From positions 1 to 44,354 of the forward strand of contig JACVJC010000003.1 in assembly GCA_015711795.1 (NCBI GenBank): a DNA stretch of 44,354 nucleotides, read 5' to 3'. The notes beneath the pieces are model-generated. The model did no database searches. It was given only the letters and a program-made list of their open reading frames with translations, and was not told the DNA's origin. The stretch's first letter is position 1; every line of letters begins with the position of its first letter. Shown in pieces: positions 1 through 44,354 of this stretch. The position numbers were made by a program, and so were the translations under genes. Source of the DNA: Candidatus Geothermocultor quzhuomuensis (GTDB lineage Bacteria; Actinomycetota; Aquicultoria; Geothermocultorales; Geothermocultoraceae).

Positions 1-9
1 TTTATTAAC

Positions 10-60
10 GGGCTCGGCGGGCGGAATTCCCCCCGAACCCCCTTTCCGCCCGCCTCGCCC
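10..60. repeat. GC-rich inverted repeat at window edge
   Basis: A strong hairpin stands out in an otherwise AT-rich window. An 11-bp perfect stem (16-26 with 44-54, core GGCGGGCGGA) is flanked by a TC/TC internal mismatch and a further 4-bp GGGC/GCCC stem (10-13 with 57-60). The loop is C-rich on the plus strand. Its composition is unlike the surrounding DNA and resembles the palindromic intergenic repeats found in many bacterial genomes. It lies on the 3' side of tRNA-Ser in that gene's direction. An unrecognised structured RNA is possible, but I do not see the SRP, RNase P or tmRNA core motifs here. Confidence 0.5.
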
Positions 61-160
61 GAAAGCGGAAGCGAAAAGGCAAACCGCCAAAGAATCTGAA
101 AAAATGTCGGCTCGAACTTTATTTTGAAAGACAAAAAATTAAATTTCCGCTTCAAAATCG

Positions 161-191
161 GCTGGCGAGCCCTCGCAGAGGGCGAGCCAGC
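161..191 (-). terminator. Hairpin after tRNA-Ser, possible terminator
   Basis: GCTGGC (161-166) pairs with GCCAGC (186-191) and GCCCTC (169-174) pairs with GAGGGC (178-183). A GA/GA internal loop separates the two stems and the apical loop is three bases. On the minus strand the hairpin begins 16 bases past the encoded CCA end of tRNA-Ser. It is followed by only a short T run (CGATTTTG), so it could be a weak intrinsic terminator or a processing structure. Confidence 0.45.
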
Positions 192-207
192 GAACTCTTT
201 TACCGAT

Positions 208-302
208 TGGCGGAGGGAGAGGGATTTGAACCCTCGATCCCGCTTTTGGCGGGATACACGATTTCCAGTCGTGCTCCTTAAACCAAGCTCGGACATCCCT
301 CC
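208..302 (-). tRNA. tRNA-Ser (anticodon GGA)
   Basis: Read on the minus strand, a 95-nt cloverleaf starts with GGAGGGA (302-296) and ends with TCCCTCC, discriminator G and an encoded CCA at 208-210. The anticodon stem-loop CACGA-CTGGAAA-TCGTG gives anticodon GGA, which reads UCC/UCU serine codons. The long variable arm (ATCCCGC...GCGGGAT) is the class II feature expected of tRNA-Ser, and the T arm holds GGTTCAAAT. An extended -10-like TGCTATTCT lies just upstream (331-323), without a clear -35. Confidence 0.95.
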
Positions 303-855
303 AAAAAGCAGCTATAACCAATAGAATAGCACAATTTGCAGATTTAGGAATCTTATGTTTATAAATCTTATAAATCTTGAAGTTAAGTTCAAAATCCTTT
401 TCAAAAGTTAGGTTTCTTCACTTTAGGTCGAACTAGTTGTGGGGTGAAGCTCATCATATTCAGCAGGTTTCAAACAGTAAGTAACTTTTAGCAAAATTTA
501 AATGTTTAAGAAAATCAAACTCTTAGGTAAGAGTCAAGACTAAGTCCTAAGTGTGAAGCAACTTTTATTGGGCCAATCGCCAAAAGATTCAAAGTCAACT
601 CACCCTAAAACATCTCCACTAAATATCCTGCTATCTCCAGAACTTTTTCTTCGTGGTCCAATATGAGTGTTTCTTATGTTGGACTAGGCCAAAATATAAC
701 AGGCTAACCTCCTTTCTTTTTGCTACCTCCTTATCCCAGAAGGTGTGAGAAAGAGAATTAGTCTTTTTATACAATCATTTTGAGTTTTGATTTTTGGTTT
801 TCCCTCGCTACTTTTTATTCACTCCCCGCTACTTGTTTGTCAGCTCTTCATTTCT
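303..855. other. Intergenic stretch, no gene seen
   Basis: About 550 bases separate the tRNA-Ser 5' end from the yacP stop codon. No reading frame here has both a ribosome site and family resemblance. The only structure I see is a 9-bp hairpin (656-664 with 676-684, one G-T pair, 11-base loop). Nearby, two copies of an AGGAGGT(T)AGC-like string lie on the minus strand around 706-733. No start codon follows them at a normal distance, so they do not mark a gene. It may carry the 3' untranslated region of the yacP operon. Confidence 0.5.
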
Positions 856-1350
856 TCAGTGCTTATGTCTCATTCTCTCTAGCTTTCTCCGTGTTTTTTC
901 ATCAACTCTTTCTTCGAGAAAAACTTTTTTAGGTCTTGAGGTTAATACCTTGAGTTCCTTTTTTGCCTCCTTCATCTCTCGAAAAAGCTCTGGGGGAGTT
1001 TTTCTTAAAGCTCCTTTATTAAAAATAACTTTTTGTTGATGGTAGTCAGAGGTTGCAACATAAATAATTCTCCCTTCAACCTTTTGGTGAACCATTCTCT
1101 CGATGCAAGAATCAGCTGTTACACCTTTACCTGTGAAAATCACCTTAACGCTAGGGGTAATTTGGATTGTTTTCTCAAGCTCTTCCGTTTTAGAAGCATC
1201 AAATACCACAACAATATCGAAGTTTGAATTAGCCGAAAAATTAATCATCTCATTGATTAGCTTCTCCTTTGCTAAATCGAGATCACATCTTTTCCATTGA
1301 GGATGAGCATAAATAACATTATATCCATCGACTATTAAAAGAGTTTTCAT
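856..1350 (-). CDS. yacP: YacP/Rae1-like NYN-domain ribonuclease
   Basis: 164 aa, the usual family length. The N-terminus MKTLLIVDGYNVI carries the conserved first Asp of the NYN (PIN-like) nuclease fold. VVFDAS at about 47-52, TADSCIERMV at about 77-86 and VATSDYHQQ at about 98-106 supply the other acidic residues and the downstream family motif. The C-terminus is a basic helix, as in the family. In Bacillus subtilis the homologue Rae1 enters the ribosomal A site and cuts mRNA. That activity is family knowledge, not shown here. It is the last gene of the run from 7338, 48 bp after rlmB, with only a weak ribosome site. The rlmB-yacP pairing is the standard Firmicutes order and supports the call. 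Confidence 0.9.
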   Translation of the reverse strand: MKTLLIVDGYNVIYAHPQWKRCDLDLAKEKLINEMINFSANSNFDIVVVFDASKTEELEKTIQITPSVKVIFTGKGVTADSCIERMVHQKVEGRIIYVATSDYHQQKVIFNKGALRKTPPELFREMKEAKKELKVLTSRPKKVFLEERVDEKTRRKLERMRHKH

Positions 1351-1398
1351 TCTTTTTCCAAATCTTTTGACTCGCTAAAGTGGGGTTTAGGACATGCT

Positions 1399-2136
1399 TC
1401 ACCCTTCCCATTTTTGCCTCATCGCTTCAAAGATAAAGATTGCCCCAGCCACCGAAACATTTAAGGAAGTAACTTTACCAACTTGAGGAATTTGAGCTAG
1501 ATCATCACAATGTTTTTTAAGTAAAGGAGAAATTCCTTTTCCTTCACTTCCTAAAATAAGCCCAACCTTATTCGTAAAATCAATCTCCCAATAATTTTTA
1601 GAAGCATTTGTTTCAGCTCCCACAATCCAAAAACCAATCTCCTTTAGTCTTTGACAAGCATAAGAAAGATTGCTCACTTGAATAATGGGAACGTGCTCAA
1701 CTGCCCCAGTTGAAACCTTATAAACCGTTGGCGTCACCTTCACTGACCGCTTTTTTCTTAAAAGGACACCATCCACTCCAGCTACCTCACAAGTCCTCAA
1801 AAGAGAGCCAAAGTTTTGAGGGTCAGTTACACCATCTAAAACCAGAACTAAAGCCGAATTTTTTACCTCCATTGATTTAAGAAATGAATCAAAGGGAAAG
1901 TAAGAAAAAGGTTCCACCAAAGCCAGGACTCCTTGATGTACTTTTACTGGAGATTTTAATGCTATTTTTTCTTTTGAAAGATAAGTTAAGGGTATATTTT
2001 TAACTAAAGCAATTTTTTTTATTTTCCCTATAGTTTTGTCCTCCCTTATCCCTTGAACTAGAAAAATTCTTTTAACTTTTCTTTCGGATTTAAGAATCTC
2101 TAAAAGAGCATTTTTGCCAGCAATAATCTCACTCAT
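1399..2136 (-). CDS. rlmB: 23S rRNA (guanosine-2'-O-)methyltransferase, RlmB/TrmH family
   Basis: 245 aa SPOUT methyltransferase. Residues 1-75 form the small substrate-binding domain (start MSEIIAGKNALLE). The catalytic domain shows all three family motifs: NFGSLLRTCEVAGVDGV (motif 1, with the conserved N and R), LILGSEGKGISPLL (motif 2), and IPQVGKVTSLNVSVA (motif 3, with the SLNVS that forms the SAM knot). RlmB methylates the 2'-OH of a guanosine in 23S rRNA using SAM. The exact target here is inferred from the family. It begins 4 bp after the cysS stop codon with no clear ribosome site, so it is probably translationally coupled. A TrmH-type tRNA methyltransferase is the alternative, but the cysS-rlmB-yacP order favours RlmB. 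Confidence 0.9.
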   Translation of the reverse strand: MSEIIAGKNALLEILKSERKVKRIFLVQGIREDKTIGKIKKIALVKNIPLTYLSKEKIALKSPVKVHQGVLALVEPFSYFPFDSFLKSMEVKNSALVLVLDGVTDPQNFGSLLRTCEVAGVDGVLLRKKRSVKVTPTVYKVSTGAVEHVPIIQVSNLSYACQRLKEIGFWIVGAETNASKNYWEIDFTNKVGLILGSEGKGISPLLKKHCDDLAQIPQVGKVTSLNVSVAGAIFIFEAMRQKWEG

Positions 2137-2140
2137 AAGC

Positions 2141-3655
2141 TTATTTTGCTAAAGGAAAGCGCCAACGGGGTCCAAAAGGTGTATCTTCAATTTCAACCCC
2201 AAACTCTTTTAATCTTCTCCTTATCTGGTCAGCTCTTTCCCAATCTTTTTCCTTTCTCGCCTCTTCGCGAAGGGAAAGAATACAGTCTAAAACCTCTTCA
2301 AGGTTTAAACTCTCTTCTGATTCGCTTCCAACAAGTTCCAAATAATAACCCCTTAACTTTCTAACCAAATCTGGAAGAATAGAAAGAGGCTGCATCAATT
2401 TTAGACCTAAAACACCAGAGAGATTAAGAATTTTATCCCTCGCCTCTTTTAACACCTTTTTATCTTCAATCACTAACCTACTTTGATTTTCATCAATAAA
2501 AGTATTAACCTCTCGAGCTAATTCGAAAATGGCACTTAAAGCTCTGGGGGTGTTAAAGTCATCATCCATTGCTTTCTTAAATTTATCTTCTGTCCTTTTA
2601 ATTGCCTTTTCAAGCCCTTTCGTTCTCTCTTTCTCAGGCAGTGCTTCAAACCTTCCCCTCGTCAAAATAAAATTGATATTATCCAAAGTTATCTCTAGCC
2701 TTTCCCAAGCTTTAGTTGCTTCAACCATTTTCTCAAAAGTAAAATCAATGGGACTCCGATAGTGAGTAGAAAGATAAAAAAGTTTAAGAGCATTAGGATG
2801 CCACTGTTTCAATAAATCTCTTAAAAGAACAATATTTCCGACAGATTTTGCCATCTTTTCTTCTCGAAAAGTGAGAAGTCCATTGTGAAGCCAATAACGA
2901 ACAAAGGGCTCTTCACTTAAATAAGCCTCCGATTGAGCAATTTCATTTTCATGGTGAGGAAAGATTAAGTCCATTCCTCCACCATGAATATCGAAGCCCA
3001 TTCCTAGATACTTTAATGACATAGCTGAACACTCAATATGCCAGCCGGGCCTCCCTTTACCCCAAGGGCTATCCCACCAAGGTTCTCCTTCTTTTGCTTT
3101 TTTCCAAAGAGCAAAGTCAAGAGGATTTTTCTTTCTCTCGCTCACCTCAACCCTCTCACCAGCTCTCATTTCTTCTTTAGTTCTTCCAGAAAGCTTTCCA
3201 TAACCTTTAAATTTATCAACTTCAAAATAGACATCACCATCCACCACATAAGCAAAACCCTTATTAATTAAACCAGCAATTATCTCTTGCATCTCCCTAA
3301 TGTGCTCAGTTGCCTTAGGATAAACTTCAGCTGGTTCAACTCCGAGGTTTTCCATGTCTTCCAAAAAAGCCCGAGTGTATTTTTCAGAAACTTCCTCGCA
3401 AGAAATTCCTTCTTCTTTCGAGCGATTAATTATTTTGTCATCAACATCAGTAAAGTTCTGAACACACTTCACCTTATAACCGAGGTAGCGAAAATATCTT
3501 TTAATCATATCAAAAACAATGTAACAGCGAGCATTTCCAATATGAATAAAATTGTAAACGGTAGGACCGCAAACATACATTTGAACTTGATTCTTTTCCC
3601 GAGTAATAAAATCTTCTTTTTTCCGAGTCAAGGTGTTATAAATTTTTAGACTCAT
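2141..3655 (-). CDS. cysS: Cysteinyl-tRNA synthetase
   Basis: 504 aa class I aminoacyl-tRNA synthetase that charges tRNA-Cys. The N-terminus holds the cysteine-pocket motif YVCGPTVYNFIHIGNARC with zinc ligand C29 and the HIGN signature at 38-41. WHIECSAMS and HHENEIAQSEA supply the remaining zinc ligands. EEKMAKSVGN, near residue 270, is the KMSKS loop. The C-terminal anticodon-binding region ends with FGVEIEDTPFGPRWR. The start ATG overlaps the gltX stop by 4 bp (ATGA), so the two synthetases are coupled. This is the standard gltX-cysS-rlmB order, although cysE, which often sits between the two synthetase genes in Firmicutes, is absent here. Confidence 0.97.
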   Translation of the reverse strand: MSLKIYNTLTRKKEDFITREKNQVQMYVCGPTVYNFIHIGNARCYIVFDMIKRYFRYLGYKVKCVQNFTDVDDKIINRSKEEGISCEEVSEKYTRAFLEDMENLGVEPAEVYPKATEHIREMQEIIAGLINKGFAYVVDGDVYFEVDKFKGYGKLSGRTKEEMRAGERVEVSERKKNPLDFALWKKAKEGEPWWDSPWGKGRPGWHIECSAMSLKYLGMGFDIHGGGMDLIFPHHENEIAQSEAYLSEEPFVRYWLHNGLLTFREEKMAKSVGNIVLLRDLLKQWHPNALKLFYLSTHYRSPIDFTFEKMVEATKAWERLEITLDNINFILTRGRFEALPEKERTKGLEKAIKRTEDKFKKAMDDDFNTPRALSAIFELAREVNTFIDENQSRLVIEDKKVLKEARDKILNLSGVLGLKLMQPLSILPDLVRKLRGYYLELVGSESEESLNLEEVLDCILSLREEARKEKDWERADQIRRRLKEFGVEIEDTPFGPRWRFPLAK

Positions 3656-5109
3656 TTAATTTCTCTCACTTGACTTAAAACTCTTTCTACCCGTTTTAAA
3701 GATTCATCATGCCCAAGGATAGAAATGAGATAAAAAAGCTCGACGCCAGAACTTTCTCCAGTCAAAGCTATTCTTATTGGTAAAAAAACATCCCTAGTTG
3801 TTAGCCCTTTATTCTTAAATTTCTCTTTAAATTTCCTCAAAAAGTCTTTAGCTTCTGTGAAACTTATTTCTTTAGCAGGAAGCGTTTCCTTTAATTCTTC
3901 CAAGACTTTGATGGAATTTGGATTTTTCAAAAAACCTAAAACTTCCTTTGAAAGAGAAGCTTCTTTAAAAAAGATTTTAACATAAGAAGGAACATCAGAA
4001 AGAAGCTCTAGATTTAACTTGACTGCCTCAATTGCTTGAAGCATTTTTTTCTTATTAAATTTATCTTTAATTATGCCCTCAGCAATAAGATAAGGGAAAG
4101 CCAATTTTAAAATTTCTTTATTTTCTTTTAACTTTAAATGTTCACGATTTAACCACTTTAACTTACTTAGATTAAAAATAGAGGGGCTCTTTGAAACTCT
4201 TTCTAAGGAAAAATCTTCAATTAAGTTATTTAAATTTACAACTTCTTTCTTTTTGGGTGACCAGCCTAAAAGAGCAAGATAATTTACGATAGCTTCAGGC
4301 AAGTAGCCTTGTTTGCGATATTCATTGATCGAAGTAGCTCCATGTCTTTTGCTTAGCTTAGAGCCATCTTCCCCTAAAATCATAGGAAGATGAGCAAAGA
4401 GGGGTAAAGGGTAACCTAAAGCTTGAAAAAGTAAGATATGACAAACAGTATTGGTTAAATGGTCTTCTCCCCGAATAACATGGGTTATTGCCATTTTAGC
4501 ATCATCAACCACAACCGCTAGATGATAAGAAGGCCTCCCATCAGAACGTAAAACAATAAAATCGCCAAAGATCTCACTATTAAACTCAACCCACCCCTTA
4601 ATTAAATCTTTAAATTTTATTTTCCCCGCTGGAATCCGGAAACGAACAGCGGCTTTCTTTCCTTCTTTTAGTAATTTTTTCTTCTCTTCTTGGCTTAAGT
4701 TCAAACATCTCCTATCGTATCGAGGAGCTTTACCAGCCAAAAAAGCTTCTTTTCTACGCCTTTCAAGTTCCTCTTGGGTACAAAAGCAATAGTAAGCCTT
4801 TCCCTCTCTTAAAAGCCTTTTGGTTTCTTCTTGATAAAGTTTTTCCCTTTCACTTTGGCGATAAGGCCCAAAAAGACCACCTAAATCAGGGCCTTCATCC
4901 CAGTTCAGCCCAAGCCACCGAAGATCTTCGCAAATAGACTCCTCGAATTGTCTCCTAGAGCGAGGGAGATCAGTATCTTCCATTCGAAGAATAAATTTTC
5001 CCCCCTCATGACGAGCAAAAAGATAGTTGAACAAAGCTGTCCTAGCTGTCCCAATATGAAGATGACCAGTGGGAGATGGAGCAAACCTCACTCTTGGGCG
5101 CATAATCAT
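3652..5109 (-). CDS. gltX: Glutamyl-tRNA synthetase
   Basis: 485 aa class I synthetase. RFAPSPTGHLHIGTARTAL carries the HIGH-type motif as HIGT (18-21), and GSKLSKRHGA near residue 250 is the KMSKS-type loop. The binding-pocket segment VIRGEDHLTNT is present. The C-terminal helical domain is of normal length, so the gene is complete. It attaches Glu to tRNA-Glu. In bacteria without GlnRS it also misacylates tRNA-Gln for amidation, but nothing here decides between these. The start could be ATG at 5109 or two codons later (MIMRPRV). The first overlaps the ispF stop by one base, which suggests translational coupling. Confidence 0.97.
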   Translation of the reverse strand: MIMRPRVRFAPSPTGHLHIGTARTALFNYLFARHEGGKFILRMEDTDLPRSRRQFEESICEDLRWLGLNWDEGPDLGGLFGPYRQSEREKLYQEETKRLLREGKAYYCFCTQEELERRRKEAFLAGKAPRYDRRCLNLSQEEKKKLLKEGKKAAVRFRIPAGKIKFKDLIKGWVEFNSEIFGDFIVLRSDGRPSYHLAVVVDDAKMAITHVIRGEDHLTNTVCHILLFQALGYPLPLFAHLPMILGEDGSKLSKRHGATSINEYRKQGYLPEAIVNYLALLGWSPKKKEVVNLNNLIEDFSLERVSKSPSIFNLSKLKWLNREHLKLKENKEILKLAFPYLIAEGIIKDKFNKKKMLQAIEAVKLNLELLSDVPSYVKIFFKEASLSKEVLGFLKNPNSIKVLEELKETLPAKEISFTEAKDFLRKFKEKFKNKGLTTRDVFLPIRIALTGESSGVELFYLISILGHDESLKRVERVLSQVREIK

Positions 5110-5603
5110 TAAGAACTCCCTTGATGACCTGAGACTCTCTTAAGCAAAACAACAGACTGAGCAGCAATTCCTTCTTCTCGACCACAATAACCTAAGCCTT
5201 CAGTAGTCGTTGCTTTAATACTAACTTTCTCTTTTTCAATATTAAGTGTTTTTGCAATTTTTTCTTTCATTTTCTCTCGATATGGACTGAGCTTGGGTTT
5301 TTCTAAAATAACAGTGATATCGATATTACCCACACAATAACCCTTTTCTTCAATAATTTTTTTGACCTCTTCGAGTAACTTTAGAGAAGAAATGCCCCGA
5401 TATCTTTTTTCAGTATCAGGGAAAAACTTTCCAATGTCACCTAGAGAAGCTGCGCCCAAAAGAGCATCCATTAAGGCATGGAGAATAACATCAGCATCTG
5501 AGTGCCCATCAAGCCCAAGATGATAAGGAATCTCCAGCCCACCCAAGATTAAAGGACGCCCTTTCTTAAAGCGATGGGTATCAAAGCCTATCCCGACCCG
5601 CAT
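5109..5603 (-). CDS. ispF: 2-C-methyl-D-erythritol 2,4-cyclodiphosphate synthase
   Basis: 164 aa, normal for this trimeric enzyme. It converts CDP-methylerythritol 2-phosphate to the cyclodiphosphate in the MEP isoprenoid pathway and releases CMP. The metal ligands are visible: FDTHRF (D8, H10) and H42 after DGHSDADVILH. The C-terminal signature ATTTEGLGYCGREEGIAAQ is typical of the family. The start lies 16 bp inside the end of ispD, the preceding step but one of the same pathway, so the two are co-translated. The order ispD-ispF-gltX is classic for Gram-positive genomes. Confidence 0.96.
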   Translation of the reverse strand: MRVGIGFDTHRFKKGRPLILGGLEIPYHLGLDGHSDADVILHALMDALLGAASLGDIGKFFPDTEKRYRGISSLKLLEEVKKIIEEKGYCVGNIDITVILEKPKLSPYREKMKEKIAKTLNIEKEKVSIKATTTEGLGYCGREEGIAAQSVVLLKRVSGHQGSS

Positions 5604-6283
5604 TTTCTTTCTCTTAAAATTGCTTCAATTAAAATTAAATCAGTTGGAACTGTTACTTTGATGTTATCTCTCCTCCCCCTTATCAGCTTGATATTATAAC
5701 CAAGCCGTTCAAGGAGAGTAGCATCATCAGTTGCATAAAAATTATCTTGATAAGCTTTCTCGTATGAATGAAGTAAGGGGTCAAGCAAAAATATCTGAGG
5801 TGTTTGAATTTGCCAAATTAAATCTCGGTTCAATGTGCCCTTCACCTTCTCACCCTCAACCTCCTTCAAGGTATCAAAGGCTGGCACACCAACAACCACT
5901 CCATCCCAGCCGTTAAGAGCTGAAATTGCTTCTTCAATTAAATCAGGGGTAACTAAAGGACGAGCTCCATCATGAATGACAACAACTGAAGTGTTAGAAG
6001 GTAAAACTTTTAACCCATTGTAAACGGAGTCTTGCCTTCTCATCCCACCTTCAATTATCTTGTCGACCTTATTTAAGTTAAATTTTTTGACCACATTTTC
6101 CAAGCAAAAATCAATTTGGTCAGAGTTAGTAACCACTATCACCTTGCTAATTGATGGAGCCTTTTCAAAAGCAGAAAGGGTGTAAAACAATAAAGGTTTA
6201 CCTAAAAGAGATAAGTACTGTTTGGAAGTGCCTGCTTTCATTCTTATGCCTTTTCCAGCCGCCGCAATGATGGCAACTTTCAC
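5588..6283 (-). CDS. ispD: 2-C-methyl-D-erythritol 4-phosphate cytidylyltransferase
   Basis: 231 aa single-domain cytidylyltransferase of the MEP pathway, joining CTP and MEP. The CTP-binding loop AAAGKGIRMKAGTSKQYL (from about residue 7) has the conserved Gly, Arg and Lys. VVIHDGARPLVTPDLI near residue 100 is the family signature, and LIWQIQTPQIF follows at about 160. It is not the IspDF fusion seen in some bacteria, because ispF is a separate overlapping gene. Its start overlaps the PIN/TRAM gene stop by 4 bp. Confident assignment. Confidence 0.96.
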   Translation of the reverse strand: MKVAIIAAAGKGIRMKAGTSKQYLSLLGKPLLFYTLSAFEKAPSISKVIVVTNSDQIDFCLENVVKKFNLNKVDKIIEGGMRRQDSVYNGLKVLPSNTSVVVIHDGARPLVTPDLIEEAISALNGWDGVVVGVPAFDTLKEVEGEKVKGTLNRDLIWQIQTPQIFLLDPLLHSYEKAYQDNFYATDDATLLERLGYNIKLIRGRRDNIKVTVPTDLILIEAILRERKCGSG

Positions 6284-7338
6284 TTAGCTCCCTCTTGAGG
6301 TCTAGTAAAAATAATCCGCCCAGCAGAAGTTTGAATAGTGCCAGTAACACTTACTTTTATCTCTTTACCAATAAACTTCTCCCCATCTTCCACTACCACC
6401 ATCGTTCCATCATCCAGATAACCAACCCCTTGACCATCTTCTTTCCCTTCCCGAATAACTTGAAGCTTCAACTCCTCACCAGGTAAAGCAATTGGCTTTA
6501 AGGCATTACTTAAATCATTTAGATTGAGAACTTTAACACCTTGGAGCTGAGCAATTTTAGTTAAATTAAAATCGGTCGTTATTATCTTAGCTTTAATTTC
6601 CTTAGCTAAAGTAACTATTTTTGTATCAACATCAGGAATTTCAGAATAATCTTTTTCAATTACTTTTAACTTTATCCTCGGATCACTTCTTAAATCTTCA
6701 AGAACCTCTAACCCCCTCTTTCCTCTGTTCCTCTTGGAAGAATCTTTAGAGTCAGCAATTGACTGAAGTTCCTTTAAAACAAAATAGGGAACATTAAGCC
6801 TCCCCTCTAAAAAATTAGTCCTACAGAGATCAACTATCCTTCCATCAATAATTGCACTGGTGTCTAAAATCTTTTCAGAGAGATAAGAGGAGTTAAATAA
6901 CTTGTCCTCCTCACCAGGGGAAAGGATGACCTTCAGCTCTTTTCTTTTATGAAGAGCTATGAAAAGTCCAAAAGAACCAAAAAGGAAAAAAGATAAGAAA
7001 GTATAAAAGCGACCATGCTCTTCAAGAGTAATCAAAAAAGGAAAGGAGATAATTGAAGCAATAACTAAGCCAATTAAAAGACCAACAATTCCAACGATTA
7101 AATCGATACTAGGAACTTCACTAAGAAGGTTCTCGAGCCAACTTACCAAAAAAGTTAACTTCCGACCTAAAATACCACCTAGGACAAAGCCAACCCCTGT
7201 GAATAATAAAATTATTAAAATTCGGCCCCAAATTCCTTGATAAAAAGAGCCAATGAAGGGGATAAAAAAACTATAAACTTGAGAACCGATAAAAGTAAAA
7301 ACTAGCATAATAATTAAGCGAATAACCTCAATAAACAT
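6280..7338 (-). CDS. yacL: Membrane-anchored PIN/TRAM-domain protein (YacL type)
   Basis: 352 aa with three parts. Residues 1-130 contain four hydrophobic helices, like the membrane domain of B. subtilis YacL. Residues 155-280 are a PIN nuclease fold starting ILDTSAIIDGRIVDL, with acidic residues D159, E190, D238 and D256 in the expected places. Residues 285-345 are a TRAM RNA-binding domain (LKLQVIREGKE...GYLDDGTMVVVEDG). The protein is probably a membrane-bound RNase, but its substrate is unknown. It is the first gene of the minus-strand operon and has a good ribosome site (AGGTGGGA) before the ATG. In Firmicutes it sits between disA and ispD. Here a plus-strand gene and a 600-bp gap interrupt that neighbourhood. 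Confidence 0.92.
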   Translation of the reverse strand: MFIEVIRLIIMLVFTFIGSQVYSFFIPFIGSFYQGIWGRILIILLFTGVGFVLGGILGRKLTFLVSWLENLLSEVPSIDLIVGIVGLLIGLVIASIISFPFLITLEEHGRFYTFLSFFLFGSFGLFIALHKRKELKVILSPGEEDKLFNSSYLSEKILDTSAIIDGRIVDLCRTNFLEGRLNVPYFVLKELQSIADSKDSSKRNRGKRGLEVLEDLRSDPRIKLKVIEKDYSEIPDVDTKIVTLAKEIKAKIITTDFNLTKIAQLQGVKVLNLNDLSNALKPIALPGEELKLQVIREGKEDGQGVGYLDDGTMVVVEDGEKFIGKEIKVSVTGTIQTSAGRIIFTRPQEGAK

Positions 7339-7489
7339 AAAAAAATCCCACCTTTATTTAATTTTTCTTGCTTATTTTATTTACACTTTAATCCCTCCTA
7401 ATTAGAAATTGTTGTTATAATAAAATAAGCCTATAATGTTCTTTTTATTTTAACATAAACGCAAAAAGAGTAAAAATTTAATTATCTTG

Positions 7490-7518
7490 TTGACGCTCTT
7501 TGCCTAAAAAAATATAAT
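7490..7518 (+). promoter_or_regulatory. Sigma-A type promoter of the MazG-like gene
   Basis: TTGACG (7490-7495) and a perfect TATAAT (7513-7518) are separated by exactly 17 bp, so this is close to the vegetative consensus. The predicted start site near 7525 gives a leader of about 16 bases that contains a strong ribosome site (TAGGAGGA, 7528-7535) before the ATG at 7541. It drives a single gene. Confidence 0.8.
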
Positions 7519-7540
7519 CAGGCTAAGTAGGAGGATTTAA

Positions 7541-7936
7541 ATGGATAATGATTCATGTCATAACTTTCAATCAACTGTTGGAAACTCTCTTGCTCGACAT
7601 AGAAGCATTCTTGACGCAATGACCAAATTTCAAGAAGCTAATGCAAGAACAAATCGAGCCTTAGCTAAGGCTGTAACCATTTGTGGCTGTCTTAAGCTAA
7701 ACGCCAAAAAACAAAAAATCCCAAAAAAAGCACGCTTAAAAGATATTTCAAAATATACCCAAACCCATCTCTCTGGAAAGCTCTGTGACAACTGCCGAGA
7801 AGTAATCGAAACTGAAATTGGCACCACTCTTTTTTACCTAACGGCTCTTTGTGTTCTTCTTGACCTCGACCTAAAGAAAATTATGGATAAAGAAAATGAC
7901 CGAATTTCTACCCTTGGCGTCTTTTCCCTCACTTAA
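7541..7936 (+). CDS. Small cysteine-containing MazG-like protein
   Basis: 131 aa with a near-consensus promoter and ribosome site, so a real and probably well-expressed gene. Predicted all-helical. The segment ETEIGTTLFYLTALCVLLDLDLKKIM (about 92-117) resembles the helix pair of MazG-type NTP pyrophosphohydrolases, followed by a conserved-looking end NDRISTLGVF. The acidic EExxD metal motif is incomplete. It also has ICGCLKL (about 48) and KLCDNCREV (about 78), a CxC and a CxxC that could bind a metal. From memory, similar proteins occur widely in Clostridia without a known function. It stands alone, divergent from the PIN/TRAM gene and convergent with disA. Function unknown; a NTP-pyrophosphatase activity is only a guess. 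Confidence 0.85.
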   Translation: MDNDSCHNFQSTVGNSLARHRSILDAMTKFQEANARTNRALAKAVTICGCLKLNAKKQKIPKKARLKDISKYTQTHLSGKLCDNCREVIETEIGTTLFYLTALCVLLDLDLKKIMDKENDRISTLGVFSLT

Positions 7937-8538
7937 AAAAGAATGAAGCTACTAGACTGAAGTTGGGGGGCTGAAAGTTAAACCCAAATTTGAAAAAATC
8001 TTTCCCAATTTTATCTTCAAGTTGATTGCAAGCCCTTTAAATGATTTGGAGTAGATTTTAGGTGAGGCAACTCGTCCAATTTAATAAGCCTATAAATGTC
8101 CCCCTATTTTTAAAAATTACAAAGAAATCCTTAAAAACGAATAGAAATACAAGAATTGTTAAATTTTAGGAATTCCAAAAAATTACCACATTAACTACGT
8201 TTACCTGGCATCACTTCATTGTCACTCTCTCGAGAAAGTGACAATGACAAAATTGCTTTTCTTACGCTCTCAGCAGTCTTAAAGGTTTAAGAACAGCGGT
8301 AGATCAGTGAAGCGCAATTTGAGCATTTGAACTCTGGTCATTTGATATTGTTTAGATATTGTTTAGCCCGACTGCCAAAGCCAATCAGTATTACATCTTG
8401 TAATTAAACTCAATTGATGATTAACTTCGTAACTACGCTTCTAAGAGTAAATATCACTTATTAGCACTGGGGGCAGATGCTTGGTAACTAGTGCTTAGAA
8501 TTTATTTAATCTTTTCCCCTACCTACTATCTACTCCTC
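7937..8538. other. Convergent intergenic region, no gene seen
   Basis: About 600 bp lie between two convergent genes, the MazG-like gene and disA. I find no frame with a ribosome site and family-like protein. The only clear structure is the palindrome listed separately at 8217-8246. A weaker TTAGCACT/AGTGCTTA pair spans 8461-8497 with a loop of about 21 bases. AT-rich, otherwise featureless. Confidence 0.5.
8217..8246. repeat. 30-bp near-perfect palindrome between convergent genes
   Basis: CATTGTCACT is followed after ten bases by AGTGACAATG, and the middle is CTCTCGAGA, so the whole is a palindrome with one mismatched pair. Neither strand has a T run after it, so it is not a classical intrinsic terminator. 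It could be a bidirectional RNA hairpin that blocks read-through between the MazG-like gene and disA, or a protein-binding dyad. Confidence 0.6.
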
Positions 8539-9618
8539 TTACAAGTATTTCTCCATTAAATTGTATTCTTTGAGTTTTCTCAAGCCTTCTTGAATTGCTT
8601 TAGCTCGAACCTCTCCCACCCCTTCTACATCATCAAGTTCACTAACACTAGCTTCTAAAACATGTTTTAAGTCATGAAATCGATCAACTATTTTATTAAC
8701 CACAGAAAGAGGTAAACGTGGTATCTTCCGAAGAAGACGGTAACCTCGAGATAAAAGAGGTTGCTCCAGGATAGTTAAATCTCCTTTGTAACCCAAAACC
8801 TGAGCCACTTCCAAAGGGTCAAGTAGCTGATCAGAGGTTAAACGAGCTAATTGAACTTTACGCCGAGAAGGGTCGAGCTTCTCCGGAACATAGTCCTTAA
8901 ATAGCATTAAGTTTCCTTCCTCAACTCCAGCCATTAACTCATCAAGCTGCATCTGGATTAACCTTCCTTCGCTTCCTAACTCAATAATGTATCGCTCAAT
9001 TTCTCGAGCTACTCGCTCAACCATTTCCCCCCTCTGAGCCACATTAACAACATCAGCTAAGGTCACGAGATTTTCAAACTCAAGAGCACTTAAGTTAGAA
9101 GAAACTTGCTCTAATCGCGTTCGATATTTTTCAAGTGTCTGGAGAGCTTGGTTTGCTTTTGATAAGATAACATCAATATCTTCTAGAATATATTTGATGT
9201 CATCAATATAAACAGAAACCACATCCCGTTTTTGAGAAATTGAAATGACTAAACTTTTTGTTTGCCTGGCAACTCGCTCAGCTGTTCGATGGCGCATGCC
9301 TGTCTCGCTGGTCGGAAGGGAAGGGTCAGGAACTAAGTGAACATTAGCGAGTAAAATTTTCTTAACATTTTCATCAATGATTATCGCCCCATCCATCTTA
9401 GCCAGTTCAAAGAGGCGATGAGAACTAAATGGAGCGTTTATCCCAAAACCACCATTGCAAATTTGCAGAACCTCTTCATTGTCACCTATAACTATTAAAG
9501 CTCCAGTTCTTCCACTTATAATAAGGTCAAGACCATTCCTAAGCTCAGTGCCTGGAGCAATCTTTCTTAAAGCTTTTAAAAAAATATCCTCTTTCTTCTT
9601 GCTTAAATTTTTCCCCAT
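8539..9618 (-). CDS. disA: DNA integrity scanning diadenylate cyclase DisA
   Basis: 359 aa, full length. The N-terminal DAC domain makes c-di-AMP from two ATP. Its catalytic DGA is at 76-78 and the RHR motif at 109-111 (ETGMRHRTAER). A helical linker follows (about 150-290). The C-terminus has a helix-hairpin-helix DNA-binding region (LDDVEGVGEVRAKAIQEGL), which in the family lets the octamer scan for branched DNA. It starts 9 bp after radA ends, in the conserved clpC-radA-disA run. In this family RadA and DisA act in the same DNA-repair checkpoint. Every key residue is present, so an active cyclase is expected. Confidence 0.96.
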   Translation of the reverse strand: MGKNLSKKKEDIFLKALRKIAPGTELRNGLDLIISGRTGALIVIGDNEEVLQICNGGFGINAPFSSHRLFELAKMDGAIIIDENVKKILLANVHLVPDPSLPTSETGMRHRTAERVARQTKSLVISISQKRDVVSVYIDDIKYILEDIDVILSKANQALQTLEKYRTRLEQVSSNLSALEFENLVTLADVVNVAQRGEMVERVAREIERYIIELGSEGRLIQMQLDELMAGVEEGNLMLFKDYVPEKLDPSRRKVQLARLTSDQLLDPLEVAQVLGYKGDLTILEQPLLSRGYRLLRKIPRLPLSVVNKIVDRFHDLKHVLEASVSELDDVEGVGEVRAKAIQEGLRKLKEYNLMEKYL

Positions 9619-9627
9619 TTAAAAACC

Positions 9628-10965
9628 TTATTTTAAAAGATTAAAAGCCTCTTTAACATTTTCTACTTGCTCAATTTTTAATTCTTTTTGAGCTATTTTA
9701 TCATATTTTGGCATAATTACTCGAGAAAAACCCAATTTTTCTGCTTCTTTTAAGCGAAAATCAAGCAAGGGAACTGGTCTAACTTCCCCACTCAAACCAA
9801 TCTCGCCAAAAGCAACTAAGTCAGAAGGAATTTCCTTATCTTTAAAAGCTGAAAATACGCTAAGAGCAACTGCTAAATCAACGGCTGGTTCGTCTACTCT
9901 TACCCCTCCAGCAACACTCACATAAATATCTTGATTAAAAAGTTTTAAACCAGCTCGCCTCTCTAAAACAGCTAAAACAAGGAGAAGACGATTATAATCC
10001 AGCCCTAAGGCAAGCCTCCTTGGAGTTGGAAGAAAAGAAAAATTAACCAGAGCTTGAACTTCAATTAAAAAGGGGCGTGTCCCTTCAATAACTGGCGTAA
10101 CAGTTGAGCCAGAAACATTCTTCTTCCTTAAAGAAAGAAAAAAAGAAGAAGGATTAGTGGCTTCTTTTAAACCATTTTCTCTCATCTCAAAAACGCCAAT
10201 TTCATTAGTTGAACCATACCGATTTTTAACCGAACGAATTATTCGATAAGAGTGGTTTGAGTCCCCTTCAAAATAAAGAACGGTGTCAACAACATGCTCT
10301 AATACTCTCGGACCTGCAATAACACCTTCTTTTGTTACATGGCCAATTAGAAAAATTGGAATATTTCTCGACTTAGCTAAACGGAGAAGGTAGCCTGCGC
10401 ACTCCCTAACTTGACCCACACTTCCAGGAGCTGAAGATAATTCAGGATGATAAATAGTCTGGATAGAATCGACAACTACTAAGGAAGGATTTGTTTTTTC
10501 TACTTCCTCGATGATCTTCTCAAGGTTAGTTTCACAATACAAAAGAAGATTGTCAGATAAAGCTCCAATCCGATCAGCTCTCATCCGAATTTGAGAAGCC
10601 GATTCTTCCCCTGAAATAATTAAGGTAACCAAGTTGGCTTGAGAAATTGCATGCCCAACCTGAAGAAGAAGTGTTGACTTGCCTATGCCAGGTTCTCCAC
10701 CCAGCAAAACTAAAGAACCTGGAACAATTCCCCCTCCTAAAACCCGATCAAATTCAATAATCCCAGAACTTAAGAGGTCCTTTTGAGCTGAAAAAATTGA
10801 GGTAATAGATTTAGGGGGAAATGAAGAAGTGCTTTCTCTTTCAGTAAAAACTTCAACTTCTTCAACTAAAGTATTCCACTCTCCACATTCAGGACATCTT
10901 CCCAGCCATTTAAGACTAACATAACCGCAACCCTGGCATCGGAAGAGAGATTTTGTCTTGCTCAT
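9628..10965 (-). CDS. radA: DNA repair protein RadA
   Basis: 445 aa. The N-terminal zinc finger has C10, C13, C24 and C27. A RecA-like ATPase core follows with Walker [10 protein letters not shown] (90-98), [15 protein letters not shown], and the RadA-specific KNRYG near residue 247, a conservative form of the KNRFG motif. The C-terminal third is the Lon-protease-like domain ([19 protein letters not shown]), which lacks protease activity in this family. RadA is a hexameric branch-migration helicase acting in recombination. Its ATG overlaps the clpC stop by 4 bp, and disA follows after 9 bp. Confidence 0.96.
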
Positions 10966-13439
10966 TCCTCACTCTCACTGGAAGCTTTCACCTTCTCACC
11001 CTCTTTAGAGTAAAAGAATATTCCTTCCTTGCCAGAGTCAACAATAATTGTTTGGCCAGGGTGAAAATCCCCTGAGAGAATTGCCTCTGAAAGTGGATCT
11101 TCAACTAATCTTTGAATTGCTCTTTTTAATGGGCGAGCACCTAAGGTAGGGTCATACCCCTCCTTAACTAAAACTTCTTTAGCTTCCTCAGTTAATTCAA
11201 TCATTATGCCTTTGCTTCTTGCTTGTTCTTTAACCCTAACCATAATTAAATCGATAATTTTCTTAATTTCATCTTTAGTTAATTCATGGAAAACAATAAC
11301 ATCATCAACTCGATTAAGAAATTCGGGACGAAATGTCTTCTTAAGCTCACTCATAATCTTGTCTTTCATCTGATCATAAGATAAGCCCTCACCTCCACCT
11401 TTAGAAAAACCAAAAGGAGTAGCTTTTTGAATATCTCTCGCCCCAATGTTTGAAGTCATAATTAGGATAATATTTTTAAAGTCAACGGTTCTTCCTTGAG
11501 CATCAGTAAGTCTACCGTCTTCCAGTATTTGAAGAAGAATATTAAAAACATCAGGATGAGCTTTTTCAATTTCATCAAAAAGGACAACAGAATATGGACG
11601 TCTCCTTACTGCCTCAGTTAACTGCCCACCTTCTTCATAACCAACATATCCAGGAGGAGAACCAACTAATCTTGAAACAGTGTGTTTCTCCATATATTCT
11701 GACATATCAAGTTGAATTAAAGCGCCTTCATCTCCAAAAAGGTACTCAGCTAAAGCTTTAGCTAATTCTGTTTTGCCAACTCCTGAAGGGCCAAGAAAAA
11801 TAAAAGAACCTGAAGGGCGCTTTGGGTCTTTTAAACCAGCTCTTGTTCGTCGGATAGCTTTTGAAACAGCACTAATTGCTTCATCTTGCCCAATTACTCG
11901 AAAGTGAAGTCCTTCCTCCATCTTGAGTAATTTAGTTGTTTCTTCTTCAGTCAATCTAAAAACAGGAATACCTGTCCAAGTAGAAACAATTTCAGCAATT
12001 TCCTCTTCGGAAACTACAGGGAGGTTGGTTTCTTTTGAATTACGCCATTCTAACTCCTTCTCTCTTTTTTTCTGAAGCAAGCTTTTTTCTTTATCTCTTA
12101 AAGAAGCAGCTTTCTCAAACTCTTGGGCTGAAATTGCTACTTCTTTCTTTCGCCTAATTTCTTTTAATTCTTCTTCTAGCTCTTTGAATTCGGGAGGTGC
12201 CATCATGCTTAATATTCTAGTGCGAGAGGCAGCTTCATCAATTAAATCTATTGCTTTATCAGGCAAGAATCGATCTGAAATATAACGATGAGCTAAATTA
12301 GCAGCCGCCACAATTGCATCATCAGTTATTTTTACCCGATGATGAGCTTCATATTTATCTCTTAAACCTTTTAAAATTTCAATGGTCTCCGTGACTGAGG
12401 ATTCATTAACAAAAATTGGTTGGAAACGACGTTCCAAGGCTGCGTCTTTCTCTACATGTTTTCTGTACTCATCTAAAGTTGTTGCTCCAATCGTTTGAAG
12501 TTCACCTCGGGCAAGAGCAGGCTTTAAAATACTAGCCGCATCAATGGCACCCTCAGCTGCTCCAGCTCCAACTAAAGTGTGAACTTCATCCACAAAGAGG
12601 ATAATATCCCCCCGTTCCCTAATTTCTTTCATTATTCTTTTTAAGCGCTCTTCAAATTCACCACGATACTTTGAACCAGCAACTAAAGCACCAAGATCAA
12701 GTGTATAAATTTGCTTCCCTTTAAGAATTTCCGGTACTTCATTTAAAGCAATTCTTTGAGCTAGACCCTCAACTACCGCTGTTTTGCCCACTCCTGGTTC
12801 ACCTATTAAAACTGGATTATTTTTTGTTCGCCGAGAGAGAATTTGCATCACTCGCTCAATCTCCTTTTCTCGACCAATAACTGGGTCTAGCTTCCCTTCT
12901 TTAGCTAACTTGGTTAAGTTGCATCCATACTCATCTAAGTAAGAAGACCTTGTTTTACCTCCAGGCTCCAAAACTGCTTGAGAACTCTCAGAGTAACCAC
13001 TTAAAAGATTAATAACTTGATTCCTTACTTTCTCAAGGTCTGCTCCTAAATTAGTTAAAACTCGGGAGGCAACTCCTTCCCCTTCCCGAAGCAAGCCTAA
13101 AAGAATATGCTCTGTCCCAATGTAATTATGCCCTAACTGAAGCGCTTCTCTTAAAGAAAGCTCGAGAACCTTTTTTGCCCTGGGGGTGAAGGGAATATGA
13201 CCGCTCGGAGGAGAATCACCTTTCCCAATAATTTCTTCAACTTGCAATCGAACGTCCTCTAGATTTATGCCCAAGTTCTCCAAAACCTTAGCAGCAATTC
13301 CTTCTTCTTCCCTTATCAAGCCAAGTAAAAGATGTTCTGTCCCAACATAATTTTGATTCAGCATTTTTGCTTCTTCTTGAGCATAAATAACAGCTCTTCT
13401 AGCTTTTTCTGTAAATCGCTCGAAAAATTTTTCGCTCAT
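10962..13439 (-). CDS. clpC: ClpC-type AAA+ unfoldase
   Basis: 825 aa. Two N-terminal Clp repeats (about 1-145) precede the first AAA+ module with Walker A GEPGVGKT (213-220). A middle domain with a UVR-like helix pair ([15 protein letters not shown]) marks it as ClpC rather than ClpA or ClpB. The second AAA+ module has [14 protein letters not shown], near residue 550. It feeds unfolded proteins to ClpP. In Firmicutes the usual partners ctsR, mcsA and mcsB lie upstream in the same operon. Here the gene opens its own operon behind a promoter at 13476-13504, and no CtsR-type tandem GGTCAAA repeat is visible. Control is therefore probably different. Start ATG chosen because [15 protein letters not shown] matches family N-termini. 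Confidence 0.96.
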
Positions 13440-13475
13440 CTTTTTCTCCAGTATTTGGAAATTCCCTTTATTTAT

Positions 13476-13504
13476 TTTTTACTCTTAAATCTTTTTTCTG
13501 TCAA
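13476..13504 (-). promoter_or_regulatory. Promoter of clpC-radA-disA
   Basis: On the minus strand a perfect TTGACA (13504-13499) is followed after 17 bp by TAAAAA (13481-13476), a weak -10. The predicted leader to the clpC ATG is about 30 bases. No CIRCE element and no CtsR heptad repeat overlap it. Confidence 0.5.
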
Positions 13505-13807
13505 TTCCCCATTTGATACAAACTTTTAAACTCGCCACCTTTTAGTAATCCTATTCATAAATCCCAATCCCATTGGTGACTCCTTACCTGCCCACAAAAT
13601 CATTAACACCAAAACATATATAGCTCTCCAGTTCACTGCTTACTCTCTTCAGCACTTTCACAAGTAACTTACATCTCACCTATAATTATATAACTTCGCC
13701 ATAGGGATAAAGTTTCTTTAATAAACGGAAAATCTTGCCAAAATAAACTCCCAATTAACTCCTACACCAATCTTAAGAAGCATGACTAGTTTAACATCAA
13801 AGGCAAA
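13505..13807. other. Intergenic region upstream of clpC
   Basis: About 300 bp between the lysS stop and the clpC promoter. I find no reading frame that looks like a gene. A TATAAT on the minus strand (13690-13685) has no good -35, so it is not called as a promoter. The region may hold the lysS 3' end and regulatory sequence for clpC. Confidence 0.4.
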
Positions 13808-15295
13808 CTAAGTTTTTTCTGGTTTTAAGTGAGGGAAAAGTAAAACTTCCCTGATTGAATGAGAATCTGTCAAGAGCATAACTAGTCGATCAACACCAAT
13901 CCCCAAACCACCAGTTGGAGGCAGTCCGATCTCCAAAGCTCTAATAAAATCTTCATCTAACCTTTGAGCTTCCTCTTCCCCATACTCAAGAAGCTTTAGT
14001 TGTTCTTGAAAACGCTTTCTTTGCTCCAAAGGGTCAGTTAGTTCAGAAAAAGCATTGGCTATTTCTCTCCCTGCTACAATTAGCTCGAACCGTTCAACCA
14101 AACTAGGGTTTTCAGGATGAGCACGAGCTAGTGGAGAAACTTCTAAAGGGTAATCTTTAATAAAAGTTGGTTGAAAAAGTTTACCTTCAACTAATTTTTC
14201 AAACATTTCGGAGATAATTTTCCCTTTACCGTAATACGGCTTAATTACTAAACCTTTTTCCTTTGCAATTTTTTTCAGCTCACCTAATGACAAATCAAAG
14301 CTTATATCAAGACCAGTATACCTGGTTATTGCTTCAAGCATAGTTAACCTCTCCCAATCATTTCCAAAATTAATTTTTTTACCTTGATAAGTAAACTTAA
14401 GTGAACCTTTAACCTTTGAAATAACAAACTTAATCATTTCCTCAGTTAAGTTCATCATATCATTATAATCAACGTAAGCTTCGTAAAGCTCAAGCATGGT
14501 GAATTCGGGATTATGCTTATAAGAAATGCCCTCATTTCTAAAATTTCGATTAATTTCATAAACTTTTTCCAATCCCCCAACAACCAGCCTTTTAAGATAA
14601 AGTTCAGGAGCAACTCTTAAGTACAAATTCAGCCCCAGCGCATTGTGATAAGTAGTAAAAGGGCGAGCACTGGCTCCTCCCGGAATTGATTGGAGCATAG
14701 GGGTTTCAACCTCGAGAAAATCTTTTGAGTCAAGGAATTCTCTTATTGCCTTAATAACCTTTGTTCTTGTTTCAAAAACCTCTTTTACTTCAGGATTTAC
14801 TATCAAATCAACATATCTTTGGCGATACCTTGCCTCAATATCTTTTAGCCCATGCCATTTTTCAGGTAAAGGGCGGAGAGATTTAGTTAAAAGGGAATAC
14901 TCTTCAACTTGAATTGATAATTCTCCTCTTCTTGTTTTAAAAACTATCCCTGAAACACCAACAAAGTCTCCAATGTCTAAAAAATTCAGGAAATCTTCGT
15001 ATCTTTCTTCTCCCAAATGGTTAAGGGTCAAATAAAGCTGAATAGTGCCTGTTCCATCCCTCAAATCAGCAAAAGAAGCTTTTCCATGTCGGCGAATTCC
15101 CAAGATTCTCCCCGCTACCCGAACTTTTTCGTTAACACTTTCTCCTGGTTCTAGCTTCTCATAAGCTTCTACAATTGAAGAAATTTTATGGGTTCGATCG
15201 AATTTTTTTTTGTAAGGTTCCTCACCTGCAGAAAGAAGGTGAGAAAGCTTCTGCCTTCGAACTCGCAAAAGTTCGCTTTGGTCTTCTGAGCCCAT
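13808..15295 (-). CDS. lysS: Lysyl-tRNA synthetase, class II
   Basis: 495 aa. An N-terminal OB-fold anticodon domain (about 55-150, [21 protein letters not shown]) precedes the class II catalytic core. Motif 2 is visible as [12 protein letters not shown], and motif 3 as [15 protein letters not shown] near the C-terminus. [17 protein letters not shown] is the LysRS signature. The enzyme charges tRNA-Lys. It starts 9 bp after the greA stop, and greA-lysS is a common gene pair. Both are read from the consensus promoter at 15819-15847. Confidence 0.97.
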
Positions 15296-15304
15296 TGCTT
15301 CCCT

Positions 15305-15781
15305 CTACTCCCGAATCCCAATGATTTGATAAGCTATCTTCCCCTCTGGAACTTCCACTTCAACAATCTCTCCAACTTTCTTTCCAATTATAGCTTTCCC
15401 GACCGGGGACTCATTAGAAATCTTGTGGTTACTGGGGTCAGCTTCAATAGAACCGACAATTAAATATTCATTTGTTCCATTAGTTTCCAAGTCCCTTAGG
15501 GTCACATAACTACCTATGGACACACAATTGGGATCATGGACTTGATTGATAATTTTAGCTCGAGAGAGCAGCTCATTTAACTGAGCAATTCGCCCTTCAA
15601 CAAAAGCTTGTTCTTCTTTAGCATCGTTGTATTCTGAATTTTCAGCTAAATCACCAAAATCAATTGATGCTTTAATTCTTTCCGCAACTTCTTTCCTCTT
15701 TTGATTAACCAGATAGTCAAGCTCCTCTTGTAATTTCTGATAACCTTCTTGAGTTAAAATAATTTCTCTTCCTTCCCTCAT
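15305..15781 (-). CDS. greA: Transcription elongation factor GreA
   Basis: 158 aa, the normal length. The N-terminal coiled coil (about 8-78) starts LTQEGYQKLQEELDYL and includes the basic-acidic tip FGDLAENSEYNDAKEEQAF, whose acidic residues reach the RNA polymerase active site to stimulate cleavage of backtracked RNA. The C-terminal FKBP-like domain ends ISNESPVGKAIIGKKVGEIVEV. The ribosome site AAGGGAAG precedes the ATG. It is first gene of the greA-lysS operon. Confidence 0.97.
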   Translation of the reverse strand: MREGREIILTQEGYQKLQEELDYLVNQKRKEVAERIKASIDFGDLAENSEYNDAKEEQAFVEGRIAQLNELLSRAKIINQVHDPNCVSIGSYVTLRDLETNGTNEYLIVGSIEADPSNHKISNESPVGKAIIGKKVGEIVEVEVPEGKIAYQIIGIRE

Positions 15782-15818
15782 CCATCTTCCCTTTCTGAGT
15801 TTAAAGAGCTAAGGAGTT

Positions 15819-15847
15819 ATTATAAATAGGAGCTTCTTAGATGTCAA
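15819..15847 (-). promoter_or_regulatory. Consensus sigma-A promoter of greA-lysS
   Basis: On the minus strand TTGACA (15847-15842) and TATAAT (15824-15819) are separated by exactly 17 bp. Both hexamers are perfect matches to the vegetative consensus, so this should be one of the strongest promoters in the window. The start site near 15812 leaves a leader of about 30 bases before the greA ATG. Confidence 0.85.
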
Positions 15848-15873
15848 AAAATCATTAAAATGAATTTTCTTTT

Positions 15874-16344
15874 CTAATATTTCTCCCAATCGATTCTCTT
15901 TCTTAAAGCAAGGAGTAAAAGATAACCAAAACCATAAACAGCGACTGCTTCACCTAAGAAAATTGAAACTGCTGTCAACCAATAAGGTAGTTTAAAGAAA
16001 AGATGAAGGTAAGAAGAAACACCAAAAGCATTGACCAAAACTGGGGAAAGGAGAGCAAGAAAAGTATTTTTTCGAAGAAGATATGTCCCTAAAGCCGCTA
16101 TCAAAGTGAAAAGGGAACCAAAAATAATATCAGGGAGGCCTAAACCACCAAAAATATTAGCTAAGAGACAACCTAGATACAATCCAGGTATTGCAGCTGG
16201 AGTCAATATCGGCAAAACAGTTAAAGCTTCACTGACCCTGCATTGAATCGGTCCATAACTAATGGGAGCTAAAAAATAAGTTGTTCCAGCGTAAAGAGCA
16301 GCAATTAAACTAGATAAAGCTAAAAATCTTATTCTTATTTTCAA
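15874..16344 (-). CDS. queT: QueT-family queuosine-precursor ECF transporter subunit
   Basis: 156 aa with five to six hydrophobic helices and almost no soluble part. GPIQCRVSEALTVLPILTPAAIPGL and LANIFGGLGLPDIIFGSLFTLIAAL are the family landmarks. QueT proteins are substrate-binding S components of energy-coupling-factor importers, thought to take up queuosine precursors. The ATPase and T components are not in the window, as usual when one EcfAA'T is shared. The ribosome site AAGGAGAA lies before the ATG. The 107-bp leader contains two hairpins (see 16368-16404). Related S components for other vitamins are the alternative, but the sequence pattern fits QueT best. Confidence 0.82.
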   Translation of the reverse strand: MKIRIRFLALSSLIAALYAGTTYFLAPISYGPIQCRVSEALTVLPILTPAAIPGLYLGCLLANIFGGLGLPDIIFGSLFTLIAALGTYLLRKNTFLALLSPVLVNAFGVSSYLHLFFKLPYWLTAVSIFLGEAVAVYGFGYLLLLALRKRIDWEKY

Positions 16345-16367
16345 AAATTCTCCTTGTTTTAACTTTT

Positions 16368-16404
16368 CTCGCCTTGAGGCGAGAGAGCAGGTTACCGCGA
16401 CTGC
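16368..16404 (-). promoter_or_regulatory. Two-hairpin leader upstream of queT
   Basis: In the 107 bp between hisG and queT, the minus strand carries two adjacent stems: GCAG/CTGC (16404-16401 with 16390-16387, ten-base loop) and then a perfect 6-bp stem CTCGCC-TCAA-GGCGAG (16383-16368). The second hairpin ends 23 bases before the queT ATG, close to the ribosome site, and has no T run. A structured regulatory leader is possible because queT genes are often under preQ1 riboswitches. I could not match the type I preQ1 core, and only loosely compared type II. Confidence 0.35.
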
Positions 16405-16451
16405 CCCGTTATTAGTTGTTAGTTGTTTAACTTCAGTTTTTAGACTTCAGG

Positions 16452-17324
16452 CTATTTGACTATCTTGGAGATAGGAATTTCTAAAATATCTTCAGCCCCC
16501 CTAGCTTTAAGTGCAGGAATGAGGATATTTACTTCGCTTTTGTTCACCACAGTGACGACCTCGTAATAATTAGCATGGTAAAGTCGAGAAACAGTTGGTT
16601 TTTTCATAGCTGGAAGAGCGCTAACAACTTCATCTAGCTTTTCTTCAGGAACATTCATTGATAAAAGAACTCGACCTCTAGCATCAATCACACCCAAAAG
16701 AAGGGTTTTTATTTCCTCAATCGCCCTTCTTTTCTCAGAATTATTCCAAGAATCTTTATTAGCAATAAGCTTAGTGGTTGACTCCATAATGAGGCCAATA
16801 ATTTTGAGGCGATTTTTCCGTAAAGTTTCACCTGTTTCCGTTAAATCAACAACCACATCCATTATGTCTGGAACTTTTGCTTCAGTTGCTCCATAAGAAT
16901 AATAAACTTTAACTGGAATCCCCAGCCTTTGAAAATAGCGCTCGGTACACTTGGGAAACTCGGTTGTTACCTTACTGCCAGGAGGAATGTCTTCAGGCCT
17001 TTCAATTGGTGAATTTTCTGATACCGCAATTACCATCTTTACTGGCTCCTCACTTACCTTGCTATAAGGCAAATCAGCAACTAACTCAACATCAGCTGCA
17101 GCTTCAACGACACAATCATATCCGGCGATTCCTAAATCAAAGTAACCTTCTTCAACAAATTTGGGAATTTCTTGAGGGCGAAGGATTTTTACCTCTGAAA
17201 TTCTTGGATCATTTATTTTAGGGGTATAACCACGAAACTCCTTTCTCACTTCTAAATCTGCTTCTTTAAAAAGCTTTAAAGTTTGCTTTTCAAGACTTCC
17301 CTTAGGAAGAACTAATTTGAGCAT
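16452..17324 (-). CDS. hisG: ATP phosphoribosyltransferase, long form
   Basis: 290 aa. It catalyses the first step of histidine synthesis, ATP plus PRPP to phosphoribosyl-ATP. LVLPKGSLEKQTL at the N-terminus, DLGIAGYDCVVE at about 75 and VVDLTETGETLRKNRL at about 168 (PRPP loop) are the catalytic landmarks. Length and the ACT-like C-terminal domain (from about 215) make it the long, self-sufficient form that is inhibited by histidine and does not need HisZ. I chose the ATG at 17324 rather than the one nine codons upstream because a strong AGAGGAGG lies just before it. No other his gene is in the window, so this is a solitary hisG. Confidence 0.92.
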   Translation of the reverse strand: MLKLVLPKGSLEKQTLKLFKEADLEVRKEFRGYTPKINDPRISEVKILRPQEIPKFVEEGYFDLGIAGYDCVVEAAADVELVADLPYSKVSEEPVKMVIAVSENSPIERPEDIPPGSKVTTEFPKCTERYFQRLGIPVKVYYSYGATEAKVPDIMDVVVDLTETGETLRKNRLKIIGLIMESTTKLIANKDSWNNSEKRRAIEEIKTLLLGVIDARGRVLLSMNVPEEKLDEVVSALPAMKKPTVSRLYHANYYEVVTVVNKSEVNILIPALKARGAEDILEIPISKIVK

Positions 17325-17430
17325 TTTTCCTCCTCTTTGAATTATCAACAAAGTTTAACATAGGCAAGATGAAGAATCAAAACCACAAAAAGCAGGAAAC
17401 ACTTAATAGTAAGTAATTTTTTATTTCCTG

Positions 17431-18510
17431 TTACTTGTTTCTGACTTCATAAGCTCTTCTTTTAATTTCTTCAATTTGGGAAAGGCTAAGAGCACGGTCA
17501 AAGCTTCTTAAACCAGCCAGCTCAAAACCATGTTTACTGGCTAATTTCATCATTTCATTCACTCTCTCGAGGCTAATTTCCTTCCCAAGAGTGTAGTTTT
17601 CATATCTCTCTTCCAGAGCAAGAATCATCGTCTCAGCGATACAAGCAAGAACTAACCCTTTAGGAAGTCCTATGTCAAAATCAAAATGAACTTTACCAGG
17701 TGCCTTGACTACCCCTCCATCAATTACTAAAACATCAGGGCGAACTTTCACTACCGCTTCAGCGACATCTCTAGGCCGAGCAACATCACAAATGACCGCT
17801 CCCGACTTAATATCTTTTGGATTGATAATTGCTTCTATTGCTCCCGTAACAGTCACAACTACATCTGCTTCTTTAATTAAAGAAATATTGGTCGAGCTAT
17901 AAACCTCCCCTGAACTTCGGCTCTCTACTTTTTCTCTTACCCTTTCCAAATCACTTTTATTCCGCCCAATTAAAATTACCCTTTTGAAGTAAGGAGTAAG
18001 ATAAAAAGAGCAAACCGAGCCAATAGAGCCAGTTGCTCCTACCACCGCTAATGTTGAATTTTTCAAATTAATCTCCATTAACTCAGCTGCTTTTAAAGTT
18101 CCTTCAATAGCTGTTCCAATAGTATAAGTGTTCCCAGTCGTTATTGGAATGTCAACTACTTTCGCTAATTTTCTCCCTCCATTCCCAACAATAGCAGTAT
18201 GAGCTCCTAAACCAACAATTTTAGCTCCCTCTCTTTTAGCTACTTTGCACCCCTTGACTAACTTTTTAATAACATATTCCTCTTCAAGCTCATAAAATTG
18301 CCAGGTAAGAAGAGGAATAGCGATAAAAAAACCATCAGCCGTAACACCTGTCTTTGATGTAAGCCCTGTTATTTGGGATAAAACAAAAGGACGCCTTCTC
18401 TTTAAGACAGAAGCAACAAGCTTGGAAGAGACTTTCTTAGCAATCTTATATTTCTTGGCTACATCCTCAATGCTCATAGGATGAACAAAAAAAGCAAATA
18501 CCCCTTTCAT
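17431..18510 (-). CDS. Acyl-ACP reductase-like NAD(P)-dependent enzyme
   Basis: 359 aa. Comparison from memory with cyanobacterial long-chain acyl-ACP reductase (AAR) shows matches along the whole length. The N-terminal FFVHPMSIEDVAKKY parallels IGHLTSLEQA of AAR. ITGLTSKTGVTADGFFI follows. TTGNTYTIG at 124-132 parallels TTGNTHTAY. The Rossmann motif is VVGATGSIGSVC (157-168). Near the C-terminus LACIAETMILALEE places C290 where AAR has the cysteine that forms the acyl thioester (ACFAEAM). AAR reduces fatty acyl-ACP to aldehydes. Here the substrate is unknown and no aldehyde-deformylating oxygenase is nearby. Automatic annotation may call this a shikimate or amino-acid dehydrogenase. Ribosome site GGAGGAG; it follows the preceding gene by 20 bp in a three-gene operon. 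Confidence 0.8.
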   Translation of the reverse strand: MKGVFAFFVHPMSIEDVAKKYKIAKKVSSKLVASVLKRRRPFVLSQITGLTSKTGVTADGFFIAIPLLTWQFYELEEEYVIKKLVKGCKVAKREGAKIVGLGAHTAIVGNGGRKLAKVVDIPITTGNTYTIGTAIEGTLKAAELMEINLKNSTLAVVGATGSIGSVCSFYLTPYFKRVILIGRNKSDLERVREKVESRSSGEVYSSTNISLIKEADVVVTVTGAIEAIINPKDIKSGAVICDVARPRDVAEAVVKVRPDVLVIDGGVVKAPGKVHFDFDIGLPKGLVLACIAETMILALEERYENYTLGKEISLERVNEMMKLASKHGFELAGLRSFDRALSLSQIEEIKRRAYEVRNK

Positions 18511-18530
18511 TTACTCCTCCAACAAGCCTC

Positions 18531-19433
18531 TCAATTAAGCTTTTCAATTCGGGGCTTAAAGTCGAGTTTACTTAATAAATTAAGATAATCTCCAGGTTTT
18601 GTCTCCTCCCAACTTTTTCCCAAAAGACTTAAAAAGAGAGCTTCTAAAACATTAGTCCCAAAAGAGCGTCCTTCAAATTCAGGAGTAGTTGTAATAAGAT
18701 ACTCCACTCCTCTATTTCTTAAATCTTCTACATCCTTTGGGGTAACAGTATTGGTAATCACCCACTTATCCTTCATTTCTTGAGGCATATATTTTCGGAT
18801 AAAAAGAAAATCGCCCGCAATAACTTGGGCTTCTCGATAATACTTGGCATATTTCTCCTCCGGTTCTTTTTCTTGAGATTTACCAGTGGGATAAAGCATT
18901 TTAAAAGGCATTTTGGTAACAATGGGGAGAAGAAGTCGGGCAAAAATATAAAAGGTTTGAAAAGACCTTATTGAAATGGGAATTTTAAGCCCGAAAATTA
19001 AATCACCATAAATGATTTGACAACCCTCCTCGTGAAAAGCTTCAGCCATTCCAAATCTATCAACGGCACTGACCATCAAGACCTTTTTCCCTTTTAAACT
19101 AAAACCTTCCTTTACTAAATATCTAATTACTTCGCGCTCAAGGGTATTTTTTAAGCCACTACCATCAACAACAGGAGTTTTTCTAACTGCTTCCTTAAGC
19201 TTTTTAGCATCTCTAATCATATATTTTTTATTTCCGGCCCAAAGATACAAATCAATACCACCTAAGCCAATAGCTGCCACTTTTCCATCAAGCTCTCTTA
19301 AAAGAGAAATTGCTTTCTTGAAGTCTCCATCAGTACCAACCCGGGAAATCTTAAATTTCTCTCCCAAAAGCTCAACTTCAACGCTGTGATCTCTTTTTGA
19401 AGAGCCTAAACTTACGCTGACGACTTCTTTCAA
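18531..19433 (-). CDS. Conserved protein of the 'quinate 5-dehydrogenase' label
   Basis: 300 aa, function not established. From memory, close relatives in Clostridia are labelled quinate 5-dehydrogenase, but I see no experiment-level basis for that. Visible features: AAIGLGGIDLYLW (about 54-66) and KGKKVLMVSAVDRFGMAEAF (about 117-136), which looks like a nucleotide-binding beta-alpha unit. A hydrophobic stretch IYGDLIFGLKIPISIRSFQT runs into FYIFARLLLPIV (about 145-175) and could contact membrane. A C-terminal VITNTVTPKDVEDLRNRGV follows. The start is a TTG (19433, or 19436) 6 bp after a strong GGGAGG, inside the end of the upstream regulator gene, so the two overlap by 56 bases. It sits between an XRE regulator and the acyl-ACP-reductase-like gene, which suggests one shared pathway. 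Confidence 0.75.
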   Translation of the reverse strand: MKEVVSVSLGSSKRDHSVEVELLGEKFKISRVGTDGDFKKAISLLRELDGKVAAIGLGGIDLYLWAGNKKYMIRDAKKLKEAVRKTPVVDGSGLKNTLEREVIRYLVKEGFSLKGKKVLMVSAVDRFGMAEAFHEEGCQIIYGDLIFGLKIPISIRSFQTFYIFARLLLPIVTKMPFKMLYPTGKSQEKEPEEKYAKYYREAQVIAGDFLFIRKYMPQEMKDKWVITNTVTPKDVEDLRNRGVEYLITTTPEFEGRSFGTNVLEALFLSLLGKSWEETKPGDYLNLLSKLDFKPRIEKLN

Positions 19434-19980
19434 CAAAAACCTCCCATCTCTTTTTCCTTGGTAAACTTTCTAATAAAAGCTGACCAAGCTTATTAAGGTC
19501 AACATCTATACTTTCTTTAATAGGAGATCTCCCTATCTTTACACCAATGACCTTATCACCAAAAATCTTTTCAGCTATAGAAATCCTCCAATCAGAACCG
19601 AGAAAAACAATTACATCAAAATCCTTTAAAAAGGCAATAAGCTCCAAAATCTCATTAAAGAGTTCTACCCCACTTCGGCTTTCCACGAATTGATAACGCT
19701 CTTCTTCACCTAAGAGATAAACAAAGTCAACTCCTTTCTCTAAAGCTAACTTTTCTATCTCTTCCTTATTGGCAACGGGAAAACCAACTAAAGCAACTCT
19801 CTTTCCTTTCCTTATTTCACCTAAGCCTTCAAGATGAGAAATAAAAGAGCGATCTACCCCAATTTTCTTAGCCACTTCGGACTGGGTCGAACCTTTAGCC
19901 CTTAACTGAAGAATCTTATTGACTAAGTTAACTAACTTGTCTCGACTTATTACCTTATCTCCAACTCGAATTAATTCCAT
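19378..19980 (-). CDS. XRE-type HTH regulator with C-terminal sensor-like domain
   Basis: 200 aa. An N-terminal helix-turn-helix of the Cro/C1 type is clear: QSEVAKKIGVDRSFISHLEG (about 33-52). The rest (GKRVALVGFPVANKEEIEKL..., DVIVFLGSDWRISIAEKIFG, KVIGVKIGRSPIKESIDVD) looks like an alpha/beta domain that could bind a ligand. It is the first gene of the operon with the 'quinate dehydrogenase'-like and acyl-ACP-reductase-like genes. A longer GTG start at 20019 is possible, but that codon lies inside the promoter spacer (TTGACT-16-TAAAAT, 20037-20010). The ATG at 19980 is therefore preferred, although its ribosome site is weak. A dyad just after the -10 suggests autoregulation. Confidence 0.82.
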   Translation of the reverse strand: MELIRVGDKVISRDKLVNLVNKILQLRAKGSTQSEVAKKIGVDRSFISHLEGLGEIRKGKRVALVGFPVANKEEIEKLALEKGVDFVYLLGEEERYQFVESRSGVELFNEILELIAFLKDFDVIVFLGSDWRISIAEKIFGDKVIGVKIGRSPIKESIDVDLNKLGQLLLESLPRKKRWEVFVERSRQRKFRLFKKRSQR

Positions 19981-19990
19981 CCCATGTTTC

Positions 19991-20010
19991 TGTGCACATT
20001 TTTGTGAACA
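19991..20010. promoter_or_regulatory. Candidate operator dyad for the XRE regulator
   Basis: TGTGCAC-N6-GTGAACA, seven-base arms matching at six positions, lies immediately downstream of the -10 of the XRE operon and covers its predicted transcription start. That position suits repression by the first gene's own product. It is about 50 bp from the opposed promoter of the KaiC-like operon. Confidence 0.5.
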
Positions 20011-20037
20011 TTTTACCACTTCAAATTAAAAAGTCAA
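20010..20037 (-). promoter_or_regulatory. Promoter of the XRE / acyl-reductase-like operon
   Basis: Minus strand TTGACT (20037-20032), 16-bp spacer, TAAAAT (20015-20010). It matches the vegetative consensus at nine or ten of twelve positions. The predicted start falls inside the 19991-20010 dyad. Confidence 0.65.
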
Positions 20038-20060
20038 ATTCTGGATAACAAACTATCCTG

Positions 20061-20089
20061 TTGCAAAAGTTACTTAGCTAGATTAAAAT
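20061..20089 (+). promoter_or_regulatory. Promoter of the HTH-KaiC-membrane protein operon
   Basis: TTGCAA (20061-20066), 17-bp spacer, TAAAAT (20084-20089). The start site near 20096 leaves a very short leader that consists of little more than the ribosome site AAAGGAGGG (20096-20103 region) before ATG 20107. It is divergent from the XRE promoter, whose -35 lies only 24 bp away. Confidence 0.6.
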
Positions 20090-20106
20090 TGAAAAAAGGA
20101 GGGAAT

Positions 20107-20454
20107 ATGGATATTGACTATCTTTCCCCTGAAATGGAGAGCTTTGTTGAAAAATATGTTGACTCCTTCCTTGCTTGGGATTTAATTGTTTTTTTTCATC
20201 AAAATCCTCAAGCAATTGATTCTTCTTATAACTTGTCCCTTCGCTTAGGAAGGAAAGAAAGGGATGTCAAAGAAGCCTTAAAGAAATTAGTTGAAAAAGG
20301 GGTGTTAAAAGAAAAGGGGGAAGAAAACCCATTATATATTTATTCTCCTCTAGATGAAGTAAGAGAGAAAGTAGACCAGTTTGTTCAGTCCTTATCTTCA
20401 AGAACCTTTCGCTTGCAGGTTCTTTCCTTAGTTTTGAAAAAAGGGAGGAGATAA
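20107..20454 (+). CDS. Winged-helix DNA-binding protein
   Basis: 115 aa. A winged helix-turn-helix is predicted from AWDLIVFFHQNP, SYNLSLRLGRKERDVKEALK (about 43-62, helices 2 and 3) and LVEKGVLKEKGEENPLYIYS (wing). A C-terminal helix (VREKVDQFVQSLSS) may dimerise. The start ATG at 20107 sits 4 bp after a strong AAAGGAGGG. An in-frame ATG at 20089 overlaps the -10 of the promoter and is rejected. The stop codon is immediately followed by the GTG start of the KaiC-like gene, so the two are translated together. It may be the DNA-binding output of that ATPase, by analogy with other HTH-KaiC pairs. This is inference from context. Confidence 0.82.
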   Translation: MDIDYLSPEMESFVEKYVDSFLAWDLIVFFHQNPQAIDSSYNLSLRLGRKERDVKEALKKLVEKGVLKEKGEENPLYIYSPLDEVREKVDQFVQSLSSRTFRLQVLSLVLKKGRR

Positions 20455-21222
20455 GTGGAGAGAGTAAAGACGGGAATAACCTCTCTTGATGAAATGCTTT
20501 CAGGTGGCCTTTTAAAAGGAACGGTTTGCTTAGTAAAAGGAGCTCCTGGAAGCGGTAAGACCTCAATTGGACTGGAATTTATTTCAAGGGGGATAGAGGA
20601 ATTTTCTGAAAACGGGCTTATTGTCACCTTTGAACATTTCCCTCAACAAATTTATCGAGATGCTTTATCCTTAGGCTTTGACTTAAAGACATATGAGGAA
20701 GAAAAAAAGCTTAAAATCTTATTTACCTCCCCTTCTCTTTTTATCCAATTAATAGAAGAAGCTGATGGAGAATTTGATGAAATAGTTTCTAAATATGAGA
20801 TAAAAAGGTGCTTAATCGACTCCATTAACCATTTAGAAACACTATCACCTGACCCCAAAATCTTAAGGGAAAAAATTTATTCCTTTGTAAACGCCATAAA
20901 AAGACATGAAATCACCTCAATGGTAACCCAAGAAGACCTATCCTTAACTGGTGAACTTAAAGCTATTGAGTATGGAATCTCATACATTGCCGATACCTTA
21001 ATCCAGCTTCGCTTTGTTGAGATTGAATCCTCTTTAGAAAAAGCCATCTTAATTGTTAAACAAAGAGCTTCAGGTCATGACAAAAAAATAAGAAAATTTG
21101 AGATCACAAAAGAAGGAGTAAAGATAGAAAAAGAATTTAAAGGGCTGGAAGGGATCCTTTCAGGTAGCCCAACTAAAAGTATCCTAGAGAAATTTACAGA
21201 GATAAAAGATAAAATTATTTAA
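20455..21222 (+). CDS. Single-domain KaiC/Rad55-like ATPase
   Basis: 255 aa with one RecA-fold KaiC domain, not the two of cyanobacterial KaiC. It begins with the family start VKTGITSLDEMLSGGLLKGT. Walker A is GAPGSGKT (30-37) and the Walker B-like strand is RCLIDSINHLE (about 122-132). The catalytic pair usually written EE after the third strand is E60-H61 here (VTFEHFP), so hydrolysis may be slow or altered. IKQRASGHDKKIRKFEITKEG near the C-terminus is the typical end of this family (VKxRxSxHxxxxRxFEIT). The GTG start is preceded by GGGAGGAG and directly abuts the HTH gene. Such ATPases often act as signalling switches. The target here is unknown. Confidence 0.87.
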   Translation: MERVKTGITSLDEMLSGGLLKGTVCLVKGAPGSGKTSIGLEFISRGIEEFSENGLIVTFEHFPQQIYRDALSLGFDLKTYEEEKKLKILFTSPSLFIQLIEEADGEFDEIVSKYEIKRCLIDSINHLETLSPDPKILREKIYSFVNAIKRHEITSMVTQEDLSLTGELKAIEYGISYIADTLIQLRFVEIESSLEKAILIVKQRASGHDKKIRKFEITKEGVKIEKEFKGLEGILSGSPTKSILEKFTEIKDKII

Positions 21223-21233
21223 GGAAAAACCTA

Positions 21234-21863
21234 ATGGAGCAATGGCTCTATTGGACAAGAATTTTTTGTATTTTACTTTCTTTAGCTTTAACTGGCTTAA
21301 TGCTAGAGCGATATTTGGTGAAAAGAGAGTACCACCTTCTTATTTGGATGGTGGCTTGGCTAACGGTTGCGGGAAGAGTTACTTGGGAAACCTTTCTCCC
21401 TAAAAAACTTGGTTTCAACTTTATTAATGACTTCCTAACCATCACTCACGATTTACTTTGGTTCATTGGTTTAGTTATCCTTTTAGAAGGAACATCCTTG
21501 CTGAAATTTATCTTTCCCTTCACCTACTTAGCTCTTCACTCCTTGCTCAGTGCTATCTTTTACTTTGGGCTAAAAAGTAACATTCTTGGAGCAATCGAAT
21601 CCTCTATCTTTACCCATCCAATTCTTCTCTTTATTTTGTCCTGGTATTTTTATCTGTGTTTCAAGGCTCTTAAAAGTCTAGGAGCTAAAATAATTAGCTT
21701 TTCTTACCTTCTCTGGGCTCTCGATTACATAATTTTTGGTGTCCCTTATTTCGGAATGGGAATGCAATTAGCAGGAGTTTTAGGTTGGAGCATTGGCCTT
21801 ATCTTTAGAATCTCAATTTTCATTGGCTTTCTTATCTTAATAAGGGAAGAACAACCTTCTTAG
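21234..21863 (+). CDS. Seven-helix membrane protein, possible sensor
   Basis: 209 aa, nearly all hydrophobic, with about seven membrane helices (for example ILLSLALTGLMLERYLV, LLIWMVAWLTVAG, LLWFIGLVILLEG, FTYLALHSLLSAIFYFG and a last helix IFIGFLILIREE). No catalytic domain follows. The pattern resembles free-standing versions of the N-terminal membrane sensor modules of histidine kinases, but I cannot name a family. Ribosome site AAGGA 6 bp before ATG 21234, 11 bp after the KaiC-like gene, so it is the third gene of that operon. Its stop overlaps the convergent coaX stop by 4 bp. The neighbour suggests it senses a membrane signal and passes it to the ATPase; this is inference. Confidence 0.72.
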   Translation: MEQWLYWTRIFCILLSLALTGLMLERYLVKREYHLLIWMVAWLTVAGRVTWETFLPKKLGFNFINDFLTITHDLLWFIGLVILLEGTSLLKFIFPFTYLALHSLLSAIFYFGLKSNILGAIESSIFTHPILLFILSWYFYLCFKALKSLGAKIISFSYLLWALDYIIFGVPYFGMGMQLAGVLGWSIGLIFRISIFIGFLILIREEQPS

Positions 21864-22639
21864 CTATTTTTATCATAAATTTTTTTTAAACCAATCAGAG
21901 TCAAGTTAGGATTATGCTCATCAATGGACTGACAAGCTGAAACCATCAAATGAGAAAGTCCTCCTGTGGCAATGACTATTGGTTTACCCTCAATTTCTTC
22001 TCTTATTTTTTTTATCAAAGTGTCAACTTGCCCAGCAAAACCATAGATAATACCGGACTGAAGACTTGTACGAGTGTTCTTGCCAATGACTGAGGGTGGC
22101 TTTTCTAAATCAACTCGGGAAAGACGGTCTGCTTTTTCAAATAACGCTTCAGCTGAAATTTCAACTCCTGGAGCAATCACACCCCCTAAATATTCACCCT
22201 TCTTGGAAATAACGTCGAAGGTAGTAGCCGTCCCAAAATCAACCACAATAGAAGGAGAACCATACAGCTCTAGGGCTGCAACCGCATTGGCAATTCTATC
22301 AGCTCCAACTTCATGGGGATTATCATACATTATGGGAATCCCTGTCTTTGTTCCTGGTCCTACAATCAAGGGTTTTAAAGGAAAATATTTTTCAACCATT
22401 TCAGTAAGTGAGGTAGTTACATGAGGAACAACCGAAGAAATGACAATCCCTTTAAGGTTATTAAAGGAAAGCTGAGCTAACCTAAGAAAATTTTGTAAGG
22501 TAATAGCTAATTCATCGGCTGTTTCCTCTTTATTAGTTGAAATGCGCCAGCTCTTTAAGAGATCATCCCCCTTAAAAACACCAAAAGAGGTTTGGGTATT
22601 TCCAACATCAATAGCGAGGACTAAGTGAGCCTTCTCCAT
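21860..22639 (-). CDS. coaX: Type III pantothenate kinase
   Basis: 259 aa. First step of CoA synthesis: pantothenate to 4'-phosphopantothenate. The acetate-kinase-like fold is marked by AIDVGNTQTSFGVF (phosphate-1 loop), the family signature GADRIANAVAALELYG (about 107-122) and VVDFGTATTFDVI (phosphate-2 loop, about 127-139). Type III enzymes need a monovalent cation and are not inhibited by CoA (family knowledge). It starts 54 bp downstream of bioY and is convergent with the membrane-protein gene. Normal length, all motifs intact. Confidence 0.96.
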   Translation of the reverse strand: MEKAHLVLAIDVGNTQTSFGVFKGDDLLKSWRISTNKEETADELAITLQNFLRLAQLSFNNLKGIVISSVVPHVTTSLTEMVEKYFPLKPLIVGPGTKTGIPIMYDNPHEVGADRIANAVAALELYGSPSIVVDFGTATTFDVISKKGEYLGGVIAPGVEISAEALFEKADRLSRVDLEKPPSVIGKNTRTSLQSGIIYGFAGQVDTLIKKIREEIEGKPIVIATGGLSHLMVSACQSIDEHNPNLTLIGLKKIYDKNS

Positions 22640-22693
22640 AAAGCTATTATAGCAAAAAGATTGAAGGTCGCATGTTAAATTTTGAAAGGAAAA

Positions 22694-23245
22694 TTAAAAA
22701 TTGCTAAAGCTCAGTGCTAACTGTTTCCTTATAAAAATAGCTAGGTAAGCAGCAATCACTGCTTTAGTGACATCAAGCCAGATAAAAGGGATGACCCCTC
22801 CAATAATTGCTTTTTTTAAACCTATTTTAGTAATGATTGCTAGTTGAATAACCCCAAAGAAATAAATGACAACTATCCCAATCACCATAAAAATTAAAAT
22901 GAGAATGTAACTGGGCTCTTTTTTTAATCCTACTAGCTTTCCAACTAAAAAAGCAGCTACTACAAAGCCAAAAAGATAACCGCCAGTCGGGCCTAAAAGT
23001 ACCCCAAAACCTATTCCTCCTGCAAAAACAGGTAAACCAGCACAGCCCAAAAGGATATAAACTATCTGACTTAAGGCACCCAACCAGGGGCCTAAAACCG
23101 CGCCTGAAAGAAGGGTAAATAAAACTTGGAAAGTGATGGGAACCGGCGTGAAAGGCAAAGAAATCTTAATCCAGGCTCCTAAAGTTGTTAAAGCTGCCAT
23201 CAAGGCCGTTAAAACAAGCTCTCTCGTTAAATATTTATTTCTCAT
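22694..23245 (-). CDS. bioY: Biotin transporter BioY (ECF S component)
   Basis: 183 aa with six predicted helices. The family landmarks are LPFTPVPITFQVLFTLLSGA, LGALSQIVYILLGCAGLPVFAGG and LLGPTGGYLFGFV. BioY binds biotin at the membrane and works alone or with an EcfAA'T module. I chose the second in-frame ATG (23245) because GAGGT lies 6 bp before it; the first ATG at 23257 has no ribosome site. A perfect BirA operator (23244-23277) overlaps the start codon, ribosome site and -10, so transcription should fall when biotin is plentiful. No biotin biosynthesis gene is in the window, so salvage may matter here. Confidence 0.95.
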   Translation of the reverse strand: MRNKYLTRELVLTALMAALTTLGAWIKISLPFTPVPITFQVLFTLLSGAVLGPWLGALSQIVYILLGCAGLPVFAGGIGFGVLLGPTGGYLFGFVVAAFLVGKLVGLKKEPSYILILIFMVIGIVVIYFFGVIQLAIITKIGLKKAIIGGVIPFIWLDVTKAVIAAYLAIFIRKQLALSFSNF

Positions 23246-23277
23246 TGTTAACCTCATAAAAATATTTGGTTAACAAT
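23244..23277. promoter_or_regulatory. BirA operator of bioY
   Basis: ATTGTTAACC and GGTTAACAAT, two perfect 10-bp arms, are separated by 14 bp. This matches the known bacterial BirA box (TTGTTAACC / GGTTAACAA at this spacing). It covers the transcription start and reaches the last two bases of the -10 and the bioY start codon, a repressing position. The birA gene with an N-terminal HTH lies 180 bp upstream on the same strand. Confidence 0.9.
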
Positions 23278-23303
23278 TATACCTTTCAACCAACTAATGT
23301 CAA
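23276..23303 (-). promoter_or_regulatory. Promoter of bioY
   Basis: Minus strand TTGACA (23303-23298), 16-bp spacer and TATAAT (23281-23276), both perfect hexamers. The -10 overlaps the distal arm of the BirA operator, so the strong promoter is held by the repressor. Confidence 0.8.
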
Positions 23304-23455
23304 GGAAAAATTATTTTTCAGTTTTAAAGGTTTAAGCCTTGGAGTCTGAAGTTTCTAGACTAAAGTTGAAAATCTTTAAATTAAGTTTTTCCTTCAGTTT
23401 TTAGTCTTTAATTGAATTATTACTTCAGCTCTTCCAGCTCATTAGCGCTTTAGCT

Positions 23456-24421
23456 TTAACGGAGGTGGGTAACATCACCAGAGGTAAATGAGCGTATCTT
23501 ACCCGAGGAAAGCTCAACTAAAAGAGCGCCATCGCCATTTAAGGCAATAGCCTTGCCTTCCACAACTTCAGATAAGGTTTCAACTCTTACTGCCTTCCCT
23601 AATGTCTCAGAAAATCTCCTCCAGCTATCAAGAAAATTACTAAAATGCCCTTCTTGAAACGCAAAATAATGTTTCTCTAAATTTTCCATAAGGGAAATAA
23701 ATATTCCAAGACGATCAACTTTCTTTCCCAGCTCTTCCTTAAGAGAAGTCGCTGGGAAATCAAAATTCTTAAGAAACCTCAAATCAACATTAGCATTTAC
23801 TCCTATTCCTAAAATTACCCATTCGACTTTATCGGATTCTCCTTTCATTTCAGTAATTATTCCAGCCACTTTCTTTCCCCTGATTAAAATATCATTGGGC
23901 CATTTAATCTTAGCTGGCAAAGATAAATTTTTCTCGATGCTTTCAACTAAAGCCAGGCCCGCTAATAGAGAAATCTTGGGGACATCAATTGGATTCACTC
24001 TAGGTAAAAGAATAACTGAAAACCAAATACCCCCAAAGGGAGACTGCCAATCTCTTCCTAACCTTCCCTTTCCTTTCTTTTGAACCTCAGCCAAAACAAC
24101 TGTTCCCTCAGGAAAACCTTTTTCTGCAAGTCTTTTAGCAATTTCTTGAGTTGAATCGACACGGTAAAAATGTTTAATTTCGCAGCCAAAAGCTTTTGTT
24201 TTTAACCTTTCTTTTATTTCCCAAGGCACCAAAGCTTCGGTTAATTTAATTAAGCGGTAACCACGACCAGGAATTGCTTTTATTCGATAACCTTCTTTTT
24301 TTAAACCTGAAATGTGCTTCCAAACTGCTGTTCTGGAAAGCTTTAACTCCTGAGCCATTTTAGTTCCAGAAACAAATTTTTTTGCTTTAAGCTGTTTTAA
24401 AATATCTTCTTTCTTAAACAA
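23456..24421 (-). CDS. birA: Bifunctional biotin-[acetyl-CoA-carboxylase] ligase / repressor
   Basis: 321 aa. The N-terminal winged HTH (about 5-62, GTKMAQELKLSRTAVWKHIS) identifies the class II, repressor form. The ligase domain holds the biotinyl-5'-AMP loop KGKGRLGRDWQSPFGGIWFS (about 115-134) and IKWPNDILIRGKKVAGI (about 167-183). A C-terminal SH3-like cap ends SSGKIRSFTSGDVTHLR. It attaches biotin to carrier proteins and, as holo-repressor, binds BirA boxes. One sits at the neighbouring bioY promoter. The start overlaps the dedA stop by 8 bp, so it is translated from the nadC-dedA-birA transcript. Confidence 0.96.
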   Translation of the reverse strand: MFKKEDILKQLKAKKFVSGTKMAQELKLSRTAVWKHISGLKKEGYRIKAIPGRGYRLIKLTEALVPWEIKERLKTKAFGCEIKHFYRVDSTQEIAKRLAEKGFPEGTVVLAEVQKKGKGRLGRDWQSPFGGIWFSVILLPRVNPIDVPKISLLAGLALVESIEKNLSLPAKIKWPNDILIRGKKVAGIITEMKGESDKVEWVILGIGVNANVDLRFLKNFDFPATSLKEELGKKVDRLGIFISLMENLEKHYFAFQEGHFSNFLDSWRRFSETLGKAVRVETLSEVVEGKAIALNGDGALLVELSSGKIRSFTSGDVTHLR

Positions 24422-25037
24422 CCTTTTCTAGCCTCTTTTTTCTTCGAAAGTGACGAAGAATAAAATAAATGATAATTAAGAGAACAATGACTCCCAAGCC
24501 GACCCTATTAATTATCTTCTTAACCAACTTCCAGTTTGCCCCAAAGAAATAGCCAAGAAGAGGAATAATGATAGACCAGATAACAGCTCCTAAAAAATCG
24601 TAGAGAAGGAATTTTTTATATTCCATCCCAGAAATACCGGCGACCAATGGGGCAAGAGCTCTTAAAAATGAGGTAAAACGGGCAATAAAGATGGTTATTG
24701 CTCCATGAATTTTAAAGTATTTTTCAGCCCACTTCAACTTTCGAGGAGAAATTAACCAATAGCCAAATTTATCTATCAGCGGACGCCCACCTTTTCGACC
24801 AATTAAATAACCCACATTGTCACCAAAGACAGCGCCAAAGAAAGCTAACAAAATGATGTAAGAAATCTCAAGATGACCTTGAGCAGCAAAGAAACTTGCT
24901 ATGACAATGACTGTTTCGCCAGGGGCTACTAAACCTAAAAAAGCTGAATTTTCTAAAAAAGTAAACAAAAAAACGAGGTAATAGCCATAGTTTTTAAAAT
25001 AAGGTGAAAGAAACTTAACTATCTCTTCAGCAGTCAT
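24414..25037 (-). CDS. DedA-family membrane protein
   Basis: 207 aa with about five membrane segments. The family motifs are present: LENSAFLGLVAPGETVIVIA (E..G...PGE), FGDNVGYLIGRKGG and the second FIARFTSFLRALAPLVAGIS with the essential Arg residues. DedA proteins are lipid scramblases or flippases in recent work, needed for undecaprenyl phosphate or phospholipid recycling and membrane potential. Which substrate this copy uses cannot be read from sequence. It lies 9 bp after nadC and overlaps birA, but there is no obvious functional tie to either. Confidence 0.9.
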   Translation of the reverse strand: MTAEEIVKFLSPYFKNYGYYLVFLFTFLENSAFLGLVAPGETVIVIASFFAAQGHLEISYIILLAFFGAVFGDNVGYLIGRKGGRPLIDKFGYWLISPRKLKWAEKYFKIHGAITIFIARFTSFLRALAPLVAGISGMEYKKFLLYDFLGAVIWSIIIPLLGYFFGANWKLVKKIINRVGLGVIVLLIIIYFILRHFRRKKRLEKVV

Positions 25038-25046
25038 CCATCACCT

Positions 25047-25886
25047 CTAAGTAATTATTTCTAAGGAAATATCGATTGGATGAGCTTTAAGGGTAATTGC
25101 CCCTAGAGAAATGGAGTCAACTCCTATCTTTGCAACCTCCTCAACATTTTCAAAACTAATCCCACCAGAAGCTTCTACCAATGCTTTTTTACTAATTAAC
25201 TTGACAGCCCTTCTCATTGTTTTAATATCCATATTATCAAGCATAATGACATCAGCCCCACTCTCTAAAGCTTCCTTGACTTCTTTTAAATCTTCTGCTT
25301 CAACCTCAATTTTTCTTCGGGAATATCGTTTTTTAACTCTCGAAACTGCTTCACAAATCCCTCCAGCCAGTTTTATATGGTTATCTTTTATTAAAATGCC
25401 ATCAAATAAGCCAAAACGATGATTCTTACCTCCACCAATTTTTACTGCATACTTCTCAAGTTTGCGCAGACCAGGTAAAGTCTTCCTGGTATCAAGGATA
25501 GTTACCCCATAAGGTTCAACTTTCTCCACAAATTTTGCTGTTAAAGTAGCAATCCCTGAAAGGTGCTGTAAAAAGTTAAGGGCTGTTCTTTCCCCCGCTA
25601 AAATCGCTGAAGCTAAACCCTCTAAGGAAGCAATCATTTGCCCTTTGCGCATAACTTCTCCATCTTTTAAAAAAGGGGAAAATTTTATTCCTTTATCCAA
25701 TAACTCAAAAACTCTCTTTGCTACCTCGATTCCAGCTAAAATTCCTGTTTCACTAGGAATTATGACAGCTCTTCCCCTTTGGCCTTTACTTAAAAGAGCC
25801 CTAGATGTAATATCTCCTTCCTTTGAAAGGTCTTCCTCTAATGCATTTTTTATAACTTTATCAAGATAAGCCTGGTTTAAAAGCAT
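25047..25886 (-). CDS. nadC: Nicotinate-nucleotide diphosphorylase (carboxylating)
   Basis: 279 aa quinolinate phosphoribosyltransferase. It joins quinolinate and PRPP to nicotinate mononucleotide with loss of CO2. The signatures are EEDLSKEGDITS at the N-terminus, GERTALNFLQHLSGIAT (about 97-113), TILDTRKTLPGLRKLEKYA, GGGKNHRFGLFDGILIKDNH, and the phosphate loop region ASGGISFENV. Only one other NAD gene, nadB, is in the window, and nadA must be elsewhere. It is first gene of nadC-dedA-birA. Confidence 0.96.
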   Translation of the reverse strand: MLLNQAYLDKVIKNALEEDLSKEGDITSRALLSKGQRGRAVIIPSETGILAGIEVAKRVFELLDKGIKFSPFLKDGEVMRKGQMIASLEGLASAILAGERTALNFLQHLSGIATLTAKFVEKVEPYGVTILDTRKTLPGLRKLEKYAVKIGGGKNHRFGLFDGILIKDNHIKLAGGICEAVSRVKKRYSRRKIEVEAEDLKEVKEALESGADVIMLDNMDIKTMRRAVKLISKKALVEASGGISFENVEEVAKIGVDSISLGAITLKAHPIDISLEIIT

Positions 25887-26118
25887 CTTCTTAGCTTATC
25901 TCCTTTGCGCCTGAGAGATAATCCCAAAAAGTAAAACTCCAAGTTCCTGTCCACTGAATCCTAAAAGTTCTTAAATTCGAATATCGAAATTCTAAATTCA
26001 AATGTTCCAAACCTTGCTTTGAATTTCGGTTATTTGGATTTTGCACTTGTTTAGAATTTGGTGCTTAAGATTTTAACTTTGACCAACTCCCTTTTTATTT
26101 AAAGATATTTATTTAAAG
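25887..26118. repeat. Intergenic region with an A/T-rich dispersed-repeat-like element
   Basis: Two things stand out. At 25901-25920 the minus strand reads TATCTCTCAGGCGCAAAGGA, like the 3' part of a glycine riboswitch aptamer, but I cannot find its GGAGAGA partner upstream. From about 25970 to 26070 there is a long alternating run (TTCGAATATCGAAATTCTAA ... TTTAGAATTTGGTGCTTAAG) with CGAAATT/AATTTCG arms. It resembles a widespread intergenic repeat in environmental bacterial genomes. No gene is visible. Confidence 0.4.
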
Positions 26119-26220
26119 ATATGTTATAACAAAAGAGCTTTGTTTGCCTAAGGTAATTTATGTCTCACGTATATGTTATGTAAAAGAGCTTGAGTTTGCT
26201 TTAGGTGATTCATGCTTCAT
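26119..26220. repeat. Tandem degenerate duplication, about 51 bp x 2
   Basis: 26119-26170 and 26171-26220 share ATATGTTAT..(G)TAAAAGAGCTT..GTTTGC..TAGGTRATT at matching spacing. The two copies are about 75-80% alike by eye and run directly up to the nadB stop codon. This looks like an old tandem duplication, with no coding sense. Confidence 0.6.
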
Positions 26221-27810
26221 CTATTTCTTTTTAAAAATAAAGTGTTTGCGCCAAGCTTTCCTTTGCTTAGGAAAATCTTCTCGGAAATGAACCCCTCTTG
26301 ACTCTTTTCTTTTCAAAGCCGCTTCAGTAATCAACTTAGCCACAATTAATAAATTCTTAAATTCAAAAGTCTCAACGGTATTAGCTTCAAAATCAAAAAC
26401 TTCAGCAAGAGAATTTATTACTTCAATTGCTTCTTTAAGACTTTTCTCACTCCTCACCACTCCAACCTTTTGGGTCATTGTTTTTTGGAGAATCTCTTTC
26501 TTTTCTTTAAAATCAAAAAAGCCACTCTTCATCTTAACCTCTGAGGAAATTCGAATCTTTTCTAAGGCTTCTCTATTTGAATCAAGATTTTCTAATAAAA
26601 AGTCCATGATTCTCTTGCTAAAAACGAGCCCCTCTAAAAGAGAATTACTAGCTAAGCGATTGGCACCATGAACAAAGGTTGCAGCAACTTCTCCGCAAGC
26701 AAAAAGACCTTCAAGATTAGTTTTTCCATTTAAGTCTGTTTTCACTCCTCCAATGAAAAAGTGAGCCGCAGGAGATACAGGAATTAAATCACGAGCCAAA
26801 TTAAAACCACTTTCCCGACACCTCTGCCAAATAGTTGGAAAATGACTCTTTAGCTTTTCTTCTGGCAAATGAGTTGCATCAAGAAAAACATGGTCAGTTT
26901 GGCACCTTTCCATTGCTTTAATCATCTCTCTAACCACGACATCACGAGGAGCCAGTTCCGCTAAAGGATGAGCCTTAACCATAAATCGCTTACCCAAGCA
27001 ATCCCTCAAATAAGCTCCCTCTCCTCGAATAGCTTCGGTAATGAGAAAGCGAGGGGAACGCTCTTCATCGAGAGCAGTTGGATGAAATTGAAAAAACTCC
27101 ATATCGGCTAATTCCGCCCCTGCCCGATAAGCCATGGCAATCCCATCACCAGTTACAATTTGTGGGTTAGTAGTTACTTCGTAAACCTGCCCTGCTCCTC
27201 CCGAAGCTAAGATGACAGCTGAACCAAAAAAAGCCTTAAAGCTTTGAGTAGCTAAATCAAAGGCAAGAACACCAACACATTTACTATTATGAGTCAAAAT
27301 GTCAACTGCAAAAACTCTCTCCTTGACTTCCAAACCAGCACACATCTTGACTTTTCTCATCAAAACCTTCTCAATCTCGCTTCCTGTCGCATCACCTGAA
27401 TGAATAATCCGAGCAATTGAGTGCCCTCCCTCTCTAGTTAAACTGATTTCCCCTTCTATGCGATCAAAATCCGCTCCCATCTCTACCAGTTCTTTAATCC
27501 TCAAAGGTCCCTCACTAACAAGAACCTTAACCGCTTTTTTGTCACACAAACCATCACCAGCCTCAACAGTATCCTTAAAATGAAGAGCAGGTGAGTCTTT
27601 TTCTGAAATAGCTCCAGCAACTCCGCCTTGCGCATACCAAGTTGTTGTTTCTTTAACATCACCTTTAGTAATAAGGAGGGTTTTGAAGATGCCACAGGCT
27701 TTTAAAGCGGCGGAAAGCCCAGCAATGCCGCTCCCAACAATAATGACATCATAAAAAGACTTTTCGAGCTTATCTGTATCAAAATTACTTAAATAACGTG
27801 GGATGTTCAT
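26221..27810 (-). CDS. nadB: L-aspartate oxidase
   Basis: 529 aa flavoprotein that oxidises aspartate to iminoaspartate for quinolinate synthesis. The FAD-binding start is DVIIVGSGIAGLSAALKA. TTWYAQGGVAGAI, REGGHSIARIIHSGDATG (about 130-147), FHPTALDEERSPRFLITEA, IRGEGAYLRD and LASNSLLEGLVFSKRI are all L-aspartate oxidase landmarks, and the C-terminal helical domain is complete. Its partner NadA is not here. The gene stands alone between a PAS-GGDEF gene and the nadC-dedA-birA operon, separated from nadC by 334 bp that contain repeats. Confidence 0.96.
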   Translation of the reverse strand: MNIPRYLSNFDTDKLEKSFYDVIIVGSGIAGLSAALKACGIFKTLLITKGDVKETTTWYAQGGVAGAISEKDSPALHFKDTVEAGDGLCDKKAVKVLVSEGPLRIKELVEMGADFDRIEGEISLTREGGHSIARIIHSGDATGSEIEKVLMRKVKMCAGLEVKERVFAVDILTHNSKCVGVLAFDLATQSFKAFFGSAVILASGGAGQVYEVTTNPQIVTGDGIAMAYRAGAELADMEFFQFHPTALDEERSPRFLITEAIRGEGAYLRDCLGKRFMVKAHPLAELAPRDVVVREMIKAMERCQTDHVFLDATHLPEEKLKSHFPTIWQRCRESGFNLARDLIPVSPAAHFFIGGVKTDLNGKTNLEGLFACGEVAATFVHGANRLASNSLLEGLVFSKRIMDFLLENLDSNREALEKIRISSEVKMKSGFFDFKEKKEILQKTMTQKVGVVRSEKSLKEAIEVINSLAEVFDFEANTVETFEFKNLLIVAKLITEAALKRKESRGVHFREDFPKQRKAWRKHFIFKKK

Positions 27811-27887
27811 TTAAAAATTATCCTCAAAAAAGATAAGACTATTTTAAGATAATTTAACGAGAAGTAAAATTCGCTCTTAAGCTCAAG

Positions 27888-28796
27888 TTACGAATTACAT
27901 GTCACGCGATTTCGACCAGAAGTCTTGCTTTGATACATAAGTTCATCTACTCTTTTAATTATTGTATCAACTGTGTCGTTTGCTCGTGCGAGCGTAGCAC
28001 CAATAGAGATAGTCGTTTGAATGACATTTGTCCCTACCCTAAGTCTTGATTGTTCAACAAGAACACGAAGTTTATTAGCAATAGAACATAGCTGCTCCTG
28101 GTTGACATTTGCAATAATTGCTACAAATTCTTCTCCACCCCATCGGCATACAATGTCGAACAATCTAAGATTGCTTAACAACGTCCTCGCCACCATCTTT
28201 AACAATTTGTCCCCAACATCGTGACCATAGGCATCATTAACTTTTTTAAAGTAATCGATATCAAGGAAAAGAACCCCAAATGGCCAACCATACCTATGCA
28301 TCTCTTCAAGCTTGCCATTTAGTTGTACCTCCAAATAGCGCCTGTTTCCTAACTCGGTAAGAGGGTCAATTAAAGCCATTTTCCGAAGCTCTTCAATATC
28401 TGCATAAGCAGCAACCTTAGGTGAGTAGTCAATGAATGTCTCAACCGCACCAACAATATGTCCATTCCCGTCTTTCATTGAAACTGCACTTACCAAAACA
28501 GGTACTCGATGCCCCTCTTTATGAAGAAGATAAATTTCTCGATGAGGTGCACCCCCTTTGATAATTGCTTTGACAAATGGACAGTCTTCTGTACCACAAA
28601 GACTAGCTCCTCGCTCATCGACATGGACTAAAACATTGTCTGAACAACGCGTTCCCAATACTTCCTCACTTTTGTAGCCTGTGATCTTCTCAGCACCTTT
28701 GCTCCAATAGGTAATTCTCCCCTCGCCGTCGAGGGTGAATACTCCTTCATATAAACTATCTAAAAGATTTTTGCAAAACTCACTGATTGACATCAC
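27888..28796 (-). CDS. PAS-GGDEF diguanylate cyclase
   Basis: 302 aa. A PAS domain (about 8-125) of the type with three conserved cysteines (C51, C67, C72; VHVDERGASLCGTEDCPFV) precedes a GGDEF domain (about 140-300). The catalytic motif is GGEEF at 220-224. An RxxD inhibitory site (R211-D214) lies exactly five residues before it, so c-di-GMP should feed back on the enzyme. DIDYFKKVNDAYGHDVGD is the substrate-binding helix. No transmembrane helix, so probably cytoplasmic. The PAS ligand is unknown. It is monocistronic, 77 bp from nadB. No EAL or HD-GYP phosphodiesterase is in the window. Confidence 0.93.
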   Translation of the reverse strand: MMSISEFCKNLLDSLYEGVFTLDGEGRITYWSKGAEKITGYKSEEVLGTRCSDNVLVHVDERGASLCGTEDCPFVKAIIKGGAPHREIYLLHKEGHRVPVLVSAVSMKDGNGHIVGAVETFIDYSPKVAAYADIEELRKMALIDPLTELGNRRYLEVQLNGKLEEMHRYGWPFGVLFLDIDYFKKVNDAYGHDVGDKLLKMVARTLLSNLRLFDIVCRWGGEEFVAIIANVNQEQLCSIANKLRVLVEQSRLRVGTNVIQTTISIGATLARANDTVDTIIKRVDELMYQSKTSGRNRVTCNS

Positions 28797-28859
28797 TCAA
28801 AAACCTCTAATGATAAGCTGATTAAAGCAGGAATAATAGCTCAAAGTTAGGATATTATA

Positions 28860-28998
28860 TCACTCATTCTCTTTTAGTTGAAACACTTTAGCTGAGCATT
28901 CATTTACATCTTTATCTGCCGCCATTCCACAACAAAAAGTAATTACCTTTTGTTTCATCCATTGGTTCATAAAATTTGCAGTCTTTGCATGTCGCCAT
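28860..28998 (-). pseudogene. Small cysteine-rich protein with a homopolymer frameshift
   Basis: Read on the minus strand, ATG at 28998 gives MATCKDCKFYEPMDETKGNY and then F, before a run of five T shifts the frame. With four T the frame continues CCGMAADKDVNEC...SAKVFQLKENE and stops at 28860, for a total of 45 aa. The repaired product has a CxxC near the start and C22, C23 and C34. The N-terminus strongly resembles the small [4Fe-4S] subunits of glycyl radical enzymes of the benzylsuccinate synthase type and related small iron-sulfur proteins, from memory. As written, the product ends after 28 residues. AAGGGAAG precedes the ATG at about 11 bp. Either a decayed gene or a consensus error in a T run. 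No glycyl radical enzyme is nearby. Confidence 0.6.
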
Positions 28999-29158
28999 TT
29001 TTTATTCGCTTCCCTTATGAAAATTTGCAATAAACTTTTTTATTCAAAAACAAGAAAATCGTAAATAGGAAATAAAAACAAAATAAAAAGATAAACTAGG
29101 GAAATTAAAATTGGACTTCTCCTATGGTCATTGGGACTCTCTGACCTTGAAAAAAGCG

Positions 29159-29346
29159 CTAGTCTTTCTTTGAACCACTTGGGCAGGAGGGCTCTTTTTG
29201 ACACTGTTCAAGAAGGACTATATCAACCAGGTCTCCCCTAAATTCTCTGTCATCAAGTAGCTTTTTTACAAAAGCCTCTCTTTCCTTCTTAGTTAAAGCT
29301 CTAAAGCCGTCCCAAATACTTTTGCTGTCGCTTCTCTTGTAGTCAT
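29159..29346 (-). pseudogene. Small ORF with one-base deletion just after its start
   Basis: An open frame on the minus strand ends at 29159 and reads YKRSDSKSIWDGFRALTKKE...REAFVKKLLDDREFRGDLVD IVLLEQCQKEPSCPSG, a helical, charged, protein-like sequence. It has no ATG, GTG or TTG of its own. The ATG at 29346, 7 bp after GAGGAG, is one base out of phase. Restoring one base in the codon after the ATG joins the two and gives about 63 aa. It may be a small regulatory or antitoxin-like protein, but I do not recognise the family. The next gene downstream (28860-28998) is also frameshifted. Confidence 0.55.
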
Positions 29347-29589
29347 AATTAATCTCCTCAGCCTTTATTAACTTATAACAAACTTTAATATAATGGTTTA
29401 CAGCAACTTAGATAAGACTTTCTTAATCTTTTGCTAATTTCGTTACCAATTCATTAGTAAGGGCTCTAAATGAAGAGGTAATAATTTACCACCAAATAGC
29501 CTACCCCAAGTCTCCTTGAGTTTTAGTTTTTGCCCCACTCACAATTTACCGTTCACTACCTGGCCGCCACTAGCTGTGCCTTCAGGCAG

Positions 29590-29619
29590 AAAAAAACAAA
29601 AAGCCCTAACGGCCTTTCT
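29590..29619 (-). terminator. Intrinsic terminator of initiator tRNA
   Basis: Immediately 3' of tRNA-fMet on the minus strand, AAAGGCC-GTTA-GGGCTTT forms a GC-centred stem with one bulged base, followed by TTTTTGTTTTTTT. Position and T run fit a Rho-independent terminator for the tRNA transcript. Confidence 0.65.
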
Positions 29620-29625
29620 TCTTTC

Positions 29626-29700
<75 letters not shown>

Positions 29701-29708
29701 CCATCAAA

Positions 29709-29738
29709 ACTATAACTCATTACTAGTGAATTGTTCAA
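29709..29738 (-). promoter_or_regulatory. Promoter of tRNA-fMet
   Basis: Minus strand TTGAAC (29738-29733), 18-bp spacer, TATAGT (29714-29709). Nine bases separate the -10 from the mature tRNA 5' end, as expected for a tRNA gene with a very short leader. Confidence 0.6.
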
Positions 29739-30063
29739 ATTAAACCTAAAGTTAAGGTTTCTTAAATTATTTAAAAATTTTGTTGCTTTACTTTACCCTT
29801 GTTTCTATTTTGTTCCCTTGTCAGCTTGGAAGCTTACTTGCTATTCCTTGACTCTTGCTTGCTCACCCACTTTTTAATCTTTCCCAAGTGGGAAAAATTA
29901 TAAAATGATTAAATCTCCTCACCTTAATCCTCTCCCAAAAGAGGGACTAGCCACTAATGAGGAGTTGGCGTTTCAGGTTCAGCACTTCAACACCACTACA
30001 TACCAATTTTATCCTAGCACAAAACTTTACAAAAGGCAAAAAATGTTGTAATTTAGAGGGACA
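29739..30063. other. Intergenic region with a common-type repeat fragment
   Basis: Between tRNA-fMet and the NlpC/P60 gene I see no small gene. The segment around 29915-29975 (CTCACCTTAATCCTCTCCC followed by AAAAGAGGG) is the kind of short A/C-rich palindromic repeat found scattered in intergenic DNA of many bacteria. It contains a CCTCTCCCAAAAGAGGG-like arm pair. Confidence 0.35.
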
Positions 30064-31254
30064 ATGGAACAAAAAGTCAATTCAAAAAATTCACTCATGA
30101 AGCAAAAAAAGAGGTTTTTTTTCATCTTTATTCAATTAACAATATTTTTACTAACCTTTCTTCTCCCTTCGCTGACTTTTTCTCTTCCCCAGATACCAAT
30201 CCACCAAGAAATTACAATGAAACAAATTGAGCTGGAAAAAGCTAAGGAGGAACTTTCCTTGCTTGAAACAGAACTAGAAATTGCTGTTGAAGCATATAAT
30301 GCAGCCCAAATGGAACTTCTACAAACTCAAGCCAGCTTAGCTACGACAAAGCTGAACTATGAAAGTGTTAAAGAAGAATATCAAAGGCAAACTGAGATCC
30401 TCAATCAAAGAGTAAAAATTATTTATAAAGAAGGGGATATCCAGTATCTCGAAGTTCTTTTAAATACCAAAGGATTTATTGATTTCATTAGGCGCCTTCA
30501 TTTTCTCTTGGAAATTGGGGAAGCAGACGCTAAATTTCTCAAAAGAATCAATGAAGAAAAAGATAGGCTCGATAAAATTAAAATGGAGTTAGAGCAGTTA
30601 GAAGAGAAACAAGCTTTAGTTAAAGATAGAATTGAAGCTAAGAAAAGTGAGATTGAAATGAAGATTGCTGAAAAAGAAGCCTATATGAAAACCCTCTCTC
30701 AAGATATTCAATTGCTTCTCCAGCAAGAAGCATTAATGAAAGAGAAAGAAAGAGAAAAAATCAAGGATCAAGTTGATCAGCTAATCAAAGACCTTAACAT
30801 CTCCATTCCTGAAGGAAGTGTCGTTTTCACTGCCCTAAGATATCTGGGGGTTCCTTACCTCTGGGCTGGTGAAAATCCTGAAACTGGCTTTGACTGTTCA
30901 GGCTTGGTTAAATATGTTTTTGCCTTACATGGAGTTGATCTTCCCCATTACAGTGGAGCTCAATTTCAATTAGGTATTAATGTTGATAATATTGAAGACC
31001 TCCAACCAGGAGACTTAGTATTTTTTGGTAACCCCGTTCACCATGTTGGCATTTATATGGGGAGTGGTTACTTCATTCATGCTCCTCAATCTGGAGACTT
31101 CGTGAGAGTTACCCGTTTAAGTGAAAGAGTGGATTATGCAGGGGCTAGAAGAATCTTTGCTCCTCCTCTTTTTGAATTTCCAACTAGTGAGGTTCCAACA
31201 AGTGGATCTTATCTAAGGGAGGTACCTACTAGCTCTGTGATTCCATTTCCATAA
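30064..31254 (+). CDS. Secreted NlpC/P60 peptidoglycan endopeptidase with coiled coil
   Basis: 396 aa. Residues 1-41 are a signal peptide or anchor (basic start, then a run of hydrophobic residues 19-40). Residues 50-240 form a long coiled coil like the N-terminal part of CwlO/PcsB-type hydrolases. The C-terminal domain (about 252-370) is NlpC/P60, with catalytic Cys in TGFDCSGLV (C278), His in HHVGIYMGSG (H327) and a polar third residue near H339. It cuts peptide stems in the cell wall outside the membrane. In relatives such coiled coils are controlled by FtsEX. No ftsEX is seen here. The tail (PTSEVPTSGS...EVPTS) is a short Pro/Thr/Ser repeat. Ribosome site GAGGG before ATG; it opens a plus-strand run with tldD and tldE. 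Confidence 0.93.
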   Translation: MEQKVNSKNSLMKQKKRFFFIFIQLTIFLLTFLLPSLTFSLPQIPIHQEITMKQIELEKAKEELSLLETELEIAVEAYNAAQMELLQTQASLATTKLNYESVKEEYQRQTEILNQRVKIIYKEGDIQYLEVLLNTKGFIDFIRRLHFLLEIGEADAKFLKRINEEKDRLDKIKMELEQLEEKQALVKDRIEAKKSEIEMKIAEKEAYMKTLSQDIQLLLQQEALMKEKEREKIKDQVDQLIKDLNISIPEGSVVFTALRYLGVPYLWAGENPETGFDCSGLVKYVFALHGVDLPHYSGAQFQLGINVDNIEDLQPGDLVFFGNPVHHVGIYMGSGYFIHAPQSGDFVRVTRLSERVDYAGARRIFAPPLFEFPTSEVPTSGSYLREVPTSSVIPFP

Positions 31255-31305
31255 ACTCCCCTTTTATAAATTTTCTTAATTTAAGTTAGAAATAATTTAT
31301 GTAAA

Positions 31306-32751
31306 ATGAGAAGCCTAATTCAACTTGCTTTAGACAATGCATCTTTCTATGGTACAAGTTACGCTGACATTCGAATAGTCAATGAAAAAACAGAATCAAT
31401 CTCCGTCCGAAATGGACGAATTGAAGAAATCTCTTATCACTTAAACCAAGGCTTTGGTATAAGAATACTCTATAATGGGAGCTGGGGTTTTGCTAGTTCT
31501 TTCCGACTTGAAAAAAAAGAAATTGAAAGAATAACCAAATTAGCTATCAAGATAGCCAAAGCAAGTTCTCGCTTAAAAAGAGAAGATATTACCCTCCCCC
31601 ATCAAGAAGCCTATCAAGATACTTATCGCTCCCAATATCTAATTAACCCTTTCTCAGTGCCAATTGAAAAAAAACTGGAAATTTTACTCGCCGCTGATAG
31701 CCAAATGAGAAAAGGATCAAAAAAAATCAAGCTTACCCAAAGCCAAATTCAATCACTTTCAAAAAAGCAAATTTTTGCTAACACTGAGGGCTCGTTGATC
31801 GAACAAGAAATCATTGCCTGCGGAGGTGGAATTGCTGCTACAGCTGTTGATGGTTTTGAGGTTCAGAGAAGATCCTATCCTAATTCTTTTGGTGGAAACT
31901 ATTCAACTCAAGGTTTTGAATTTGTCCAATCTCTTAAACTAGAAGAAAATGCTGAACGAATAGCCCAAGAAGCTGAAGCCCTTCTAAAAGCTCCCGAATG
32001 TCCCACAATTAAAACTACAGTTATTCTTGACTCAAGCCAAATGGCTCTCCAAATTCATGAGTCGATTGGTCATCCTACTGAACTCGACAGAGTTTTAGGG
32101 ATGGAAGCCTCCTTCGCTGGAACTAGCTTTGTCACCTTAGATAAAATTGGCAATTTTCAATATGCTTCGGAAATTGTTAACATCACTGCTGATGCTACTT
32201 TAAAGGGGGGAATGGGTTCCTTTGGCTACGATGATGAAGGAGTAAAAGCCCAGAAAGTTGAAATTATTAAAAATGGTCTTCTTTTAAATTGTTTGTCTTC
32301 CCGTGAAACAGCTTCAGTCATCGGGGGAAAAAGTAATGGTACTGCTCGAGCTGATGGATGGAACCGAATCCCCATCGTTAGAATGACCAATATTAATTTA
32401 GAACCCGGAGATGCTAGGCTTGAAGAAATTATCTCAGACACAAAAGAAGGATTATACCTTGAAACTAACAAGAGCTGGAGTATCGACGATAAACGCTTAA
32501 ATTTTCAATTTGCAATGGAAATGGCGAGAGAAATAAAAAATGGAAAATTGGGCAGAATTTATAAAAATGCTAACTACACAGGGATAACCCCTCAATTTTG
32601 GTGCTCTTGTGATGCAATTGCTAATAAAAAAGATTGGCAGCTTTGGGGTGTTTTAAACTGCGGAAAAGGCGAACCAGAACAAGTAATGGAAGTTGGTCAT
32701 GGAACCCCTCCTGCCCGATTTCGAAATGTCCAAGTGGGATTAAGAAAATGA
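31306..32751 (+). CDS. tldD: TldD metallopeptidase subunit
   Basis: 481 aa. TldD/TldE is a heterodimeric zinc protease that degrades unfolded peptides and, in known systems, matures microcin B17 and other ribosomal peptides. The zinc motif HESIGHPTELD gives H251, E252 and H256. The third ligand is C452 in VLNCGKGEPEQ, matching E. coli TldD. GGKSNGTARADGWNRIPIVR is another family block. The active site is complete. The TGA stop overlaps the ATG of tldE by 4 bp (ATGA), so the two subunits are co-translated. Substrate unknown: no precursor peptide gene or RiPP enzyme is visible in the window. The ribosome site before the ATG is poor. Confidence 0.96.
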   Translation: MRSLIQLALDNASFYGTSYADIRIVNEKTESISVRNGRIEEISYHLNQGFGIRILYNGSWGFASSFRLEKKEIERITKLAIKIAKASSRLKREDITLPHQEAYQDTYRSQYLINPFSVPIEKKLEILLAADSQMRKGSKKIKLTQSQIQSLSKKQIFANTEGSLIEQEIIACGGGIAATAVDGFEVQRRSYPNSFGGNYSTQGFEFVQSLKLEENAERIAQEAEALLKAPECPTIKTTVILDSSQMALQIHESIGHPTELDRVLGMEASFAGTSFVTLDKIGNFQYASEIVNITADATLKGGMGSFGYDDEGVKAQKVEIIKNGLLLNCLSSRETASVIGGKSNGTARADGWNRIPIVRMTNINLEPGDARLEEIISDTKEGLYLETNKSWSIDDKRLNFQFAMEMAREIKNGKLGRIYKNANYTGITPQFWCSCDAIANKKDWQLWGVLNCGKGEPEQVMEVGHGTPPARFRNVQVGLRK

Positions 32752-34082
32752 AAGAAAAAGTCAAAAAAGCTCTTGAGAAAGTCCTTCAATTTTCCCATGC
32801 TCAACAAACAGAAGTCCTAATTTACTACTCATCGTCTCAAGTTACTCGTTTTGCTAATAATACTATTCATCAAAATGTGGCAGAAGAAAATGTTAATGTT
32901 AGTGTCAGAGTAATTGAAGATAAAAGGATAGGTCATGCTTCATCAAATAACTTAAAAGATAAAAGCTTAAAAGAAGTAGTAGAAAAAGCAACTCAAAATG
33001 CCAAGTTTGCTCCAAGAGATCCCCACTTTTACTCTTTGCCTCAAAAAGAAATTCCTCGAGATGATATCGTCACCTTTTTTCCTGAAACTGCTGCCTCTTC
33101 ACCTGAAAAAAAAGCTAATGATATTGAGAAGATAATTAAACTTGCTCTTAAAGAAAAACTTATTGCCTCTGGTGCCTATCGCACCATTACTAGTGTCCTT
33201 GGTGTTGCCAACTCGCTCGGAATTAAATCGATTCAAGATTTCACCAAAGTTTCTTTAAATCTTGTTATTATGTCTGATACCAGCTCTGGTTTTAGTAGCT
33301 TTGTCGGAGAAAATATTTCATTGTTAGATGGAAAAAAATTAGCTCAATCAGCCATTAAAAAAGCTCTAGAGAGTAAAAAGCCAATTAAAATTGAGCCTGG
33401 TCAATATGATGTCATCTTAGAGCCTGACGCTGTCTCTAACATGCTTGCCTTCCTCGCTTACGCTGGCTTAGGAGCTCTTTCGGTTCAAGAAGGAAGAAGT
33501 TTTCTCTGTGGAAAATTTGGCCAAAAAATAATGAATGAAAATATTACCATTTGGGACGATGGGTTAGCACCAGAAACACTCAAATTACCTTTTGATTTTG
33601 AAGGGGTTCCCAAAAAGAAAATAGTCTTAATTGAAAAGGGAATAGCTAAAAGAGTAGTTTACGATAGCTATACTGCTCATAAAGAAAAGATAAAGTCAAC
33701 TGGTCACGCCTTACCTTATCCTAATTCAGTTGGTCCCCTTCCTTTAAATCTTTTTATGAAGGAAGGAGAAGCAAGCCTTGAAGAAATGATTGCCTCAACC
33801 GATAAAGGACTCCTCATTACAAGATTTCACTATACCAATCTTGAAAACCCAACATTAACTATCCTAACTGGTATGACCCGAGATGGAACTTTTTTAATTG
33901 AAAAGGGCAAGGTTACAAAGGGGGTTAAAAACTTAAGATTTACCCAAAGTATTCTTGAAGCTTTCTCTAATGTTAAAATGATTTCCAAAGAAAGAAGTCT
34001 TAAAGAAAATATGACTGGAGTAGCCTTTGTCCCTGCTCTAAAAATTAAAAATTTTAACTTTTCAGGAACAACTCAATTTTAA
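32748..34082 (+). CDS. tldE: TldE (PmbA) partner subunit of the TldD protease
   Basis: 444 aa. It shares the TldD fold but lacks the zinc site. DVILEPDAVSNMLAFLAYAG takes the position where TldD has its HExxxH region, and GLLITRFHYTNLENPTLTIL and GMTRDGTFLIEKGKV near the C-terminus are PmbA landmarks. The start ATG overlaps the tldD stop by 4 bp. A longer upstream extension would lie inside tldD in another frame and is not real. TldE lines the cavity of the heterodimer and is needed for activity. Confidence 0.95.
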   Translation: MKEKVKKALEKVLQFSHAQQTEVLIYYSSSQVTRFANNTIHQNVAEENVNVSVRVIEDKRIGHASSNNLKDKSLKEVVEKATQNAKFAPRDPHFYSLPQKEIPRDDIVTFFPETAASSPEKKANDIEKIIKLALKEKLIASGAYRTITSVLGVANSLGIKSIQDFTKVSLNLVIMSDTSSGFSSFVGENISLLDGKKLAQSAIKKALESKKPIKIEPGQYDVILEPDAVSNMLAFLAYAGLGALSVQEGRSFLCGKFGQKIMNENITIWDDGLAPETLKLPFDFEGVPKKKIVLIEKGIAKRVVYDSYTAHKEKIKSTGHALPYPNSVGPLPLNLFMKEGEASLEEMIASTDKGLLITRFHYTNLENPTLTILTGMTRDGTFLIEKGKVTKGVKNLRFTQSILEAFSNVKMISKERSLKENMTGVAFVPALKIKNFNFSGTTQF

Positions 34083-34092
34083 GAGGTAGAAA

Positions 34093-34683
34093 ATAGGGAA
34101 AAAAATATTTTACGATAAAATCTCAAAAAGTTACGACTTAAGGGCTGATTTATTAACCCTCGGTGAGTGGGGGAATTGGCTCTCTTTAACTCTTAATCGA
34201 GTTAAACCAGGAAAAATTTTAGATGTTGGTTGTGGCACAGGAACCCTTTTAAAAGAAGCTACCAAAAGAGGCTTTAAATGCTTTGGAGTTGATTCTTCCC
34301 TCAAAATGCTTAAAGAAGCCAAGATAAAACTTAAATTAAAAGCTCAATTGGCTGCAGGTGATATCGAAAAGCTGCCTTTTCAGAATGATTCATTTGATTT
34401 AGTAACTTCAACTGGTGTTCTCTCCAGTTTTACCAATCCAACCCCTGCTTTATCTGAAATAATCCGAGTCACCAGAAAAAATGGTCAGATTAAAATCCTT
34501 GATCTGGGGATGGTAAAAAAGAAAAGCTTTCGTTTAGGTCTTGTTCAAAAACTTTTTCTTTTAGCCAACGACCACATTCATGATTATCAAAAACTCTTTG
34601 CCCAACAAGGACAAAAATGCCAATCTAAGAAAGTAGGAATGGATGGAATTTTCCAGCTCTTTATAATAAAAGTGAAAAAATAA
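34093..34683 (+). pseudogene. SAM methyltransferase with apparent ATA start
   Basis: A frame read from 34093 gives 196 aa of a class I SAM methyltransferase: GKKIFYDKISKSYDLRADL at the start, motif I ILDVGCGTGTLLKEA, VDSSLKMLKEA, the motif II region GDIEKLPFQNDSFDLV and VTRKNGQIKILDLG. No ATG, GTG or TTG occurs between the upstream stop (34087) and an ATG at 34306, which would delete motif I. GAGGT (34083-34087) lies 5 bp before ATA at 34093, exactly where a start codon belongs. So the gene may use ATA, or it lost its start by a G-to-A change. It begins 10 bp after tldE. A function in modifying the TldDE peptide product is possible but unproven. It stops one base before the convergent V-ATPase D gene. 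Confidence 0.75.
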
Positions 34684-35304
34684 TTACTCACTGACCATTT
34701 CTTTAATTTTCATTAAGCGAGTACGCGATTCCCTATCTATCTCATCAAGCTTCATTGTAATAAAGTTTATCGTCTCTTCTAAAGAAGGAATTAGGATATA
34801 TTCTAAAGCATTAACCCGTCGACGAGTTTTTTCAATTTCTCTGGCTAAAACTTCAGCTGTTTTTTCGACTTGAGCTAGCTCTATTAAGAAAGAAAGAACC
34901 CTCTTTAAAAGAAAAAGAGCATCATCTAGAAGAGAAGGGGTTGTTGTGAGACTGTAGCAGTCAAAGGTCCCTTTAATAGAAAGGGTTAATTGAGGAATAG
35001 CTACATTTAAAATGAAATTTTTTTCAATGTCCACCCCAATCTCCATCCGAGGATAGGACAAAGCTTCTTCAATTACTCCTTTTGAACTCTCCGTTCTAAC
35101 TAAAGCAAAAAGCCTATAAGTTTCCACCAGCTCTTGTTCTACTTTTTCCCTGAGGTCAGCAATTTTTCGAACAATTGCCAAAAAATGCTTCATTAACTCA
35201 TCGAGTTTATCCTTCAAGAGCTTATAGCCTCTTCTTGCAATCTCCGTTCTTTTTTTGAGTTTTAAGAGTTCCATCCTATTAGGATTAACCTTTAAAATTG
35301 CCAT
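34684..35304 (-). CDS. atpD: V-type ATPase subunit D
   Basis: 206 aa, predicted as two long antiparallel helices (N-terminal KVNPNRMELLKLKKRTEIAR and C-terminal TRRRVNALEYILIPSLEETI), which make the rotor shaft of V/A-ATPases. RRRVNALEYILIP is the family signature. It is the last gene of the operon, 74 bp after atpB, the only notable gap in the run. A hairpin (35321-35354) lies in that gap. Ribosome site AGGGGAGAAG before the ATG. Confidence 0.95.
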   Translation of the reverse strand: MAILKVNPNRMELLKLKKRTEIARRGYKLLKDKLDELMKHFLAIVRKIADLREKVEQELVETYRLFALVRTESSKGVIEEALSYPRMEIGVDIEKNFILNVAIPQLTLSIKGTFDCYSLTTTPSLLDDALFLLKRVLSFLIELAQVEKTAEVLAREIEKTRRRVNALEYILIPSLEETINFITMKLDEIDRESRTRLMKIKEMVSE

Positions 35305-35320
35305 CTTCTCCCCTCATCTT

Positions 35321-35354
35321 AAGACTGAAGTCGAAAATTGCCATCTTTAGTCTT
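35321..35354 (-). repeat. Hairpin between atpB and atpD
   Basis: AAGACTGAAG (35321-35330) pairs with CTTTAGTCTT (35345-35354), one G-T pair, with a 14-base loop. No T run follows on the minus strand, so not a full terminator. It may reduce expression of subunit D relative to B, or stabilise the mRNA. Similar TTTAGTCTT / AGACTGAAG strings occur in other gaps (see findings). Confidence 0.45.
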
Positions 35355-35378
35355 GAGTCTTTACGTTAGTTAGCTGCT

Positions 35379-36761
35379 TTAACCACTACTTTTTTCTTTT
35401 AAATATTTTTTGATTTGTTCCTCAGAAACTCTTTTTAACTCCTCACGAGGTAAAATGGTGCAAAGATCCCAGCCTAATTCTAAAGTTTCCTCAATTGTTC
35501 GATTTTCATATTCACCTTGAGAAACAAATCTTTCTTCAAATTCATCAGCAAACTTGACAAACTTTTTATCGGTTTCAGTCAAAGCAGCTTCACCTAAAAT
35601 AATCATAAGCTCTCTAGCTTCCCGACCACGAGCATAAGCTGCGAACAGTTGGTTGGAAATTCCTGAATGGTCTTCTCTTGTCTTACCTTCACCAATGCCC
35701 TTTTCTTTTAAACGAGAAAGAGAAGGCAAAACATCAATGGGAGGATATATCCCTTTGCGATGAAGGTCGCGGCTTAAAATAATCTGCCCTTCGGTAATAT
35801 AACCAGTTAAGTCAGGTATAGGATGAGTTTTATCATCTTCAGGCATAGTTAAAACAGGAATTTGAGTAATCGAACCTTTCTTACCTTTAATCCTCCCCGC
35901 TCTTTCATAATTAGTCGCTAAATCGGTATAGAGATAGCCGGGATAACCACGCCTTCCTGGCACTTCCTTCCTCGCTGCAGAGATTTCCCTCAAAGCTTCA
36001 CAATAATAAGTCATATCAGTCAAAATAACTAAAACATGCATATCGAGCTTAAAAGCGAGATATTCAGCAGCGGTTAAAGCCATCTTAGGGGTGGCGATTC
36101 TTTCAATCGCAGGGTCATCGGCTAAATTGATGAAAAGAACTGCTCTTTCAATCGCTGCTGTTTGCTTAAACTCAGAGATAAAGTAGTCAGCCTCTTCAAA
36201 AGTTATCCCCATTGCTGAAAAGACAACCGCAAATTCCTCTTCCTTACCTAAAACAGTTGCTTGGCGAGCAATTTGAGCTGCTATTTGAGGATGAGGCAGC
36301 CCCGCTCCTGAAAAAATAGGAAGTTTTTGTCCCCTGACTAGAGGATTCATCCCATCAATTGCAGAAATACCTGTTTGAATAAAGTCAGTTGGGTAATCCC
36401 GAGCATAAGGATTAATAGCCGCACCATGAATATCTAAATATTCGTCAGCGATAATTTGAGGACCACCATCGATAGGGCGTCCAAGCCCATCAAAAACCCT
36501 CCCCAATATATCTCGCGAGACACCAAACTGAAGACTCTTTCCAACAAATCTTACCTTTGTTTGGGTTGTATTTATCCCTCTCGTTCCTTCAAATACCTGA
36601 ACAAGAGCATAATCACGAGAAATTTCGAGAACACTGCCTCGACTAGAAGAACCGTCAGGAAAATCCAGTTCAACTAGTTCACCATATTTAACTCCTTTAA
36701 CTCCCTCAACTAAAACAAGTGGGCCTACCACATCTTTAATTGTTAAATATTCCTTTAACAT
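35379..36761 (-). CDS. atpB: V-type ATPase subunit B (non-catalytic)
   Basis: 460 aa. Alternates with subunit A in the A3B3 ring and contributes to the nucleotide interfaces without hydrolysing ATP. The P-loop position holds [19 protein letters not shown], not a Walker A, as expected. GREGRELM-like and [30 protein letters not shown] segments are typical. The order A-B-D and a 7-bp overlap with atpA support the assignment. Complete and standard length. Confidence 0.97.
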
Positions 36762-38536
36762 CCTTGCCTCCCATTCTTCGTCCTGACCGCTTCGACTTGG
36801 AGTTCTTTCTCAACCTCTTTTTCGATTTTTTTAATTTCTTCTAACTTTTCTTCCGGAACAAATTTAGCTCTAGCTATTTTTTCCTTCACCTTAGCCTCCA
36901 GGATTTCATTTAATGGTTTTCCTTGCTGAAATGCTTTAAGAGAAAGTTGATAAAAATGAATAATTAACCTCAAAAGATAGTATTGCTTTTTTAAAGAGGT
37001 AAAGGAATCAAGCTCGTTAAAGGCATTTTGCTGAAGAAAATCCTCTCGAATTGACTTAGCTCCTTCCATTAAAATCCTTTCTTCAGGTGAAAGAGCATCA
37101 ATCCCTACCAATCTGACGATTTCCTTAAGCTCAGCTTCTCGCTGAAGTATCTTCATTGCTTCATCGTGTAAATTTTTATAGTCTTGGGCAACCTGTTCTC
37201 CCCAATATTCTTCAATCTTATCTAAATAAAGTGAATAGCTAATCAACCAGTTAATGGCAGGGAAATGCCTTTCATATGCGAGTCTGTCCTCAAGACCCCA
37301 AAAGACCTTAACAATCCTCAAGGTAGCTTGAACCACAGGTTCAGAAAGATCGCCACCGGGTGGAGAAACTGAACCAATAGCAGTTAATGTTCCTTCTCGA
37401 TTATCACTACCTAAACAAACAACTCGACCTGAACGTTCATAAAAGGCAGCTAGGCGTGAACCTAAGTAAGCTGGGTAACCTTCTTCACCAGGCATTTCCT
37501 CAAGCCTACCCGAAATTTCTCTTAAAGCCTCAGCCCACCTTGAAGTAGAATCAGCTTGAAGAGCAACATTATAACCCATATCCCTAAAGTATTCAGCTAA
37601 AGTTATCCCGGTATAAATAGAAGCTTCTCGAGCTGCCACTGGCATATTAGAGGTATTGGCAATTAAGATTGTCCGTTCCATTAAAGGTTTTCCTGTATAG
37701 GGATCAAGGAGTTGAGGAAGCTCAATTAAGACATCAGTCATTTCATTGCCTCTTTCTCCACAACCAATAAATACAACAATTTCTGCATCAGCCCACTTAG
37801 CTAGCTGATGTTGAATTACCGTTTTACCACTTCCAAAAGGTCCTGGAACGCAAGCAGTTCCCCCTTTAGCTATGGGAAAGAAAGTATCAATAACTCTTTG
37901 ACCAGTAATTAAAGGAGCATACGGAGCTAATTTCCTTTTATAGGGGCGAGCTTTTCTGACCGGCCATTGGTTAAGCATTTTTACCTCATGTTCTTTCCCT
38001 TCAAACTCTAAAATTGCTACCCTTTCCTCAACTGTAAAATCACCTTCAAAAATCTCTTTAACCGTTGCCTTTTGAAACTGAGGTGGAACCATTATTTTAT
38101 GCTTAATTATTGAAGTTTCCTCAACCTCACCTAAGAAATCCCCAGCAGTTACAGTATCGCCTTTTTTAACAAGAGGTTTGAAATGCCATTTTTTCTCTCT
38201 GTTAATGGCTGGTGCATCAACCCCTCTAATGACAAAATCTCCAGCTACACTTCGAATTACATCAAGGGGTCGCTGAATTCCATCGTAAATTGAAGAAAGT
38301 AACCCTGGTCCCAATTCAACGCTTAAAGGCTCACCTGTTGATAACACAGGGTCTTCTGGACCAAGTCCTGATGTCTCCTCATAAACTTGAATTGAAGCAA
38401 ACCCACCCCTAAGCTCAATTATCTCTCCGATTAGTTTTTCCTTGCCCACTCGAACCATATCATACATCTTGGCATTGGTTAGTCCTTCTGCAACTACGAG
38501 TGGGCCAGAAACTTTAACAATTTTTCCTAACTCCAT
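36755..38536 (-). CDS. atpA: V-type ATPase catalytic subunit A
   Basis: 593 aa. Walker A is GPFGSGKT (232-239). The long insertion of about residues 110-200 (non-homologous region, [13 protein letters not shown] ... [13 protein letters not shown]) separates it from F-type beta subunits. [17 protein letters not shown] and [20 protein letters not shown] are the catalytic and Walker B neighbourhoods. It hydrolyses or makes ATP in the soluble V1 head. Its ATG shares a base with the atpF stop. Confidence 0.97.
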
Positions 38537-38859
38537 TAAGTTCTCCCCTCTTTAGCTAAGATGTCAACTCCAACTGCCTTTTCAATAATTTTCCTTAATC
38601 TTGACTTAGCCAAACCTAATTGAACAGCTGCTGAAGGAATGATTAAAAAGACCGGTAAATCTTGATTCATCTTTTCTTCAACTAAATTTTTTAATTCTAA
38701 ATAAGCCTGTTCAGTAAGGAGAATGATAGCATAGTCATCAAAAGATATTTTCTCCCAAACCTTAAAGGTTTCTTCTCTTCCCATTATAAAGACATCTACT
38801 CCCAATGCTTTAAAACCAAGGGCACTTGTTTTATCACCAATTATGGCTATTTTACGCAT
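38536..38859 (-). CDS. atpF: V-type ATPase subunit F
   Basis: 107 aa, CheY-like fold. [26 protein letters not shown] is the conserved N-terminal strand-loop, and VFLIIPSAA follows. It binds subunit D on the central stalk and affects activity. It overlaps atpC by 8 bp and touches atpA by one base, so it is translated in series. Confidence 0.93.
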
Positions 38860-39880
38860 ATAATTCTCGAATCCTCCCTCTCAATTTATCCTTGGGCACT
38901 TTCTCTATCCGCCCTATCAAAATTAATCTCAAGATATTTACCTCATTCTCCTTGGCTATTACATAGCCTATCAAAGGCTCAATCCCAATTGCGATAAGCT
39001 TTGCCTTCTTAGCAAACTCTAAAATAAAATCATCAGCCAGTTTATCAAAAAAATCAAGGTCAACCTTCCCATAGCTGATAATATTTAGTAAAATTTTTCG
39101 GTAAGGAGTAGCTTCAAATAAGCTAATTAAGGCATCTAATGGTTCGTGAAATATTTCTAAAAGATTTTCCTTTTTAACTTGCCCATTTTCTAAGAAAGCT
39201 TTCTCAAGAAAATCTCTTCCCCGCTTCAACTTCTTTGCTCTTAGAAAAATCTTTAAATTAGCCAAGTCTATCATCATTTTAACTATATTTTCCAGGTAAT
39301 CATTCTTGAGAAAGGAGGCGATGGAAAACAATTCTTCAAATAAAGCTTGGTCTAAAATTATATCTATTTCTTGAGGGTCATTTTTCTCTTCAAATTGCTT
39401 TATTGCTTTGATGGTTGGGGTCTTATATGGTTCAGGTATTTCTTGGTAGTTTCCTTTTTTAATTAAATTTCTTAGCTCTTCTACCTCAAGAAAACCAAGT
39501 TGGGAAAAAGGGTCATCAGGAAGTTCCTGAAGGTATTTTTCCTTAATCATTGCTTTGATATTTTGAAAATCATATTTAAGCTGAAAAAACTGAAGAGCCT
39601 TTTCATCGGGGCAAACTTCTGAAAGAAATAAAAAAACTTTCTTTAAATAGTTCTCAAGAGCTTCTTCTACCTCGCTAAATGTCTTTACATCCTCCAAAAA
39701 CTCACCATAACCAGTCTCAGCTAGAATTCTAAGTTGCTCCTCTAAGTCATCTGCTTCAACCAATCTTTCAAGTTGATGACAAGAAAGAAGTTTAGTTTCC
39801 AAAACTTTAACTCTCCCTACCCCAACACCATATTTAATTGGTTCAATAAACTGGCGAAATGATAACAAATGTTTCACCAA
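38852..39880 (-). CDS. atpC: V-type ATPase subunit C (d)
   Basis: 342 aa, three-fold pseudo-symmetric helical protein that couples the D-F shaft to the K ring. The N-terminal FRQFIEPIKYGVGVGRVKVLE and ILAETGYGEFLEDVKTF are family-like. LIGYVIAKENEVNILRLILIGR near the C-terminus is the best-conserved block (IGYxxxKExExxNLRxIxxGK). The start is a TTG or the next codon GTG (39877), directly after the atpE stop, with a weak ribosome site. Confidence 0.92.
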   Translation of the reverse strand: MVKHLLSFRQFIEPIKYGVGVGRVKVLETKLLSCHQLERLVEADDLEEQLRILAETGYGEFLEDVKTFSEVEEALENYLKKVFLFLSEVCPDEKALQFFQLKYDFQNIKAMIKEKYLQELPDDPFSQLGFLEVEELRNLIKKGNYQEIPEPYKTPTIKAIKQFEEKNDPQEIDIILDQALFEELFSIASFLKNDYLENIVKMMIDLANLKIFLRAKKLKRGRDFLEKAFLENGQVKKENLLEIFHEPLDALISLFEATPYRKILLNIISYGKVDLDFFDKLADDFILEFAKKAKLIAIGIEPLIGYVIAKENEVNILRLILIGRIEKVPKDKLRGRIRELYA

Positions 39881-40477
39881 CTAAGTAAGTAAAATTTTGA
39901 GAACCTCGCTTTCAATCTCACCTTTTAAATCTTCCAAGAAAGTTGAGAGAGAACAGTTAGTCTCTACTCTCCCCGACCTTAAAATAAAACCACCTTTTAT
40001 TTCTCTTGACTCTAAAGATAATTTAATTTTGCCCTCTTTCCCTTTCTTAACTAACTCGGCATTAACCTCCCTCAAAAAATCTTCATTAAAGTACTTTCTC
40101 TCTGAAGGAGAAGTGATTATCTCTTCAGTCCCTAAAGAAATTGCCTTGTGAAGTAGCTTTTTCATTAAAAAAAGATATTCCTTATCAGGTAAGTTAAGAA
40201 TTTTTTCCCAAGCACTCTTAAAAACTTCTTCCAAAATCTTTCTTTTTTCAGCTAGTACCTCATCCCGAGCAGCTAGTCTCGCCAAAGCGGTGATTCTCTT
40301 TGCCTCTTCTATCGCTTCCCTTTTTGCCTTTTGAATGATTTGGAGGGAAAGGCTTTTGGCTTCTTTTTCTCCTTCATCCGTTATTAGCTTTGCTTTTGCC
40401 CTTGCTTCTTTTTTTAGCTCTTCTGCTTCCTTTTTAGCGTCTTGGATAATGCGCTCGGTTATCTTTTCAATTGGCAT
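39881..40477 (-). CDS. atpE: V-type ATPase subunit E
   Basis: 198 aa. The first half is a charged coiled coil (IQDAKKEAEELKKEARAKAK) and the second half an alpha/beta head. Together with subunit H/G it forms the peripheral stator stalk. I chose ATG 40477 because AGGGGG lies just before it. A GTG four codons upstream would place the ribosome site inside the gene. The stop codon is directly followed by atpC. Confidence 0.92.
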   Translation of the reverse strand: MPIEKITERIIQDAKKEAEELKKEARAKAKLITDEGEKEAKSLSLQIIQKAKREAIEEAKRITALARLAARDEVLAEKRKILEEVFKSAWEKILNLPDKEYLFLMKKLLHKAISLGTEEIITSPSERKYFNEDFLREVNAELVKKGKEGKIKLSLESREIKGGFILRSGRVETNCSLSTFLEDLKGEIESEVLKILLT

Positions 40478-40521
40478 TTTCCCCCTCACACTTTTACTAA
40501 TTTTCCATGTTACACTTGCTT

Positions 40522-41022
40522 TTAACCCATTCCTGCTTTGACCGAAAGCAAAAGTAAAATAGTGGCAATTAGCGAGAGTACGGCGTAAGTTTCAACCAAA
40601 GCTGGTAGAATTAGAGCTTTGCCTGCTTCTTCCGTTCGCTTAGCAATCATTGGAGCAGCGCCGACTGAGGTCAAGCCCTGGTAGATTGCTGAGACGCAGC
40701 AGTTAAAAGCAACTGGCATACAAGCAAGAAATACTTGAAACCCAACGACTGTTGGAAGTTTAGGACCGCTTCCGCCCAGCAAGCCAAAAAAGACAGTTAC
40801 CAAGACAGCGGTGATGAAACCATAAATCCCTTGCGTTCCTGGAATACCAACTAATGGCAACATTGGACCAAACTTATCTGGGTCCTCAGTGATAATTCCC
40901 CCAGCAACATTGGCAATATAAGTAATTCCAATAGCTGAACCAATGCCACCCCCGATACAGGCAGCTGCTGCTCCTAACAAAGCCCAGTGAAAACCAGATA
41001 GTGCATTTATAAAGCTTTCCAT
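40522..41022 (-). CDS. atpK: V-type ATPase membrane rotor subunit K, Na+-type
   Basis: 166 aa, four membrane helices (two fused hairpins), as in Enterococcus hirae NtpK. The residues that bind Na+ there have counterparts: I60-P-G-T63-Q64 (from L61-P-G-T64-Q65), Q115 in SAIYQGL (Q110) and E144 in LVETYAVL (E139). The T-Q pair plus the second Q is characteristic of Na+-translocating rings. The first hairpin lacks a carboxylate, so one ion is carried per four helices. It therefore probably pumps Na+, but this is inferred from motif identity. AAGGAGGAG precedes the ATG, 15 bp after the atpI stop. Confidence 0.94.
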   Translation of the reverse strand: MESFINALSGFHWALLGAAAACIGGGIGSAIGITYIANVAGGIITEDPDKFGPMLPLVGIPGTQGIYGFITAVLVTVFFGLLGGSGPKLPTVVGFQVFLACMPVAFNCCVSAIYQGLTSVGAAPMIAKRTEEAGKALILPALVETYAVLSLIATILLLLSVKAGMG

Positions 41023-41037
41023 TCTCTCCTCCTTTCG

Positions 41038-43287
41038 TTATTCTTTAAAAACTAAATGTTTAGTTTGGATAGCAAATGGCTCAAATTTCCTACCACCATC
41101 AAAATAAAACTGGCTAAAAAACTCAACAAATTGGAGACGAGCTGGGTGAACAAAGCAACCAATTAAACCCATCCCCAGATTGATAATCAAATGGAAGAAG
41201 ATAATTATTGAAAGCAACACCAAAAACATCAATAGAACCACTACTCCTTTAATTGAAAAAATATAGTTATGAAAGCCAGTTTGCTGAATAAAAATTTCGA
41301 CCAAAAGATTTAGGGCACCAGCAATCAAACCAGTCGCTAGCCCTAAAGCTAGTAACCGAACATAGGAAAGAATGTTGCCAATGTATCTGGACATATTATA
41401 AAGGCTATAAAGCCCACTAAAGAAACTAACTAAAAGCTGGCGACTGGGTTTGAAAAGAAAAGCTAAAAGAAATGACACTAAAATCAACTTCCCAAGATTG
41501 GGATGTATATTTTTAAAAGTAAAGAATGTTACCACCCAGCCAATAACGGAAAAAGTAAATAAAGTTGATACTATAAAGGCTATTAATTTTTTAGCTCCTT
41601 CCATCAACTCCTTTTTCTTTATCAACTCAAATAAATTGCCAAAAGATTCGAAAAATCGATTGAAATATCTCCCGTGAAAAAAGACGATACCAAGCATAGT
41701 TGCCCCCAGTGCCTTAAGAGAAGGGCTAAAAATACTTTCAACCCATGGTGGAGTAACTCTTACCATTACCTCAGTTAGGGCAAGAGTTAATGTTGATAGA
41801 GCTGCCCACAAAAACAAAATTGTCGTCACTTGGTCGTATATAGCCTTGCTGAATTGACCGTTGCGAATATTGTTTACTGCGGCAAGAATTATCCCAAAGC
41901 TAACTTGGATAATTCCTAAAGCAATGGTCATAAGAAGAAAAGTCGTTAAATTATCTAGAGGCCAAATAATAACAGCTCTCTTTAAAAAGGCAGGTAAGTA
42001 CTTAGCATCAAGACCAAAATAACTTCCAGTCAAAACACCAACAATTATTGAAGCAATGCCACCATAAGCAAAGAGTAATAAGCCCCTTTTAACATTCTCA
42101 CTAACTTCCAGCTTTTTTGCCATCCACCAACAAGCCATTGTTAATAGGACTCCGTATCCGACATCGCCAAGGCAAATTCCAAAGAAAAGGAAGAAGAAAG
42201 GAGCAAGATAAGGCGTTGGGTCAAGTTCCCTATAATCAGGCATTCCAAAAAGGCGAGTTAAAGTCTCGAAAGGCTGAATAATGGGAGAATTTTTCAAGAA
42301 AATTGGTGGCTTTTCATCTTCTGCCGGTTCAAGAAGAGTTAGGTCAACCTCATGGGAATATTTTTCCATCATTTGACGAAGAGCATTTTCATTCTCCTCT
42401 AAAACCCAGCCTTCCAACATAAAGGTCTCTTTGGTTCGAGCAAAATTGCTCTCTACTTCAAGTCTCTTAATTCGACTATTGATGTATTCTTGCAAAACGA
42501 TAATATCTTTTTTTAAATAAAGTAAATTCCTTGCTTTAGCAATCAACTTCTCCTTCTCCTGCTCAAGCTTCTCTATTTTTTCTTCAATCTTTAGAATTTC
42601 TTCTTGAGGAGTTTGCTCAAAATGAGGGAAAGAAACAAGACGCAAGCCATATTTTGCCATGAGAGGAGCTAAATCATTATATATTTCTTTATAATAAAAG
42701 AGAAGAATGTAAGTATTTTGAGGTTCTTCGTTTATCACTCCCAGTGAAGAATCAGGGAAAGTTTCTTCTAGCTCTTGCTGAAAAGCTGAAAGAGAAGCTG
42801 AAGGCAAAACACCCAAAATGATACCCACCCTCTTTGTTTCCTTAATTTCAGCTAATTTTAATTTTAAAGTAATCCAAGGAAGAAGATTTTCTCTAGATGC
42901 TTTGAGATAATTTATTTGGTTGCTGAGGTGGGTTAAATTAAAGTCAAGCAACTCGCATTCTTGATAAATTTTATTAAAATCAATCTTTTCTTCAATCTTT
43001 TCAAACTCATCCCAAGTTACCTTGAATTTCTCTTTAATTAAACTGGCCAATAAACCTTTTTTCTTTTCCTCAAAATTTTTTAAAAAGTCATGAATGAACT
43101 GAACTTTGGAGAAGGTAAGGTTTAAACTCCTCAGTTCCTCTAGGGGAACCTCTTCTCTTTCTTCTTCCAGTTTTTCCCGCAAATTAATTACCTGAAGAAA
43201 ACCACTTTCTTGAAGCTCCTTCAAAAAGGAATTTTTGATTGAATGATGAGAAATGATAAAAGCTTTTTTGACCTTGGCTACTGCCAT
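41038..43287 (-). CDS. atpI: V-type ATPase stator subunit I (a)
   Basis: 749 aa. The N-terminal half (1-350) is a soluble coiled-coil arm that binds the stator stalks. The C-terminal half has about eight membrane helices. SYVRLLALGLATGLIAGALN near residue 645 carries the conserved Arg that faces the K-ring carboxylate in ion transport. PDYRELDPTPYLAPFFFLFFGICLGDVGYG is a typical first-helix block. It starts 8 bp after the atpH stop and precedes atpK. Confidence 0.95.
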   Translation of the reverse strand: MAVAKVKKAFIISHHSIKNSFLKELQESGFLQVINLREKLEEEREEVPLEELRSLNLTFSKVQFIHDFLKNFEEKKKGLLASLIKEKFKVTWDEFEKIEEKIDFNKIYQECELLDFNLTHLSNQINYLKASRENLLPWITLKLKLAEIKETKRVGIILGVLPSASLSAFQQELEETFPDSSLGVINEEPQNTYILLFYYKEIYNDLAPLMAKYGLRLVSFPHFEQTPQEEILKIEEKIEKLEQEKEKLIAKARNLLYLKKDIIVLQEYINSRIKRLEVESNFARTKETFMLEGWVLEENENALRQMMEKYSHEVDLTLLEPAEDEKPPIFLKNSPIIQPFETLTRLFGMPDYRELDPTPYLAPFFFLFFGICLGDVGYGVLLTMACWWMAKKLEVSENVKRGLLLFAYGGIASIIVGVLTGSYFGLDAKYLPAFLKRAVIIWPLDNLTTFLLMTIALGIIQVSFGIILAAVNNIRNGQFSKAIYDQVTTILFLWAALSTLTLALTEVMVRVTPPWVESIFSPSLKALGATMLGIVFFHGRYFNRFFESFGNLFELIKKKELMEGAKKLIAFIVSTLFTFSVIGWVVTFFTFKNIHPNLGKLILVSFLLAFLFKPSRQLLVSFFSGLYSLYNMSRYIGNILSYVRLLALGLATGLIAGALNLLVEIFIQQTGFHNYIFSIKGVVVLLMFLVLLSIIIFFHLIINLGMGLIGCFVHPARLQFVEFFSQFYFDGGRKFEPFAIQTKHLVFKE

Positions 43288-43295
43288 ATTTTTCC

Positions 43296-43613
43296 TTAAG
43301 TTAACTTTTTATAAATTTCTTTTATAACAAAATCAACTGCTTTGGATAAGTTCTTTTTTGCTTGTTTTTGAATTTTTTCCCTTTCTTTCTTCGCTTCTTT
43401 TTTTATTTTATCAACCTCAGCTTTGCTCTGGGCTAAAATTTCTCCTTTAGCTTTTTCCCCCTCTTGTCTCGCTCTTTCAAGAGCCTCCTTAACAATTTGC
43501 TCCCTTTTTTTTAAGGCTTCTTTGACTTCTTTCTCCCCTTCTCTCTGCGCTTTTTCAATTAAAGCTTCAGCTTCAGCCTCTGCCTCTTTAATTAATTTGA
43601 TTTTTTCCTCCAT
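43296..43613 (-). CDS. atpH: V-type ATPase peripheral stalk subunit H (G)
   Basis: 105 aa, almost entirely one charged helix rich in Glu, Lys and Ala (EAEAEALIEKAQREGEKEVK), the pattern of the H/G subunit that pairs with E in the stator stalk. First gene of the ATPase operon. A promoter candidate is at 43653-43680. Low-complexity helices give little family information, so the assignment rests mainly on position and length. Confidence 0.85.
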   Translation of the reverse strand: MEEKIKLIKEAEAEAEALIEKAQREGEKEVKEALKKREQIVKEALERARQEGEKAKGEILAQSKAEVDKIKKEAKKEREKIQKQAKKNLSKAVDFVIKEIYKKLT

Positions 43614-43652
43614 ATAAATATCTTCCTTCGCAATCCTTTAATAAATAGAAAA

Positions 43653-43680
43653 ATTCTAACACAACTTAAAATACATTCAA
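43653..43680 (-). promoter_or_regulatory. Candidate promoter of the V-ATPase operon
   Basis: Minus strand TTGAAT (43680-43675), 16-bp spacer, TAGAAT (43658-43653). The leader to the atpH ATG at 43613 is about 33 bases and includes GGAAG before the start. Confidence 0.5.
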
Positions 43681-43798
43681 TACATTTACCAAAGAAAATG
43701 TAAAAATCCTCTCAAAGTAACTATTAATAAATCTCTCTAATCACTTATTTCAACATTTTGGAGATGGAAGATAAATAAAAAGCACTTCCTTTTCAAAT

Positions 43799-44354
43799 TT
43801 AGAAGGGGAGCTCAAATGGTAACTTAACGTGCAAAAATCCCATCACAGCAATAGAAATTGCTACTAGGGTCAGTAAAACAATCAAGATATCTAAAATGAG
43901 CGTCCCAATATCAAATTTTCTTTGAGGCAATGAAGGCGTCTCAATTCCTTTACTTTCCGTAAAAAATTGAGAAGTGGAAACCTGAGCTGACTTTTTCTCA
44001 ATAACCTCAGGTGGGACAATTCTCGGAGTTACTTTCTGTGTCTGTGGCTTAACCTCCTCAGGAGCAGGAACTACCTTGGGAGTAGTTGGAGAAGGTTTTG
44101 TAACTTCTTTAACTGATTCCCTTCCAATCCCTTCTTTTTTGGGAAGAAGTGGTGAAGGTGGAGAAGGGGCTGAGACACCTGTTGAAGTAACGGGCTTGGG
44201 AGTTCCTGGCTTAGGAGTAATTGGTTTCTCAAATATTTTCCCTTCAAAAACAGGGGTTGGTTTTACCCCAGCTACTTCCTCAACTTTTAAAGAAGATTTT
44301 CTCCAAGGTAACAAATTTAACAAAGAAAACTTTTCTTTTGGAACTGGTGAAGTT
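43799..44354 (-). CDS. Partial: proline-rich protein with C-terminal membrane anchor
   Basis: The frame is open to the window end, so the 5' part is missing. The visible part (about 185 codons) reads TSPVPKEKFSLLNLLPWRKS, then a low-complexity Pro/Thr/Lys/Glu-rich stretch (for example ITPKPGTPKPVTSTGVSAP and PSPTTPKVVPAPEEVKPQ), then a single hydrophobic helix DILIVLLTLVAISIAVMGFL ending HVKLPFELPF. The TTG at 44323 is an internal codon, not clearly a start. It looks like a tail-anchored or adaptor protein. I do not recognise the family. It ends 185 bp before the V-ATPase operon and is probably a separate unit. Confidence 0.7.
   Translation of the reverse strand, partial: TSPVPKEKFSLLNLLPWRKSSLKVEEVAGVKPTPVFEGKIFEKPITPKPGTPKPVTSTGVSAPSPPSPLLPKKEGIGRESVKEVTKPSPTTPKVVPAPEEVKPQTQKVTPRIVPPEVIEKKSAQVSTSQFFTESKGIETPSLPQRKFDIGTLILDILIVLLTLVAISIAVMGFLHVKLPFELPF

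Follow-up and report, generated by a model that had tools for sequence, protein, structure and literature searches.

The window, a 44,354-nucleotide stretch of DNA from Candidatus Geothermocultor quzhuomuensis, carries on its minus strand three open reading frames, all present in the sequence, in the order XRE, CEN, AAR. The first (positions 19378..19980) encodes a 200-aa XRE-type repressor with an N-terminal helix-turn-helix (HTH_3) and, in an AlphaFold2 model, a C-terminal alpha/beta domain; the second (18531..19436) a conserved and undescribed central protein of 301 aa, here CEN, modeled as two alpha/beta domains; and the third (17431..18510) a 359-aa protein, here AAR, which NCBIfam and PDB matches place among the acyl-thioester reductases of the PigE-N/TamH-C/AAR family. 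The 3' end of XRE overlaps CEN by about 59 bases, CEN starts at either TTG 19436 or TTG 19433, preceded by GGGAGG, and AAR follows after 20 bases with a strong Shine-Dalgarno sequence ahead of it; this spacing agrees with an earlier reading of the sequence alone, in which the genes formed one operon. Immediately ahead of the XRE start codon is the palindrome TGTTCACAAAAATGTGCACA (19991..20010), organized as TGTTCACA-AAAA-TGTGCACA, and directly upstream of it a promoter-like TTGACT-16-TAAAAT with an extended TG (20010..20037, minus strand; 10/12 in a consensus scan). The XRE start is most likely ATG 19980, because the alternative, GTG 20019, lies beyond the putative operator and within the promoter-like site.

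The sequence-only reading described AAR as a homolog of cyanobacterial long-chain acyl-ACP reductase, and its motifs are borne out. The translated window contains TTGNT, VVGATGSIG, and C290 within ACIAETM; the NADP loop GATGSIG (AAR 158-164) is invariant or nearly so in an alignment of locus homologs; and a phmmer search against the PDB aligns C290 with the cysteine in ACFAEAM of the cyanobacterial enzyme (6jzq). By this alignment, C290 corresponds to the cysteine that forms the acyl thioester, as had been proposed, and the catalytic cysteine is kept in 29 of 30 locus homologs. A correction is due in the matter of closest kin. Against the NCBIfam model for the cyanobacterial reductase (TIGR04058), AAR reaches 106.6 bits, below the cut-off of 449.7, versus 201 bits against the PigE model, to its N-terminal reductase part; the full-length PigE cut-off of 850 bits is not reached, as AAR is the reductase alone. 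Among PDB entries, 4ppm, titled "Aminotransferase" and cited as a PigE structure (PMC9594044), is matched at E 6e-36 and 6jzq at E 1e-19. By sequence, the closest characterized relative is therefore the thioester-reductase half of PigE and not the cyanobacterial enzyme, and the identification of AAR as an AAR-like thioester reductase with catalytic cysteine C290 is supported. With cyanobacterial AAR it shares the fold (by homology), the NADP loop, and a cysteine, Cys294 there; it differs in score and in its partner, here an aminotransferase rather than an aldehyde-deformylating oxygenase. Cyanobacteria-like alkane synthesis was set aside because of that partner.

The characterized relatives suggest what such a pair may do. 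PigE combines a thioester reductase half (Cys296, equivalent to AAR Cys294) with an aminotransferase half, according to in vitro experiments and bioinformatics (PMC8341465); PtTamH has both activities in reverse order and makes fatty amines from an acyl substrate (PMC9594044); and Thermincola has a reductase-transaminase fusion that adds an amino group to aliphatic aldehydes (PMC10829540). The system studied here resembles PigE, PtTamH, and KecF (of prodigiosin, tambjamine, and koreenceine, respectively) in joining an AAR-family reductase with a catalytic cysteine to a class III aminotransferase, and in the predicted route from acyl thioester through aldehyde to amine. It differs in that the two activities lie on separate genes, with fusions confined to some relatives, and in that they come with CEN, an XRE regulator, and housekeeping surroundings, outside any secondary-metabolite cluster.

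The conservation of the three-gene neighborhood, also proposed earlier, is evident in Actinomycetota and Clostridia, where the genes run coaX (or dus), XRE, CEN, AAR, greA, lysS. Other lineages place an aminotransferase at the locus itself: CEN, class III aminotransferase, START, AAR in family f2, G003, and G102; aminotransferase, START, AAR, CEN in Armatimonadota and Eremiobacterota; and an aminotransferase-AAR-CEN type of locus lacking START in Chloroflexota. By score, the aminotransferase at the locus lies nearest to models of putrescine aminotransferase (about 500 bits), with about 403 bits to the aminotransferase part of PigE. The genome of M. sulfitireducens has XRE-CEN-AAR and also the aminotransferase. 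In certain Clostridia the gene next to CEN encodes a transaminase-reductase fusion of roughly 900 aa. In Desulfotomaculaceae CEN has been relocated, XRE and AAR are still together, and AAR is still in the genome. In the Aquicultor(ia) loci that were read, a CDP-alcohol phosphatidyltransferase comes after the aminotransferase, which usually has START with it, and in a Subteraquimicrobium relative the aminotransferase and phosphatidyltransferase genes overlap; no phosphatidyltransferase gene adjoins the aminotransferase in the window's own genome. That aminotransferase, of class III, lies unlinked to the operon on contig C10 (35122-36420) and scores 505 bits to the aminotransferase part of PigE (Aminotran_3, E 2e-112). 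The AAR relatives found on plasmids are mostly proteins annotated as class III aminotransferases, which fits fusions.

The genes also occur together across genomes. We sampled 250 genomes from the phylum of Thermoanaerobacter wiegelii and 150 from the phylum of the window, transcribed the counts from search tables, and applied Fisher tests, which ignore phylogeny. Of 132 genomes in the larger sample with a full-length AAR (E<=1e-60), 131 also have CEN (p 7e-25, kinship ignored), and in the window's phylum 18 genomes have both, two and two have one only, and 128 have neither (p 4e-19, again with kinship ignored); a co-occurrence far beyond chance, under the same proviso, is what the note's test had asked of these genes. 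Among genomes free of fusions, a PatA-like aminotransferase (E<=1e-78) accompanies AAR in 100/121 cases, against 2/91 where AAR is missing (p 2e-36, kinship ignored). A fusion nearly rules out a standalone AAR: a match of E<=1e-130 is found in 2/38 genomes with a fusion versus 113/212 others, and CEN is retained in 35 of those 38. CEN is the more widespread protein, being present in 186 of the 250 genomes, 28 of which show no strong AAR-family match of any kind; two relatives (G034 and G060) likewise keep CEN with both AAR and the aminotransferase absent.

Not every AAR at the locus retains the catalytic residue. In part of Clostridia, 13 of 100 aligned AARs at the CEN locus have W, S, A, G, or D in place of the cysteine and mostly lack the glycine loop; the AAR locus is therefore not always catalytic. 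The tree shows at least two separate losses, an exact number being unsure owing to long branches, and every fusion in it retains the cysteine. Several genomes with a cysteine-less AAR also carry a fusion, which suggests that the fusion took over catalysis and that the old AAR protein was retained for another role. In Caloramator, a 262-aa protein adjoining CEN retains a trace of similarity to AAR (19 bits in one of three cases).

CEN commonly carries the label "quinate dehydrogenase," which the sequence-only reading doubted, rightly in our view. None of 61 members has a credible Pfam match, Shikimate_DH included, and searches found no NCBIfam relative and, by sequence, no PDB relative; profile comparison gave no homology of CEN to AAR or to XRE. 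The family is nonetheless well defined: 43 positions are invariant in the 61 sequences, across phyla, at least 583 relatives were found among candidate stretches of a species-level genome collection, and none were found on plasmids or phages. The AlphaFold2 model is confident (pLDDT 93, pTM 0.90). Foldseek returned partial likeness only, to sugar-binding proteins, glutamate dehydrogenase, malic enzyme, and dipicolinate synthase A (TM 0.28-0.41); the best E-value, 2e-6 to a sugar-binding protein, comes with a TM of only 0.35, the best TM, about 0.4, is to dehydrogenases, and no fold was assigned. In fold, CEN weakly resembles dehydrogenases of the amino-acid-dehydrogenase kind (E about 1e-4, TM 0.28-0.41), but with shikimate/quinate 5-dehydrogenase it has no sequence similarity, the conserved residues are others, and the place of the expected dinucleotide loop reads SAVDRFG, with no GxGxxG. 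Given this loop, the missing family and PDB sequence matches, and the partial fold likeness, the label is unsupported. The same label is attached to deino9.00587, a quinate 5-dehydrogenase by annotation, which is present in 33/33 Deinococcus genomes, belongs to no CDD family, and was judged likely important (PMC9425974; 2022); by this match of labels, CEN may also occur in Deinococcota.

The XRE protein scores 21.6 bits to HTH_3, whose gathering score is 23; its model has a pLDDT of 80, a fold search with it gave nothing under E 1e-3, and 31 homologs were aligned. The case for its role as regulator of the operon, another part of the earlier reading that has held up, comes from the candidate operator at the promoter. 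The palindrome pattern TGTNCACA-N3/4-TGTGNACA lies upstream of 66/71 XRE genes at <=2 mismatches, and the window copy fits it with 0 mismatches (with up to 3 mismatches allowed, 0.82 sites would be expected by chance). At <=1 mismatch, the 1.76-Mb genome of the window contains one site, that of this operon, and 0 for a reversed control pattern. Whole-genome scans at the same threshold found two sites each in G185, G234, G337, G412, and G319, divided between the XRE-CEN locus and an unlinked fusion gene, and in G302 one at the fusion and one further site; in a Desulfallas genome (G173), a site lies about 90 bp upstream of a PatA-like aminotransferase gene. In local scans at <=2 mismatches, a site was near the start of 8/18 fusion genes, a count that misses sites deeper within over-extended ORFs, versus 10/1333 other genes; the palindrome was not found in these scans upstream of CEN, START, or most standalone aminotransferases, including that of the window's genome. 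With a single site in the genome of the window, and in other genomes another at the unlinked fusion, these sequence patterns outline a small predicted regulon.

These family memberships, the conserved cysteine, the co-occurrence, and the shared operator come directly from the computations. Because of the kinship with PigE and TamH, the gene context, the co-occurrence, and the shared operator, the predicted product is a fatty amine, probably one destined for membrane lipids. We give an even chance to the reading that this operon forms the regulated core of a pathway to fatty amines, most likely one that serves N-glyceroyl-alkylamine membrane lipids, and we infer reduction, transamination, repression, and the lipid product as follows. 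AAR would accept the acyl chain of an acyl-ACP or acyl-CoA on its Cys290 and reduce it with NADPH to a fatty aldehyde, as homology and the conserved residues suggest; the PatA/PigE-like class III aminotransferase, unlinked in the window's genome, would convert the aldehyde to an alkylamine. CEN would act in the same pathway, and one guess is that it links the amine with D-glycerate, which a phosphoglyceroyl donor, for instance, might supply, after which a CDP-alcohol phosphatidyltransferase would attach the phosphatidyl group. XRE would bind the promoter palindrome and repress its own operon, and elsewhere also the reductase-transaminase fusion gene, presumably in response to a lipid or acyl signal, the ligand being speculation. 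The sequence-only reading had the operon make or sense an acyl-derived aldehyde or alcohol: an aldehyde-type intermediate stands in principle, but with the link to an aminotransferase neither aldehyde, alcohol, nor alkane is the expected product. That reading is partly supported overall, and the observation beneath it is confirmed.

N-glyceroyl alkylamine phosphoglycolipids are the major phospholipids and a hallmark of Thermus, Meiothermus, and Deinococcus (PMC3398001, PMC3035268). Moorella thermoacetica and further Bacillota are also reported to have N-glyceroyl alkylamine lipids (PMC13274423), in line with the genes noted above for M. sulfitireducens, and the title of a 2025 paper cited there states that alkylamine lipids dominate several Bacillota. 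Synthesis of these lipids requires an alkylamine. For T. thermophilus, the enzymes behind the third chain are described in the literature as not identified (PMC9636437), so there is no reference pathway for comparison. At E<=1e-12, the AAR family is found in 3 of 14 control genomes, those of Synechococcus and of both Deinococcota controls, Thermus composti and Deinobacterium chartae, with no match at this threshold in the other 11, none of which is cyanobacterial or from Deinococcota; further, the aminotransferase stands beside a CDP-alcohol phosphatidyltransferase in relatives of the window's genome. The module may thus be part of the long-sought alkylamine membrane-lipid pathway of Deinococcus and Thermus. 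A more specific version, in which XRE-CEN-AAR and an unlinked PatA-like aminotransferase make up an N-glyceroyl-alkylamine route that Deinococcota, Clostridia, Aquicultoria, and further phyla have in common, with CEN as a new family that forms the N-glyceroyl alkylamine, we put forward tentatively and consider doubtful.

Several observations count against the fatty-amine reading. CEN outlasts AAR (28/186 genomes), some AARs are dead (13/100), most standalone aminotransferases lack the operator, and the neighboring phosphatidyltransferase could instead be a general housekeeping PgsA. Thermoanaerobacter wiegelii has the module, but its lipid record gives iso-diabolic acid only, where alkylamines are given for Moorella (PMC13274423). 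It is conceivable, though unlikely, that the fatty aldehyde is made or consumed for some other lipid (alcohol, ether, or vinyl-ether) with no amination, and that the link to the aminotransferase is coincidental: the window operon contains no aminotransferase, the standalone one in that genome has no operator, and vinyl-ether and hydroxy iso-diabolic lipids are known from Bacillota (PMC13274423). Coincidence sits poorly, however, with the several lineages in which an aminotransferase is fused to AAR or lies next to it, with their co-occurrence (p 2e-36, kinship ignored), and with the operator at fusion genes. A different division of labor, with CEN and XRE as a core of unrelated function and AAR as an accessory sensor or scaffold whose dead forms reveal a binding role, would account for the persistence of CEN and XRE without AAR, for the 13 cysteine-less AARs at the locus, most of them without the glycine loop as well, and for the residual protein beside CEN in Caloramator. 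We think it improbable, as the cysteine is retained in all fusions, the same operator is found at these catalytic fusions, and almost no genome has a full-length AAR but lacks CEN.

Slightly less probable again is that the module serves secondary metabolism, where the amine would become the tail of an antibiotic or alkaloid, with prodigiosin, tambjamine, and koreenceine as examples. PigE and TamH are the closest characterized proteins, and prodiginine-like clusters have been predicted in three fusion-bearing thermophile genomes (PMC10829540), but the neighbors here are housekeeping genes (coaX, dus, greA, lysS), no PKS or NRPS genes were seen at the locus, and CEN, in 186/250 genomes, is very strongly conserved. 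Least credible of all is synteny alone, an old gene order beside greA-lysS with no common function. The neighborhood is generally conserved in these lineages, yet Desulfotomaculaceae have CEN elsewhere and AAR still in the genome, and the operator recurs at fusion genes situated elsewhere; the unlinked sites largely refute this explanation already.

If the lipid reading is true, the fatty-amine module supplies named candidate genes for the amine chain of the signature lipids of Deinococcus and Thermus. It also offers a regulator with a defined operator and could be tested in a tractable host, such as Thermus thermophilus, and it draws attention to CEN, a family of hundreds of members previously without description.

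In the window, a QueT family transporter gene (15874-16344) lies with hisG and greA on either side, and a divergent gene set (20089-21863) encodes a helix-turn-helix protein, a KaiC-like ATPase, and a membrane protein for which we found no Pfam match.

CEN is the undescribed conserved protein of the window's operon. One genome (G018; L072, 8980-10928) carries a tandem pair of CEN genes, with the gene for the predicted repressor XRE on one side and that for the acyl-thioester reductase AAR on the other, and at five loci in Desulfotomaculaceae the order is CEN, a 117-aa small protein, an APC-type transporter, and then cell-wall-related genes. At L190 (5315-7522), an aldehyde:ferredoxin oxidoreductase-like gene is directly followed by the gene for a transaminase-reductase fusion, and the XRE operator, the palindrome found at promoters of XRE genes, sits between the two.

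In Caloramator and a related bin (three loci), a protein of 245-265 aa occupies the place of AAR directly 3' of CEN; this protein may be a degenerate AAR, because one of the three retains a weak match to the AAR profile (19 bits). At 12 further loci, reductases adjoining CEN or encoded at its locus have lost the catalytic cysteine (C290 in the window's AAR) and, mostly, the glycine loop that binds NADP. The cysteine-less reductases are apparently pseudo-enzymes that have been retained at the CEN locus.
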